From Bacteroidales bacterium (GTDB taxonomy: Bacteria > Bacteroidota > Bacteroidia > Bacteroidales > F082), in assembly GCA_017561025.1 (NCBI GenBank), contig JAFZDU010000030.1, positions 1 through 53,279 of the forward strand: a stretch of 53,279 bases of DNA. The letters are read 5' to 3'. The notes under the pieces are model-generated. The model had not been told where the DNA came from and ran no database searches. It saw only the letters and a program-made list of their open reading frames with translations. A program made the translations under genes and the position numbers. This document shows positions 1-53,279 of this stretch, in pieces (the stretch's first letter is position 1; every line of letters begins with the position of its first letter).

Positions 1-378
1 AAAAAGTTTTATGTTTTCCAGTCTTCGAGTAAATCGTAAGAAAGAGAATATCCCCATATCGATGGCGTGACTCTTATTCATTATCCAGAACGCTCCGCCG
101 ATAATAAGGATAAAAACGATGATTGAACTTTGCTTCTCAAAGCCTTTGAACAATGCCGAGAATATCTGCCAAGTCTGCGGTTCCGACTGATAATCGTTGC
201 AATATTGCTCTGGAAGCTGGTCCTGGTAATAGAAATTCATCGATGTCACTTCCACTCCATTTTCTATTACATTTTCCTTAATATAATATCCAGGCTTTAC
301 CATCCATGTCATCACTGCTGCTATTACAATGATAAAGAACACTATAACAAATGTATGAGGTACTTTTTTCTGAGCCAT
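1..378 (-). CDS. YfcC-family membrane transporter, 5' part only
   Basis: The frame is open from an ATG at 376-378 (minus strand) to the window edge and gives 126 residues without a stop, so the 3' part lies outside. The N-terminus reads MAQKKVPHTFVIVFF, followed by a hydrophobic helix ending in TWMVKPG. A hydrophilic loop follows, then a second helix with IIVFILIIGGAF and the segment SHAIDMGIFSFLRFTRR. This order matches the start of YfcC-type carriers, whose E. coli member has a similar DTLVIIFF...TWVVPVG start and an IGGAFGI...GTIDNGI segment. YfcC proteins are inner-membrane carriers of roughly 500 residues thought to move C4-dicarboxylates or amino acids; the substrate cannot be told here. 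A TATTTTTG -7 box lies at 395-402 on the minus strand. Confidence 0.8.
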   Translation of the reverse strand, partial: MAQKKVPHTFVIVFFIIVIAAVMTWMVKPGYYIKENVIENGVEVTSMNFYYQDQLPEQYCNDYQSEPQTWQIFSALFKGFEKQSSIIVFILIIGGAFWIMNKSHAIDMGIFSFLRFTRRLENIKLF

Positions 379-394
379 AAATTTATCTTTTGTG

Positions 395-402
395 CAAAAA
401 TA
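395..402 (-). promoter_or_regulatory. -7 promoter box for the YfcC-family gene
   Basis: On the minus strand this reads TATTTTTG, fitting the Bacteroidetes TAnnTTTG box, and ends 16 bases before the ATG. No clear -33 TTTG was found. Confidence 0.5.
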
Positions 403-474
403 ATGGTTTTATAGAATATTTCAACAAATTCATTGAAATTATAATAAAAATTAGGGTTTTGAACAATATTATTG

Positions 475-482
475 TATTTTTG
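475..482 (+). promoter_or_regulatory. -7 promoter box for the gene at 512
   Basis: TATTTTTG matches TAnnTTTG and is followed 29 bases later by the ATG at 512. Confidence 0.55.
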
Positions 483-511
483 CATTTTATTCAAACAAAT
501 ATTTTTTTAAA

Positions 512-1021
512 ATGATTAACAATTCTCTGACACCTTCTGACATCATGGATCTTATCACAGACTACAAATCTGAGATAAGGAAATTAACTGCAAAAATCTC
601 ATTTTGTGAAAATAGAATTTTCGAATTAGAAGACATGCTTAACAAAAACAGCATGAATTCCAATTATGACAATATAAGCAACATATACAGCAAGCCTACC
701 AGACCAAGAAAAAAGGAGTTAGCGCCTCGCAAGCCTTATCCTTTATCAGATTGGGACAAGATTATCTTAGACATCTTCAATGAAAGCGGCAAGGCACAGC
801 TAAGCAAGGATATATATGAAAAGGCTTTCGCCAAATCCAAAGAGGCAGGCATCTTCCTCGACGACATCAGGAGCAAGGCTAAAATCAACCAATGTCTGGT
901 GAAATTAACGAATCGCCGCCACGACCTTAGAAAAGTAAAATATGGAGGACGCGGTTTTGCCTACTGTCTGCCAGAATGGTTCAACGAAAACGGACTATTG
1001 AAACAAGAGCACAAAATATAA
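512..1021 (+). CDS. unidentified protein, coiled coil plus winged-helix-like region
   Basis: This 169-residue soluble protein has no signal peptide. Residues about 10-45 are charged and heptad-like (ITDYKSEIRKLTAKISFCENRIFELEDM, shown here only as IRKLTAKISF), suggesting a short coiled coil. A basic linker (PTRPRKKELAPRKPYPLS) follows. The C-terminal half starts at SDWDKIILDIFNESGK and ends in RHDLRKVKYGGRGFAYCLP, which has the helix-helix-wing look of a winged-helix fold. I do not recognise a named family, and DNA or RNA binding is inference from the basic linker and fold guess only. The promoter at 475-482 and the hairpin at 1033-1066 make it a single-gene unit. Confidence 0.7.
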   Translation: MINNSLTPSDIMDLITDYKSEIRKLTAKISFCENRIFELEDMLNKNSMNSNYDNISNIYSKPTRPRKKELAPRKPYPLSDWDKIILDIFNESGKAQLSKDIYEKAFAKSKEAGIFLDDIRSKAKINQCLVKLTNRRHDLRKVKYGGRGFAYCLPEWFNENGLLKQEHKI

Positions 1022-1032
1022 AAACAATAAAA

Positions 1033-1066
1033 AAGAGGCTGTCTAACAAGTTTTAGACGGCCTCTT
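1033..1066 (+). terminator. hairpin after the 512 gene
   Basis: Arms AAGAGGCTGTCTA and TAGACGGCCTCTT pair over 13 positions (one G-U) around an 8-base loop. The T-run is weak (ATTTTATT further on). The sequence AAGAGGCCGTTTAACAA at 1124-1140 repeats one arm. Confidence 0.55.
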
Positions 1067-1092
1067 ACAGATTTTATTGTCCCGCATGATTT

Positions 1093-1116
1093 TGTAGGGA
1101 CGCATCGAATGCGTCC
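1093..1116. repeat. short palindromic intergenic repeat (GGGACGCAT type)
   Basis: TGTAGGGACGCAT is followed by ATGCGTCC, so the element is self-complementary. A diverged copy lies in reverse orientation at 34839-34863. This looks like a dispersed REP-like element. Confidence 0.5.
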
Positions 1117-1144
1117 AAAATAAAGAGGCCGTTTAACAAAAAAA

Positions 1145-1195
1145 AGTGAAGTGAAGCCCAAAGTTTGGACAAAAAACTTTGGGCTTCACTTCACT
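1145..1195 (-). terminator. terminator of the methylmalonyl-CoA decarboxylase operon
   Basis: The 22-base arms at 1145-1166 and 1174-1195 are perfect inverted repeats around a 7-base loop. The hairpin sits 22 bases past the mmdB stop. It lies between convergent units and may serve both. Confidence 0.75.
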
Positions 1196-1217
1196 TGTTA
1201 TACAGCTTCTTTTTTCA

Positions 1218-2801
1218 TTATAACATCAAGAAGCTCATCAAGACACCTGCCGCAACCGCAGAACCGATGACACCCGACACATTAGGAGCCATAGCATGCA
1301 TGAGGAGGTGGTTTGATGGATCGTATTTCTGACCTTCCACCTGAGAAACGCGAGCTGCATCTGGCACAGCAGAAACGCCGGCATTACCGATGAGAGGGTT
1401 GATTTTATCGCCTTCTTTCAAGAAGAGGTTCATGAATTTAGCGCCGAGAACACCAGCTGCTGTAGCAATTATGAATGACAATGCTCCCAATCCGAAAATC
1501 AACAATGACTCTTTTGTAAGGAACACGTCGGCTTGTGTTGAAGCACCAACGGTAAGACCCAACAATATTGTCACGATGTCGATGAGAGCGTTGCTTGCAG
1601 TGTTAGCGAGACGTTTAGTCACGCCGCTTTCCTTGAGGAGGTTACCGAAGAACAACATACCGAGCAATGGCAATGCCGAAGGGCTGATGAATGTTGTCAG
1701 AAGGAGACCTACTATAGGGAAGCAAACCTTTTCTGTCTTGCTTACCATGCGAGGAGCCTTCATGTGAATGACGCGTTCTTTAGGTGTGGTAAGCAACTTC
1801 ATGATTGGAGGCTGGATAAGAGGCACGAGAGCCATGTAAGAATAAGCAGCGATAGCGATAGGTCCGAGGAGATGAGGAGCCATCTTTGATGACAAGAAGA
1901 TAGCCGTTGGACCGTCAGCACCGCCGATGATACCGATAGCACCTGCTTCTCTAAGGTCAAATCCGAGATACAATGCGCCTATGAAGGTAAGGAACACGCC
2001 CAGCTGAGCAGCAGCGCCCAAAATCATGAGACGAGGCTGTGAGATGAGCGATGAGAAGTCAGTCATAGCACCGATTCCCAAGAAGATAAGAGGAGGATAG
2101 ATACCTTGGCGTACTCCGAAGTAGAGATAATTCAAGACAGAACCTTTTTGGTAGATACCTGTCTGGATATTCAAGCTGAATGCTTCGTTGATAGTTGCCA
2201 AAGCAGATGTCTCATCCATACCTTGAGGTAGGACTATAGCACCGTTGGCATACATTTCGTTGAAGCGAGCCAAGGCGTCGTTAAGTTCCAACTTGATATT
2301 TTCACCTCCGAAGAGGCTTACCATCAATGCCTGCGCATCTTGGATGTCAGACTGCAGCACATTCTGGTCATAGAGTTCTTGCAGATGAGACAAGACATCA
2401 TTGAGGTTGAATGTGTACGTCTGTAGGAATGGTATGTTACCCACTATGATACCCACTCCGATAGGGATGAGCAGCATAGGTTCGAAATCGTATTTAATAG
2501 CCAGAAATATAAAAAAGAAAGCAACAAGAATCATAACCAAGTTACCTCTTGTTGCGTTTTTAAAACCTGTAAAAGCGAAGAAGTTGCTTAATCCAGAAGC
2601 AATCTCCTCTCCTACTGATGTTTCAGCAGAGACCTCTGCTGTAGTTATTTCTGTCACGACATTTTCTGTCACAGCACCTGTGAAGACGCGCTCAGCCATT
2701 GTGGCATTGGAAGTCACAAAAGCATGAAGCACGAACATCACAGCTACTAATGTAAAAATGACGAGGGCTTTTCTTTTAATTGTATTTTCCCTAGGTTTCA
2801 T
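1218..2801 (-). CDS. mmdB: sodium-pumping methylmalonyl-CoA decarboxylase, beta subunit
   Basis: This is the membrane subunit that removes CO2 from carboxybiotin and exports Na+. The GGADGPT motif at residues 293-299, whose Asp is essential in OadB-type subunits, is present, as is NAGVSAVPDAAR near the C-terminus and PPLIFLGIGAMTDF at 236-249. At 527 residues it is about 100 longer than typical members. An N-terminal extension (residues 1-85) carries its own hydrophobic segment at 12-30. A hydrophilic stretch at about 126-218 separates GNIPF from the next conserved helix. It is the last gene of the operon, 11 bases after mmdC, and ends before a strong hairpin. The family assignment is firm; the substrate comes from the operon. 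Confidence 0.93.
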   Translation of the reverse strand: MKPRENTIKRKALVIFTLVAVMFVLHAFVTSNATMAERVFTGAVTENVVTEITTAEVSAETSVGEEIASGLSNFFAFTGFKNATRGNLVMILVAFFFIFLAIKYDFEPMLLIPIGVGIIVGNIPFLQTYTFNLNDVLSHLQELYDQNVLQSDIQDAQALMVSLFGGENIKLELNDALARFNEMYANGAIVLPQGMDETSALATINEAFSLNIQTGIYQKGSVLNYLYFGVRQGIYPPLIFLGIGAMTDFSSLISQPRLMILGAAAQLGVFLTFIGALYLGFDLREAGAIGIIGGADGPTAIFLSSKMAPHLLGPIAIAAYSYMALVPLIQPPIMKLLTTPKERVIHMKAPRMVSKTEKVCFPIVGLLLTTFISPSALPLLGMLFFGNLLKESGVTKRLANTASNALIDIVTILLGLTVGASTQADVFLTKESLLIFGLGALSFIIATAAGVLGAKFMNLFLKEGDKINPLIGNAGVSAVPDAARVSQVEGQKYDPSNHLLMHAMAPNVSGVIGSAVAAGVLMSFLML

Positions 2802-2812
2802 GACGAATGATA

Positions 2813-3244
2813 TTAACCTATTACAACCAAAACAGCACCTTGAAGAACGTTATCGCCTACTCTGACTTTAATATCTTTTATTACACCATCAACTTCAGCC
2901 AAGAAGTTGTTTTCCATTTTCATTGCTTCGTACATTAAAATCTTGTCGCCGCGTTTTACTTGATCGCCAACGTTGACGAAGATTTGCATGATAGTACCAG
3001 GTAGCGGAGCTACTGCTTTAACGCCGTCGACGTTGCCGGCTGCTGCTGGAGCTGCTGCCTTTGGCGCTGCTGCCTTTGGCGCTGCTGGACGTGGAGCGAT
3101 AACAGGCTTAGCCTCTTCTTTTTCACGCTCGACATCAACTTCGTATTGTGTACCATTGACGACAACTTGAGCCTTGTCGTTTTCGAAGCTTTGAACTTCT
3201 ACTTCATATTGTTTTCCACTTATTGTGAACTTAAATTTTTTCAT
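2813..3244 (-). CDS. mmdC: biotin carrier (gamma) subunit of methylmalonyl-CoA decarboxylase
   Basis: This 143-residue protein ends in a biotinyl domain with the signature YEAMKMEN, so Lys109 should carry biotin. A flexible Ala/Pro linker of PKAAA repeats covers residues about 48-70. The first 40 residues match the short N-terminal beta region usual in these carriers. It shuttles carboxybiotin from the MmdA carboxyltransferase to MmdB. It starts one base after the mmdE stop and is followed 11 bases later by mmdB, so the three are surely co-transcribed. OadA-type decarboxylases carry this domain fused, whereas here it is a separate subunit as in Veillonella and Propionigenium. Confidence 0.93.
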   Translation of the reverse strand: MKKFKFTISGKQYEVEVQSFENDKAQVVVNGTQYEVDVEREKEEAKPVIAPRPAAPKAAAPKAAAPAAAGNVDGVKAVAPLPGTIMQIFVNVGDQVKRGDKILMYEAMKMENNFLAEVDGVIKDIKVRVGDNVLQGAVLVVIG

Positions 3245-3245
3245 A

Positions 3246-3428
3246 TTAATATCTGTTTAAATTATTCATTCCAAAAACTTTAGAACTCCATGGTGAATAA
3301 CGGCACTGTACTCTCTTGATAGTAAGCTTACCTGATTCTTCATCATGAACTTCCATCGACATTGACAAAGCCAAGCCTATTGCAGCAATGACATCATCGT
3401 TTATAACATTATCTTTAGAAGTCTTCAT
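3246..3428 (-). CDS. mmdE: epsilon subunit of methylmalonyl-CoA decarboxylase (MmdD C-terminus-like)
   Basis: This 60-residue protein has no membrane helix. It aligns with the C-terminal part of the upstream MmdD: AAIGLALSMSM versus VAIGMALSLSM, VHDEES versus VHDVEP, LTIKRV versus ITIKRV, SPWSSKVFGMNN versus SAWNCRSYGMNN. Veillonella parvula has an extra epsilon chain of about 55 residues that also resembles the end of its delta chain, and the gene order here (A-D-E-C-B) is the same. I therefore call it mmdE rather than a decayed duplicate. It lies 20 bases after mmdD and 1 base before mmdC. Its likely role is stabilising the complex, inferred from the family. Confidence 0.8.
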   Translation of the reverse strand: MKTSKDNVINDDVIAAIGLALSMSMEVHDEESGKLTIKRVQCRYSPWSSKVFGMNNLNRY

Positions 3429-3448
3429 CCTTTTATTTTACCTTTTAA

Positions 3449-3835
3449 TTAATATCCGTTTATGTTATTCATCCCATAACTCCTGCAGTTCCATGCCGAG
3501 CTGCGACGTTCCACTCTCTTGATAGTGATGATGTCTGGCTCCACGTCATGGACACTGTCCATCGACAACGACAATGCCATGCCTATCGCGACCATGACAT
3601 CATCGTCATCAGGATTTATGTTTTTCACCTCTTTAACTTCTACTTTATCTTTCTTCTTATCCTTATTGATAATTTTATTCCAATCGAGGTTGATGAGTTT
3701 GGATACGCCAGCGAATATTAGGAACAATATCACCAAGGCGACGACAACTATCAAGAAACCGCTTATAGTCACGATCCATCCTTTCAACTGGAGACCATCT
3801 TGCACTGCTAACAAGGATAAATATAAAGTATTCAT
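3449..3835 (-). CDS. mmdD: delta subunit of methylmalonyl-CoA decarboxylase (OadG/MmdD type)
   Basis: This 128-residue membrane protein has one helix at about residues 20-45 (GWIVTISGFLIVVVALVILF). A Lys-rich stretch (KDKKKDKVEVKEVK) comes next, and then the C-terminal tail that pairs with the other subunits and is duplicated as MmdE. OadG/MmdD proteins anchor the soluble carboxyltransferase to the membrane beta subunit. The short N-terminus before the helix should face the periplasm. It starts 13 bases after the mmdA stop. Confidence 0.85.
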   Translation of the reverse strand: MNTLYLSLLAVQDGLQLKGWIVTISGFLIVVVALVILFLIFAGVSKLINLDWNKIINKDKKKDKVEVKEVKNINPDDDDVMVAIGMALSLSMDSVHDVEPDIITIKRVERRSSAWNCRSYGMNNINGY

Positions 3836-3848
3836 TGTCTTATTTTTT

Positions 3849-5408
3849 TTAGAGTGGGATATTACAATGTTTCTTAGGAGGATTAGTATCTTTCTTGGTT
3901 TCTAAAGCGTGTAAAGCTCTGATGATGCGGAAACGAGTGTTGCGTGGTTCGATAACATCGTCGATATAACCAAATTTAGCTGCATCGTATGGGTTAGCGA
4001 ATTTATCGCGGTAGTCTTGTTCTTTCTTAGCTACGAGTTCAGCGCGTTCTGCTGGATCGCTGATAGCTGCGATTTCTTTACCGTCGAGGACTTCAACAGC
4101 GCCTGAAGGACCCATAACAGCGATTTCTGCTGATGGCCATGCATAGTTGATGTCAGCTCTGAGTTGTTTACAGCCCATAACCAAGTGAGAACCACCGTAT
4201 GATTTACGTACTGTAACAGTAATCTTTGGAACTGTAGCTTCGCCGTAAGCGAACAACATCTTAGCACCGTGAGAGATGATGCCGCCATATTCCTGAACTG
4301 TACCAGGCAAGAAGCCAGGAACGTCAACTAATGTGATGATAGGAATGTTGAAAGCGTCGCAGAAACGAACGAAACGAGCGCCTTTACGTGATGCGTTGAT
4401 GTCGAGAACGCCTGCGAAATATGCTGGGTTGTTAGCTACGATACCTACTGGCATTCCATCGAAGTGAGCAAAACCAACGATTAAGTTTCTTGCGAAGTCT
4501 TTATGTACTTCTAAGAACTTGTTGTCGTCGACGATAGAATGGATGATATGTTGCATATCGTAAGGTTTGTTAGGATTATCAGGGATAATCTCATTCAACG
4601 AGTCGTCCTTACGATCAATTGGGTCGTCTGTTGGTTTGTATGGAGGTTCTTCCAAATTGTTTTGTGGGAGGTAAGAAACGAGGTCTCTAATTAATTGGAG
4701 AGCTTCTTCTTCTGTTGGAGCCATGAATTGGCTGACGCCTGACTTTTGGTTGTGGACGAGAGCGCCGCCTAAGTCTTCTGTGCTTACGTCTTCGCCTGTA
4801 ACAGTCTTAACAACTTTTGGACCTGTGAGGAACATATAGCTGTTTTGCTCTGTCATCAAGATGAAGTCGGTCAATGCTGGTGAGTAAACTGCACCGCCAG
4901 CGCAAGGGCCGAAGATAGCTGAAATTTGAGGGATAACGCCAGAAGCGTCGATATTGCGTTGGAAGATTTCAGCATAACCTGCCAAACTTCTTGAACCTTC
5001 TTGGATACGAGCACCGCCTGAGTCACAGATACCGATGACAGGAGCACCGACTTTCATAGCTTGGTCCATGACCTTGCATATTTTCTTTGACATTGTTTCT
5101 GACAATGAACCACCGAAAACAGTGAAGTCTTGTGAATAAACGTAAACAACGCGGCCCTCAATTGTACCATAACCTGTTACGACACCGTCGCCGAGATATT
5201 GTTGTTTATCGAGACCAAAGTCTGTTGTGCGATGAGTTAAGAACATGTCAAATTCTTCGAAGCTACCTTCGTCGAGAAGCATATTGATACGCTCGCGAGC
5301 TGTGTATTTTCCTTTGGCATGTTGTGATTCAATGCGCTTCTCACCTCCACCGAGACGAGCCTGAGCGCGTTTGTCTAACAATTCTTGAATTTTTTGTTCA
5401 ATTACCAT
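3849..5408 (-). CDS. mmdA: methylmalonyl-CoA decarboxylase, alpha (carboxyltransferase) subunit
   Basis: This 519-residue cytosolic crotonase-fold carboxyltransferase transfers the carboxyl of methylmalonyl-CoA to biotin on MmdC. The N-terminal half has the acyl-CoA pocket with GDGVVTGYGTIEGR, SGGARIQEG and FGPCAGGAVYSPA. The C-terminal half has VDVPGFLPGTVQEYGGIISH and the MGPSGAVEVL segment. Length and order are those of MmdA/PccB. The partner genes mmdD-E-C-B make a decarboxylase far more likely than a propionyl-CoA carboxylase. The gene follows mce by 41 bases, linking epimerisation to decarboxylation. Confidence 0.95.
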   Translation of the reverse strand: MVIEQKIQELLDKRAQARLGGGEKRIESQHAKGKYTARERINMLLDEGSFEEFDMFLTHRTTDFGLDKQQYLGDGVVTGYGTIEGRVVYVYSQDFTVFGGSLSETMSKKICKVMDQAMKVGAPVIGICDSGGARIQEGSRSLAGYAEIFQRNIDASGVIPQISAIFGPCAGGAVYSPALTDFILMTEQNSYMFLTGPKVVKTVTGEDVSTEDLGGALVHNQKSGVSQFMAPTEEEALQLIRDLVSYLPQNNLEEPPYKPTDDPIDRKDDSLNEIIPDNPNKPYDMQHIIHSIVDDNKFLEVHKDFARNLIVGFAHFDGMPVGIVANNPAYFAGVLDINASRKGARFVRFCDAFNIPIITLVDVPGFLPGTVQEYGGIISHGAKMLFAYGEATVPKITVTVRKSYGGSHLVMGCKQLRADINYAWPSAEIAVMGPSGAVEVLDGKEIAAISDPAERAELVAKKEQDYRDKFANPYDAAKFGYIDDVIEPRNTRFRIIRALHALETKKDTNPPKKHCNIPL

Positions 5409-5449
5409 AATATTAGGAATTTAATTGATTACTAATTAATAATATTGGA

Positions 5450-5866
5450 TTATTTGTTTTTATCTTCGCAAAGTTCTGTAAGGACACCGCATGTTGATTT
5501 TGGGTGTAAGAAAGCGATGCTTAAGCCTTCAGCGCCGCCACGTGGAGCCTTGTCGATGAGACGGATGCCAGCAGCTTCCGCTTCTGCAAGCTGTCCTTCA
5601 AGGTTTTCAACAGCGAAAGCGATGTGGTGCATGCCACCCTTGCCGCCGTTCTTTTCGATGAATGAAGCTATAGTGCTTTCTGGTGATGTTGGTTCCAACA
5701 ATTCTATTTTGGTTTGACCAATCTTGAAGAATGCAGTCTTGACTTTTTGATCAACGACTTCTTCAATGTTGTAACATTTTGTTCCGAGGAGAGTTTCAAA
5801 GAATGGAATAGATTCTTCTAAGCTTGTGACAGCTATTCCAATGTGTTCAATATGAGTTGGATTCAT
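5450..5866 (-). CDS. mce: methylmalonyl-CoA epimerase
   Basis: This 138-residue protein is a vicinal-oxygen-chelate (glyoxalase-fold) enzyme that interconverts (R)- and (S)-methylmalonyl-CoA. Family marks are IEHIGIAVTSLEESIPFFE at the N-terminus, TKIELLEP in the middle, GGMHHIAFAVEN, and FLHPKSTCGVLTEL at the end. The His, Gln/Glu and Glu metal ligands expected of this fold have counterparts in these motifs. It is the first gene of the operon and supplies the isomer used by MmdA after the B12-dependent mutase, which is not in this window. A TATATTTG promoter box lies at 5906-5913. Confidence 0.95.
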   Translation of the reverse strand: MNPTHIEHIGIAVTSLEESIPFFETLLGTKCYNIEEVVDQKVKTAFFKIGQTKIELLEPTSPESTIASFIEKNGGKGGMHHIAFAVENLEGQLAEAEAAGIRLIDKAPRGGAEGLSIAFLHPKSTCGVLTELCEDKNK

Positions 5867-5905
5867 AATAACGTTATTTTAATTTAAAAATTCGAATTTA
5901 GGGTA

Positions 5906-5913
5906 CAAATATA
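5906..5913 (-). promoter_or_regulatory. -7 promoter box of the mce-mmd operon
   Basis: TATATTTG on the minus strand fits TAnnTTTG and sits 39 bases before the mce ATG. No well-spaced -33 box was found. Confidence 0.6.
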
Positions 5914-6012
5914 AACCTTTTTTTGAAACTCATAATCTCAAAATATCAGAAAATTTTGAACCAAGACAGATAACGGCTTGCCGTCATTCTTAAATCATTG
6001 AGACTTTTTTAT

Positions 6013-6020
6013 TATTTTTG
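6013..6020 (+). promoter_or_regulatory. -7 promoter box for the M1 peptidase gene
   Basis: TATTTTTG ends at 6020. A TTG-initiated reading frame opening at 6018 overlaps this box, so the true start must be the ATG at 6042. Confidence 0.65.
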
Positions 6021-6041
6021 CGCATAAATAAAATTCAAGTC

Positions 6042-8342
6042 ATGAAATACGTATTATCATTATTGATGGCATTATGCCTGTCATTTTCATCATGGGCAAA
6101 AAACAATGAAGTAGGTGAGACTATTGACGTCACTCATTACGAAATCAATCTCAACACTATAGACTTCACAAACAAAACCATAGAAGCAGTCACAACACTG
6201 ACATTGATAACAAAAGCTGAAATAAACACTTTAGAGCTAGAGCTTAAGGCTATGGAGGTTTCATCTGTAGTATGCGACTCTCATGAGGCAAGCTCTTTCT
6301 CACAGGATGAAGATATATTAAGCATAACATTTTCATCCAGCATAGCAGCCGACACCGAGCTTTCAATCACAATAAGCTATGGAGGCAACACCTTCAACGA
6401 AAACTGGGGCGGCATACATTGGAGCAACGAATACGTATACAACCTCGGCGTAGGATTCGACAGCCAGCCTCACAACCTTGGCAAGACATGGTTTCCTTGC
6501 GTTGACGACTTCAACGACAAAGCCACTTATGACATTAACCTCACCATAGACGAAAGCATGACATCTTCATGCGGAGGCATTCACATAGGAACTTCATTTA
6601 ATGGAACATCCAACAAGATAGACCATTGGACAATAAGCCAAGAGATTCCTACTTATCTAGTATCGTTTGCCGTCGGCAACTTCGAACTCTGGAGCGACAT
6701 TTACCAAGGAGTAGAGAATATGATTCCTATCACCGTTTACGCCAAGCCTAATCAGATAGACAAAATAGCAGCCACCTTCTTCAACACTAAAGAAATAGCA
6801 GCTTTCTTCGAAGAGAAATTCGGGCCATTCCCTTTCAACAGAATAGGATACGTCAGCACCAGCCTTGGATGCATGGAACATGTCGACAACATAGCATTCT
6901 CCAGCTCTCTCATCACCGGCACCACCAACCTCGACAGCGAATATTTCATCTCTCACGAGATGGCACACTCATGGTTCGGCAACCTCGTCACCTGCGCTTC
7001 TGCTGGCGACATGTGGCTCAACGAAGGATTCGCCACTTTCTGCAACAACTATTACCTCTCCGCTCTATATGGCGAAGAGATGTTCGCCGAATCAATGAGC
7101 GACCTCATCGACAACATAATCAACACATGCCATAACAAAGAAGGATGGATTCCTTTAAACAACATCCCTCTCGACCTCACATACGGAACAACAGTATACG
7201 ACAAAGGCGCTATAATAGTATACACCATGATGAATTATCTCGGCAGAGAGACATTCGACAAGGCTATAAGATATTACCTAGACAAATACAGCTACAAGTC
7301 TGCTTCATCAGAAGACCTGAGAGATGCCATATCAGAACACACAGGCATCGATATGAGCGATTTCTTCGACACATGGGTATTCACAGCTGGCAGCCCCGTA
7401 TATATGGTGCAACATTTCACATCTACACCTAATGGAAACAAATATGATGTAGAAGTAATTATGACACAAGACCACAGAGGAGCCGAACATGTAGGCAACA
7501 GCGTCAGATATGAGGTGACTTTCATCGACAAAGACTGGAACACTCATAGCGAGATGCTCAGCTGGGACGGCGAAACAGGAGTATGCACAACAACACTCGA
7601 CTTCGAACCTGTAGCAGTATTCTGCGACTACAACAACAAATTCGCTGACGGAAGCATCGACAAAACTTACATCTTAGAAAGCACAGGCAGCAACAACTTC
7701 GGCGAAGCCAAATTCAAAGCCACAACGAAGGAAATAAGCGAGTCTACATTATTGAGAGTAGAACATCATTGGGCTGGACCTAAGTCAGCAGGCGAACTTC
7801 CAGAAGGCCTTAGAATATCTTCCGACCGCTATTGGACAATACATCGTATCGACAAAGGAAACGCCACAATAGAAGGTGAGTTCCAATATCACAATACCGC
7901 CAACTACGACCAGAACCTCATGGTCAATGAAAACGATTCAATAGTATTATTGTATCGTGCCGACGGATCCAAGATGTGGCAGTCCATCGACTACGTACAT
8001 CAAAGCTACGGCAATTTCGGAAGAATGACAGTGGCAGACATAAAGTCGGGCGACTATACATTGGGCATGTGGGATGAGAAACACGCCAGCATCAGAGAGA
8101 TGAAGGACGAAACAGGGTTCGAAATGTTCCCTAACCCTGCCAGAGAAAAGATAAACATCATATTTCAAAATGAAATAAACGACAATATCATAATGACCAA
8201 CATCAAAGGACAAGTGGTCAAAGACATAGCAGTCAACGGAAAAGAGATAACAATAAATATTGAAGACCTCGCTGACGGAACTTATTTTTTGAAACTCAAA
8301 AACTCAGAAATACAGAACTTCAAAACTGTCTTTAAATTGTAA
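6042..8342 (+). CDS. secreted M1-family zinc aminopeptidase with T9SS sorting domain
   Basis: The protein has 766 residues when started at the ATG of 6042, which gives a clean signal peptide (KYVLSLLMALCLSFSSWA). The zinc site HEMAHSWFG is at about 305-313, with the third ligand Glu328 in LNEGFATF exactly 18 residues after the second His. The usual GAMEN exopeptidase motif appears as GCMEH at about 276-280. VYDKG supplies the likely catalytic Tyr. The last 75 residues (FPNPAREKINI ... GTYFLKL) form a type A T9SS sorting domain, so the enzyme should be exported and anchored at the cell surface. It cleaves N-terminal residues from peptides; specificity is unknown. It is transcribed alone. Confidence 0.92.
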   Translation: MKYVLSLLMALCLSFSSWAKNNEVGETIDVTHYEINLNTIDFTNKTIEAVTTLTLITKAEINTLELELKAMEVSSVVCDSHEASSFSQDEDILSITFSSSIAADTELSITISYGGNTFNENWGGIHWSNEYVYNLGVGFDSQPHNLGKTWFPCVDDFNDKATYDINLTIDESMTSSCGGIHIGTSFNGTSNKIDHWTISQEIPTYLVSFAVGNFELWSDIYQGVENMIPITVYAKPNQIDKIAATFFNTKEIAAFFEEKFGPFPFNRIGYVSTSLGCMEHVDNIAFSSSLITGTTNLDSEYFISHEMAHSWFGNLVTCASAGDMWLNEGFATFCNNYYLSALYGEEMFAESMSDLIDNIINTCHNKEGWIPLNNIPLDLTYGTTVYDKGAIIVYTMMNYLGRETFDKAIRYYLDKYSYKSASSEDLRDAISEHTGIDMSDFFDTWVFTAGSPVYMVQHFTSTPNGNKYDVEVIMTQDHRGAEHVGNSVRYEVTFIDKDWNTHSEMLSWDGETGVCTTTLDFEPVAVFCDYNNKFADGSIDKTYILESTGSNNFGEAKFKATTKEISESTLLRVEHHWAGPKSAGELPEGLRISSDRYWTIHRIDKGNATIEGEFQYHNTANYDQNLMVNENDSIVLLYRADGSKMWQSIDYVHQSYGNFGRMTVADIKSGDYTLGMWDEKHASIREMKDETGFEMFPNPAREKINIIFQNEINDNIIMTNIKGQVVKDIAVNGKEITINIEDLADGTYFLKLKNSEIQNFKTVFKL

Positions 8343-8429
8343 ATGGGACCTCTATAAATTTCCCGTTTAAATAAATTTTAATAGTAATGAAAAAAAACTT
8401 GTTGTCTTGTAGACCTGTAGTCTTTTTCT

Positions 8430-8437
8430 TACCTTTG
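8430..8437 (+). promoter_or_regulatory. -7 promoter box almost touching the ATG at 8443
   Basis: TACCTTTG ends five bases before the ATG, so a transcript would start about at the initiation codon. Confidence 0.5.
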
Positions 8438-8442
8438 CAATT

Positions 8443-8820
8443 ATGAGAATAATTCTAGTTTTTATATTATTAGCCTTCGGCTTTAATAAGACAACAGTCA
8501 ACGGACAACAGACTTCGTGCGCGGTGCCTGAGCCTGTCGAAGGCACAATGAGCGGACAACATATTTCATGCACGGTGCCTGAGCCTGTCGAAGGCATAAC
8601 GTTCGGCGCTTCGACAAGCTCAGCGACCTCGTTCCCACGGACTGTTGACCGTTGTCCGTTGTCTGTTGACTATTACGAATCCCAAATTCGTAAAGCAGAC
8701 TCCTTATATAAAAACTATCTCCCTCAATATAATTTCGATGAAGTAAAAGCCGCGATGGAGTTCTTTGATTCAATTAGGGATTCAGGAATTCAGGGTTTGA
8801 ATTTTGGAGTTTTGAAATAG
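8443..8820 (+). pseudogene. truncated 5' copy of the TPR/HTH regulator at 38430
   Basis: The 125-residue product begins MRIILVFILLAFGF, matching MRIIVVIILLAFGF of the 38430 gene. It continues with the same translated repeats (VPEPVEG twice, then STSSATSFPRTVD). It shares ADSLYKNYLPQYNFDEVKAAM with only small changes, and then leaves the homology after FFDSIRD. The remaining residues come from short intergenic repeats, and the frame stops at 8820. No TPR, membrane helix or HTH is left. I treat it as a gene fragment, although a signal-peptide-bearing product could still be made from the promoter box at 8430. Confidence 0.7.
8523..8672. repeat. palindromic repeat cluster inside the truncated regulator
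   Basis: Two direct copies of CCTGAGCCTGTCGAAGGC occur at 8524-8546 and 8575-8597. A related inverted unit GCTTCGACAAGCTCAGCGAC lies at 8608-8628. The run GTTGACCGTTGTCCGTTG follows at 8638-8672. The same four blocks in the same order occur at 38511-38710. Confidence 0.85.
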
Positions 8821-8883
8821 TCCCGATAGGGACGACAGTTCCTAGGCAGGTATGGAGAGCGGAGCTCGGAATGCCTGCTATAA

Positions 8884-8962
8884 AGACCAGATATCAATCA
8901 GAGTGCCGAAGGTACGACAGAAGAAAATCATCCATATTCTATCGCGCTTTCGGCGCTTCTTT
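8884..8962. repeat. GCCGAAGG/TTTCGGC inverted repeat, copy A
   Basis: GTGCCGAAGGTACGACAG (8903-8920) pairs with CTATCGCGCTTTCGGCGCT (8939-8957) through Watson-Crick and G-U pairs. Related copies are at 10036-10145 and 15351-15428. Confidence 0.7.
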
Positions 8963-9104
8963 TATTGAAAACTGAAAGTTGAAATGGAATAGTTGCGAAG
9001 TTGTATAGTGAAAATATGCGATAAACAATAGATAGTCAATTAGTTGCCCCCCATTTTCTTTAAAGAATATTTTTTATAAAGTTTGGAAATTAGAAATAAA
9101 AATA

Positions 9105-9112
9105 TAACTTTG
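9105..9112 (+). promoter_or_regulatory. promoter-like box before the 22-codon leader frame
   Basis: TAACTTTG fits TAnnTTTG. It is 21 bases before an ATG (9133) that opens a 22-codon frame ending at the hairpin of the 159-bp repeat. Confidence 0.4.
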
Positions 9113-9132
9113 TGGAACTAAAATTAAAGGTA

Positions 9133-9201
9133 TGGAGAGTGTTAAAAACGACATACAGATTCTAGGGAAAAACAAGTTCATAGAATACGTGTCTCGATAA
9201 G
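9133..9201 (+). CDS. possible 22-residue peptide ending in the dispersed repeat
   Basis: ATG at 9133 opens MESVKNDIQILGKNKFIEYV plus Ser-Arg and then TAA. The stop falls inside the 5' arm of the hairpin that follows. The second repeat copy keeps the same frame (GKNKFIEYVSR, stop), though it lacks this ATG. It could be a leader peptide or the tail of a lost gene. No family recognised. Confidence 0.25.
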
Positions 9202-9321
9202 TCGTCTGATTGACGAGTTTATCGGGAGATTTTTTTAAGAAATAAATCAAACTACAGATGTGGAAAAATGGGTTCTATCCATTGATGTAGGAAAATTGAT
9301 AATAAATAGAACCCACCTATA
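9163..9321 (+). repeat. 159-bp two-hairpin dispersed repeat, copy 1
   Basis: This stretch is identical to 41055-41213 except for about three positions. It holds a stem around TCGTCTGATTGACGA followed by a run of seven T (terminator-like). A second hairpin has the perfect arms TGGGTTCTAT (9269-9278) and ATAGAACCCA (9306-9315). Both copies sit upstream of a + strand gene in otherwise unrelated contexts. Confidence 0.9.
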
Positions 9322-9375
9322 TATGGAGAAACTGAACTGAGACCTATTTTACCATGAATTAAATAATTATCTATT

Positions 9376-9861
9376 ATGTTCTCACTTATATTAATAATAT
9401 TATCAATAATATCTTTAACAACAGGTTTGTTTTTTGTCAGGCCGGATAGTAACAAAAAAACAAGGTATTTGTTTATCACAGCGTTAATTGTAATGTCTGT
9501 CGTATTTATTTTTATATTCAATTATGACAATGATACCATTAGATTGGGAAAAGGTATTGTTTATGATAAGATTAGTAAACATATCTTATGCTCTTATGCT
9601 ACTGATATTCCACCTTACGTTATAGCATACGATTACGACAGAAATTATATAATTGTAAAACAAAGACCTCAATATAAGGAATATGTTATATATGATAGAA
9701 TCAACTATCCGTTGGGTAAAAATTATACATATTATTGGATAATTATAAAACGAAATAAAAAAGTTATAGGACCTTTGTCGTACGAAGATTTCATAAAGAA
9801 GAAACAAATCTATAATGTACCAGACAAACTGAAGTTCAAAAATAGAATATGTAATCATTAA
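9376..9861 (+). CDS. small membrane protein, possible orphan immunity gene
   Basis: This 161-residue protein has two N-terminal hydrophobic helices (about 3-20 and 29-47) and then a soluble Tyr-rich region. Its end reads YWIIIKRNKKVIGPLSYEDF, followed by a short helical tail. I do not recognise the family with confidence; the WII...GPLS..DF part resembles small Bacteroidetes proteins found near polymorphic toxins. An RHS-core fragment lies 48 bases downstream, so an RHS-associated immunity role is a reasonable inference. The codons are AT-rich (many ATA, TTA and AGA), unlike the housekeeping genes, which fits transferred DNA. The upstream 159-bp repeat may carry its leader. Confidence 0.6.
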   Translation: MFSLILIILSIISLTTGLFFVRPDSNKKTRYLFITALIVMSVVFIFIFNYDNDTIRLGKGIVYDKISKHILCSYATDIPPYVIAYDYDRNYIIVKQRPQYKEYVIYDRINYPLGKNYTYYWIIIKRNKKVIGPLSYEDFIKKKQIYNVPDKLKFKNRICNH

Positions 9862-9909
9862 ATTTGCTGACAATAAAATTACATTAAAAAAATCTAAACA
9901 ACAACTGCC

Positions 9910-10014
9910 ATGCCAGAATACTCCCAATCCTACAACCGCTACTCCTACTGCTTCAACAACCCGCTGAGATTTACCGACCCGAGCGGATATGTGGTGAGAG
10001 GTAATAAGGGCTAA
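9910..10014 (+). pseudogene. orphan RHS-repeat core fragment
   Basis: The 34-codon frame encodes MPEYSQSYNRYSYCFNNPLR and continues FTDPSGYVV before a stop. This is the hallmark end of the RHS-associated core (normally RYSYCLNNPL.YTDPSGE), the point after which a polymorphic toxin tip begins. No RHS repeats lie upstream and no toxin downstream. A stop at 9895 precedes it in frame, so it is a remnant of a displaced RHS tip cassette. Confidence 0.8.
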
Positions 10015-10035
10015 AGACAAAAGACTAAAGGGTAA

Positions 10036-10145
10036 AGACTGGATATTAATCATAGTGCCGAAGGTACGACAGAGAAATCAAATATGATTCTGTCGCGCTT
10101 TCGGCGCTTTGATTTTTTTTGTGAACTTTTTTTGCAGGGGTTCTT
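10036..10145. repeat. GCCGAAGG/TTTCGGC inverted repeat, copy B
   Basis: AGTGCCGAAGGTACGACAGA (10054-10073) pairs with TCTGTCGCGCTTTCGGCGCT (10088-10107). The 3' flank GATTTTTTTTGTGAAC...TTTTTGCAGGGGTTC is shared with copy C at 15351-15428. Confidence 0.75.
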
Positions 10146-10161
10146 TTTTAAAGACGCCACA

Positions 10162-10243
10162 TTTTAGAACTTTAGAACTTTAGAATTCTAGAACTCTAGA
10201 AGTTTCTAAAGTTCTAAAATTCTAGAGTTCTGAAATTCTAAAA
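10162..10243. repeat. long AT-rich hairpin made of TAGAACTT units
   Basis: Units of TAGAACTTTAGAA and its variants fill 10162-10201. The reverse-complement series (TTCTAAAGTTCTAAAATTCT) fills 10204-10242, so the two halves fold into an imperfect stem of about 39 bp with a tiny loop. Confidence 0.7.
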
Positions 10244-10244
10244 A

Positions 10245-10270
10245 AGGCGGTCTTTGGACTGCCTTTTTTT
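10245..10270 (+). terminator. terminator-like hairpin upstream of the 10300 gene
   Basis: AGGCGGTC and GACTGCCT pair around TTTG and are followed by a run of eight T, which itself leads into the promoter box at 10273. Confidence 0.65.
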
Positions 10271-10272
10271 TG

Positions 10273-10280
10273 TATCTTTG
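10273..10280 (+). promoter_or_regulatory. -7 promoter box for the 10300 regulator
   Basis: TATCTTTG fits the consensus and is 19 bases before the ATG at 10300. A TTG frame opening at 10270 would overlap it, so the later ATG is preferred. Confidence 0.65.
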
Positions 10281-10299
10281 TAATCAAATCTATCTGTTT

Positions 10300-11649
10300 A
10301 TGAGAAAGTATTTCGGGATAATATCGGTCATCGTTTTTGTTTCATTCTTTATGTTTTTTTCTAATTCTTGCAACAACACTCAAAAGCAAGAATGTTCTGA
10401 AGTATACCTTAAGGCGGATAGCTGTTATAAAGAAGGTGTTGAGTTGATAGATGAAAAGAGTTTTTTTGCAGCGTTTCCAAAGTTTATTGAAGTAGTTAAA
10501 TTGTTGGAAATCTTGCCGGAGGATATGAGCAATGATGAGATATCGCTTGTCTCGAGATCTTATTACCAAATGTCTCATGTTGCTGCAAATTTATTGGCAA
10601 ATAGTGCTGAGATTGATATGCTGAAAAGAGCTCTTTTCTATCAGGATATGATTGTTGACTCCAATTTCTATGCGCGAGTGACTGTAAATTTAGCAAGTGC
10701 GTATACTGTGTTTGAATTTAACGATACTGCACAGTATTACATTAATCTTGCATCCCCTTATATAGACACAATATCTGATGATTTGTATAATTATATCAAG
10801 TTCCAAACAACATTGTCGTCGTTATATTATCAGAAAAAACAATATGATTCATGTTTATATACTGAGCGTCAAGTCATAAATTTAAAGAATAGAAGAGGAT
10901 TGGATACCAAATTGGACTCTGTCCGTTTGGGGATTACCATGTTTCATTCTCCATATTGCTTCGAAGCGAAACCTTATTTGTTGAAGTGTTTAGAAATAAT
11001 GGATGAAAATGATGCAAATTTTGCTCCTATTATGACATTATTAGCAAAAATATATGAGAGAGAAAATAATGCGGATAGTGCTGCTATATTTCAAAGATAT
11101 GTTTATTCGATGGTTGATGTCGAAAGAGATAGGTATAGCAATTCAATGTTAATATCAAACCAATACGAAAACTTTAAGGCAGAACGCGATGACAAACTCA
11201 GCGCTCTCCATGAACATAAAACCGTACAAAAAAGAAATGTCAAAACATTCGTCATCGCATTGTTTGCAATGACAGTCATTACAGTTGTTATCGTTATAAT
11301 TTCAAATCAAAACAAGAAGAAAATTAACAAACAGAAAGTTATTGCAGGAAGCGCATTGCAGCAACATGTGCATACTATCTACCGCAATCAGAAGAACAAT
11401 GTATATCAGAGCATCTTAAGGGAGTTCAATGCCGTTTATCCTGCTGCTTTTGAGAAATTCAAAAACGCTCATCCAGAACTGACGGAAACAGAGCAGGCGA
11501 TATGTCTGCTGTCGTTCTTCTCCTTCCGAAGAAAAGAGATTTCCATCATTCTAAACATACAAGACAACACCGTCAGCAAATACCGCAATTCTATTGCCAA
11601 GAAGACAGACATGGTGGAAATTGAAGACATAATGAAAGATTTTGTATAG
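10300..11649 (+). CDS. membrane-anchored TPR lipoprotein with C-terminal LuxR-like HTH
   Basis: Started at 10300, the protein has 449 residues. An N-terminal signal ends in a lipobox-like SNSC. A helical, TPR-like region (about 30-290) includes repeated AQYY/SAAIF-type helices. A membrane helix follows (TFVIALFAMTVITVVIVII, about 315-333), then a cytosolic part. Near the end, LTETEQAICLLSFFSFRRKEI and VSKYRNSIAKKTD form a LuxR-like helix-turn-helix. The plan of periplasmic TPR, one helix and cytosolic HTH is common in Bacteroidetes one-component regulators, so it probably relays an envelope signal to DNA. It has the same plan as the 38430 protein but little sequence identity. Targets are unknown; the neighbouring T9SS genes at 11878 and 13661 are candidates by position only. 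Confidence 0.75.
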   Translation: MRKYFGIISVIVFVSFFMFFSNSCNNTQKQECSEVYLKADSCYKEGVELIDEKSFFAAFPKFIEVVKLLEILPEDMSNDEISLVSRSYYQMSHVAANLLANSAEIDMLKRALFYQDMIVDSNFYARVTVNLASAYTVFEFNDTAQYYINLASPYIDTISDDLYNYIKFQTTLSSLYYQKKQYDSCLYTERQVINLKNRRGLDTKLDSVRLGITMFHSPYCFEAKPYLLKCLEIMDENDANFAPIMTLLAKIYERENNADSAAIFQRYVYSMVDVERDRYSNSMLISNQYENFKAERDDKLSALHEHKTVQKRNVKTFVIALFAMTVITVVIVIISNQNKKKINKQKVIAGSALQQHVHTIYRNQKNNVYQSILREFNAVYPAAFEKFKNAHPELTETEQAICLLSFFSFRRKEISIILNIQDNTVSKYRNSIAKKTDMVEIEDIMKDFV

Positions 11650-11806
11650 AAATCTAATAAAAATTCACTTCATATTTCTCACTTTTATCCCCAGGTGTGA
11701 AATGAAAAGGTGGAAAGTGTTTTTGTATCTTATTGAATATTATATAGAATTTTATATAAAATAGTGGAAACGCCAAAACTGATCTTTTTCATAGGATTTT
11801 TTTGTG

Positions 11807-11814
11807 TATTTTTG
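11807..11814 (+). promoter_or_regulatory. -7 promoter box for the 11878 gene
   Basis: TATTTTTG lies 63 bases before the ATG. The leader contains a GAGGTAGAGGAATTAGAGG low-complexity run. Confidence 0.5.
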
Positions 11815-11877
11815 AGAGGTAGAGGAATTAGAGGGGCAGAGGGTTGAGGTCTTGTAGACATTTAAAAATTACAAAAT

Positions 11878-13527
11878 ATGAAAAGATTATTACTTTTAGC
11901 ATTGGCATTGTTATTCGGAAACAATGTCTTTTCCCAAGAATGGGAAGCCGTTTATTATAGCGATGAAATAATTAATGGATGCGACTATCTAGAAGCGATG
12001 GAATTATCAAACGGCTATGTGTTGGTTTCTTCATTAAACTACCCATTGTATGTGTTTGATTTTCCAGTAGATTTATCGAGCGTAGTACATTCAACTCAAC
12101 CTAAATTGTCTCTAATTTCACCTGACGGAGAAGAATTATATAGTAATGTTTATTTTAAGTATGGTCTATGCGAAACTACCACGCCGTACCTTTTTGAAAA
12201 AAATGGAGAAATGTATTTTCTTACTTCATATAGTCCAGATCACGATATTGATTCAGAAAATTATTTTAAAAATTATGACAATATTCCTACTGAGTCAATA
12301 ATTGGTCTTTATAAATTGGACGAAATGCTCAATGTGACAGAAGCGTATGAGCACACTTATCCCATTGATACTTTTGAAATAAGAAATGAAGCTTGGTATC
12401 ACTTCCGTAATGTATATTGCGGATACATACACATATATTCCGCTTTTGAAGATGATGGATATATAACAGGTGTTTATTCAAAAATGGAAAGTGCATCGCA
12501 TGAAGAAAGACATGACTCTGTTTTCTTATTCAAGATGGATTTTAATGGTAATTTTTTACTCAGAAAAGGATATAAGGCTGGATGTGGAACTAGTATTATG
12601 GCTTGCAACCGTCAGCAAATGGTAAAGAATGAGAACGGATATGCAATTTACTATAGGGGATGCCCAGACTATCACGGTATAGTGGAATATTATGATAACG
12701 ACTTTAACTATATAGCTACACGGGATGTTTTACTACCTGGAGATTCTAGTCCGCTACTGACTAGTGGCATGTTAGATATATTCTCTGTAATGCGTAGTAA
12801 TCATAATACTACTTATGTTTGTTCAGATTTTGAAGGTCCTGGAGTTAATCCTAATGACGAAATAAGATTATATGAAATAGACGATGATTTAAATAATTCT
12901 ACAGAATTGTTACCAGTGCTCAATTACATAGAAAGAAGTACTTCTGAACATGACCGTACATCTATGCGTTCTATTGATATGACAAAAGATGGAGGCATCT
13001 ATTTTACATACACATTAAATTGTGGCTTTTGGAATAATGAAGATTCATGGATAGTGATAGAAAGACTGGATTCTGATTTTGATACAATAGCAACGTTTTT
13101 TTATAACGAGAATGATGTATATAGTGAAGCTACTTGTATTACAACAACAAAAGATGATGGACTTTTGCTTGTTTCATATTCATATGATATTAATAATCAT
13201 GACAAGAGATGGTCAAAAGTCTCTAAATTCCCTGCGTCAGCCTTTGGAATTGACAACATCGAAGAAGCACACGCTCATAATCTTCATCTTGCTGTCGCTT
13301 ACCCAAATCCTGGCGGAGAGGTGATGAATATCAGAACTGGTTTGAGAAATGCTGTTTTAAGTGTTTATGATTTACAAGGAAGAAAAATCCATGAAGAAGA
13401 AATAACAGACGATGTCACTTCTGTAGATGCTTCTAAATGGCAAAGTGGAACTTATGTTTGGAAATTAGGAATGAGGAATGAGGAATTAGGAATGAAGGAA
13501 ATGGAGAGCGGAAAATGGGTTAAGTAG
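11878..13527 (+). CDS. exported protein with T9SS type A sorting domain (paralogue 1)
   Basis: This 549-residue protein has a signal peptide MKRLLLLALALLFGNNVFSQ. Its body is built of strand-turn units such as TKDGGIYFTYTL and TKDDGLLLVSYSY, suggesting a beta-propeller-like fold. The last 95 residues (from ASAFGIDNIEEAHAH) are a sorting domain with AYPNPGGEVMNIRTG and SVYDLQGRKIHEEE. Just before the terminal MESGKWVK the chain reads KLGMRNEELGMKE, which is the translation of an intergenic GGAATGAGGAATTAGG repeat. The body differs from the next gene, while the sorting domain is nearly the same. It should be secreted and surface-attached; function unknown. Confidence 0.8.
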   Translation: MKRLLLLALALLFGNNVFSQEWEAVYYSDEIINGCDYLEAMELSNGYVLVSSLNYPLYVFDFPVDLSSVVHSTQPKLSLISPDGEELYSNVYFKYGLCETTTPYLFEKNGEMYFLTSYSPDHDIDSENYFKNYDNIPTESIIGLYKLDEMLNVTEAYEHTYPIDTFEIRNEAWYHFRNVYCGYIHIYSAFEDDGYITGVYSKMESASHEERHDSVFLFKMDFNGNFLLRKGYKAGCGTSIMACNRQQMVKNENGYAIYYRGCPDYHGIVEYYDNDFNYIATRDVLLPGDSSPLLTSGMLDIFSVMRSNHNTTYVCSDFEGPGVNPNDEIRLYEIDDDLNNSTELLPVLNYIERSTSEHDRTSMRSIDMTKDGGIYFTYTLNCGFWNNEDSWIVIERLDSDFDTIATFFYNENDVYSEATCITTTKDDGLLLVSYSYDINNHDKRWSKVSKFPASAFGIDNIEEAHAHNLHLAVAYPNPGGEVMNIRTGLRNAVLSVYDLQGRKIHEEEITDDVTSVDASKWQSGTYVWKLGMRNEELGMKEMESGKWVK

Positions 13528-13572
13528 GAATTGAGGAATTGAGGAACTGAGGAACTAAGGATCTAAGGAACT
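13468..13572. repeat. GGAATTAGGAATGAGG-type repeat crossing the stop of the 11878 gene
   Basis: The run begins inside codons for KLGMRNEELGMKE. It is interrupted by the short conserved tail coding ESGKWVK, and resumes after the stop as GGAATTGAGGAACTGAGGAA units. Confidence 0.75.
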
Positions 13573-13582
13573 GAGGAGAGTC

Positions 13583-13610
13583 GGTCGCTGAGCTTGTCGA
13601 AGTGCCGACC
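13583..13610. repeat. GTCGCTGAGCTTGTCGAAG palindromic repeat
   Basis: This is a single inverted-orientation member of the TTCGACAAGCTCAGCGAC family, with short GGTC/GACC ends forming a stem. It lies between the two T9SS paralogues. Confidence 0.75.
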
Positions 13611-13660
13611 CTATTACCACATTACTAGAAAATTTCGGATTAACATTAAAAATTAATATT

Positions 13661-15232
13661 ATGAAAAATATATTTTTTACAATATTACTATTATCGTCAT
13701 TAACGATAATGTCCCAAACTCCATTTATTGAACCATCATGGGATTTGATTCCAAATAATAATACTGACAAAGAAGGTTTGATGCCATTTAGTATAATAGA
13801 AACCAATGATGAGTGTTACATAGTTTCCTTAATTCATAGACCTAATGATTCAGATGCTAAAGATAGTGCCATAGAAAGTAGTAACCTTGCAAAAATAGTT
13901 AAATTTGATAATAATGGCAATATGTTGCATGAAATAGAATTGCAATTCAACAATAGCTACTATGTCCAAGATGTAAAACTTTATGTTTGGAACGATACAA
14001 TAAATGTTTTTAGCCAACTTGTTACAGTAAAAGGAGACCATTTTGTGTTGATGCATTCTTATCTTTTTGATGATTTAAGTATGAGTGAACAAAACGAAAT
14101 ATGGAGAAAGGAATTTGATGATGGATTAGGATGGCGTAGTATTATGAGTACACATCCATTAATTGATGAGAATGGTTGCAGAACATTTCATTTTGAATAT
14201 TATACACCTATGTCATTTGACTATACTGCAATATTTTTAAAATTGGATACAAATTTTAATGTTATTTCGGAATATGAATATGATGTATTTAATGATTTAA
14301 ATAATGCAATATCTTTGCCTAACCCATTGATGTACAATGTAGATTCTACACAATACTATTATGTTTCATTCAGTGCGAATTCTCCATATTATTATTTTAT
14401 GAATGTTCTTGATATGGATTTTAATTTGGTGGAACAGATACCACTTGAATCGAATCCTGCCGCAGACTTGCTAGGTTTTGGTGGATATTGGTGTCAGAAT
14501 CCATATGATGGTAAAACATATGCTTTTGGATTGGTTACTCATCCAAATATCAAAAGCGAAATAGGTGCATTTAAAATAGATGTTGATAGTGAAAGCGTTG
14601 TTTTTAAAAGATTATCACATACATCAAACGAAATTAAAAACAGTATCTTACTTGATGAAAATCTATGTTTTTTGCCTGATGGTAAAATTATAGGATGTGC
14701 CATTTATGATGTTACGGATTTTTTGGGATATAAGCAAGATGCTTATTATGCGTATATTCCTCTGTTTGACACAAATATGAAAAAGATATCAGAATGGTAT
14801 TATACATTAGGTTATGAATACAATATGTTTTTGTATGACATACATGCCACCCAAGACAATGGTGTTATATTTCTAGGATATATTCGTTATATGCAAGACA
14901 ATGAAATCTTCAATGAACCATATATCGTCAAATTCCCGGCATCAGCCTTTGATCCCGACAACATCGAAGAAGCCCACGCTCACGGTTTACATCTCGCTGT
15001 CGCTTATCCAAATCCAGGTGGCGATATAATGAATATAAGAACTGGGTTGAGAAATGCCGTTTTAAGTGTTTATGATTTACAAGGAAGAAAGATCCATGAG
15101 CAGGAAATAACAGATGACATTACTTCGGTTGATGCTTCGGGTTGGCAAAGTGGAACCTATATTTGGAAATTAGGAATGAGGAATGAGGAATTAGGAATTA
15201 AAGAAGTAGAGTGCGGAAAATGGGTGAAATAG
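13661..15232 (+). CDS. exported protein with T9SS type A sorting domain (paralogue 2)
   Basis: This 523-residue protein has a signal peptide (MKNIFFTILLLSSLTIMSQ). Its body has turn-rich units (GNMLHEIEL, DNGVIFLGYIRY) like those of the preceding gene but with low residue identity. The sorting domain from PASAFDPDNIEEAHAH onward is nearly identical to that of paralogue 1, including RTGLRNAVLSVYDLQGRKIH. The C-terminus again contains KLGMRNEELGIKE followed by VECGKWVK. No promoter box was found in the 133-base gap, so it may be read from the upstream gene. It is likely a T9SS cargo exposed on the surface; its substrate or ligand is not visible. Confidence 0.8.
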   Translation: MKNIFFTILLLSSLTIMSQTPFIEPSWDLIPNNNTDKEGLMPFSIIETNDECYIVSLIHRPNDSDAKDSAIESSNLAKIVKFDNNGNMLHEIELQFNNSYYVQDVKLYVWNDTINVFSQLVTVKGDHFVLMHSYLFDDLSMSEQNEIWRKEFDDGLGWRSIMSTHPLIDENGCRTFHFEYYTPMSFDYTAIFLKLDTNFNVISEYEYDVFNDLNNAISLPNPLMYNVDSTQYYYVSFSANSPYYYFMNVLDMDFNLVEQIPLESNPAADLLGFGGYWCQNPYDGKTYAFGLVTHPNIKSEIGAFKIDVDSESVVFKRLSHTSNEIKNSILLDENLCFLPDGKIIGCAIYDVTDFLGYKQDAYYAYIPLFDTNMKKISEWYYTLGYEYNMFLYDIHATQDNGVIFLGYIRYMQDNEIFNEPYIVKFPASAFDPDNIEEAHAHGLHLAVAYPNPGGDIMNIRTGLRNAVLSVYDLQGRKIHEQEITDDITSVDASGWQSGTYIWKLGMRNEELGIKEVECGKWVK

Positions 15233-15323
15233 GATCTGAGGAACTGAGGATTTAAGGATCTGAGGAGTTCAGGGTATCAGGGTATCAGGAGTTCATGAGG
15301 ATAATTAGTGATATTTCACGTAG

Positions 15324-15347
15324 AGCCGCACCGCCGTGCGGCTTTTT
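15324..15347 (+). terminator. GC-rich terminator after the 13661 gene
   Basis: AGCCGCAC and GTGCGGCT pair perfectly around CGCC and are followed by five T. The same hairpin with its GTAG upstream flank occurs at 42783-42808. Confidence 0.8.
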
Positions 15348-15350
15348 AAT

Positions 15351-15428
15351 TACGACAGAAAAAATCATCCACATTTCTGTCGCGCTTTCGGCGCTTTGAT
15401 TTTTTTGTGTAAACTTTTGCAGGGGTTC
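15351..15428. repeat. TTTCGGC inverted repeat, copy C (5' arm shortened)
   Basis: TACGACAGAA and TTCTGTCG pair, and the 3' part TCGCGCTTTCGGCGCTTTGA plus the flank to TTGCAGGGGTTC matches copy B. The outer 5' arm is missing where the element abuts the terminator. Confidence 0.7.
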
Positions 15429-15506
15429 CGCGCTATGCGCTTCACCGCCTGCCAAGTCAAGTCTCTCGCAAAGGCGCAAAGTATCGCAAAGTAGTTCTCT
15501 GTGTTG

Positions 15507-15554
15507 CTCTGCGTCTTTGCGAGAAAGGAAAACACTTCGACAGGCTCAGTGACT
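15507..15554. repeat. CTCTGCGTCTTTGCGA element joined to a TTCGACAGGCTCAG unit
   Basis: The 16-base core at 15507-15522 is found again inside the coding region at 39184-39199. The unit at 15534-15554 belongs to the palindromic family seen at 8608 and 38646. Confidence 0.7.
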
Positions 15555-15592
15555 TGGTTCAAAGCTCGCGGCTCAGAGTTAGCAGCCCCTCT

Positions 15593-15675
15593 GCGTTAGG
15601 GATTGGAGCGGCATCCTTTTGAAGCGCAGCGGAAAAAGATATAGCGGAAAGCCCGACGGCGGAGCCGGAACGCCC
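15593..15675. repeat. AGCGGCATCCTTTTGAAG structured repeat
   Basis: GGAGCGGCATCC and the later ATAGCGGAAAGCCCG form part of a long, GC-richer intergenic element of a kind I know from many Bacteroidetes genomes. It stands out from the AT-rich surroundings. No frame is preserved. Confidence 0.55.
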
Positions 15676-15680
15676 TGATA

Positions 15681-15770
15681 AAGACAACAGTCAACGGACA
15701 ACAGCTATCGTGTACGGTGCCTGAGCCTGTCGAAGGCACAACGCTCGGCGCTTCGACAGGCTCAGCGACC
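15681..15770. repeat. palindromic repeat cluster (intergenic version)
   Basis: ACAACAGTCAACGGACAACA (from 15683), the CCTGAGCCTGTCGAAGGC unit (15717-15739) and GCTTCGACAGGCTCAGCGAC (15750-15770) appear in the same order as in the coding copies at 8489 and 38480. Here they lie outside any gene. Confidence 0.8.
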
Positions 15771-15837
15771 GAATCCAAAAAAAACTCCTAATTCCTAACT
15801 AAAAAAACTTTAGCCTTTAGCCTTTAGCCTTTTTTCA

Positions 15838-15845
15838 TATCTTTG
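15838..15845 (+). promoter_or_regulatory. -7 promoter box of ahcY
   Basis: TATCTTTG, 34 bases before the ATG. Confidence 0.7.
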
Positions 15846-15879
15846 CATTCTTAGAAAAATTAATATAAAACACCATATC

Positions 15880-17307
15880 ATGAACGAAAAATTAAAACAA
15901 AAAGACCTCCCTTATTTGGTAGCAGATATGGATCTCGTCGATTGGGGAAGAAAAGAAATAGAAGTATCAGAACATGAAATGCCAGGTTTGATGGCGCTTC
16001 GTAAGAAATACGGTACAGAGAAACCTCTCGCTGGCGCTCGTATCAGCGGTTCTTTGCACATGACAATACAGACAGCAATTTTGATTGAGACATTGGTTGA
16101 ACTCGGCGCTGAAGTACGCTGGGCAAGCTGTAACATCTTCTCAACACAAGATCACGCTGCAGCAGCAATAGCAGCAGCTGGCACAGCAGTATTTGCTTGG
16201 AAAGGCGAGTCGTTGGAAGATTACTGGTGGTGCACAATGAGAGCTCTCACATTCCCTGATGACAAAGGTCCAGATTTGATCGTTGACGATGGCGGCGACG
16301 CAACTTTGTTAATCCACAAAGGCTACGACTGCGAAAACGACCCATCTCTCATGGACGTTGAACCAAGCAACGCAGAAGAAGCTGCTCTTATGTCAGTGAT
16401 CAAAGCTACTTACGCAGAAAATCCTAACCACTGGCACGAAGTCGTAGCTAACTGGAAAGGCGTTTCTGAAGAGACAACAACAGGCGTTCACCGTTTGTAC
16501 CAAATGAAAGAACAAGGCAAACTCCTCGTTCCTGCTATCAACGTTAACGACAGCGTTACAAAATCAAAATTCGACAACCTCTACGGATGCCGCGAATCTC
16601 TCGCCGACGGTATCAAACGCGCTACCGACGTTATGCTCGCTGGTAAAGTCGTTGTAGTTCTCGGATATGGCGATGTCGGTAAAGGCTGCGCTCACTCAAT
16701 GCGCTCTTACGGTGCAAGAGTCATCGTGACAGAAATCGACCCTATCTGCGCTCTCCAAGCTGCAATGGAAGGCTTCGAAGTCACAACAGTGGAAGAAGCT
16801 GTTAAAGAAGGTAATGTTTATGTTACATGTACAGGCAACCGCGACGTCATCACTCTCGAGACAATGCTCCAGATGAAAGACCAAGCTATCGTATGTAACA
16901 TCGGTCACTTCGATAATGAAATTCAAGTGTCAGCTTTGGAAAATCTTCCTGGCGTCAAGAAAGTCAACATCAAGCCACAAGTTGACAAATATATCTTGCC
17001 AAACGGCAACTCAATCTTCATCCTTGCTGAAGGTCGTTTGGTTAACCTCGGTTGTGCAACAGGTCACGCAAGCTTCGTAATGAGTAACTCATTCACTAAC
17101 CAGACTTTGGCTCAGTTAGATTTATGGAAGAACAGAGGCAACTATCCTGTTGACGTCTATTGCTTGCCAAAATATCTCGATGAAGAAGTAGCAAGATTGC
17201 ACCTCGAAAAAATCGGTGTCAAATTGACCAAACTCACACAAGAACAAGCAGATTATATCGGAGTTCCTGTAGACGGTCCATTCAAATCAGACATTTACAG
17301 ATATTAA
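15880..17307 (+). CDS. ahcY: S-adenosylhomocysteine hydrolase
   Basis: This 475-residue cytosolic NAD-dependent enzyme splits S-adenosylhomocysteine into adenosine and homocysteine, clearing the product of methylation reactions. Family marks include [10 protein letters not shown] (58-67), [18 protein letters not shown] (81-98), and [10 protein letters not shown] with [13 protein letters not shown] (221-233). They also include the NAD-binding GYGDVGKG (262-269), FDNEI after CNIGH, and the C-terminal [10 protein letters not shown] that closes the NAD site. The bacterial insert around NPNHWHEV is present. It has its own promoter box and ends at a hairpin, so it is transcribed alone. Codons are optimised compared with the repeat-rich neighbours. 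Confidence 0.98.
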
Positions 17308-17327
17308 TAGATTGCTGAATAAAAAAG

Positions 17328-17364
17328 AAATAGCACTTAGGATTCTAGGTGCTATTTTTTTTAT
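17328..17364 (+). terminator. terminator of ahcY, shared with the convergent gene
   Basis: AAATAGCACTTAG and CTAGGTGCTATTT pair over 13 positions with one G-U, followed by eight T. The minus-strand gene ends at 17380, so the hairpin can serve both directions. Confidence 0.8.
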
Positions 17365-17379
17365 ATACGTTGGAATGTT

Positions 17380-17808
17380 CTATCTGAATACTCTCAGGGT
17401 CCTGCCGTCATATTGTGTACGGTATTGAATCAGAGGATAGCCTTGGTAGCCTTGAGTGAAAATCTGTCCGTCCAATATGCTGTATCTGACGTTAAGGCAG
17501 GTGTCGACTACGAAAGGGAAGTCTACTATGAGTCTGGAGTTGTCGCCGCAGACGTTAGGGTCGTTAGGTGACTGTCGTTCATAAGCTTTGAACTCGTCTT
17601 GAGAATAACGATAGATGATGATGCCTCTGCTTTTAGGAGGAGCGCTGACATACATCCATCCGCTGACGGTGTTCAGTTCATAGTACATCGTTGAGTTAGG
17701 CTCTATGCTGAAGTTGATATATGCTTCAGGTATATTAGGATTGTGAGGCGTGTCGTCACAGGAAAACAAGCCGAACAAAAGAAGTGATATGACAAAAATA
17801 TTTTTCAT
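17380..17808 (-). CDS. Rieske-like lipoprotein without iron-sulfur ligands
   Basis: The ATG at 17806-17808 gives 142 residues with a lipobox (LLFGLFSC). An ATG seven codons further upstream lies beside the promoter box and is less likely. The body has GIIIYRYSQDEFKAYERQSP, NSRLIVDFPFVVDTCLN, and YPLIQYRTQYDGRTLRV. This order resembles Bacteroidetes lipoproteins with a Rieske-type [2Fe-2S] fold, where ..YR.S.DEF.AYDR.CP, then a Cys/His pair, then PL..YR..FDG recur. The Cys-x-His and Cys-x2-His ligands of true Rieske proteins are not present, so electron transfer is doubtful. The fold assignment is from memory of the family and moderately secure. Confidence 0.6.
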   Translation of the reverse strand: MKNIFVISLLLFGLFSCDDTPHNPNIPEAYINFSIEPNSTMYYELNTVSGWMYVSAPPKSRGIIIYRYSQDEFKAYERQSPNDPNVCGDNSRLIVDFPFVVDTCLNVRYSILDGQIFTQGYQGYPLIQYRTQYDGRTLRVFR

Positions 17809-17818
17809 AATTCGAAAA

Positions 17819-17826
17819 CAAAAATA
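17819..17826 (-). promoter_or_regulatory. -7 promoter box for the 17380 lipoprotein
   Basis: TATTTTTG on the minus strand, 10 bases before the ATG at 17808. Confidence 0.55.
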
Positions 17827-17952
17827 CAACTAATTTGTTTAAATGTTAAAAATGAAATTATAACTTTTTCTGTTTTGTTGGAAAATACAAAGACAGCTAT
17901 GATATATAACGAATAATTACATTGTTTTTATTGTGGATAAACGGATTTTTTT

Positions 17953-17960
17953 TATGTTTG
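17953..17960 (+). promoter_or_regulatory. -7 promoter box of the kinase/LytTR operon
   Basis: TATGTTTG, about 50 bases before the chosen ATG at 18012. Confidence 0.55.
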
Positions 17961-18011
17961 TAAAAAATATAATAACGAGAGTTGAGAGTGTATAAAGTGA
18001 TGGTTGATAAT

Positions 18012-21000
18012 ATGAAACATGTTTTTCTTGTCGTTGTTGTTATGCTTTCTTTGCAAATGCTGGGACAGGAAAATAGCCTGCAGTCCTATGTTCTCAATAA
18101 GGATATAGCAGCCAATACTATAACCAACAGCTATCTTAGTTCCAATATAGTTACGGCTATCGCTCAGGATGATAATGGCATGATGTGGTTCGGAACAAAA
18201 CGAGGACTTAACTCATTCGACAGCTATAATTTCGAGGAATATAACCAGGCCGATGGTATTATCAATGCGACTATCACCGACATTGTGCCTTATGGCGACA
18301 CTCTTTTCATTGCCACGGAAAAAGGCCTTTGTATTTATAATATCAAGAATAAAACGGCGAACAACTACTTCGCTAATATAGACACACTTGTATTGCCTGA
18401 CAATTACATTTATCATATTGCCAAGCCTATAAATAACAGGATGACGATATGTACAAAAGGCGGCACTTCGGTTTACGACTTGGCGACGAAGAGCTTTTAT
18501 ATTCCTAGAATCAACAATTACTTCCCTGAATATGAGGTGAAGCAGATAGAATATGTTGAACATGACAACTCTTGGTGGCTTGCTACTTCAAAAGGATTGC
18601 TGAGGTATCAGGATGAGAACCAGTCTATACGGCATTTCTATCATATTAAAGATGTGTCAAATTCACTACCAGACAACAATCTTCGTTGTATGTATAAAAT
18701 CGACGACAACAGGATTTTTATTGGTACATCAAATGGATTGTGTCTTTTGGATGTGGAGAAAGAACAGATAGAAAGGATAAACCTTAATGCTATGATGTCG
18801 TATCAGTCCAATAAGATAGATGTCTCAAAAATCATAGCATTCAATGAAGAGGAGATAATGATAGCAACATATACTGATGGCTTGTACATTTATAACCATA
18901 AGGATAACACAGCTACTCATATATCTAAGTTTGACAGGCTTAATGCGATATCAGATAATAATGTCTTCGATATTTTTAAAGATGTCAATGGCTCGGTATG
19001 GATTGCGACTTACGCGGGCCTGAATCGTTTTGAAAACAATCTGGCGAATTTCTCTACCATAAGCATATTTCAGAATGGCTATATATTGTCTATCAACTAT
19101 TTTCTGGAGATGGATAAAGATGATTTTCTTGTAGGAACGGAATCAGGCATTAAGGTGTTTAATATTAATGATGAGTCTGTCGAAGATTTCAAGACCTATT
19201 TCAATTCCAGGGAAGATTATTTCGAGTCGCTTTATGTATATTGCTTATATCTGGATTCTGACAGCTGTCTTTGGGTTGGAACGCGTAACGAAGGCTTGTA
19301 TATATACGACATAAAATCTGATGAGGCTGTTAATGTCTCTAAAGAGTATGACATCCCGAATCTTAAACATGCTGTTGTAAGAGGACTTGATCGCGATGAA
19401 TATGGTAATATGTGGGTTGCAACAAATGTGGGCCTGTGCCGTATCGATGTCAAAGACAAAACCCATTCGTTCTATAATTTCGATAAGAGAAATAAGAAGT
19501 CGCTTCCATACGATGATTTGTTTGATTTGATGCTCGCCGACAATGCGCTCTATGTCACGACTGGCGACGGGCTCGCTATTTACAGTTACGAGACAAACGA
19601 CTTCACTCGTTATTATATCCCTGATTCCTTGATGAAAGGCGATGTGGTCAACAACAACGCACTATTTGATATTGTTGATGGCGGCAACGGCAAGTATTAT
19701 ATAGGTTCGTATTCAAGTGGCATGTTGGCTTTCAGTCCTGATACTAAGACATTCAAGTCGTCTAAAATCAATAACAATCTTGGAATCATGGTATATGCCA
19801 TCATTCCTGATGAAAACGGATATCTATGGGCGAGTACCAGCAAGGGAATCGTGAAATACAGTTTAAGGACCAAGGCTATTACCATTTATGACAAGAGCGA
19901 CGGACTTCAAGGCAATGAGTTTGTCCCTAATGCTTTTTTGAGAAGCAGCAATGGTGCGCTTTTCTTTGGAGGATTCAGCGGATTTAACTATTTCAAGCCA
20001 AAAGATATCCAGCTGGAAAGAAAAGTGCCAGAAGTCATCATCACTAAGCTGCAGACCAATAGCGGGAAGAAATACCGTTATCTCACCCATGGCGATACTA
20101 TACATCTTACATATAAGGACAATTCTTTTGAGGTCGGCTTCGCTACATTGAACTTATTGAGAAAAAATATGGTGAAGTATTCATGCATGCTCGATAATTA
20201 CGATAATGAATGGATCTTGTGTAATTCGGCACATAGATATGCTGATTACCACAAGCTGCGTCCAGGAACGTATGTGTTTAAGTTAAAGGCGGCCAATGAA
20301 GTGAATATGTGGATGGAAAATTCATTGGAATTGACGATAATAATACATCCAGCCTGGTATCAGAGAGCTTCGTTTAAGATAATCGTGATGTTTATACTTG
20401 TTACACTTGCGTATGTTATCGTAAGACATAGGAGCAGGGTGATTATGCAGAAGAGAGAGCAGAGACGGAAAATCAATGAACTTGAGATGCAGATGGCACA
20501 GCTGAAACAGAAGACATTGCAGCTGCAGATGAATCCTCATGTGATTTTCAACACATTGAATAGCATACAGCAATATATAATAGAGCACGATGTGGATAAG
20601 GCAGTCAGTTATCTTTCTAGTTTCTCAAAGCTGATGAGGAGGATATTGAACAACTCCAATGAGAAATTTATACCATTGTCGGATGAGATAGATGCTGTAA
20701 GTCTATACCTTAACCTGGAGTCGATGCGTTTGGGCAATCGTTTTTCGTATGAGATAAGTGTTGCTCCTGATCTTGATGCCGATAATATAGAAGTGGCGCC
20801 TTTGATAATACAGCCTTTTGTGGAGAATGCCATCATTCACGGACTTGTTCCAAAGAAAGAGAACTGTTTCCTTAAGGTGGCTTTGTCTAAGGCAGATGAA
20901 GGAAAACTCCTTTGTGTTATAGAAGATAATGGAGTTGGAAGAAAATATTCAGAGAAGTTGAAACAGAAGAATGGCTCGCATAAGTCATATGGCATGAGTA

Positions 21001-21134
21001 TCACACGTCGTCGACTTGAGATGTTGAGTAGGATTTCTAATGACGACTTCAGCGTTGATATAGTGGATTTGTATGACGACAAAGGAGAAGCCTCTGGTAC
21101 GAGAATCAATATAATGATAAGTTATCACGTTTGA
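18012..21134 (+). CDS. sensor histidine kinase with Reg_prop propellers, LytS type
   Basis: The ATG at 18012 gives about 1040 residues and a proper signal peptide (MKHVFLVVVVMLSLQMLGQ). Two seven-bladed periplasmic propellers follow, with blade motifs such as DDNGMMWFGTKRGL, DVNGSVWIATYAGL, EYGNMWVATNVGL and ENGYLWASTSKGI. A Y_Y_Y-type Ig-like domain comes next (around VGFATLNLLRKNMVKYSCMLD), then one membrane helix (IIVMFILVTLAYVIV). The cytosolic kinase is of the LytS class, with the phospho-acceptor motif QMNPHVIFNTLNSIQQY near residue 842 and the ATP-site motif ENAIIHGLVPK. No receiver is fused. The response regulator follows 25 bases later. Ligand unknown; such sensors often respond to glycans or envelope signals. 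Confidence 0.92.
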   Translation: MKHVFLVVVVMLSLQMLGQENSLQSYVLNKDIAANTITNSYLSSNIVTAIAQDDNGMMWFGTKRGLNSFDSYNFEEYNQADGIINATITDIVPYGDTLFIATEKGLCIYNIKNKTANNYFANIDTLVLPDNYIYHIAKPINNRMTICTKGGTSVYDLATKSFYIPRINNYFPEYEVKQIEYVEHDNSWWLATSKGLLRYQDENQSIRHFYHIKDVSNSLPDNNLRCMYKIDDNRIFIGTSNGLCLLDVEKEQIERINLNAMMSYQSNKIDVSKIIAFNEEEIMIATYTDGLYIYNHKDNTATHISKFDRLNAISDNNVFDIFKDVNGSVWIATYAGLNRFENNLANFSTISIFQNGYILSINYFLEMDKDDFLVGTESGIKVFNINDESVEDFKTYFNSREDYFESLYVYCLYLDSDSCLWVGTRNEGLYIYDIKSDEAVNVSKEYDIPNLKHAVVRGLDRDEYGNMWVATNVGLCRIDVKDKTHSFYNFDKRNKKSLPYDDLFDLMLADNALYVTTGDGLAIYSYETNDFTRYYIPDSLMKGDVVNNNALFDIVDGGNGKYYIGSYSSGMLAFSPDTKTFKSSKINNNLGIMVYAIIPDENGYLWASTSKGIVKYSLRTKAITIYDKSDGLQGNEFVPNAFLRSSNGALFFGGFSGFNYFKPKDIQLERKVPEVIITKLQTNSGKKYRYLTHGDTIHLTYKDNSFEVGFATLNLLRKNMVKYSCMLDNYDNEWILCNSAHRYADYHKLRPGTYVFKLKAANEVNMWMENSLELTIIIHPAWYQRASFKIIVMFILVTLAYVIVRHRSRVIMQKREQRRKINELEMQMAQLKQKTLQLQMNPHVIFNTLNSIQQYIIEHDVDKAVSYLSSFSKLMRRILNNSNEKFIPLSDEIDAVSLYLNLESMRLGNRFSYEISVAPDLDADNIEVAPLIIQPFVENAIIHGLVPKKENCFLKVALSKADEGKLLCVIEDNGVGRKYSEKLKQKNGSHKSYGMSITRRRLEMLSRISNDDFSVDIVDLYDDKGEASGTRINIMISYHV

Positions 21135-21159
21135 TATTAATTAATAAGGTATAAATAAT

Positions 21160-21906
21160 ATGATAAGATGTGTTATTGTTGAAGACGAGGAAATGGCTCG
21201 TAGAGTGTTGAAGTCGCTGCTTGCGCAATATTGTAAAGATGTTATGGTATGTGCAGAAGCTGATGATATAACATCAGGGCAGGAAATGATAGAAGCATTT
21301 CGTCCTGATCTGGTTTTTCTTGATATAGAGATGCCAGGAGGAAGCGGTTTTAAGTTGTTGAGTAACATACAGGATATAGATTTTGAGGTGGTGTTTATCA
21401 CTGCATATGAACAGTTTGCTATCAAGGCTATCAGGCACGACGCCCTCGATTATCTCTTAAAGCCTGTCGACCCTAAGGAGCTTGTGGCTGCTGTGGAGAA
21501 GGTGAAAGACGCCAAATACAAGAAGACGCTTAAGAGACAGTACGACAGCCTGTTAAAGAATATCGACCCTGAACAGTTGGTTGTAAGAAAGATAAGCATC
21601 TCGACATCAGACAAGATACATCTTATAGAAGTCGATGATATAATACGCTGCGAATCTGACAATTATTATACGATAATATTCTTTAAAGACGGAACAAGTC
21701 TTATGGTAAGCAAGACCTTGAAAGAGATGGAGCAGAAACTCGAAGAGTATGATTTCGTAAGAACGCATAAATCTCATTTGGTAAATATGAGGTGTATTAT
21801 GAATTTTATTAAAGACGAGATGATGGTAGTGATGACTGATGGGATGAAAGTGCCGGTGTCGAAACGAAAAAAAGAGAAAATTTTGGAAATTATTAATAAT
21901 TTGTGA
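21160..21906 (+). CDS. LytTR-family response regulator
   Basis: This 248-residue protein has a receiver (1-120) with acidic pocket VEDEE, phospho-acceptor Asp55 in LVFLDIEMPG, Thr/Ala in ITAYEQFAIKAI and Lys101 in LLKPVD. A LytTR DNA-binding domain (about 138-248) carries IHLIEVDDIIRCESDNYYT, VRTHKSHLVN and VPVSKRKKEKI. It is the cognate partner of the upstream LytS-type kinase and should bind direct repeats in target promoters as a dimer. It lies in the same transcription unit, which ends at the 21937-22018 hairpin. The highly expressed TonB receptor unit begins just beyond, a plausible but unproven target. Confidence 0.95.
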   Translation: MIRCVIVEDEEMARRVLKSLLAQYCKDVMVCAEADDITSGQEMIEAFRPDLVFLDIEMPGGSGFKLLSNIQDIDFEVVFITAYEQFAIKAIRHDALDYLLKPVDPKELVAAVEKVKDAKYKKTLKRQYDSLLKNIDPEQLVVRKISISTSDKIHLIEVDDIIRCESDNYYTIIFFKDGTSLMVSKTLKEMEQKLEEYDFVRTHKSHLVNMRCIMNFIKDEMMVVMTDGMKVPVSKRKKEKILEIINNL

Positions 21907-21936
21907 AAAAACTAAAGAGGTCTTTTGCAAAAAACG

Positions 21937-22018
21937 AAAAAATATCCACAAAACAGGCTTTAATATGTTAAAAAACAGTATGTTAAAGTATATTAAGACT
22001 GTTGTGGATATTTTTTTT
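21937..22018. terminator. long inverted repeat between the regulator and the TonB unit
   Basis: AAAAAATATCCACAA...CAG (21937-21956) pairs with CTGTTGTGGATATTTTTT (21999-22016), with a two-base bulge and a loop of about 42 bases. The T-run on the + side makes it a terminator for the kinase/LytTR operon. Confidence 0.65.
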
Positions 22019-22060
22019 CATTAAAATTAAATTTTCTTTATTTTATTAAAATATTTGTCG

Positions 22061-22068
22061 TATCTTTG
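22061..22068 (+). promoter_or_regulatory. -7 promoter box of the TonB-receptor unit
   Basis: TATCTTTG, 49 bases before the ATG at 22118. The preceding stretch is very AT-rich. Confidence 0.65.
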
Positions 22069-22117
22069 AACTCCTTTTAACGAACAAATTGAGTAGTATA
22101 ACATAAAATTTCAAGGT

Positions 22118-25100
22118 ATGTTAAGAAAATTACTATTTACCCTCTGCATCATGCTGACATCGTGGTCGTTAGCATATGCGCAAGTCGGACGACTTCAAGG
22201 AACTGTTGTCGACAAAGACACTGGTGAACCAATTCCATTTGCTAACATCGTTTTGGAAAACGGTGGTACACAGGTAGGTGGTGCTAGTTCTGACTTTGAC
22301 GGCAACTATGACATCAACCCGATTCCTCCGGGAACCTACGACTTGAAAGCAACTTTCGTTGGCTACAATACTTTTATCATGAAAGGTATTGTTATCCCAG
22401 CTAACAAGATTACTTTCCAAGACGTTAACATGAGCATGCAATCAGAAATGTTGGATGCTGTTGAAATTGTTGACTACAAGGTGCCTTTGATTTCAAAGGA
22501 TAACACATCTGGTGGTGCTACAATTACTGCGGAAGAAATTGCCAAGATGCCTCAACGTTCAGCATCAGCTGTAGCAGCGAGCGTCGGTGGTGTTTTCTCA
22601 AGTGACGGTGAAGCAGGTAACATGCGTGGTGCCCGTGACGGTGCTACTTACTACGTCGACGGCGTACGTGTTATCGGTTCTGCAACTGTACCTCAATCAG
22701 CTATTGACCAAGTTGAAGTTCTCTTGTCTGGTACTCCAGCTATGTATGGTGATGCTACAGGTGGTATCATCAACATGACAACAAAAGGTCCTTCTAGAAC
22801 CTTCGGTGCTGGTGTTGAAATGGAAACTTCAGAACTTTTGGACAGCTACGGCCATAACAGAGTTGGTCTCAATGTCCAAGGTCCATTGATCAAAGGCAAA
22901 AACAGCGAAACAGCTTTGTTAGGTTTCTTCTTGTCAGGAGAATTTAACTACGATCGCGATGGCGCTTTGTCAGCAGTTGGTCATTACAAAGCTACTGATG
23001 AGTGGTTAGAGTACATCCAACAAAACCCTATCCGTGTTTCAGGCTCAGGCCAAGGTACTTACCTCAATGGTGAATACACAAGAAAAGAAGGTTCAATGGA
23101 GTACATGAAAAACTCACAAAACACATCAAGCTGGAATGCTAACATCGCTGGTAACATCAACGTTCGTACAACTGAAACAATCAACTTGACTTTCGGTGGT
23201 ACATTCAACCTCAGCAAATACAATGCTTATAGCAGAAGCAACGCTTACTTCAACTATGACAAGAATGCTGTTGGTACTGATCAAACATGGCGTGTTTACG
23301 GTCGTTTCACTCAAAGATTCCCAACTCCACAAGAAAGCACATCTTTGATTAAAAACTTCTACTACAGCTTGCAAGTTGACTACTCTCGCTACAATAGCGA
23401 ATATGGTGATCCTGATCATTGGGATAATATTTGGGATTACGGTTATCTTGGTAAATATACTATCTATAAATCTCCATCTTATGGATATGCAGATACAACA
23501 ATTACAGTAGTTGACGCTGACGGTAATGTTAACTCATATAGTGGTGTATGGGCTACAACATCATGGGATTATGATACATTGGTAAACTTCCAAGCATCAG
23601 ATCGTAACCCATTATTATCAAGATATACATCTTCTTACTATGATTTGTATACAGATCCATACGGACACTATCAAAACTTCACAGACCTTCAACTTGGTGG
23701 TGCTCTTTTGAATGGTGATTCTCCATCAGCATTCTACGGACTTTACTCAGCTCCAGGTTCTATCCAATCAAACTACGGATATGGTGAAGTTGATAAATTC
23801 AACGTTAACCTCGCTGGCGCTATGACTATTGGCAACCACGAAATTAAATTAGGTTTCCAATACGAACAACGTAACAACAGAAGCTATGGTATCAGCGGCT
23901 ACAGAATGTGGTACTTGATGAGAAACCTTGCTAACTTCCACATCCAACAGTTAGACATCGCTAATCCTGAAGTAGTAAGCTACGACGGCTTCGTTGATAC
24001 AATCCGTTACTACAGAAAATATGATGAAGCATCTCAATATCAATTTGACAAGAACCTCCGTGAAGCTTTAGGCCTCAACGTTAATGGTTTAGATTGGATC
24101 AATATCGACTCATACGATTTCAATGATAATACTATCCAATATTATGACAAAGACGGTGTAATGCATACTGCTACATTATCAGAAGGTTTTGATATCAGCA
24201 TGTTTACTCCAGATGAGTTGACACAAGACGGTAGCTCATACGTTTCATATTATGGTTACGATTATCAAGGTAACAAGCTTAAAGGACAACCAAGCTTCGA
24301 AGACTTCTTCACAGAAGTTGATGAAAATGGTAACTACACACGTCCAGTAGGTTCATTCCAACCTATCTACATGGCTGGTTACATCCAAGATAAATTCGCT
24401 TTCAAAGACCTTATCTTCAACATCGGTGTTCGTGTTGACCGTTTCGACGCTAACCAAAAAGTTTTGAAGGATCCTTATATCCTCTATGATTACAAAACTG
24501 TTGGTGATTTGGCAACAAATGGCGAAATTAAACTTCAAAATGGTTCTGTAGTTGACGTTCCAGATAACATCGGTGATGACTTTGCTGTATACGTAAACAA
24601 GATTGACGATATCTCTTCTATCGTTGGTTATCGTAACGGTAACGTATGGTATGGTGAAGATGGTGAAGAAATCTCTGACCCTACTACATTAGATAAAGGT
24701 AGCGGTATCTCACCATGGCTTGTTGATCCAGAACAACGTAAAATCAATGCAAGTTCTTTCGAAGATTATGATCCACAATGGAGTGTAATGCCTCGTATTT
24801 CATTCTCATTCCCAATCTCTGACGAAGCATTGTTCTTTGCTCACTACGATGTTTTAACAGCACGTCCTGGTAATAACTATACAAATATTTACAGTTACTA
24901 TTACTTCGATCAAATCAGTGGTGCTATCAACAACCCATCATTGAAACCTTCACAAACAATTGACTATGAACTTGGTTTTACTCAAAAGTTAACCAACTCA
25001 TCATCAATGACAATTACAGGTTACTATCGTGAGTTACGTAATATGATTCAGTTGTATCGTTATACAGGTGCTTATCCAAAGGATTACACATCATTTAGTA

Positions 25101-25849
25101 ACTTAGACTTTGGTACAGTTAAAGGTTTCACAGCATCATACGACTTACGTAGAACAGGTAACGTACGTTTACGTGCAAGTTATACATTACAATTCACAAA
25201 CGCTACAGGTGCTAGCACAACAACAATGTCATCATTGATCGCTGCTGGTGTTCCTAACTTGCGTTCAACATTCCCAATGCCATGGGACCGTCGTCACCAA
25301 TTCAATATTGTTCTCGACTATCGTTTTGGCGAAGGAAAAGATTATAATGGTCCTGTTACAAAACGTGAAGATAAGAAATCAATTCAATGGTTGGCAAACA
25401 CAGGTGCTAGTTTGACAGTTAATGGTGGTTCAGGTACTCCTTATACATCAGCTGAAAACATTTCATCACCTATTTCTCCATCAACAAACATTTTGGAAGG
25501 TTCAATGTATGGTTCACGTCTCCCTTGGTCATTCCGTTTCGACCTTCGCGTTGACAAAGACATCAACTTGAAACTCGGTGGCAAAGATGGTGGTAAAGGC
25601 CGTGATGCTTATATGAACGTATATTTCCAAGTATTGAATCTCTTAAACTCAAAGAATATCATGGGCGTTTACAATGCTACAGGTAACCCAGATGATGATG
25701 GTTATTTGACAGCTCCTGAATACCAACGTGAAATTCAAATCCAAAGAGACCCTCAAGCATTTAGAGACTTATATAGTTTGTATGTAGATTATGCAGGTCA
25801 CTATTCACAACCACGTCAAATTAGATTTGGTGTAATCTTTAACTTCTAA
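22118..25849 (+). CDS. TonB-dependent outer-membrane receptor with carboxypeptidase-regulatory domain
   Basis: This 1243-residue protein has signal peptide MLRKLLFTLCIMLTSWSLAYA. A CarboxypepD_reg-like domain at about 23-105 includes GRLQGTVVDKDTGEPIPFANI and SDFDGNYDINPIPPGTYDL. A plug domain at about 115-235 includes TITAEEIAKMPQRS, MRGARDGATYYVDGVRV and GDATGGIINMTTKGP. A 22-strand-type barrel ends in RQIRFGVIFNF. Unlike SusC, it is not followed by a SusD gene; the partner is a T9SS-family secreted protein 25 bases downstream. Codons are strongly biased (CGT for Arg, GGT, AAC), pointing to high expression. It probably imports or docks a ligand captured by the partner; substrate unknown. 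Confidence 0.93.
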   Translation: MLRKLLFTLCIMLTSWSLAYAQVGRLQGTVVDKDTGEPIPFANIVLENGGTQVGGASSDFDGNYDINPIPPGTYDLKATFVGYNTFIMKGIVIPANKITFQDVNMSMQSEMLDAVEIVDYKVPLISKDNTSGGATITAEEIAKMPQRSASAVAASVGGVFSSDGEAGNMRGARDGATYYVDGVRVIGSATVPQSAIDQVEVLLSGTPAMYGDATGGIINMTTKGPSRTFGAGVEMETSELLDSYGHNRVGLNVQGPLIKGKNSETALLGFFLSGEFNYDRDGALSAVGHYKATDEWLEYIQQNPIRVSGSGQGTYLNGEYTRKEGSMEYMKNSQNTSSWNANIAGNINVRTTETINLTFGGTFNLSKYNAYSRSNAYFNYDKNAVGTDQTWRVYGRFTQRFPTPQESTSLIKNFYYSLQVDYSRYNSEYGDPDHWDNIWDYGYLGKYTIYKSPSYGYADTTITVVDADGNVNSYSGVWATTSWDYDTLVNFQASDRNPLLSRYTSSYYDLYTDPYGHYQNFTDLQLGGALLNGDSPSAFYGLYSAPGSIQSNYGYGEVDKFNVNLAGAMTIGNHEIKLGFQYEQRNNRSYGISGYRMWYLMRNLANFHIQQLDIANPEVVSYDGFVDTIRYYRKYDEASQYQFDKNLREALGLNVNGLDWINIDSYDFNDNTIQYYDKDGVMHTATLSEGFDISMFTPDELTQDGSSYVSYYGYDYQGNKLKGQPSFEDFFTEVDENGNYTRPVGSFQPIYMAGYIQDKFAFKDLIFNIGVRVDRFDANQKVLKDPYILYDYKTVGDLATNGEIKLQNGSVVDVPDNIGDDFAVYVNKIDDISSIVGYRNGNVWYGEDGEEISDPTTLDKGSGISPWLVDPEQRKINASSFEDYDPQWSVMPRISFSFPISDEALFFAHYDVLTARPGNNYTNIYSYYYFDQISGAINNPSLKPSQTIDYELGFTQKLTNSSSMTITGYYRELRNMIQLYRYTGAYPKDYTSFSNLDFGTVKGFTASYDLRRTGNVRLRASYTLQFTNATGASTTTMSSLIAAGVPNLRSTFPMPWDRRHQFNIVLDYRFGEGKDYNGPVTKREDKKSIQWLANTGASLTVNGGSGTPYTSAENISSPISPSTNILEGSMYGSRLPWSFRFDLRVDKDINLKLGGKDGGKGRDAYMNVYFQVLNLLNSKNIMGVYNATGNPDDDGYLTAPEYQREIQIQRDPQAFRDLYSLYVDYAGHYSQPRQIRFGVIFNF

Positions 25850-25874
25850 ACAGAAATAAAAAATTACTGAAAAT

Positions 25875-28800
25875 ATGAAGACTATTGTTCGTTTATTAAT
25901 TGTTGCATTTCTTTTTGCAAATGTAACAGAAATGAGAGCCGAGAAGGTCAAGATGAATGACACTAAATCTCGTGCTATCAAAGGTACAACAGCTGGATGT
26001 TCTCCGTCTTCTACATTTGCTTGGTTGAATATCAACAATGCAAGAGTACGTGTTAATGCAGGTGGTGACATGTGGTGGGATCTCCCTGGTGGAACAGGAT
26101 CCAAATACTATATCCCTGCAAACGGTTCTGCAACATCATTGTATGCCGGCTCTCTTTGGATTGCTGGTCTCGATATTAACCAACAATTGAAGTGTGCTGC
26201 TATCCGTTTCCGTCAAGTAGGTAACGACTTCTGGACAGGACCTCTTACTATCGATGGTACAGCTTCTATTCTTCCAGAAACTTGTATGGAATACGATAAG
26301 ATGTATACTATTACACGTGCTGAAGTAGACGAGTTCTTATCACACTGCGACCCTGTAACAGGTGCACCAGACCTCACAGGTGATTATCAAATTCCTACAT
26401 CTATTAAAACATGGCCAGCTCACGGTGACCCTGCAAAAGGTATGAGCTACTATTTAGCACCTTTCTACGATAGAAATAAAAACGGTGACTACGAACCTGA
26501 ATCAGGTGACTACCCTTATTATGATATCGAAAATGAACTCTGCCACAGCCAAGTTCCTACAATGGACGAAACTGAAGAAGGTTCAATGGTTGGTTCTATC
26601 TTAGCTGACCAAGTTATTAAAGGTGACCAAACAATTTGGTGGGTATTCAACGATAAAGGTAATGCTCACACAGAAACTGGTGGTTCTGCAATCGGTATGG
26701 AAATTAGAGCACAAGCTTTCGCTTTCGCTACTAATGACGAAATTAACAACATGACTTTCTATAGTTATGAAATTATCAACCGTTCAACCTATACTTTAAC
26801 AAATACTTACTTCTCACCATGGACAGACGTTGACCTTGGTTATGCACAAGACGACTTCGTTGGTTGCGACGTAACACGTGGTTTAGGTTATGGCTATAAT
26901 GGTTCTAATAAAGATGGTAATGGTGAACCAGAATCATACGGTATCAATCCTCCAGCAGTAGGTGTTGACTTCTTCCAAGGTCCATATTTGGATCCAGATG
27001 GAATCGACAACCCTAAATACGATCCTGCAACAGGTGAAAACTGCGACGAAAGTATCAATGGTGTTAACTTTGGTAATGGTATCGTTGACGACGAACGTTT
27101 CGGTATGCGCCGCTTCGTTTATCACGACAATGACCAAACAGACCACGGTGACCCAGATAAAGCTTCTGAGTATTACAACTATCTTAGAGGTGTTTGGAAA
27201 AATGGTGAAAAGATGCACTTCGGTGGTAACGCTTTCCCAGGTTCTCCTGGTGTAACTGACGTACCATGTGACTTCATGTTCCCTTATGACTCTGACCCAT
27301 GTAACTGGGGTACAGGTGGTTTGCCAACAGGCTTCCCGGGTTACTGGAGTGAAGAAACAGGTAACAATGGTGCTCCAAATAACCCTGCTGACCGTCGTTT
27401 CATGCAATCAGCTGGTCCTTTCACATTGAAACCAGGTGCTGTTAACTACATTACTTTCGGTGTGCCATGGGCACGTTCTTCAGCTGGTACTGCTTGGGCT
27501 TCAGTAGAATTGTTACGTCGTGTTGACGATAAATGTCAATCAATGTTCGACAACTGCTTCGACGTTCTCGATGGTCCAGATGCTCCAGACCTCACATTCC
27601 GTGAACTCGATAAGAAACTCATAGTTTATATTTCAAACTCTGAAAATTCTAACAACTATGGCGAGTCATATACAGAAGTTGATCCACAAATCTGCGGTCC
27701 ACTCGTAACCGACTCACTCCAACGCAATGACTCTACATACCGTTTCGAAGGTTATGTTGTATACCAATTGTTAAATAAAGAAGTAAACGTTGATGAACTC
27801 AACGATATTTCAAAAGCACGTATCGTTTATCAATGTGACGTTAAGAACGATGTTTCAACTATCATCAACTATATCTATGATGATCAATTGCAAGCTTCAG
27901 TACCAACATTGATGGTCGAAGGTGCTAACGAAGGTATCAACCGTACATTCGTTCTTACACAAGACGCATTTACAACAACAGGTGACGTTAACTTGGTAAA
28001 CCACAAGACATATTATTATATGGCAATTTCTTATGCTTATAATAATTATCAAGATTATACAGTTGACCCTAACAACCCAATGGCTTTGTTCGGTCAAAAA
28101 GCTCCTTATCTTGCAGGTCGTAAAAATATCAAGTTGTATTCAGCAGTTCCTCATAAGATTGTTAACGGTACAGTTATCAATGCTAACTATGGCGACCAAC
28201 CACAAATCACTCGTTGGGCAGGTCTTGGTAATGGTGGCAACCAACTCGAATTAACAGACGAAACAGTCAATGAAATTTTGAGTAAACGTCCAGCTAACTC
28301 TGAAGACAATTTATTCGGTAGCCCTGATTACCCAATTGCATATCACCCAACATATAAAGCTGGTTATGGTCCAGTTGATATTAAGATCGTTGACCCATTA
28401 AACGTTGTATCAACAGACTATGCAATCTGGTTCGAAGATTTCCATATTAAATATATGCAAAAAGTTACTGGTGACCCAACAGTATTCGGTGACTCAGTTG
28501 CTAAACAAGTCTTCAGATGGGTATTGAAAGATATGAATACAGGTGATTTGTTCTACTCAGATACAACATCAGACTTCAAATCAGAAAATATCTTCTTAGA
28601 AAGAGGTATTTCTATACAAGTTCAACAACCATGGAATATTGGCCCATTGCAAGTTGGTACTAATTATGATACTCAATACAATGAGTACGATCCAGCTTGG
28701 GATGTTCTTGCAACTAACAATGGTGTTATCACTTCATCAGTTACTTATGCTGACTCTTCAAATAGATGGTTAAGCGGTATCAGAGATGACGATAATATCA

Positions 28801-30233
28801 CAACTTCAGCTCTTAACTGGATTCGTTCAGGTACCTATGGTAACCAAGAAGATGGTCAGTCAAATCAAAATGACTATAATGTTGCCTCTACAGAAGGTGG
28901 TATCAGCATACCATATGACCCAACAGAAGATTATGAGAAGATTGCTGAAGGTACATGGGCACCAATGCTTTTGACTAACTACTATCATAATTCAGGTCAA
29001 AACGTACCAGGTCCTCTTTACAAATCTAACTGTAGAGTTGACTCTATCTTCAGAAAATTAGGTTCAATTGACATTGTTTTAACATCAGACAAATCAAAAT
29101 GGTCACGTTGTGCTGTAGTTGAAATGTGCGCTGATAAGAATTTATCAGAAGGTAATGTACCTACATTCGCATTACGTTATGCTCCATCAGTTGATAAAAA
29201 TGGCAAACCATGTAGCGATATGAACATGGAAGCTAGCGATAATCCTGAAGACGCAAATTATATCTCAGCAAGAGGTATGGGTTGGTTCCCAGGTTATGCT
29301 ATCGATGTTGAAACAGGTGCACGTCTTAACTTGTGCTTCTCTGAAGACTCATACTATCCTGATTTGAATGGTCGCGATATGTTATTCAATCCACCAGCAT
29401 TGAAGGAAACAACAGTCTTGTCATCTTCTATAGCACAGCTTTCAGACCCTGTATTGTTCGATGCAGTTGATGGTACACCAGTATTGGGCGGTAAACACTT
29501 CGTTTATGTATTCCCAATGAATGACGCAGGTGAATTAGGTTCTTCAAATAATAAAGTTCAATATAAATCTCCTGCTTATGACGCTGGTGCATATATTTGC
29601 AACACATTGAAGAAGATTGAAACTATCAATTCAGCACAACAGGTACACTACATCACATTCTGGGGTCAACCATTGTGGGTAGGTATGCCAATGGCTGTAG
29701 AAGGTAGAGAATGGTTACAAGAAGGCAACCCAGTTAAGATTTCAGTTCGCGTTGCTACACCTTATAGATCAGGTTATGGTGACATGCCACTTGAAGTAGT
29801 AACAGACGAGTTGTATGATACAGAAAACCACAATGGTTACTATCCATACTATACATTCTCAACAAATGGTTGCGCTCCTACTGTTAAAGATCTTGAAAAA
29901 GGTAAAACTGACCTTGACATGATTACAGTAGTTCCTAACCCATACTATGCATTCTCAAGTTATGAAGGCAATGCTCTTACACACACTGTTAAGATTGCTA
30001 ACGTTCCAGACAAGTGCGTTGTAACAATCTATACAGTAAATGGTGCTAAGATCCGTCAATTCAAGAAAGACTCAAGTGAAGTCACTTCAATTGATTGGGA
30101 TTTAACAAACTTTGCTAACACTCCTATCGCAAGTGGTTTCTATATCATCCATGTAAGAGACCTCGTAAACGGTGGTGAAAAGTCAGTTAAATTCTATTGC
30201 GCAATGCGTCAAGTTGACTTAAATACATTCTAA
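25875..30233 (+). CDS. large T9SS-family secreted protein, partner of the TonB receptor
   Basis: This 1452-residue protein has a signal peptide (IVRLLIVAFLFANVTEMRA). The N-terminal region has GGDMWWDLPGG (63-73), LWIAGLD (94-100) and GNDFWTGPL (116-124). These are marks of a large Bacteroidetes extracellular family usually annotated only as T9SS-sorted. The end has VVPNPYYAFSSYE, VVTIYTVNGAKIRQF, SGFYIIHVRD and a final MRQVDLNTF. That is a sorting-domain-like beta sandwich with the variant tail typical of this family rather than a plain type A end. It shares codon bias and operon with the receptor and with the PorV-like gene. It is probably an abundant surface or S-layer-like component or ligand-capture protein, which is inference. 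Confidence 0.8.
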   Translation: MKTIVRLLIVAFLFANVTEMRAEKVKMNDTKSRAIKGTTAGCSPSSTFAWLNINNARVRVNAGGDMWWDLPGGTGSKYYIPANGSATSLYAGSLWIAGLDINQQLKCAAIRFRQVGNDFWTGPLTIDGTASILPETCMEYDKMYTITRAEVDEFLSHCDPVTGAPDLTGDYQIPTSIKTWPAHGDPAKGMSYYLAPFYDRNKNGDYEPESGDYPYYDIENELCHSQVPTMDETEEGSMVGSILADQVIKGDQTIWWVFNDKGNAHTETGGSAIGMEIRAQAFAFATNDEINNMTFYSYEIINRSTYTLTNTYFSPWTDVDLGYAQDDFVGCDVTRGLGYGYNGSNKDGNGEPESYGINPPAVGVDFFQGPYLDPDGIDNPKYDPATGENCDESINGVNFGNGIVDDERFGMRRFVYHDNDQTDHGDPDKASEYYNYLRGVWKNGEKMHFGGNAFPGSPGVTDVPCDFMFPYDSDPCNWGTGGLPTGFPGYWSEETGNNGAPNNPADRRFMQSAGPFTLKPGAVNYITFGVPWARSSAGTAWASVELLRRVDDKCQSMFDNCFDVLDGPDAPDLTFRELDKKLIVYISNSENSNNYGESYTEVDPQICGPLVTDSLQRNDSTYRFEGYVVYQLLNKEVNVDELNDISKARIVYQCDVKNDVSTIINYIYDDQLQASVPTLMVEGANEGINRTFVLTQDAFTTTGDVNLVNHKTYYYMAISYAYNNYQDYTVDPNNPMALFGQKAPYLAGRKNIKLYSAVPHKIVNGTVINANYGDQPQITRWAGLGNGGNQLELTDETVNEILSKRPANSEDNLFGSPDYPIAYHPTYKAGYGPVDIKIVDPLNVVSTDYAIWFEDFHIKYMQKVTGDPTVFGDSVAKQVFRWVLKDMNTGDLFYSDTTSDFKSENIFLERGISIQVQQPWNIGPLQVGTNYDTQYNEYDPAWDVLATNNGVITSSVTYADSSNRWLSGIRDDDNITTSALNWIRSGTYGNQEDGQSNQNDYNVASTEGGISIPYDPTEDYEKIAEGTWAPMLLTNYYHNSGQNVPGPLYKSNCRVDSIFRKLGSIDIVLTSDKSKWSRCAVVEMCADKNLSEGNVPTFALRYAPSVDKNGKPCSDMNMEASDNPEDANYISARGMGWFPGYAIDVETGARLNLCFSEDSYYPDLNGRDMLFNPPALKETTVLSSSIAQLSDPVLFDAVDGTPVLGGKHFVYVFPMNDAGELGSSNNKVQYKSPAYDAGAYICNTLKKIETINSAQQVHYITFWGQPLWVGMPMAVEGREWLQEGNPVKISVRVATPYRSGYGDMPLEVVTDELYDTENHNGYYPYYTFSTNGCAPTVKDLEKGKTDLDMITVVPNPYYAFSSYEGNALTHTVKIANVPDKCVVTIYTVNGAKIRQFKKDSSEVTSIDWDLTNFANTPIASGFYIIHVRDLVNGGEKSVKFYCAMRQVDLNTF

Positions 30234-30265
30234 TTATTATGCGAACAAAATTAAAAAGTACGATC

Positions 30266-31330
30266 ATGAAAAAGTTATTTAAAAACATCGTTATAGTAAG
30301 CTTGACAATCTTAGCATTAGGATTCAGCAATACAGCTTTCGCAGGTAATAAGGATAGATCTGGTCAAGCAGGCGCTACTGAGTTGTTGATTAACCCTTGG
30401 GCATCAACAGCTGGTTGGGGTAACGCAGGTATGTCTTCAGTTAAAGGTGTTCAAGCTATGTGGAGCAACGTTGCTGGTATCACATCAACAAACACTATTG
30501 ACTTAAACTTCTCATACACAAGTTGGTTACAAGGTTCAGGCGTTAATGCATACTCATTCGGTTTCCTTACACGCGTTTCTGAATCTGTAGTAGGCGGTCT
30601 CTATGTTATGTCATTCAATCCAGGTGAAATTTATAGAACTGATACTGAAAATCCTGATATGACATTAGGAACTTTCAAACCATCTTTGATGAATATCAAT
30701 GTTGCAGTTGCAAAATCATTCTCTAACAGTATTCATGCTGGTTTCGTTTTGAAGATTATCAGTGAGTCAATTTCTGATATGGTTGGTACAGGTTTCGCTA
30801 TTGATGCTGGTATCCAATATGTAACAGGTATCACAGATAATATTCACTTCGGTATTACATTGAAGAATATTGGTACAACAATGAAATTTAGCGGTGACGG
30901 TCTTACATTTATCTCTAACCCAGGTTCATTCTTCGGATCAGAACTCACCGTTGTTCATCGCGCTGACCAATTCGAATTGCCAACTCAATTGAATATCGCT
31001 GCTGCTTATGACTTCAACTTTACAAATGGTTCACGTCTTACAGCTGCTGGTAACTTCACATCTAACTCCTTCTCAAAAGACCAAGTAACATTGGGTCTCG
31101 AAGGCGCTTGGAAAGAATTCATCGTTCTCCGTGCAGGTTACACAATTGAAAACGGTATCTGGAATGATATTGAACTCGATGAATGTACAAACGTTAACAA
31201 TGGCTTATCATTGGGTGCTTCAGTACAAGCTCCTCTCGGTGAAGATATGAAAGTCGCTATTGACTACTCATACCAAGACACACACCATTGGAACGGTACA
31301 CATACTATAGGTGCAAGAATTATTTTCTAA
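30266..31330 (+). CDS. PorV/PorQ-family outer-membrane barrel protein
   Basis: The ATG at 30266 gives a 354-residue protein with signal peptide MKKLFKNIVIVSLTILALGF. The upstream ATG at 30239 adds nine charged residues and is less likely. The start of the mature chain (GATELLINPWASTAGWGNAG ... VKGVQAMWSNVAGI) is the signature of the UPF0164/PorV family of FadL-like barrels. Alternating beta strands follow to the terminal aromatic residue (GARIIF). PorV carries T9SS cargo from the translocon to the attachment complex. This copy sits directly after a T9SS-family cargo gene, so a dedicated shuttle is likely. It shares the high-expression codon pattern of the unit. Confidence 0.85.
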   Translation: MKKLFKNIVIVSLTILALGFSNTAFAGNKDRSGQAGATELLINPWASTAGWGNAGMSSVKGVQAMWSNVAGITSTNTIDLNFSYTSWLQGSGVNAYSFGFLTRVSESVVGGLYVMSFNPGEIYRTDTENPDMTLGTFKPSLMNINVAVAKSFSNSIHAGFVLKIISESISDMVGTGFAIDAGIQYVTGITDNIHFGITLKNIGTTMKFSGDGLTFISNPGSFFGSELTVVHRADQFELPTQLNIAAAYDFNFTNGSRLTAAGNFTSNSFSKDQVTLGLEGAWKEFIVLRAGYTIENGIWNDIELDECTNVNNGLSLGASVQAPLGEDMKVAIDYSYQDTHHWNGTHTIGARIIF

Positions 31331-31358
31331 GGATTGACCTATATTCAGAAATAATTCG

Positions 31359-31366
31359 TATCTTTG
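31359..31366 (+). promoter_or_regulatory. -7 promoter box of greA
   Basis: TATCTTTG, inside the small palindrome CGTATCTTTGCATACG. Transcripts should begin near 31371, upstream of the leader hairpin. Confidence 0.7.
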
Positions 31367-31381
31367 CATACGATTAAACAA

Positions 31382-31420
31382 AAAGGGCCCTTATTTCGGT
31401 AAGGGTCTCTTTTTTCTTTT
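31382..31420 (+). terminator. hairpin plus T-run in the greA leader (attenuator candidate)
   Basis: CCCTTA and TAAGGG pair around TTTCGG, extended by GGG opposite TCT through G-C and G-U pairs, followed by TCTTTTTTCTTTTTT. It lies downstream of the greA promoter box and upstream of the ATG, so it can stop greA transcripts as well as read-through from the PorV unit. Confidence 0.65.
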
Positions 31421-31446
31421 TTAAAACTAAACTAAAATAACATATT

Positions 31447-31920
31447 ATGGCTGAATTTGAATATTTTACACAGGCTGGACTTCAGAAATTAAGAGACGAG
31501 TTGGATCGTCTTATTCTCGAGGAACGTCCAAAAGTCGTTCAGGCAATTGCTGAAGCTCGTGATAAGGGAGATCTTTCAGAAAATGCCGAATATGATGCTG
31601 CTAAAGAAGCTCAACAACATCTTGAAATGAAGATCGTTGAACTTCAACAATTAATTATGAGTGCACGCGTACTTGATGAATCTAAAATGGATACATCTAA
31701 AGCTTTGCTCCTTTCAACAGTAAAAATAAAGAATTTAAAAACTAATGCTGTCATGGCTTACACTTTAGTTCCTGAGAAAGAAGCAGACCTTAAAAATCAT
31801 AAAATATCTGTTACTTCTCCTATCGCTAAGGGTCTCCTCGGAAAATCTGTCGGCGATCAAGTGGAAATTCAAGTGCCTGCAGGTAAGGTTATGTTTGAAA
31901 TCATTGAAATAACTCGTTAA
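31447..31920 (+). CDS. greA: transcription elongation factor GreA
   Basis: This 157-residue protein has the N-terminal coiled-coil finger with the conserved tip ARDKGDLSENAEYDAAKEAQ, whose acidic Asp/Glu pair stimulates RNA cleavage in backtracked RNA polymerase. The C-terminal FKBP-like domain includes ISVTSPIAKGLLGKSVGDQVEI and ends VMFEIIEITR. Length and order are normal for GreA. It is followed four bases later by the HIT-protein gene. A promoter and a terminator-like hairpin lie in its 80-base leader, suggesting premature termination control as described for E. coli greA. Confidence 0.97.
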   Translation: MAEFEYFTQAGLQKLRDELDRLILEERPKVVQAIAEARDKGDLSENAEYDAAKEAQQHLEMKIVELQQLIMSARVLDESKMDTSKALLLSTVKIKNLKTNAVMAYTLVPEKEADLKNHKISVTSPIAKGLLGKSVGDQVEIQVPAGKVMFEIIEITR

Positions 31921-31924
31921 TATT

Positions 31925-32311
31925 ATGGCTACAATATTCTCTAGAATAATCAATGGTGAAATACCTTGCTATAAAATCGCTGAAAACGATAAATTCTTCG
32001 CTTTCCTCGATATCAATCCTTTGATGAAGGGTCATACACTCGTTATTCCTAAAAAGGAAGTAGATTATATCTTCGATGTAGAAGATAATGATCTCGGTGA
32101 AATGATGATTTTCGCTAAACAAATAGCAAATAAAATCAAGAATGTTATCCCATGCATTAAGGTCGGCGTGGCTGTGATAGGTCTTGAAGTACCTCACGCA
32201 CATATCCACCTCGTACCAATGGAAAAAGAAGGCGATCTCGACTTCAAACGTCCTAAACTCCAACTTTCTCAAGAAGAATTCGAAGAGTTACAAAAACAAT
32301 TGGCGTTTTAA
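31925..32311 (+). CDS. HIT-family nucleotide-binding hydrolase
   Basis: This 128-residue cytosolic protein has the histidine triad HAHIHLVPM at 91-99 (His91, His93, His95). The N-terminus IFSRIINGEIPCYKIAENDKF and the segment FLDINPLMKGHTLVIPK are typical of the HINT branch, which hydrolyses nucleoside phosphoramidates and adenylates. It shares a transcript with greA (four-base gap). A usual alignment puts the nucleophile at the middle His (His93). Confidence 0.93.
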   Translation: MATIFSRIINGEIPCYKIAENDKFFAFLDINPLMKGHTLVIPKKEVDYIFDVEDNDLGEMMIFAKQIANKIKNVIPCIKVGVAVIGLEVPHAHIHLVPMEKEGDLDFKRPKLQLSQEEFEELQKQLAF

Positions 32312-32332
32312 AACAAAATCAAAAAAATCATA

Positions 32333-32376
32333 GACTCAAAAACTCAGAAATTTAATCTTTCTGGGTTTTTGAGTTT
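32333..32376. terminator. bidirectional terminator between the HIT gene and the DUF5686 gene
   Basis: GACTCAAAAACTCAGAAA (32333-32350) pairs with TTTCTGGGTTTTTGAGTT (32358-32375) with few mismatches. A and T runs on both sides suit two convergent genes. Confidence 0.75.
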
Positions 32377-32383
32377 TTTATGC

Positions 32384-34747
32384 CTATAAACAAAAACCAA
32401 TACTTAATTTAAAAGTGAAATTATCTGCGACTTTGTCGAATGAATAAGGTCCGTAGCGATAAAAGATTCCCAACCCTAATTTGTTGAACGAAGTCTTTAT
32501 GATATTGTCGATGATGAGTCCGCTTTCGTAATATCCTTTGCTCAGATCTTTTAAATCGTAATTATTGCCTTCGCTTAAATATCCAAATGCAAGGTTTGTC
32601 ACGACAATCAACTCTGGATGGAATTTCTTAAAGTCTATTAACAGATTTCTGAAATTATGAGAGAAATATAATGCGGCGAATCTGTCGCAGAAAAACTCGT
32701 CTGGAATCATTGTGTTGAAATTGTCGGTGCTATATAGCTCGAATTTTCCGTATCTGCTTCCGAAAATATTGAATAATTCCGTAATAGGAGCGATTCCGTT
32801 GATATATCCTAATTGTGCGGTAATGGTGGTCGATCCGATGTAACGCGTCTCTTTGCTGCCTTTTAATTGTAGTTCAGCCTTGTCGAAATTGTAAGGACTG
32901 CCGAAAACATCTTTCAGATTCTTTTGATATGAAATCCAGATGACGGGATTTGGAATGCCTTCAGCTCTTATATTCCTGCCACTTCTGACAAACTTCTCAT
33001 TAAATGCAATTCTCAATATAAAATCTAGAGTGGTCAATCGATATGTTGTAGATCCTTGCCAGTTAAAAGGTGTCTTGTCAGCAACTTCAAAGTTGACGAA
33101 ACCTTTGAGATATCTGTTAAGATATGTTGAATAATTAACACAAATCTTATTGTTCAGTGAAGTCGCATTGACATAAAAGAGTTTATAATCTGAAGGGTCG
33201 AATGGGTTTATCTTGCTTTCAAAACCATAGTCGCCTAATCTCTCGAATTTATGTTCGGCAGAAAACTTCAGTTTCATGTCTTTTGAACCTAATAGATAAA
33301 AATTCAAATTGCCGCCATAATTGAATTCTTTTGCCTTGAACCAATAGTTGCCGAATCCGCCGATTGAAAAATATTTGGAGATTTTATCGTTGGTCCTTAA
33401 CCCCAACCCGAGCATGAAACCATTGCCGATGTTATAATCGATAATGTCGTCGATATTAAGATTCACAAAACTTAAAGGAATCTCGTTCCCCATCAAGGAA
33501 TTTATCGATTCGAATACCTTGTCGAAGTTGAAGTTGACTTCTTTAAGAGCGTCTTCTACGTATTTATAAGTCGCTTCTAAACGTTCTTCGTCAAGTTTTT
33601 CATAACGATAATATTTGATTATGTCATCTGATTTTCCAGCATTGTCATTAACGGAATATTCGCTCATGTCGAAGATATTCTCGTCGATTTCCTTATTTAT
33701 TTCAATGTCGCTTAAATAACTTTTACCAATTCCGTGGATGATGCCGTCGGTGTTGGCATCGACAGCGCCTGTGAGAGTTATCTTAAAGTTAGTGTTAAGT
33801 TGTTTTGGGAACCACACTCCGTCAATTTTTTCGTATAATTGTTGAATGTCGATGTGGAAAGATTCCTGTTTGTTAGGAGCGGCTTTTATGTTTTGTATTG
33901 CCCAGTTGTCGGAGTTGACGGTTATTGTTCCTCTCAAGGAATTGAAAGTAGTGTTCTTGTAAGGAGCAAATGCAATAGTAAAAATACTGTCGTTTCCTTC
34001 TGTCCTGAATGCGTCTTCAAGGAAGAAGATATATTTGTTTTTGCTGCCTTTACTAATAGGATTGACGTATTTTTTGTTGTTTATTGTGACGAAGTCTTCC
34101 TGAAAACCTATACTTTGAAGGTTTTCCAGAAGATAAACTCCTTGGGATTCTTTCATCCCGGAGACTTTGTTTGCTAATATTATTTTCTTGTTTTTGTTAG
34201 GCTTTTCGTAATACTGTTCCGAGACGGTCTCCATTGCCATAAGGTCGTTGTTGCGGAATTCTTCGAGTGCCATATCACCAGCAGGCAGGTTGGTGGTGTC
34301 TATAGCAAAAATCATATTGTCATACATCTTGTAATGATATGAATTCAGACTTTTGATGTTGTTGGACTCTCTATATTTGAAAACGCTGTCGATGATACGA
34401 TTTGCAGGGTTGTTGTTTCCGTCGATGACTATTTCTGATAGTTCGATGTTCTGCGGTTTCAGTTTTACATAAATCTTATTTTCACCCTCAGCAATCTCGA
34501 TTTTCTTCTTTTCATAACCAACAAAAGAGAAGGTGAGATTCTTTATTTCCTCTTTGCTTTTTATTGAAAAATTACCGTCGATGTCGGATGTGGTTCCAAG
34601 AGTTCCGTTGTCGTTGACGACGATATTCACGAACGCCAGCTTCTCTTTAGAAAACTCGTCGGTGACAACGCCGCTTATGTTGTTCTGACCTATTAGGCAG
34701 AAGTTTAATATCGCGAGAAGAAATGATAATAAGAATCCTTTTTTCAT
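32384..34747 (-). CDS. DUF5686-type outer-membrane protein with carboxypeptidase-regulatory domain
   Basis: This 787-residue protein has signal peptide MKKGFLLSFLLAILNFCLIG. A CarboxypepD_reg-like domain (about 21-108) includes NISGVVTDEFSKEKLAFVNI, GTTSDIDGNFSIKS and FSFVGYEKKKI. Then come segments typical of DUF5686 proteins, including ANRIIDSVFKYRESNNIKSL and SYHYKMYDNM. The C-terminal half is beta-rich with strands ending in FTFKLSIGFCL, as in an outer-membrane barrel. The role of this family is not established; it is widespread in Bacteroidetes envelopes. No promoter box is visible upstream. It ends just before a bidirectional hairpin. Confidence 0.85.
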   Translation of the reverse strand: MKKGFLLSFLLAILNFCLIGQNNISGVVTDEFSKEKLAFVNIVVNDNGTLGTTSDIDGNFSIKSKEEIKNLTFSFVGYEKKKIEIAEGENKIYVKLKPQNIELSEIVIDGNNNPANRIIDSVFKYRESNNIKSLNSYHYKMYDNMIFAIDTTNLPAGDMALEEFRNNDLMAMETVSEQYYEKPNKNKKIILANKVSGMKESQGVYLLENLQSIGFQEDFVTINNKKYVNPISKGSKNKYIFFLEDAFRTEGNDSIFTIAFAPYKNTTFNSLRGTITVNSDNWAIQNIKAAPNKQESFHIDIQQLYEKIDGVWFPKQLNTNFKITLTGAVDANTDGIIHGIGKSYLSDIEINKEIDENIFDMSEYSVNDNAGKSDDIIKYYRYEKLDEERLEATYKYVEDALKEVNFNFDKVFESINSLMGNEIPLSFVNLNIDDIIDYNIGNGFMLGLGLRTNDKISKYFSIGGFGNYWFKAKEFNYGGNLNFYLLGSKDMKLKFSAEHKFERLGDYGFESKINPFDPSDYKLFYVNATSLNNKICVNYSTYLNRYLKGFVNFEVADKTPFNWQGSTTYRLTTLDFILRIAFNEKFVRSGRNIRAEGIPNPVIWISYQKNLKDVFGSPYNFDKAELQLKGSKETRYIGSTTITAQLGYINGIAPITELFNIFGSRYGKFELYSTDNFNTMIPDEFFCDRFAALYFSHNFRNLLIDFKKFHPELIVVTNLAFGYLSEGNNYDLKDLSKGYYESGLIIDNIIKTSFNKLGLGIFYRYGPYSFDKVADNFTFKLSIGFCL

Positions 34748-34838
34748 TTTTTGAAATTTAATTGTTCACTTTTAATTCAATAGACGCTTCAATGTTTGTT
34801 AATTTTAATAGGTCTCATTGAAAAGTCTCTACAATATC

Positions 34839-34900
34839 GGACGCGATGAATCGCATCCCTACAATCATTCCTAATTCCTAATTCCTAATTTCTCATTATT
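34839..34900. repeat. GGACGCGATGAATCGCATCC element joined to CTAATTCCTAATTCC repeats
   Basis: The palindromic part (34839-34863) is a reverse-orientation relative of 1093-1116. The CTAATTCCTAATTCC run that follows enters the end of the MazG-like gene, whose stop is in the run. Confidence 0.65.
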
Positions 34901-35206
34901 GATATGTCTCTCCTTATCTCTCTTTGTCTTTTTCTCCAGGTTGTTTTTCAATGCCTCGGTGAGGTTGACGCCGGTCTGGTTGGCGAGGCAGATAAGCACG
35001 AACAAGACGTCGGCCATTTCGTCGGCGAGATTATATTGTTTGTCGGATTCCTTGAAAGATTGTTCTCCGTATTTTCTTGCTATGATTCTGGCTAGTTCGC
35101 CGACTTCTTCAGTAAGCAACGCCATGTTTGTCAGTTCGTTGAAATAACGTACGCCGAGAGTGTTGATCCATTCGTCAACTATTTTTTGAGCTTCATCAAT
35201 AGTCAT
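34871..35206 (-). CDS. MazG-like nucleotide pyrophosphohydrolase
   Basis: This 111-residue all-alpha hydrolase has the metal-binding motif EEVGELARIIARKYGE (Glu33, Glu34, Glu37) and ADEMADVLFVLICLANQ (Asp62, Glu63, Asp66). That is the EExxE...ExxD arrangement of the MazG/dCTPase superfamily. It should cleave noncanonical NTPs or dNTPs to monophosphate and pyrophosphate. The last residues (NNEKLGIRN) are translated from an intergenic GGAATTAGG repeat, so the native end was probably earlier or different. It is divergent from the THUMP methyltransferase gene, with a short leader. Confidence 0.9.
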   Translation of the reverse strand: MTIDEAQKIVDEWINTLGVRYFNELTNMALLTEEVGELARIIARKYGEQSFKESDKQYNLADEMADVLFVLICLANQTGVNLTEALKNNLEKKTKRDKERHINNEKLGIRN

Positions 35207-35221
35207 AATCTTATTTTTTCA

Positions 35222-35229
35222 CAAATTTA
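35222..35229 (-). promoter_or_regulatory. -7 promoter box of the MazG-like gene
   Basis: TAAATTTG on the minus strand, 15 bases from the ATG, implying a leader of about 10 bases. Confidence 0.55.
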
Positions 35230-35272
35230 AAAAAATATACTAATACGAATTGTCTTATAGAGTTAAAAAACT

Positions 35273-35280
35273 TACATTTG
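35273..35280 (+). promoter_or_regulatory. -7 promoter box of the THUMP methyltransferase gene
   Basis: TACATTTG, 15 bases before the GTG start, implying a very short leader. Confidence 0.55.
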
Positions 35281-35295
35281 CAAAAAATATAAGAC

Positions 35296-36474
35296 GTGGA
35301 AAATACTTTTACTTTAGTTGCAAAAACATTACCAGGCTTTGAAGAGCTCCTGGCTGAAGAATTAGCTGCATTAGGTGCAGAGAATATCAATGTGTTATAT
35401 CGTGCTGTAAGTTTTGATGCCGACAAGGCTTTGATGTATAAGGCGAACTATTGTCTTCGTACAGCATTGAGAATCTTGAAGCCAGTCATGACTTTCGTGG
35501 CTCGTAACGAGTTGATGTTATACAAGAAGATTTTTGAGATCAAGTGGCACGAGATTTTTGGCATTGAAGAGACTTTCGCCATCGACGCTGTTGTAAGCGG
35601 AAATTATTTCACACACTCGCAATATGCTGCTCTTAAGGTGAAGGATGCCATCGCTGATGAGTTCAGACAGAAATACGGCGCACGTCCTTCTGTTGACACA
35701 GAGAACCCTGATTTGAGAATCAACCTTCATATAGAAAATGAAAAGGTCACTCTTTCATTCGACAGCTCTGGCGATTCATTGCATAAGAGAGGCTATCGTA
35801 AGGCAGTTGACAAGGCTCCTATGAACGAGGTGCTCGCTGCCGGACTTATCAAGTTGACAGGATGGAAGGGCGACAAGAACTTCGTCGACTGCATGTGCGG
35901 CTCTGCAACAATTCCTATCGAGGCAGCAATGTTGGCGATGAATATACCTGCAGGTTATTTCAGAGAAAACTACGGTTTCATGAAATGGCACGACTTCGAT
36001 GAGAAATTATGGAAAGAGATAAGACAGGCCGCTGACGATGAAATATGCGACTGCGACTACGAAATCATGGCTTCTGACCATTCAGCTAAAGCAGTACAAA
36101 TAGCCAAGTCTAACATACAAGGCGCTCATCTTTCACACGACATCACTCTCCTTCAACAGGATATGTTCGAGATGACACCTCCAGAAGCTCCTGGTATCTT
36201 GCTTATCAACCCTCCTTATGGCGAACGTCTCGAAGAAAAAGATATCGTAAACCTTTATAAGAGCATCGGCAATACCTTGAAACGTAACTTCAAAGGCTAT
36301 GAGGCATGGGTCATCAGCAGCAACATAGAAGTGCTGAAACTCATAGGACTTAAACCATCGAAGAAGATTGAGGTTTATAACGGTTCTTTAGACTGCCGTT
36401 TCTATAAGTTCGAAATCTTTGACGGCTCATATAAAGATATGAAAATTAAGAAAGCAGAAAATAATATTGAATAA
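35296..36474 (+). CDS. THUMP-domain class I SAM-dependent RNA methyltransferase (RlmL N-terminal type)
   Basis: The 392-residue protein starts at GTG; no in-frame ATG lies upstream before the promoter box. The N-terminal ferredoxin-like and THUMP domains span about 1-160, with FTLVAKTLPGFEELLAEELA at the start. The SAM-binding fold includes DCMCGSATIPIEAAM at 198-212 and the target-binding NPPYGERLEE at 305-314. The family methylates guanine N2 in 23S rRNA (G2445 in E. coli RlmL). The E. coli enzyme is fused to a second methyltransferase, while this one is the short, single form. It is followed after two bases by the GH16-like lipoprotein gene, an unexpected partner that may share only the transcript. 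Confidence 0.92.
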   Translation: MENTFTLVAKTLPGFEELLAEELAALGAENINVLYRAVSFDADKALMYKANYCLRTALRILKPVMTFVARNELMLYKKIFEIKWHEIFGIEETFAIDAVVSGNYFTHSQYAALKVKDAIADEFRQKYGARPSVDTENPDLRINLHIENEKVTLSFDSSGDSLHKRGYRKAVDKAPMNEVLAAGLIKLTGWKGDKNFVDCMCGSATIPIEAAMLAMNIPAGYFRENYGFMKWHDFDEKLWKEIRQAADDEICDCDYEIMASDHSAKAVQIAKSNIQGAHLSHDITLLQQDMFEMTPPEAPGILLINPPYGERLEEKDIVNLYKSIGNTLKRNFKGYEAWVISSNIEVLKLIGLKPSKKIEVYNGSLDCRFYKFEIFDGSYKDMKIKKAENNIE

Positions 36475-36476
36475 CT

Positions 36477-38420
36477 ATGAAACGAATCCTGTTTTTTTTG
36501 ATTTGTCTGTCGTTGTTTTCTTGTAAAGATGACGTCAATTTCAATCCGATGTCTAACTTCCCGGACGAGAAGATTGTCGCTCTTGATATGGATTTGCGTA
36601 ATGTCGTTAACGAAGGCATCGTAATTCCGTCAAACAGTCAATGTGATGAGCCAGGATTCGCTTTTACTTTCAACGCTGAGAAGGGTCAGTATTACAAGAT
36701 TTATTATCAGAATGAGTCATATAAGTTTGGTGATAACGACTCTTTGAGCAATGAGAATTTTTACGGAAGTTGGGAAGACGTCAGCGTCGGTTTCAAGAAA
36801 GTTGAAGAAAACGGCATGGTGACAGATTATTTCCGCATTGTCGGCAATCCTCGTGATGAGAAGAAATATTACGGAGCCGATTTGACAAGAAACAAATTCA
36901 ATCAGGAGTCTGTCGATAAGGTGATAGAAGCCATTACTAACAACCGTGACTGGTATGAGTCGGTCAAGGCTAAGGCTGTCAATAATAACTATTCTTTGGA
37001 AAGACAACTTTATCTTGATGCCATTTGGATCATCAACGATAATAAAAACAGAGGCGACGTCAACAATAGATTCAAGCGCAACCCTCGCGTGGGTGAATAT
37101 TCTTTCATGCTCGTCGTTTGTGATGAAGAAGCCTTGAACCAAATCCCTGATTATATCAAGAACATAAGCCTTACAGATGAAAACGGTGCTTACGTAAATC
37201 CATATTCTTATTTTTCAAAGAATAAAAACAAGGGTATAAAGGTCATTGTAGGCGACAGACGTTTGAAGACGCGTGCTGTAATAAGTCCTGAATATGGAGT
37301 GTTCTTGGATGAGACTGTGGTCAAGACCAACGACTTCGCTGTAAATAATGCGAATCCTTTGTGCAGCGATTCAGATGAGATGTACTCCAACGCTTTGTAT
37401 AAGCAGTTCTTGAGCGATGTGAGCAGGCAGTATACATTAAGAAACATACCGCTTATCAAAGATGTAGTTTCCGACGAAGATCCATATACTATGAAGGAAT
37501 ATGAAGAAGCAAGGACTAAATACGACAGCTCTCAGCTTCAATACAATTATCCTGTTGTGTCGGAATATCTCGGAACGACTGTGAAGCTGAATGAGGATAA
37601 CAGCATTTCATTGATAAATCCAGGCAATGATGATTATGATGATTTGCATAAGGAGTCTACCGGTATTATTACTAGAGTGGGTTTTACATACGGCAAGTTC
37701 CGCGGCAAGATAAAGTTCCCTGTCATGCTTAACGAAGAAAACATCTGGAATGGATTGACTTACGCTTTCTGGCTGATATATCAAGACGAACATAAGTGGA
37801 ACAATAGAAGGACAAGCACAGCGGGAGGCGGCTATATAGACAAGAACGACAGCTCTGAAAATCCTGTCAGACATCACGACTATCATTATTCTGAAATAGA
37901 TATTGAGATAGTGAAAGCATCGAGGTATTGGCCTAGATATTATTATGAAGACCATAGCAATCATTACTCGGAAAATCCTAAGAATAATAACGAGATAATG
38001 TATTGCTGTACCAATTGGGATTTGGCAACCAAAGAGCCTGTTAATTTCTCGGCTGGATTAAATAAGATACCATACGGCAACAACACTTACGAAGCGATGC
38101 GATGGACTGATTTATACAAGGCCTTGACGATAAAGTCGCCAATCAGCAATGAGGCCTTTAAAGAAGACTATTATTATTACGAGATAGAATGGCGTCCTAA
38201 TGAGATAATATGGCGCATCGGACCATCGGAAGACAAGATGCAAGTTGTAGGATATATGAATGACGAATACACGGCGATACCTAACAACCAGATGCTGTGC
38301 ATAGTGACACAGGAATATCATTATTCCGAATGGTGGCCTCCAATAGTCTTTGAACAAGGACTGATTCCATACAACAAGAGCGACATAGAAGGAAGAGTAT
38401 ACGAGATTATCGTGGAGTGA
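36477..38420 (+). CDS. GH16-like lipoprotein
   Basis: This 647-residue protein has an SPII signal (ILFFLICLSLFSC). The N-terminal half is unassigned except for a helical module at about 149-187 (ITNNRDWYESVKAKAV, SLERQLYLDAIWII). The C-terminal half resembles GH16 laminarinase-type domains. YGKFRGKIKFP (405-415) corresponds to the usual YGyfEvRaK strand. EIDIE (473-477) fits the catalytic E-[I]-D-x-E site, and YYEIEWRPNEIIWRI matches the F..Y.ieW.p..I.wyvDG strand. It probably acts on a beta-1,3- or beta-1,4-linked glucan or galactan at the surface. The His/Tyr-rich flank HHDYHYS before the motif is unusual. No SusC/D pair adjoins it. Confidence 0.75.
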   Translation: MKRILFFLICLSLFSCKDDVNFNPMSNFPDEKIVALDMDLRNVVNEGIVIPSNSQCDEPGFAFTFNAEKGQYYKIYYQNESYKFGDNDSLSNENFYGSWEDVSVGFKKVEENGMVTDYFRIVGNPRDEKKYYGADLTRNKFNQESVDKVIEAITNNRDWYESVKAKAVNNNYSLERQLYLDAIWIINDNKNRGDVNNRFKRNPRVGEYSFMLVVCDEEALNQIPDYIKNISLTDENGAYVNPYSYFSKNKNKGIKVIVGDRRLKTRAVISPEYGVFLDETVVKTNDFAVNNANPLCSDSDEMYSNALYKQFLSDVSRQYTLRNIPLIKDVVSDEDPYTMKEYEEARTKYDSSQLQYNYPVVSEYLGTTVKLNEDNSISLINPGNDDYDDLHKESTGIITRVGFTYGKFRGKIKFPVMLNEENIWNGLTYAFWLIYQDEHKWNNRRTSTAGGGYIDKNDSSENPVRHHDYHYSEIDIEIVKASRYWPRYYYEDHSNHYSENPKNNNEIMYCCTNWDLATKEPVNFSAGLNKIPYGNNTYEAMRWTDLYKALTIKSPISNEAFKEDYYYYEIEWRPNEIIWRIGPSEDKMQVVGYMNDEYTAIPNNQMLCIVTQEYHYSEWWPPIVFEQGLIPYNKSDIEGRVYEIIVE

Positions 38421-38429
38421 TTGGAGGGT

Positions 38430-40553
38430 ATGAGAATAATTGTAGTTATTATATTATTAGCCTTCGGCTTTTGGCCTTCTGCGGTCAACGGACAACAGAT
38501 TTCATGTACGGTGCCTGAGCCTGTCGAAGGCACAACGAGTGGACAACAGACTTCGTGTACGGTGCCTGAGCCTGTCGAAGGCACAACGAGCGGACAACAT
38601 ATTTCATGCGCGATGCCTGAGCCTGTCGAAGGCACAGCTTCCGGCGCTTCGACAAGCTCAGCGACCTCGTTCCCACGGACTGTTGACGGTTGTCCGTTGT
38701 CTGTTGACTATTATGAAAAACAGATTCATATTGCAGATTCCTTATATAAAAACTACCTCCCTCAATATAATTTCGACGAAGTAAAAGCCGCGATGAAGTT
38801 CTTTGATAGCCTTCGGCTATCTAAGACAACAGACTTCTTCAACAGGATTTTTCCAAACAGAAAACAAAAAGACTTGTGTACGGTGCCTGAGCCTGTCGAA
38901 GGCACAACGAGCGGCGCTTCGACAAGCTCAGCGAGCTCGTTTCCACGGACTGTTGACCGTTGTCCGTTGTCTGTTGACTTCAATTGCGCTAAAGCGCATT
39001 ATTACCACGCCGTGGGTCTCACGGAACGCGATGACATTGTAGGTGCTTGCGAGCATTATCTCATCGCCTTGGAGATTATGGAAGAAGATGACCTTATTAA
39101 AAGTCTCAAAGACACAAAGACACAAAGACGCAAAGTTTTGAGGAAACAAAGAAACGATGAAAAAGCACTCTGCGACTCTGCGACTCTGCGTCTTTGCGAC
39201 TATAACAAAGAGGATTACGAAAAGATAAGGTTTGTTGCCCTGATATATACACGTCTTGGAAGATTGTTCCTTAATGAAAATTATTGCGATCTCGCAATCA
39301 TAAAATACAGAAAAACCTTGGAATATGTAGAAATTATTGATGAAAAGCCTTTTAAGGCAAATGTCCTAAAAGAGTTAGGCAATTCATATCATCTTTCATC
39401 AGAACCAGATAGTGCCTTGTATTATTATAATAAATCCTTAAGATATAATTCAGCTCTGCCAAACAAATTGGATGTTGAGAAAAGTATTGCTCAGATATTG
39501 TTTGATAAAGGTGAAAAAGATACGGCATATTTATTAATAAAGAATAACCTGAATATAATAGATAATGAAAATGTTAGATATTCATACTATGCTACTTTAG
39601 GAAGAATGTGTTATGAAGATAATATGTATGATTCGGCAATATATTATTTAGAAAAAAGTATTGAGAGTTCTATATATCATACGAAAGCGACATCTGCCAT
39701 GCAATTGTCAGCAATTTTTGACTCATTAGGTAATTATGAAAAAAAATCCTATTATGATACGTTTGTTTCAAAGATATCTGTTGTTAATTTTAATAAAGGT
39801 GTAGAAAGCACGCAACTTCATACATTATACATTGATTATTCTAACAGAAAGGCAGAAAGAGAAAGATTAAAATTACGAAGCAACAATATTACAGCTAATT
39901 TATTCATCTTTATGCTAATGATATTCATATTTTTAAAATTCCAAAATAAACATAAGAAAATATCCTCTATATTAAATGACAAAAAATTATTGATAACTCA
40001 AATTGTTGATGAAATAAAACTGAAAGAAAAACATATTGGCGATTTGGAATTTAAACAAAAGCTAGCAGATGGTAAAATAAGACAAAAGAATAATGAAATA
40101 AAAGAAAGAGATGAATTGTTGATAAAATATCGTTGTGAATTATCAGAACTGAAGAATAAATTGGAAAGGTTAAAGTCTGAATGTTCCGATATAAATAAGT
40201 TTCTTCAGTCGGAAGTTTGTTCAAGTATTTTAAACCATATAGACAATTTGTCTAAAAAGAATATCGATTCTTCAGAACTTGAAAAATTGACTCAGGAACA
40301 ATTTATATTACTATCAAGATCTGCAAATATCTATCTAAACAATGTCATAGATGACATTTCAAACAAATATCCAAAATTAAAAAATGACGATTTATACTAT
40401 ATATGTTTAGTCATTTTAAACCTTAGCGACAAGCAAATATCTTCTTTATTCGGAGTTACTTACAATACAATAAAGGTAAGGAAACGAAAAATTTGTTCTA
40501 TATTGGGCATTAATAATGACGATTTACATGGTTTTTTGATAAACATAGTGTAG
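38430..40553 (+). CDS. TPR/HTH membrane regulator with coding-embedded repeats
   Basis: The ATG at 38430 follows GGAGGG and gives 707 residues with a signal peptide (MRIIVVIILLAFGF). Residues about 17-94, 149-184 and 226-259 are translated repeats: PEPVEG four times, STSSATSFPRTVDGCPLSVD twice with small changes, and TKTQRRK...CDSATLRLCD. Between and after them lie helical TPR units (about 185-480, for example YYYNKSLRYN and SAIYYLEKSI). A membrane helix follows (ANLFIFMLMIFIFLKF), then a coiled coil and a LuxR-like HTH with LSDKQISSLFGVTYNTIKVR. It starts 10 bases after the GH16-like gene, so they are probably co-transcribed. A truncated copy is at 8443. Confidence 0.8.
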   Translation: MRIIVVIILLAFGFWPSAVNGQQISCTVPEPVEGTTSGQQTSCTVPEPVEGTTSGQHISCAMPEPVEGTASGASTSSATSFPRTVDGCPLSVDYYEKQIHIADSLYKNYLPQYNFDEVKAAMKFFDSLRLSKTTDFFNRIFPNRKQKDLCTVPEPVEGTTSGASTSSASSFPRTVDRCPLSVDFNCAKAHYYHAVGLTERDDIVGACEHYLIALEIMEEDDLIKSLKDTKTQRRKVLRKQRNDEKALCDSATLRLCDYNKEDYEKIRFVALIYTRLGRLFLNENYCDLAIIKYRKTLEYVEIIDEKPFKANVLKELGNSYHLSSEPDSALYYYNKSLRYNSALPNKLDVEKSIAQILFDKGEKDTAYLLIKNNLNIIDNENVRYSYYATLGRMCYEDNMYDSAIYYLEKSIESSIYHTKATSAMQLSAIFDSLGNYEKKSYYDTFVSKISVVNFNKGVESTQLHTLYIDYSNRKAERERLKLRSNNITANLFIFMLMIFIFLKFQNKHKKISSILNDKKLLITQIVDEIKLKEKHIGDLEFKQKLADGKIRQKNNEIKERDELLIKYRCELSELKNKLERLKSECSDINKFLQSEVCSSILNHIDNLSKKNIDSSELEKLTQEQFILLSRSANIYLNNVIDDISNKYPKLKNDDLYYICLVILNLSDKQISSLFGVTYNTIKVRKRKICSILGINNDDLHGFLINIV
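38481..38710. repeat. coding repeat block 1 in the 38430 gene
   Basis: Three copies of the CCTGAGCCTGTCGAAGGC unit lie at 38511, 38562 and 38613. GTCAACGGACAACAG-type spacers separate them. The inverted unit GCTTCGACAAGCTCAGCGAC is at 38646, and GTTGACGGTTGTCCGTTG lies at 38676-38710. All copies are read in the same frame. Confidence 0.9.
38806..38835. repeat. GATAGCCTTCGGCTATC palindrome in the 38430 gene
   Basis: The AGCCTTCGGCT core is self-complementary and also occurs in the signal-peptide codons at 38457 and 8470. Here it is read as SLRLSKT. Confidence 0.7.
38880..38980. repeat. coding repeat block 2 in the 38430 gene
   Basis: CCTGAGCCTGTCGAAGGC unit at 38883-38905, inverted unit at 38916-38936, and GTTGACCGTTGTCCGTTG at 38946-38980, in the same order and frame as block 1. 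Confidence 0.9.
39105..39205. repeat. coding repeat block 3 (CTCTGCGTCTTTGCGA type)
   Basis: AAAGACACAAAGACACAAAG is followed by CTCTGCGACTCTGCGACTCT and CTCTGCGTCTTTGCGA at 39184-39199. The last 16 bases are identical to an intergenic copy at 15507-15522. The two halves are roughly inverted to each other. Confidence 0.8.
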
Positions 40554-40628
40554 TTAATAAGTAGAATATCAAAATCTTAACTGATTTTATATTACTTTTT
40601 TTCTCTTGACAAACAACAACTTTCAGCA

Positions 40629-40636
40629 TACTTTTG
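40629..40636 (+). promoter_or_regulatory. -7 promoter box of the DUF3244 gene
   Basis: TACTTTTG overlaps a TTG frame opening at 40634, supporting the later ATG at 40652. Confidence 0.55.
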
Positions 40637-40651
40637 AAAAAAATTAAATGT

Positions 40652-41020
40652 ATGAAGAAAGTTTTTTTAGCAGTCATGCTTTTTCAAATCGGCTTTATAG
40701 CAGAAGCAAAGCAAACGACAATCAACGACAAGGTGGATGTATGTGCGACACACTCTAACATATACAACGGCACAGAATCCCGTTCCCAATCCATCTCGGC
40801 TGACATTACCGGTCACACTTTAACTATTACCTTTAACGATAATGTGGGAATTGCTCATATTATTATTAAGGATTCTAACGGTGTTTATATCGACAGAGAA
40901 AATGTTTTCTCAACACCAGATTACGCTACATTCTTTATTAATGATGCTGGCTACTACAGAATGGACATCACATTAAGCAATGGCGAGCAGTATTATGGAT
41001 ATTTCAGAGTTGAAAATTGA
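40652..41020 (+). CDS. small secreted DUF3244-like protein
   Basis: The ATG at 40652 gives 122 residues with signal peptide MKKVFLAVMLFQIGFIAEA. The mature part is beta-rich: ISADITGHTLTITFND, AHIIIKDSNGVYI, and GYYRMDITLSNGEQYYGYFRV. This resembles the DUF3244 fold, a small Ig-like domain common among Bacteroidales exported proteins. No catalytic residues are evident. The stop codon lies in a TTGAAAATTGAAAACTGAAAG repeat, of the sort seen also at 8963-8980, so the extreme C-terminus may have been altered by the repeat. Confidence 0.65.
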   Translation: MKKVFLAVMLFQIGFIAEAKQTTINDKVDVCATHSNIYNGTESRSQSISADITGHTLTITFNDNVGIAHIIIKDSNGVYIDRENVFSTPDYATFFINDAGYYRMDITLSNGEQYYGYFRVEN

Positions 41021-41054
41021 AAACTGAAAGTTATGAGGATTAGCATTTTTGCAA

Positions 41055-41213
41055 TAGGGAAAAACAAGTTCATAGAATACGTCTCTCGATAAATCGTCTG
41101 ATTGACGAATTTATCGGGAGATTTTTTTAAGAAATAAATCAAACTACAGATGTGGAAAAATGGGTTCTATCCATTGATGTAGGAAAATTGATAATAAATA
41201 GAACCCACCTATA
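41055..41213 (+). repeat. 159-bp two-hairpin dispersed repeat, copy 2
   Basis: It matches 9163-9321 with about three changes, two of them in opposite arms of the first stem. The second hairpin arms TGGGTTCTAT (41161-41170) and ATAGAACCCA (41198-41207) are identical to copy 1. It ends 28 bases before the next ATG. Confidence 0.9.
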
Positions 41214-41241
41214 ATATTATTACAATTTAAAATGATTAGCC

Positions 41242-42738
41242 ATGAATAAAATATTGTTAAAAAGAGTATTATTGTTGATAGCTGCAATTGCAATGTCATT
41301 AACAGTAAAATCACAGTCTGTAGTCAAGTATGAAAGATTTGTTGATGATGGTCATGCCTGGCATAATTGTACAAGAGCACTTGAAACATCTGATGGAAAT
41401 ATCATTATGATGGAAGAATGCATCGATGCGACAACAGATTTTTCTGAAGTTTATACAGAGTCCGTCAACCTACTTAAAATAAGTCCGCAGGGAATGCTTA
41501 TTGATTCAGTAAAAGTCAATTTTCAGGGTACAAACATGAATTGCCCGTTTTTCATACTGTCAACCGAGGCAAACAGCAATGTGATGGGTGGTCTGTACTT
41601 AAATGAAAACAATGAACTGCGTTATGCAGCAATCTTCTTTGACGACCTTCTTACCATCACTAACAGCATAGATGTTGTCTTGCCAGTCGAAGGGTTCACG
41701 ACTTCTTACAAATCAATTGTTGACTGCAATAATGATTTGATATTCATGTCAAAGAAAAATGACACCAACGACACTTATATTTTTATCAAGATGGATATCT
41801 ATGGCGAAGTCAAGACTGTTAAATATTCGACATCAGAAAACTACAAGGACCTTTATCTTACTGAAAAGTCACTTTATGTCCACAGCAGTGATCCTTTGGA
41901 ATATGGCTGTTACTTTTTCAATGGAGAAGGCATCACAACAATTAAAATAGTCATTTTGGATAAAAATTTTGAAATCTTGGATTTTGTTGATGTCAATAAA
42001 TTTATAGATGCTAACCATAGTTATGTTTTTAATTGTGCACAATCGGAGATTCTGCTTTCTGAAGGAGGAAATATACTTATGAGTTCCATTGTAAGAGATA
42101 GTGGAGGCTGGAGTGATGAATTGTCAGAATATATTCAGTTAACAAAATTTAATGATAATTATGAGATTGTGGACTATGTAAGGATAGCTTCAAGGCTTGT
42201 GTATGGCGACGAAGGTGAGTTTTATGTAAATTCGACCAAATCTATTTTAGAAGACAGCTATGGTAACGTTTATCTGATTTGGATTGACACCGATGGCGAA
42301 TATATGGTGAGTTTTATAAATAAGAAAATGGAGTTAGTTTGGGAATGTCCTTTAGATCAGACAGGTGCTGATATATCTTTGTTGTATGACGCATTTATTA
42401 TGGACGACAACAAGCTAGTGGTTTATGGCGATTATGTGAAATTTGACGTAGGCTATTTTGGAGTATGCCACATACTCACTAATAACAGTGATATAACATC
42501 TGTATCCGAAAATCCTAATTCACTCAGTTCTTCCAGCATCTATCCTAATCCAGCAAGTGACTTCGTCATGGTAGAGGCAGAAAATGAAACAGAGGTAAAG
42601 ATCTATTCCGTCAGCGGACAAATAGTTTTGCGTCAAAACGTCAGCGAAGGAACAAGCACTATCGATGTTTCAAGACTCAACAGCGGAATCTATTTCATCG
42701 ATGTTGAAGGCGTGATGAATAAGGTTGTTGTGAGATAG
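41242..42738 (+). CDS. exported protein with T9SS type A sorting domain
   Basis: This 498-residue protein has signal peptide MNKILLKRVLLLIAAIAMSL. The body has repeated strand-turn elements (YGNVYLIWIDTDGEYMVSF, GGLYLNENNELRYAAIFF) similar in style to the 11878 and 13661 proteins, again propeller-like. The C-terminal about 75 residues form a normal sorting domain: IYPNPASDFVMVE, EVKIYSVSGQIVLRQ, LNSGIYFIDVEG. Unlike the other two it lacks the repeat-derived KLGMRNEEL stretch. No clear promoter box was found, and the 159-bp repeat is its immediate upstream region. Function unknown. Confidence 0.78.
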   Translation: MNKILLKRVLLLIAAIAMSLTVKSQSVVKYERFVDDGHAWHNCTRALETSDGNIIMMEECIDATTDFSEVYTESVNLLKISPQGMLIDSVKVNFQGTNMNCPFFILSTEANSNVMGGLYLNENNELRYAAIFFDDLLTITNSIDVVLPVEGFTTSYKSIVDCNNDLIFMSKKNDTNDTYIFIKMDIYGEVKTVKYSTSENYKDLYLTEKSLYVHSSDPLEYGCYFFNGEGITTIKIVILDKNFEILDFVDVNKFIDANHSYVFNCAQSEILLSEGGNILMSSIVRDSGGWSDELSEYIQLTKFNDNYEIVDYVRIASRLVYGDEGEFYVNSTKSILEDSYGNVYLIWIDTDGEYMVSFINKKMELVWECPLDQTGADISLLYDAFIMDDNKLVVYGDYVKFDVGYFGVCHILTNNSDITSVSENPNSLSSSSIYPNPASDFVMVEAENETEVKIYSVSGQIVLRQNVSEGTSTIDVSRLNSGIYFIDVEGVMNKVVVR

Positions 42739-42782
42739 AATGAATTCAGTAATTCAGGGTTATATTAGATAATCTAACGTAG

Positions 42783-42808
42783 AGCCGCACCGCCGTGCGG
42801 CTTTTTTA
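42783..42808 (+). terminator. GC-rich terminator between convergent genes
   Basis: AGCCGCAC and GTGCGGCT around CGCC, then six T. It is a second copy of the element at 15324-15347 with the same CGTAG upstream flank. Confidence 0.8.
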
Positions 42809-44425
42809 TTCTTGCTCAATAACCCATTTCGCATCTTCATAGATGACAGTCTCAAAGTCTTTGTTTTTCTCTTTAGCCTTTTGTTCGAGGAATAATATCA
42901 TTTCTTTGTCGCCTCTCCATTTCTTGACGAGTTCGTTGACTTTAACCTCAAAAATCATTTCTTCTGTGACATCGGTAAAGTCGCGGAGCAGTGTTTTGTT
43001 GTTTAAGACGTTGTCGGCTTCGATTTTGTATATCTCCTCTAAAGATTTGCCTTGTATGTTGGCTTGAATCTTAAGTGCTTCTACCCAGTCCTTGTCTTCT
43101 TCAATCTCGTTGGCAATCTGAGCTATTGCTATCTCGTGGCTGTTTCTTATAACAGGATTTTCTACATTGCTGATTCCTTTGATGAGATAGGGTTCCTTGG
43201 TGATTTTATATCTTGCATCATCTATGGATATGTTGAGGCTGTCGGCTATGCGTATTGTCTCAGCTTGCATAAGGCTGTCGGATACACACAATGCGAGAAG
43301 AGCTTCTTCCACGAATTTGTATGTTGCCTTATACCATTGATGTGCGGAGGTGTAGAAAACGACATAGTCGGCACGAAGTATGCTTCTTAATAGGTTTATC
43401 TCGTTTTTATAAAGATGCACTCTGTCGAATCCTTTGAAAACATCTTCGTTATAGAACAATATTTCCACGTCGTCCATGATTTCATTCCATGGAAGCTGTT
43501 CGTTAAGCCCCCAGATGAAGGAGTCGCCTACGAACAAGACTTTAGGTTTCTTGCAATTCTCGTCACATTCTATCTCGACGTTTAACTTATAATCTTCGCT
43601 TTTGTTTATGATAGGAAACAAAAGGTTCAAGGAAGCTTCGTCGTTGTGACACTTGACATAATAAGGTTCAGGCTTGCCGTACTTTATCTTAGGTATGCCG
43701 AAGTCGTTGAGGCTGTTCATGAATCTGAAGAGAGAGTCGTATCCGTAGACCGCAGTATATTGCCAGTGGTTGTCTGTCTTAGGAAATACAGTATATTCCA
43801 AGGTGTCTTTCATGCTTCTGAACCAGCTGGTCATCTCTATGTTAGGAAAGCCGGCCTCTGCCAATGCATTGGAATAATAGTCCAAGGAGTTGATAGTTGT
43901 AGTGTCTTTATCTCTTCTTGGAAGATATTCTGAGTAGACATATACCTTGCTTGGCGCCATGAACGAGAGGAATTCAATGTCGTATGATTTAAGCACATTT
44001 CTCAGCTGGCACATCATCTCGACGTTTTTGTCGAAATAATCCTTAGCTTTCTCTGCGGTACTGAATGCGCTATATTGTTCGGTGCCATAATAATCTTTGA
44101 CAGCTCCTTCGTAAAACAGCCAGTTGTCTTTTCCTGGGGTGATGAAGTGTATGTAGGTCTTTTTGAAGAAAGCCCAGATATATTGGTTGTAGATGCGTAT
44201 TAAGTTCTCTCTGAATCCGAAGTTTTCCGACACGTATTTCTCCAGCTGTATCTGGTATTTTCCGTCTGAATAAGATTGGTATGTCAATTCTGGAAGTTCA
44301 GTCTTCTCTGTGAAACCGGTGAGAGGCTTGACTTTGAATATGTCAAATTGTTCTTGAATTAATGGCAGCCATAGTATTGCCATTAATATTGAGAATAGAA
44401 TGATATGTGTTTTAGTGTTTTTCAT
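42806..44425 (-). CDS. DHHW/AlgX-like SGNH acetyltransferase partner
   Basis: This 539-residue protein has an N-terminal signal anchor (HIILFSILMAILWLPLI). The AlgX/DHHW-like core has PGKDNWLFYEG (97-107), FLSFMAPSKVYVYSEYLP (152-169), the active-site motif TDNHW at 217-221 and GDS at 300-302. These residues form the SGNH-type triad that moves acetyl groups onto polysaccharide in the periplasm. From about 438 to the end are two copies of a helical module, EDKDWVEALKIQANIQGKSL and EMILFLEQKAKEKNKDFE, also found in the GH16-like protein. Its ATG overlaps the MBOAT stop by one base (TAATG), so the two are translationally coupled. Confidence 0.87.
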   Translation of the reverse strand: MKNTKTHIILFSILMAILWLPLIQEQFDIFKVKPLTGFTEKTELPELTYQSYSDGKYQIQLEKYVSENFGFRENLIRIYNQYIWAFFKKTYIHFITPGKDNWLFYEGAVKDYYGTEQYSAFSTAEKAKDYFDKNVEMMCQLRNVLKSYDIEFLSFMAPSKVYVYSEYLPRRDKDTTTINSLDYYSNALAEAGFPNIEMTSWFRSMKDTLEYTVFPKTDNHWQYTAVYGYDSLFRFMNSLNDFGIPKIKYGKPEPYYVKCHNDEASLNLLFPIINKSEDYKLNVEIECDENCKKPKVLFVGDSFIWGLNEQLPWNEIMDDVEILFYNEDVFKGFDRVHLYKNEINLLRSILRADYVVFYTSAHQWYKATYKFVEEALLALCVSDSLMQAETIRIADSLNISIDDARYKITKEPYLIKGISNVENPVIRNSHEIAIAQIANEIEEDKDWVEALKIQANIQGKSLEEIYKIEADNVLNNKTLLRDFTDVTEEMIFEVKVNELVKKWRGDKEMILFLEQKAKEKNKDFETVIYEDAKWVIEQE

Positions 44426-45894
44426 TAGAATCTGAAATAAATGAATGGGCTGAAGCCTGTTGCGTTAAGAGCGCCTAGGCAGAATATGAAACCGAATAAT
44501 GATAATACGAAAGCGATGATATGTTGTTTTGTATTATACTCTGTGAAATATACTTTTTCCTGCCATCTCAAACCGAACTTGCTTAGGGTGATGAAAGAGA
44601 AGAATGCGGCGATGAGCATTGTGGTGTAGAAGTGAGGGTTGTCGGAGAAGTGGAATGGCACGAAGTCGAAGGCGAAGAGACGTTTGATGAAGAGCCATGA
44701 CAGGTCTATTCTTTCGATGCGGAAGAAGCATCGTGTCAATACTATGATTGCGAATGTTATTATTACGGAAGGTATTCTCCCTAATTTGTTGAGCCATTTG
44801 ACTAGGAATAGTTTGTCGGCGCAGATGAAGATGCCTTGCAAAGCTCCGTAGATGACGAAGTTCCATGCAGCGCCGTGCCATAGCCCTGACATCAAGAAGC
44901 AGAACCATAGATTGAAATATTTTCTGGCTTCTGTCTTGACGCGGCTGCCACCCAAAGGGAAGTAAAGATAGTTCTTGATGAAGACGCTGAATGTCTGATG
45001 CCATCTGCGCCAGAACTCTGATATTGACGTTGAGACGTAAGGGTTGTCGAAGTTTTCGGGGAAACGGAAACCTAGCATTCTGCCCAGACCAATGGCCATG
45101 TCGGAATAGCCTGCGAAGTCGAAATAGATCTGAAAGGTGAAGGCGAGAATCACTATCCATGCTGTCGTTGAATCTAAATTGGCTATCTTGCTGGCAATGT
45201 CGTTCAACTGTGCAGTGGTAAGAATGTCGTAGTTGGAAGGACCTAAAATTTTATCGACTTGATAACCTATAACATCGGCTATCAATATTTTTTTCGAAAG
45301 GCCTAAAACGAAACGATAGAAACCTTGAAGCCTGTCGCTCATCAATGATTCACGCTCTCTGATTTGGTCGGCTATGTCGCAGTAACGAATGATAGGACCT
45401 GCCACGAGTTGAGGGAACATTGTGATATAGAGCATATAGTCGCTGAGACGTTTCATAGGTTCGTTGACGCCGCGGTAGGTGTCGAGGGTGTATGTGACAC
45501 TCTGGAATGAGAAGAATGATATTCCGATAGGAAGCAGTATCTGCATCCATTCTATTGGTTCACGTCCGAAGAGACCAGCCAGGAAGTTGAAGTTCTGTAT
45601 GCTGAAGTTGCCGTATTTATAGTAGAAAAGCAGACCGATGCTGATGGTTATGGAAATGCCGCATAGAATCTTTTTGACAAGAGGCTTCTCTGATTTGTGC
45701 ATATATTTCACCAAATAGAAATTGGCGATGTTTGAAACAATGAGTTGAATTACAAATTCTGGTGCTCCGTATGCATAGAATATCAAAGAAGCAATTAAGA
45801 GTGTATAGTTGCGGAGTTTCTTCGGTGTTATAAAATATAATGCAAGAAAAATAGGGAAGAAATAAAGTAAAAAAACGTTGCTGCTGAATACCAT
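44425..45894 (-). CDS. MBOAT-family membrane O-acyltransferase (AlgI-like)
   Basis: This 489-residue polytopic membrane protein has the catalytic His340 in SGLWHGAAWNF, preceded by YVSTSISEFWRRWHQTFSVF and YFPLGGSR, all hallmarks of AlgI/PatA/DltB-like acyltransferases. It passes an acetyl group across the membrane to the SGNH partner encoded next. The target polymer is unknown: no alginate or polysaccharide synthase is nearby, so cell-wall or exopolysaccharide acetylation are both possible. The promoter box at 45926-45933 drives this gene and the DHHW-like gene as a unit. Confidence 0.95.
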   Translation of the reverse strand: MVFSSNVFLLYFFPIFLALYFITPKKLRNYTLLIASLIFYAYGAPEFVIQLIVSNIANFYLVKYMHKSEKPLVKKILCGISITISIGLLFYYKYGNFSIQNFNFLAGLFGREPIEWMQILLPIGISFFSFQSVTYTLDTYRGVNEPMKRLSDYMLYITMFPQLVAGPIIRYCDIADQIRERESLMSDRLQGFYRFVLGLSKKILIADVIGYQVDKILGPSNYDILTTAQLNDIASKIANLDSTTAWIVILAFTFQIYFDFAGYSDMAIGLGRMLGFRFPENFDNPYVSTSISEFWRRWHQTFSVFIKNYLYFPLGGSRVKTEARKYFNLWFCFLMSGLWHGAAWNFVIYGALQGIFICADKLFLVKWLNKLGRIPSVIITFAIIVLTRCFFRIERIDLSWLFIKRLFAFDFVPFHFSDNPHFYTTMLIAAFFSFITLSKFGLRWQEKVYFTEYNTKQHIIAFVLSLFGFIFCLGALNATGFSPFIYFRF

Positions 45895-45925
45895 TACTAA
45901 TAATTTATCACTGTTTTTATTTGCG

Positions 45926-45933
45926 CAAAGATA
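45926..45933 (-). promoter_or_regulatory. -7 promoter box of the O-acetylation pair
   Basis: TATCTTTG on the minus strand, 31 bases before the MBOAT ATG. Confidence 0.65.
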
Positions 45934-45950
45934 TTAAAATAACCTTAACG

Positions 45951-46961
45951 TTAATGTTCTTTTACATAAATCTCACATATGGATTTAATGGTTTCTTCAA
46001 CAGGTGTAAACTGGAAGTTTAAATCTCTGATGATCTTGGCAGAAGAATAGGAATATATTCTTGTTGATGTCCTTGCCGTCTCTTTTGTGATGAGCGGTTT
46101 CTTGCCTTGTATTTTTCCCATGAGCCAGAAGATACGCCATGCTATCTCGCTGAGAGCCTTGCCGACTTTGATGTAAGGTGCTTTGATCTTGAAGCTGTCG
46201 GCCATGAGGCTGAAGAGCTCTTTGTATGAGATGAGGGCGCCGTTGAGACAGTAGCGCTGTCCGAATCTGTTGTTGTCCATCAATGTCATCATGGCTCGTA
46301 CTACATCTTTCACATCGACGAATCCGTTGACGCCGGTGGTGTAAAAAGGAAATCCTTTGGCTATTGTTGTGAAAAGCTCGCAGCTGCTAGTGTTCCAGCG
46401 TCCTGCTCCTAATATGAGCGAAGGGTTTACTATTGTGGCGTTGAGGCCTTCGGCTATGCCTCTCCACACTTCCATCTCGGCTTGGTATTTTGAGATAGCA
46501 TAGACACTGTTGTTCTTTGACTGTGTCCATGGCGATTCTTCATCTATGGCTTCGCCTTCGAGTGCGCGGCCTAATGCAGCGATGGAACTGACATGACAGA
46601 ATTTCTTTACACCGCAGTATAAGGCGGCATTGACCATGTTCTTGGTCCCTTCCACGTTGATGGTCATGACGCTTTTCTTGTCGCTAGGGTCGAAGGAAAC
46701 GACAGCGGCGCAGTGGTAAACTTCATCAACATCTTTCATGGCATCCTCTAGGATGTCGTAGTCGGTGACATCGCCATAAACGAATTCTATGTTGCTAGGA
46801 ATCTCGTTGAAACCGTAACGCTTCAAGACCCTGTCTAATAACGATAAATCGCTGTTCTTGCGGCATAATAATTTGATTGTTGACAAATCCTTTTGTCTCT
46901 TGATCAATTCGGCAACCAAATGCGAGCCTACTAATCCAGTACATCCTGTAATGAAAACCAT
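45951..46961 (-). CDS. NAD(P)-dependent extended-SDR epimerase/reductase
   Basis: This 336-residue cytosolic protein has the Rossmann motif TGCTGLVGSHLV (GxxGxxG at 6-12), the acidic VYGDVTD (61-67), and an active-site YAISK (Tyr154, Lys158) with HVSS upstream. The closest general type is dihydroflavonol-4-reductase-like or 3-beta-HSD-like extended SDRs, common in Bacteroidetes. The substrate is not evident. A terpenoid, sugar-nucleotide or lipid ketone are all possible. It has its own promoter box and is transcribed separately from the O-acetylation pair that follows it. Confidence 0.88.
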   Translation of the reverse strand: MVFITGCTGLVGSHLVAELIKRQKDLSTIKLLCRKNSDLSLLDRVLKRYGFNEIPSNIEFVYGDVTDYDILEDAMKDVDEVYHCAAVVSFDPSDKKSVMTINVEGTKNMVNAALYCGVKKFCHVSSIAALGRALEGEAIDEESPWTQSKNNSVYAISKYQAEMEVWRGIAEGLNATIVNPSLILGAGRWNTSSCELFTTIAKGFPFYTTGVNGFVDVKDVVRAMMTLMDNNRFGQRYCLNGALISYKELFSLMADSFKIKAPYIKVGKALSEIAWRIFWLMGKIQGKKPLITKETARTSTRIYSYSSAKIIRDLNFQFTPVEETIKSICEIYVKEH

Positions 46962-46977
46962 GAATTTATTTTTTTTG

Positions 46978-46985
46978 CAAAGATA
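46978..46985 (-). promoter_or_regulatory. -7 promoter box of the SDR gene
   Basis: TATCTTTG on the minus strand, 16 bases before the ATG. Confidence 0.65.
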
Positions 46986-47079
46986 GAAAAACTTTACCGG
47001 TAAAATCCCTTCTTTTACGTCTCAAATTCTATAATTGCAGTTTCGTTGAGATTATTTCTGAATCATCTTCTTATTTTCA

Positions 47080-47087
47080 TATCTTTG
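47080..47087 (+). promoter_or_regulatory. -7 promoter box of the 47122 gene
   Basis: TATCTTTG, 34 bases before the ATG. Confidence 0.65.
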
Positions 47088-47121
47088 CATTCCTTAAAAA
47101 TTAACATTCAATTTTATAATT

Positions 47122-48543
47122 ATGAAAAGAGTTTATTTTACAATGATTTTGCTTAGTTTGTTTTTAATTGGTTGTAAACCTGATCCAGAAGTTCCTACAG
47201 TGACTACTCAAGAGGTGTCGGAAATTACTGCCAATTCAGCAAAGATATCTTATAATGTGACAGCCGACGGTGGCGCTGAGGTTACATCTAGTGGAGTTTG
47301 CTGGAGCACATCACAAAACCCAACAATAGCTGACGAAAAAACAAATGATGGTAATGGAATTGGCAGCTTTACTTCTCTTCTTCAAGATTTGTTGCCTAGC
47401 ACAACATATTACGTAAGATCTTATGCTGTTAATAGCGCTGGAGTCGCTTACGGAGAAAAAATGGGGTTCGTTACTTTAGCTGAAGATAATGATGAAGATA
47501 ACGAAGACGGTGAAGATAACGGCGGTGATGATAATGGCGGTGATGATAATGGCGGTGACGATAATGGTGGTGACGATAATGGCGGCGATGACAATGGTGG
47601 TGATGACAACGGTGGTGACGATAACGGTGGTGATGATAATGGTGGTGACGATAATGGTGGTGACGATAACGGTGATGACGATAACGGTGGTGATGATAAC
47701 GGTGGTGATGATAATGGCGGTGATGATAATGGTGGTGATGACAATGGTGGTGATGACAATGGCGGTGATGATAACGGCGGTGATGATAATGGCGGTGATG
47801 ATAATGGTGGTGATGACAATGGTGATGCAGAGATATTAGATGTTACAGTAGGTGGTGTCACATTTAATATGGTATTAGTTAAGAGCGGCACTTTCTATAT
47901 GGGCGCACAAAAAGATGACCCTAATGCTCCTAACTACGATGAAGAAGCATGGTCAAGAGAAGCTCCTGTTCACGAGGTTACACTTTCAAGCTATTATATC
48001 GCAGAGTCGGAGGTTACTCAAGATCTCTGGATGGCGGTGATGGGAAGCAACCCTAGTCATTTTGTGGGAGGTCTAAGACCTGTAGAGCAGGTTACATACT
48101 ACGACTGCCAGAACTTTATAAACAAGCTTAACCAGATGACAGGCTTGAACTTCAGATTCCCTACAGAAGCAGAGTGGGAGTTTGCGGCGAGAGGAGGTAA
48201 TGAATCACATGGATACAAATACAGTGGAAGTGATATTATCGATGATGTAGCTTGGTATTCTGCCGATGGCAAGAAGACAGGTGATGTGATGACAAAGAAA
48301 GCCAACGAATTGGGTATCTATGATATGAGCGGCAATGTGATGGAATGGTGCTCTGACGTGTTTGCCGATTATAGCAGTGAGCCTCAGACTGACCCTACAG
48401 GACCATCAACAGGCGTCGACCGTGTCGTACGTGGCGGATGCTGTCTCAGCAATGCTACTTACTGCCGCGTGGCTCTTCGTAACTTCCTACATCCAGGTGG
48501 CGCAAGTTATGGTATAGGAATGCGTCTGGCTCTCAGTCTTTGA
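47122..48543 (+). CDS. lipoprotein with GGDDN linker and formylglycine-enzyme-like domain
   Basis: This 473-residue protein has an SPII signal (ILLSLFLIGC). An Fn3-like domain covers about 25-118 (VSEITANSAKISYNVTADGG, TTYYVRSYAVNSAG). A linker of 20 GGDDN units (one GDDDN) spans about 134-233. The C-terminal FGE-sulfatase-type domain has MVLVKSGTFYMG, EVTQDLWMAVMGSNPSHF, FPTEAEWEFAARGG, YDMSGNVMEWCSDVF and RVVRGGCCLSNATYCRVALR. The domain fold matches SUMF1/EgtB/PvdO relatives, which are often structural or ligand-binding when bacterial and lipid-anchored. I could not identify the copper-binding Cys pair of a true formylglycine generator. It should sit on the cell surface; function unknown. 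Confidence 0.85.
   Translation: MKRVYFTMILLSLFLIGCKPDPEVPTVTTQEVSEITANSAKISYNVTADGGAEVTSSGVCWSTSQNPTIADEKTNDGNGIGSFTSLLQDLLPSTTYYVRSYAVNSAGVAYGEKMGFVTLAEDNDEDNEDGEDNGGDDNGGDDNGGDDNGGDDNGGDDNGGDDNGGDDNGGDDNGGDDNGGDDNGDDDNGGDDNGGDDNGGDDNGGDDNGGDDNGGDDNGGDDNGGDDNGGDDNGDAEILDVTVGGVTFNMVLVKSGTFYMGAQKDDPNAPNYDEEAWSREAPVHEVTLSSYYIAESEVTQDLWMAVMGSNPSHFVGGLRPVEQVTYYDCQNFINKLNQMTGLNFRFPTEAEWEFAARGGNESHGYKYSGSDIIDDVAWYSADGKKTGDVMTKKANELGIYDMSGNVMEWCSDVFADYSSEPQTDPTGPSTGVDRVVRGGCCLSNATYCRVALRNFLHPGGASYGIGMRLALSL
47521..47820 (+). repeat. 15-bp tandem repeat, 20 copies
   Basis: GGYGGTGAYGAYAAY is repeated 20 times without interruption. Third positions vary between copies. One copy (47671-47685) has GGTGAT in place of GGTGGT. 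Each unit codes GGDDN, so length changes keep the frame. Confidence 0.97.
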
Positions 48544-48572
48544 TATTATGGATTTTAGAGACGTGTAAGACA

Positions 48573-48616
48573 TAGAGGGATTAGAGGATTTTTTTCTTTA
48601 TTCCCTCTAATTTTTT
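48573..48616 (+). terminator. terminator of the 47122 gene
   Basis: TAGAGGGA (48573-48580) and TCCCTCTA (48602-48609) pair around a loop of about 21 bases, followed by ATTTTTT. Confidence 0.6.
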
Positions 48617-48651
48617 ATCATTTCTAGAAAAAAACTTATAGACTTTTTTCT

Positions 48652-48659
48652 TATCTTTG
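48652..48659 (+). promoter_or_regulatory. -7 promoter box of tyrS
   Basis: TATCTTTG, 31 bases before the ATG. Confidence 0.7.
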
Positions 48660-48690
48660 CGTTTCTAACTAGAATTAAAATTTAACATCG

Positions 48691-49986
48691 ATGAATAAAG
48701 ATTTCGTAGAAGAATTACGTTGGCGTGGTATGCTTCACAGCATGACTCCAGGCACCGAAGAACAACTTAAAAAAGAAATGACAACAGGCTACCTCGGCAT
48801 TGACCCGACAGCCGACTCTCTTCATATAGGTCACCTCTGCGGTATTATGATGCTCCGTCATCTTCAACATGCAGGTCATAAACCTCTCGCTCTCCTCGGT
48901 GGAGCAACAGGTATGATTGGCGACCCTTCAGGAAAATCAGCAGAACGTAACCTCCTTAATGATGAGACCTTAAACCATAACCAAGTATGTATCAAGAAAC
49001 AGCTCGCTAAGTTCTTGGACTTCGAAAGCGATGCTCCTAATAAGGCAGAACTCGTTAACAACTACGACTGGATGAAGAACTATTCATTCCTTAACTTCAT
49101 CCGTGATATCGGAAAACATATCACCGTAAACTATATGATGGCTAAAGACAGCGTGAAGAAACGCTTCAGCGGCGAAGGCGAAGGTATGTCATTCACTGAG
49201 TTCAGCTACCAGCTCGTACAAGGTTACGACTTCTTGTATCTGTATCAAAATAAAAACTGCAAACTCCAGCTCGGCGGCTCAGACCAATGGGGCAATATCA
49301 CCACAGGTACAGAGCTGATCCGTCGTAAACTCGGCGCTGAAGAGACAGCATACGCTCTTACTTGCCCTCTCATCACTAAAGCCGACGGAGGCAAGTTCGG
49401 TAAGACAGAAAAAGGTAACATCTGGCTCGACCCTGCTAAGACATCACCATATGCATTCTACCAATTCTGGATGAACTGCTCTGACGACGATGCAGCTAAA
49501 TACATCAAGATATTCACATTGTTGAGCAAAGAAGAAATAGACGCTCTCATCGAACGTCATGCCGCAGAACCTCATCTCCGTGAACTCCAACGCACACTCG
49601 CTCGCGAACTCACTACTATAGTTCACTCTAAAGAAGATCTCGAAATGGCTGAAGAAGCAACACAGATTCTCTTCGGCAAAGGCACTTCAGAAGCTCTCCA
49701 CAAATTCGATGAAGCTACTTTGCTCAGCATCTTCGAAGGCGTTCCTCAAGCTAATGTGTCAAAGGCTGCTATCGAAGAAGGTATGCCAATCATCGATTTC
49801 CTTACACAGACAGAAGTGTTCCCTTCAAAAGGCGAAGCACGTAAGATGTTGCAAGGCAACGGCGTCGCTGTCAACAAGGAAAAAGTCGCTGACACTAAAG
49901 TCATAGGTAAAGAAGACCTTCTCAACGATAAATATATTCTCGTTCAAAAAGGAAAGAAAAACTATTATCTCATTATAGCTGAATAA
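48691..49986 (+). CDS. tyrS: tyrosyl-tRNA synthetase
   Basis: This 431-residue class I synthetase has the HIGH motif at 45-48 ([10 protein letters not shown]), the tyrosine pocket YLGIDPT and [12 protein letters not shown], and a KMSKS-equivalent loop KFGKT at 235-239. The C-terminal S4 RNA-binding domain (about 365-431) includes [19 protein letters not shown]. It charges tRNA-Tyr in the cytosol. Codons are of the well-expressed type (CTC, CGT). A small Cys-rich membrane-protein gene follows two bases after its stop. Confidence 0.98.
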
Positions 49987-49988
49987 TT

Positions 49989-50186
49989 ATGACAACATTC
50001 TTCCTTATCTTGATTCCGGCAGTCGTTATCATGGCTATAGTTTTCGTAGCCATCGGTATAAAGATGTTCGTGAAAAAGGACGGACAGTTTGAACGTAAGT
50101 GCGCTCACTCCCTCGACCCTGACGCAAAATGCACCTGCGGAGGAAAAGGCGACGGAAGCTGTAAAAAAGCTCATAAAGACATATAG
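49989..50186 (+). CDS. small Cys-rich single-pass membrane protein
   Basis: This 65-residue protein has an N-terminal helix (TFFLILIPAVVIMAIVFVAI, 3-22), then a short basic stretch and a compact tail with four cysteines: KCAH, KCTCGGKGDGSC (Cys38, 48, 50, 58) plus His40. The spacing C-x9-C-x-C-x7-C could bind one metal ion or a small cluster, which is inference. With few residues before the helix, the tail is probably cytosolic. It is only two bases behind tyrS and ends at a strong hairpin, so it is expressed with tyrS. I recall similar small proteins in Bacteroidetes annotated only as membrane or secreted protein; no role known. Confidence 0.75.
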   Translation: MTTFFLILIPAVVIMAIVFVAIGIKMFVKKDGQFERKCAHSLDPDAKCTCGGKGDGSCKKAHKDI

Positions 50187-50210
50187 TGACATATACGTTG
50201 AAAGATACCA

Positions 50211-50251
50211 AAAGTGCTTCGAGAAATTTTTCTTGAAGCACTTTTTTTATT
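50211..50251 (+). terminator. terminator of the tyrS unit
   Basis: AAAGTGCTTCGAGA and TCTTGAAGCACTTT pair over 14 positions (one wobble) with a six-base loop and a T-run. Confidence 0.85.
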
Positions 50252-50280
50252 TGACATTTTAAATATTAAATTTACCTTTG
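50250..50280 (+). promoter_or_regulatory. full Bacteroidetes promoter of the 50301 unit
   Basis: A TTTG box at 50250-50253 and TACCTTTG at 50273-50280 are separated by 19 bases, the best -33/-7 pair in the window. The ATG is at 50301. Confidence 0.75.
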
Positions 50281-50300
50281 TATTATAAAAACATACCATT

Positions 50301-50801
50301 ATGAGAAAATTAGTACTATATTTTATCGTATTCATTTCCTTGACTTTAACATCTTGTTCGTCCTCAAAAAAACTGGCGTCTAATGTAAAGGATTATAATG
50401 TTCAGACTATGGGCGTAGGAATTGACGGAACATATCTTATCAATGTGACTGATTATTTCAAAACTACAGACGAAAGAGTTTATCTCGATGGACTAAAAAA
50501 AGACGCTGTGCATTGTGTGATTTATTCCGGAATACCTGCAGGCAACGGCTCTATCAAACAGCCAGCTCTCCTGAACAATGACACTCGCATCGAGGGTAAT
50601 GAGGAAGCATTGAACCAATTCTTCGAACAGAAATTGTATCTCAATTTTATCAATTCAATAGTGAATAGCTCTAAGACTATCGTCAGAGTTAAAGACTCTA
50701 AAGATTATAAAATTAGCGTGACAATGTCCGTCAATAAAGATGAGCTGCGTAATTATCTCATTGATAACAATATCATCAAATCGTTAAATTATCTCTTTTA
50801 A
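50301..50801 (+). CDS. unrecognised lipoprotein
   Basis: This 166-residue protein has an SPII signal with lipobox TSCSS after VLYFIVFISLTL. The mature part begins SKKLASNVKDYNVQTMGVGI, passes through YLINVTDYFKTTDERVYLDG and ends with a helical region DELRNYLIDNNIIKSLNYLF. No family was recognised. The Gln/Lys-rich chain has no obvious catalytic motif. It opens a three-gene unit with the secreted protein at 50815 (13-base gap) and apbE. All three are exported, which suggests a shared envelope task. Confidence 0.7.
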   Translation: MRKLVLYFIVFISLTLTSCSSSKKLASNVKDYNVQTMGVGIDGTYLINVTDYFKTTDERVYLDGLKKDAVHCVIYSGIPAGNGSIKQPALLNNDTRIEGNEEALNQFFEQKLYLNFINSIVNSSKTIVRVKDSKDYKISVTMSVNKDELRNYLIDNNIIKSLNYLF

Positions 50802-50814
50802 TAAATAGTATATT

Positions 50815-52110
50815 ATGAAAAAAATATCTGCATTGATGTTGCTGCTGCTTGTGGCTGTCACAGTTTTTGCACAAGATACAATACAGCAAGCTGCTTTCGG
50901 ACAAAAGAAACGCGCCGACAATATGAATACCACATACCATAGGAGCTCATGGTATAACATATTGCTCTATCACGTGGATCAGCAATATGCAGAAGAGATT
51001 CTTGCAACATATTATGCTCGTCCTCAGAGCGAGAAATTCAACGACCACTCTCTTCCTATAGAAGTGGTTACCACAACAGGAAAGAAATATGCCTCATTCT
51101 ATGATGTGGACAAATATGTGATGAATAATAATATCGGCAACGACCTGGTGGCTAAGTGGTTTAACAGAAACGACTCCACTGGCTACTGCGATATGAACCT
51201 TATATATATGAGAGCTGTAGAAGGCGCTTCAACGGAAATGATGGAAACATCGGAGCTTACCAAACTAGGCAAGTTTATACTGCTCGACTCTGGAACCGAC
51301 CTGATTGGAAATACCTACGTCTTGGTGCATGACATCATTTATATCGACAAAGGCGAGAGAAACAAGAAGACTGCTAACGGATTCAGAGTGTTCGGCGAAA
51401 TATTGAAAGGCGTGGGCGAGATAATGGCGGCAGCTACAGGCGATAACTCTTATAATGAGTTGGGAAGAAACTTAGATGAGTTGTCAAGGACGACAGCCGA
51501 TGTGGTAGATGACTTCGAAGGATTCCGCGTCAAGATACAGACTCACCTTTATCGTCTTAACTGGCAATATCATGATAACGACCTCTTCTATGAAAACTAT
51601 TATATGGATGAATATAGCTATGACTATGAAAAATACAATGCATGGCAAGATGCTGATTACAGCCTTTCGTATATAGGAACACAGGAGGCAATATGTGGTG
51701 AGACGGTCTTGGCTGGAAGATATAATCTTTCACAACTTATAAAGATTGTGGTATATCGTACACTTGATGAATGCGTGGTGAAACTCCAACGTAACTATGA
51801 GGAATTCAAAGTCAAAGAGCCTATTTATGAAATAGCTCCTAACGGTTATGTGGTGGCTAAGGTGGGACTTAAGGAAGGCGTTACCAACAAGTCGAAATAT
51901 GAAGTGCTGGAAAAGATAGAGACATCAGGAGGAACTATCAAATATAAAAGAGTGGGAGTCCTGAAACCTGTTAAAGGTATGATTTGGGATAACCGTTATA
52001 TGGCTAAGGAAGACGGCGCTCCTAACTCTGACCTTAATGGAACTTATTTCAAAGTGAAGAAAGGAAAGAATCTCTATCCTGGATTGTTGATAAGAGAAAT
52101 TAAATTCTAA
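50815..52110 (+). CDS. unrecognised exported protein
   Basis: This 431-residue protein has signal peptide KISALMLLLLVAVTVFA. Internal features are a Tyr-rich segment with ENYYMDEYSYDYEKYNAW and a middle helical part (GFRVFGEILKGVGEIMAAAT, NELGRNLDELSRTTADVVDD). A beta-rich end with PNGYVVAKVGLKEGVTNKSK and YFKVKKGKNLYPGLLIREI looks like a small barrel or SH3-like end domain. I do not recognise the family. It is flanked by the lipoprotein at 50301 and by apbE one base downstream, so it may be a substrate or partner in an extracytoplasmic complex, which is inference. Confidence 0.7.
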   Translation: MKKISALMLLLLVAVTVFAQDTIQQAAFGQKKRADNMNTTYHRSSWYNILLYHVDQQYAEEILATYYARPQSEKFNDHSLPIEVVTTTGKKYASFYDVDKYVMNNNIGNDLVAKWFNRNDSTGYCDMNLIYMRAVEGASTEMMETSELTKLGKFILLDSGTDLIGNTYVLVHDIIYIDKGERNKKTANGFRVFGEILKGVGEIMAAATGDNSYNELGRNLDELSRTTADVVDDFEGFRVKIQTHLYRLNWQYHDNDLFYENYYMDEYSYDYEKYNAWQDADYSLSYIGTQEAICGETVLAGRYNLSQLIKIVVYRTLDECVVKLQRNYEEFKVKEPIYEIAPNGYVVAKVGLKEGVTNKSKYEVLEKIETSGGTIKYKRVGVLKPVKGMIWDNRYMAKEDGAPNSDLNGTYFKVKKGKNLYPGLLIREIKF

Positions 52111-52111
52111 A

Positions 52112-53092
52112 ATGAAAAGAATAATCAATGCTTTAATATTATGCTGTTTCTTGACAAACTGTAACAATGTCGAGAAACAGCAGTTTTTTGGTACTACACA
52201 AGGCTCTTATTATTCTATAACTTATTATGATGAGCAGAACCGTGACTTCAGCCATGAGTTTGATTCCATCTTTAAAGAGATAGAAGGCACGCTTTCTTTA
52301 TGGGACGAAAATTCCATCATAAGAAAGGTGAATCGCAATGACACCTCTGTCGTTTTGAATCAGATATTTATCGATAATTTCAATTATGCGATAAGAGCTG
52401 CCGAACTCTCTGACGGCTATTTCGACCCTACTGTCGGACCACTTGTGCAGGCATGGGGATTCCATTTCAAAGAAGGTATGGAGATGACACCGGAAATAGT
52501 GGATTCTCTCAAACAACTCGTCGACTATCGTAAGATTAAGATAGAAAACGCTAAGGTGATAAAGGAAAATCCTAATATGACATTAGACTTCAACGCAGTA
52601 GCACAAGGATATACAACAGATATGATCGGAGAATTCCTTCTCTCTAAAAATGTCAATGACTTCTTGGTAGATGTGGGCGGCGAGATTCTCGCAAGGGGAC
52701 GCAAGCCTAATGGCGACCTTTGGAAAGTGGGAATAGAGAAACCTGCCGAGAATAAGGACGCAGAGAGAATAGTGCAGGAAATCGTTGAGCTGCATAACCA
52801 AAGCATCGTCACTTCAGGCAATTACAGGAAATATGTGGAACGTGGCGGTAAACGTTATTCCCATAGCCTTGACCCTATGACAGGTTATCCTTCTGAAAAC
52901 TCCTTGCTAAGTGCGACGGTGATATGCGTCAACACCTCTTGGGCCGACTGTCTTGCCTCGATTTGTATGGTGGTGGGATTGGAAAAAGCAAAAGAGATTA
53001 TTGAGTCAGGCGATTATAGTGTCGATGCATATTTCATTTATCTCGATGATAATGGAGATGTGAAGGATTTGTGGGTGATGCATAATCCATAA
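52112..53092 (+). CDS. apbE: FAD:protein FMN transferase (lipoprotein)
   Basis: This 326-residue protein has an SPII signal (ALILCCFLTNC). ApbE marks are GTTQGSYYSITYY near the start, LSLWDENSIIRKVN and GYFDPTVGPLVQAWGF. The metal and FAD site includes DFNAVAQGYTTDMI, and further on are LVDVGGEILARG and YSHSLDPMTGYP. It transfers FMN from FAD onto Thr or Ser of membrane proteins such as NqrB/C or RnfG, and acts outside the inner membrane. Neither partner is in the window. It ends the unit begun at 50301, with a one-base gap to the previous gene. Confidence 0.95.
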   Translation: MKRIINALILCCFLTNCNNVEKQQFFGTTQGSYYSITYYDEQNRDFSHEFDSIFKEIEGTLSLWDENSIIRKVNRNDTSVVLNQIFIDNFNYAIRAAELSDGYFDPTVGPLVQAWGFHFKEGMEMTPEIVDSLKQLVDYRKIKIENAKVIKENPNMTLDFNAVAQGYTTDMIGEFLLSKNVNDFLVDVGGEILARGRKPNGDLWKVGIEKPAENKDAERIVQEIVELHNQSIVTSGNYRKYVERGGKRYSHSLDPMTGYPSENSLLSATVICVNTSWADCLASICMVVGLEKAKEIIESGDYSVDAYFIYLDDNGDVKDLWVMHNP

Positions 53093-53197
53093 TTATTTGT
53101 TGAAACAATTTGTATTTAATCTCGTTATAAATTATGCATTAAGGGGATTTCTATAAATTGCTTTGCAAATGATTTATGAATTTTTCTTTGAGAAGAT

Positions 53198-53251
53198 TTT
53201 TGTTTTTCTTGAAAGAACATAGCGAGCTATGTGATTGAAAGAAAGGCAAAA
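53198..53251. repeat. imperfect hairpin at the window end
   Basis: 53198-53222 and 53227-53251 are inverted (CATAG and CTATG innermost, TTTTG and CAAAA outermost) with two small internal loops around CGAG. This looks like another dispersed intergenic element. No gene is seen from 53093 to the end. Confidence 0.5.
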
Positions 53252-53279
53252 AGATTCCAAGAAAAAACATAAAGCATGC

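Follow-up and report, generated by a model that had tools for sequence, protein, structure and literature searches.

Coding palindromes are best known from Rickettsia, and the locus described here recalls them in another phylum. The window, a 53,279-nt stretch of Bacteroidales DNA, contains a regulator gene (38430..40553, + strand) within which the first-pass annotation had reported dispersed palindromic repeats of three families, translated in frame. From the ATG at 38430 to the stop codon ending at 40553, the frame is indeed open through all repeats and encodes 707 aa, confirming that one open frame runs through three repeat families.

Architecture of the window gene

The predicted regulator consists of a leader, block A, a helix segment, block B, TPRs, a membrane helix, and an HTH-like C-terminus. 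The proposed continuation of the frame into a TPR is backed by Pfam (TPR_12 at residues 270–338, the sole model above cut-off in the 707-aa regulator); the membrane helix and HTH-like end, like the leader, were assigned by eye, without a profile. Block A follows the leader and block B is located between two helix segments. Both are built of heptads and of units of the first repeat family, named here PAL (core CTGAGCYTGTCGAAG, often as inverted pairs), and a third site, C, contains octamers. The gene exposes four exact direct PAL cores (38517, 38568, 38619, and 38889) and two exact inverted cores (38647 and 38917), matching the four direct copies and two inverted relatives originally described. 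The accompanying statement that all copies share one frame is accurate for the direct copies, all four of which are read in the PEPVEG phase, and both inverted copies are read in the STSSA phase.

The first three direct copies stand in 51-nt (17-codon) tandem units, one PAL unit each, that a direct-repeat search placed at 38490..38642 (+) in block A. PAL pair 1 (38609..38669, +; cores 38619+ and 38647−, 28 nt apart) reads PEPVEG...STSSAT and has a DNA fold of −15 kcal/mol (z −2.0). GTTGTCC-type heptads at 38682..38708 (+) read TVDGCPLSVD, and an inverted heptad unit (38484..38496, −) forms the end of the leader (AVNGQQ). Block B (38862..38979, +) combines PAL pair 2 (cores 38889+ and 38917−; −14.1 kcal/mol, z −1.6) with heptads at 38952–38978 (+). 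Both coding pairs of the window fold only slightly better than shuffles, with 8 and 15 of 200 shuffles equally good. Site C is formed by octamer repeats at 39104..39135 (−), its inverted part, and 39168..39199 (+), the latter including an exact CTCTGCGTCTTTGCGA at 39184–39199. A 99-nt direct repeat is common to blocks A and B, its copies being 92% identical and 270 nt (90 codons) apart.

All three families are strongly over-represented in the window. The PAL 13-mer has 14 matches with up to 2 mismatches versus 0.70 expected (maximum over 100 shuffles, 3), the heptad GTTGTCCGTTGTC has 14 versus 0.95 (shuffle maximum 4), and the octamer repeat CTCTGCGTCTTTGCGA has 7 with up to 3 mismatches versus 0.37 (shuffle maximum 2), with exact copies at 39184 and 15507. 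The description of the repeats as palindromic fits PAL only; the heptad and octamer families are, by eye, short tandem repeats of 7–8 bp. Dispersed 7-bp tandem repeats like GTTGTCC are known from cyanobacteria as STRR heptamers.

The PAL element

The source genome (G000) measures 2.79 Mb in 126 contigs and is 84% complete. Its exact copies of the 13-mer GAGCYTGTCGAAG number 125 (62 + 63) against 0 for the reversed control, and all of them are contained in 56 genomic stretches around cores together with the window. The 15-mer CTGAGCYTGTCGAAG fits 121 of the 125 exact cores, and GTTGWCNGTTGTCCGTTG is present in 42 copies (control 0). Inverted PAL neighbours occur 44 times, with the direct unit first in 39 and a core spacing of 28 nt in 25, and 40 units stand alone or face a degenerate partner.

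Among the 125 units, which comprise 75 distinct sequences, covariation is seen at two stem pairs. Pair one is Watson-Crick in 111 of 125 units (C-G 53, A-T 31, G-C 27) versus a shuffle mean of 42.6 and a maximum of 57 in 2000 shuffles; pair two is Watson-Crick in 118 of 125 (C-G 63, G-C 55) versus a mean of 59.5 and a maximum of 81. The next pair outwards shows no Watson-Crick excess (68 versus a shuffle mean of 68.9). Only C/T was left free in the 13-base search pattern, so invariance there is by choice, and the outer stem bases were unselected. The resulting hairpin has a stem of 4–6 bp and a loop of 11 nt. PAL thereby displays the short hairpin, the compensatory stem changes, and the tens to hundreds of copies that characterize REPs.

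In 36 genomes from the genus, the number of cores varies between 0 and 158, and the reversed control never exceeds 2. The 15-mer is found in 99 of 394 Bacteroidota genomes and reaches 204 copies, against a single control match in the same table. Among named records, the Lentimicrobiaceae MAG SIG105 comes closest. Six plasmid records, from Sphingobium, Sphingomonas, Variovorax, Microbacterium, and Persicobacter, match weakly (E 2e-4 to 0.4). As for a comparison with MITEs, the ends of PAL read GGT...ACC; no clean target-site duplication was found at tilS or nnrE/D, and there, as at L081, L083, L091, L092, L094, and L096, the flanks are repeats themselves or too diverged.

PAL inside unrelated genes

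The occurrence of repeats inside genes extends beyond the regulator. Splitting PAL cores at gaps >120 nt yields 76 clusters in the source genome, of which 25 (with 52 of the 125 copies) fall within ORFs of 150 aa or longer. In thirteen of the 25, the frame continues for 40 aa or more on either side; these belong to 11 unrelated genes plus two paralogues of the regulator. Because the 25 ORFs were selected as open, the counts conceal any loss of frame elsewhere. PAL is inserted in frame within unrelated conserved genes, as are the Rickettsia palindromic elements (RPEs). The interrupted genes encode, by Pfam, a rhamnulokinase, a MutS-like protein, a GreA-like protein (six copies), NnrE/D, GH97, GH13, a helicase, a Dpp-type ABC ATPase, and a U32 protein; a subtilase and TilS were assigned by eye.

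A solved-structure search, run for four interrupted proteins, places the inserts between conserved segments. Specifically, residues 173–212 of NnrE/D lie opposite a single residue of its solved relative TM0922 (2ax3), residues 120–158 of the Dpp-type ABC ATPase opposite seven residues of DppD (8wd9), and residues 218–247 of GH97 opposite four residues of 5hq4, and the RhaB block leaves 14 residues unpartnered against FucK (4c23). The helicase has Pfam domains flanking its PAL insert on both sides. Inserts in the MutS-like, GreA-like, GH13, subtilase, and U32 proteins were placed by ORF only, and PAL inserts near an ORF start (L064, the 206-aa ORF of L068, L091, and L097/L117) may precede the true start. 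A comparison of 13 PAL-bearing G000 proteins with a 0.93 Mb sample of the congener G009 and with loci of other congeners gave a single clear orthologue, that of the L091 protein (93.6%), and its DNA is without PAL.

Two side observations, both made by eye, concern these loci. The ORF at L065 1461–2621 encodes a GreA-like domain, a six-copy PAL array, and then a NUDIX-like C-terminal part with no profile match. At L064 2012–2180, L091 2068–2200, and L255 11609–11760, TTTTGCCTTT/TTTTGTC repeats code for the hydrophobic part of what look like lipoprotein leaders (VFCLLSL).

The reading frames used are uneven. Outside the regulator family, the PEPVEG phase is used in 12 of 14 direct-unit clusters (equal-odds P 0.0065) and the STSSA phase in 13 of 15 inverted-unit clusters (equal-odds P 0.00003), two counts that are interdependent through the fixed pair spacing; one phase, which contains TGA, is barred from ORFs by construction. 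Over all 39 PAL pairs, coding and spacer, on both strands, openness of the two frames stands at 73:53, and weighting by openness brings the PEPVEG preference to P 0.028. It falls to 10 of 12 (P 0.064) after dropping L117, a copy of L097, and L086, a family leader. Random frame use in other genes had been named beforehand as evidence against the coding interpretation; the use observed is not of that kind, but the preference is suggestive only.

Filled and empty sites in tilS and nnrE/D

Absence of the insert from relatives, another feature of RPE-like insertion, is clean at tilS, nnrE/D, and the regulator only. Homologue alignments, the check proposed with the original observation, reveal clean loop insertions in both enzymes. 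At tilS site 2, the PAL pair is present in G000 and G009 and missing in G064 and G027, a net difference of +57 nt. This gene is termed essential in another bacterium (PMC10128029).

The tilS comparison covers the 30 best-scoring loci of 56 matching genomes among 60 searched, G000 included. A repeat motif occurs somewhere in 17 of the 30 genes (PAL in 9, CGTC-like repeats in 8, octamers in 3, heptads in 2, and one other, several in some), as scored with mismatches allowed and without a shuffled control. This count may be low because several unscored linkers in L120–L149 still look repeat-derived by eye, such as those with CHFERSEAESRNP-type peptides in L126 and L134. In all nine PAL-bearing genes, PAL occupies the linker before QLLFEW in the PEPVEG or STSSA phase; L147 has an extra loose match at residue 368, in a different phase and outside the linker. 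The unit lies 25–35 residues before QLLFEW in G000 and G009 and 11–12 residues before it in the other seven species. On a tree of the 30 genes, built with insert-bearing columns removed, the PAL state requires 5 changes and the CGTC-like repeat of the linker 6, gains and losses being pooled, 6 of 27 forks being poorly supported, and L124 being scored as without the CGTC-like repeat, its copy lying elsewhere. Restricting the analysis to labelled rows gives 3 changes each versus a shuffled mean of 4.3, not fewer than in 15% of shuffles. Repeats resembling CGTCATTGCGAG, a label of our own reading, adjoin PAL in the tilS genes of two congeners, L127 and L137.

Motif inserts are rare in nnrE/D (3 of 30). 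The G000 insert is a composite of AGAAACTC units (by eye), heptads, and PAL; it is absent in G009, and three other near congeners have different repeat-like inserts at the same place. Among sites with two separate G009 flanks, a G009 ORF runs across only nnrE/D and one regulator-paralogue site, the others being spacers or single-alignment spans.

The regulator family

An alignment of 17 regulator relatives, in which one SIG105 row repeats the G027 protein and two truncated G000 copies and SIG105_60 are incomplete, contains PAL in block A of 10 members and lacks it in 7, with the flanking helices conserved. The seven rows are four from G009 (at contig ends, with leaders cut or missing), two from G064, and one from G076. 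Homologues starting after the repeats would have spoken against translation of block A; both block-less G064 homologues keep the MRILILFILS leader ahead of the repeat position. PAL in block B is confined to G000 (the window gene, C30, and the C63 fragment), and site C holds octamers in some members and TTTTGCC-type repeats in others (by eye).

Six G000 family members, including the window gene and two truncated copies, have leader and block in common, and both recur in a C25 peptidase gene. One truncated paralogue, of 125 aa, is encoded in the window at 8443..8820 (+) and shares the leader and block A of the regulator gene (PAL cores 8530+, 8581+, and 8609−). Duplication of the regulator gene is the likely route by which the block spread among these paralogues, and the number of 51-nt units differs between them in whole codons. 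The C114 paralogue joins the front of block A directly to the tail of block B, with the intervening segment absent, and looks like an in-frame deletion between the two blocks. Recombination between the 99-nt direct repeats of the window gene would produce such a join. The suggestion that the repeats act as a recombination target is supported by this paralogue to that extent, recombination between the 99-nt repeats being its presumed origin. Separately, a 6.8 kb segment (36466–43304) that houses the window gene is missing between matching flanks in G009, and parts of it match elsewhere in that genome.

Origin of the coding repeats

Our preferred reading, to which we assign a probability of about 85%, is that PAL is a REP-like hairpin that has spread in a Lentimicrobiaceae genus and is tolerated in frame in loops and linkers. 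PAL, which is presumably mobile, would have spread through the genus alongside short tandem repeats, landing both between and within genes. A copy that entered a gene would survive if it fell in a loop or linker, kept the frame, and was read in one of the pair's two frames that are mostly free of stops. The favoured frame would yield PEPVEG...STSSAT, a hydrophilic, probably disordered stretch with abundant Pro, Glu, Ser, Thr, and Gly. The window gene would have received one insertion behind the leader and another between two helix segments; its insert would have been multiplied by in-frame 51-nt tandem duplication and then copied to paralogues with the gene, after which similar blocks could act as recombination sites that delete or shuffle coding segments in frame. 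The interpretation given to the locus in the first-pass annotation is supported, including its likeness to Rickettsia palindromic elements, which holds for behaviour.

Alternatively, the frame might be open by accident of composition, with translation of the regulator starting downstream and the repeats being 5′ untranslated DNA. Two of three forward frames are stop-free in block A and likewise in block B, in-frame Met residues exist at 62 (within block A) and 122, and in other species mis-annotation is common for REPs close to an ORF start (PMC3733652). This account is nevertheless improbable given that both block-less G064 copies retain the leader and that conserved protein stands on either side of block B and of the inserts in tilS, nnrE/D, rhaB, the ABC ATPase, and GH97. 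Even less credible is spread by regulator duplication alone, from one founding insertion and without recurrence. It would explain the leader and block common to the six family members and the C25 peptidase gene, but PAL lies well inside the frame of the eleven unrelated genes, tilS units stand at unequal distances from QLLFEW, and the tilS tree needs the repeated changes noted above for both PAL and the CGTC-like repeat. For the genome as a whole, duplication-only spread from one insertion is refuted.

The remaining alternatives concern what keeps PAL and what moves it. Selection for a useful flexible tether in the exported regulator is compatible with the content of P, E, S, T, G, and Q, which reaches 67% in block A and 51% in block B versus 25% in residues 259–707 (site C, at 23%, is not enriched), and with unit numbers that vary by whole codons between paralogues. 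We consider it unlikely, given that the same peptide occurs in enzymes expected to be cytosolic (TilS, NnrE/D, and the helicase) and that homologues without the peptide exist. Mobilisation of PAL as a classical REP by RAYT (Y1 transposase) is a possibility we take more seriously, though still with doubt. Y1 matches occur in 28 of 36 genus genomes, including all 15 with at least 30 PAL cores, and the rank correlation between Y1 and PAL count is 0.46 (P 0.0045, uncorrected for kinship or completeness). Y1 is, however, also present in 6 of the 11 genomes that have 2 PAL cores or fewer, and a PAL-flanked Y1 gene, the arrangement typical of RAYT-associated REPs, was found at none of 30 Y1 loci (the G000 gene plus 29 fetched loci, a subset of all Y1 matches): PAL never comes within 400 bp of the Y1 domain, the nearest units being 625 and 646 bp away. 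The sole Y1 gene of G000, L031 (G000:C42:20647-20988), adjoins another repeat, of a GCAGG...CCTGC type that also occurs near window positions 8850 and 15420 (all by eye).

Relation to known repeat systems

PAL resembles RPEs in being palindromic, present in many copies, and in frame in unrelated genes (PMC10969869, PMC3733652). The comparison is one of behaviour: PAL belongs to another phylum, and a PAL pair measures about 55–60 bp versus about 150 bp for an RPE (PMC10969869). Unlike RPEs, PAL is mixed with heptad and octamer repeats, and one and the same linker is filled by different families depending on the species. Like the intragenic GTAG/CGTC REPs (Di Nocera 2013, PMC3733652), PAL forms short hairpins and inverted dimers that lie mostly in spacers, with a minority in ORFs, and CGTC elements are likewise without a transposase. 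The CGTC stem of 8–9 bp and loop of 4–5 nt (PMC3733652 Table 1) differ from those of PAL, which was found to carry neither the CGTC nor the GTAG tag, the columns before its core reading C-G-G-T-S-N-C-T. As in REPINs and BIMEs, two inverted PAL units at a short, fixed distance make one long hairpin, but no associated Y1 gene was found at the 30 loci examined. PARCEL (PMC2996958) is also a protein-coding palindromic repeat spread between genomes; it is a 25-residue amphipathic tandem domain, whereas PAL encodes a hydrophilic stretch and is mostly dispersed.

REPs and RPEs within ORFs have already been described (PMC3733652, PMC10969869, and PMC6006769), and the kind of element is therefore known. 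What appears new is the PAL family and the group that hosts it, along with its mixing with tandem repeats and the repeated filling of a single linker. The PAL core letters had no match in the literature text searched, which comprised text outside figures and supplements; matches to the peptide strings PEPVEG, PELVEG, LSLSKG, and FDKLR were unrelated by title, and literature on Lentimicrobiaceae or tilS yielded nothing relevant to such repeats.

With dozens of species, between none and well over a hundred cores per genome, and enzyme sites both filled and empty, this Bacteroidota genus makes the process countable: the rate of insert gain, the frame, the loops used, and whether the protein changes. 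More tentatively, dispersed repeat families might be a standing source of coding sequence that refills linkers (tilS), builds parts of signal peptides, and provides in-frame recombination joints (the C114 paralogue and the C25 peptidase sharing the regulator's leader). For annotation, a predicted protein from such a genome that contains PEPVEG or STSSA should be taken to carry a repeat there and not a domain.

Non-coding copies in the window

The repeat copies reported outside genes at 15507–15770 do fall between ORFs. This spacer contains an octamer inverted repeat (15464..15524), a single PAL unit (15535..15549, −), heptads (15683..15702, −), and a PAL pair (15715..15771) that forms a long hairpin (DNA fold −22 kcal/mol, z −5.9). 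Another single non-coding PAL unit lies at 13590..13602 (+). A Flavo-1 RNA (RF01705) occupies 15580–15662 (+) of the same spacer, beside the single PAL unit on the opposite strand. Further Flavo-1 matches were seen at L112 317–391 and L116 1970–2057 among ten loci searched, and several single PAL units have the same flank in common in this context. Finally, a segment of ~340 bp, present in the window at 13225–13561 and 14916–15295, recurs at many G000 and G009 loci with about 83–92% identity and is suspected to represent the 3′ ends of secreted-protein genes.
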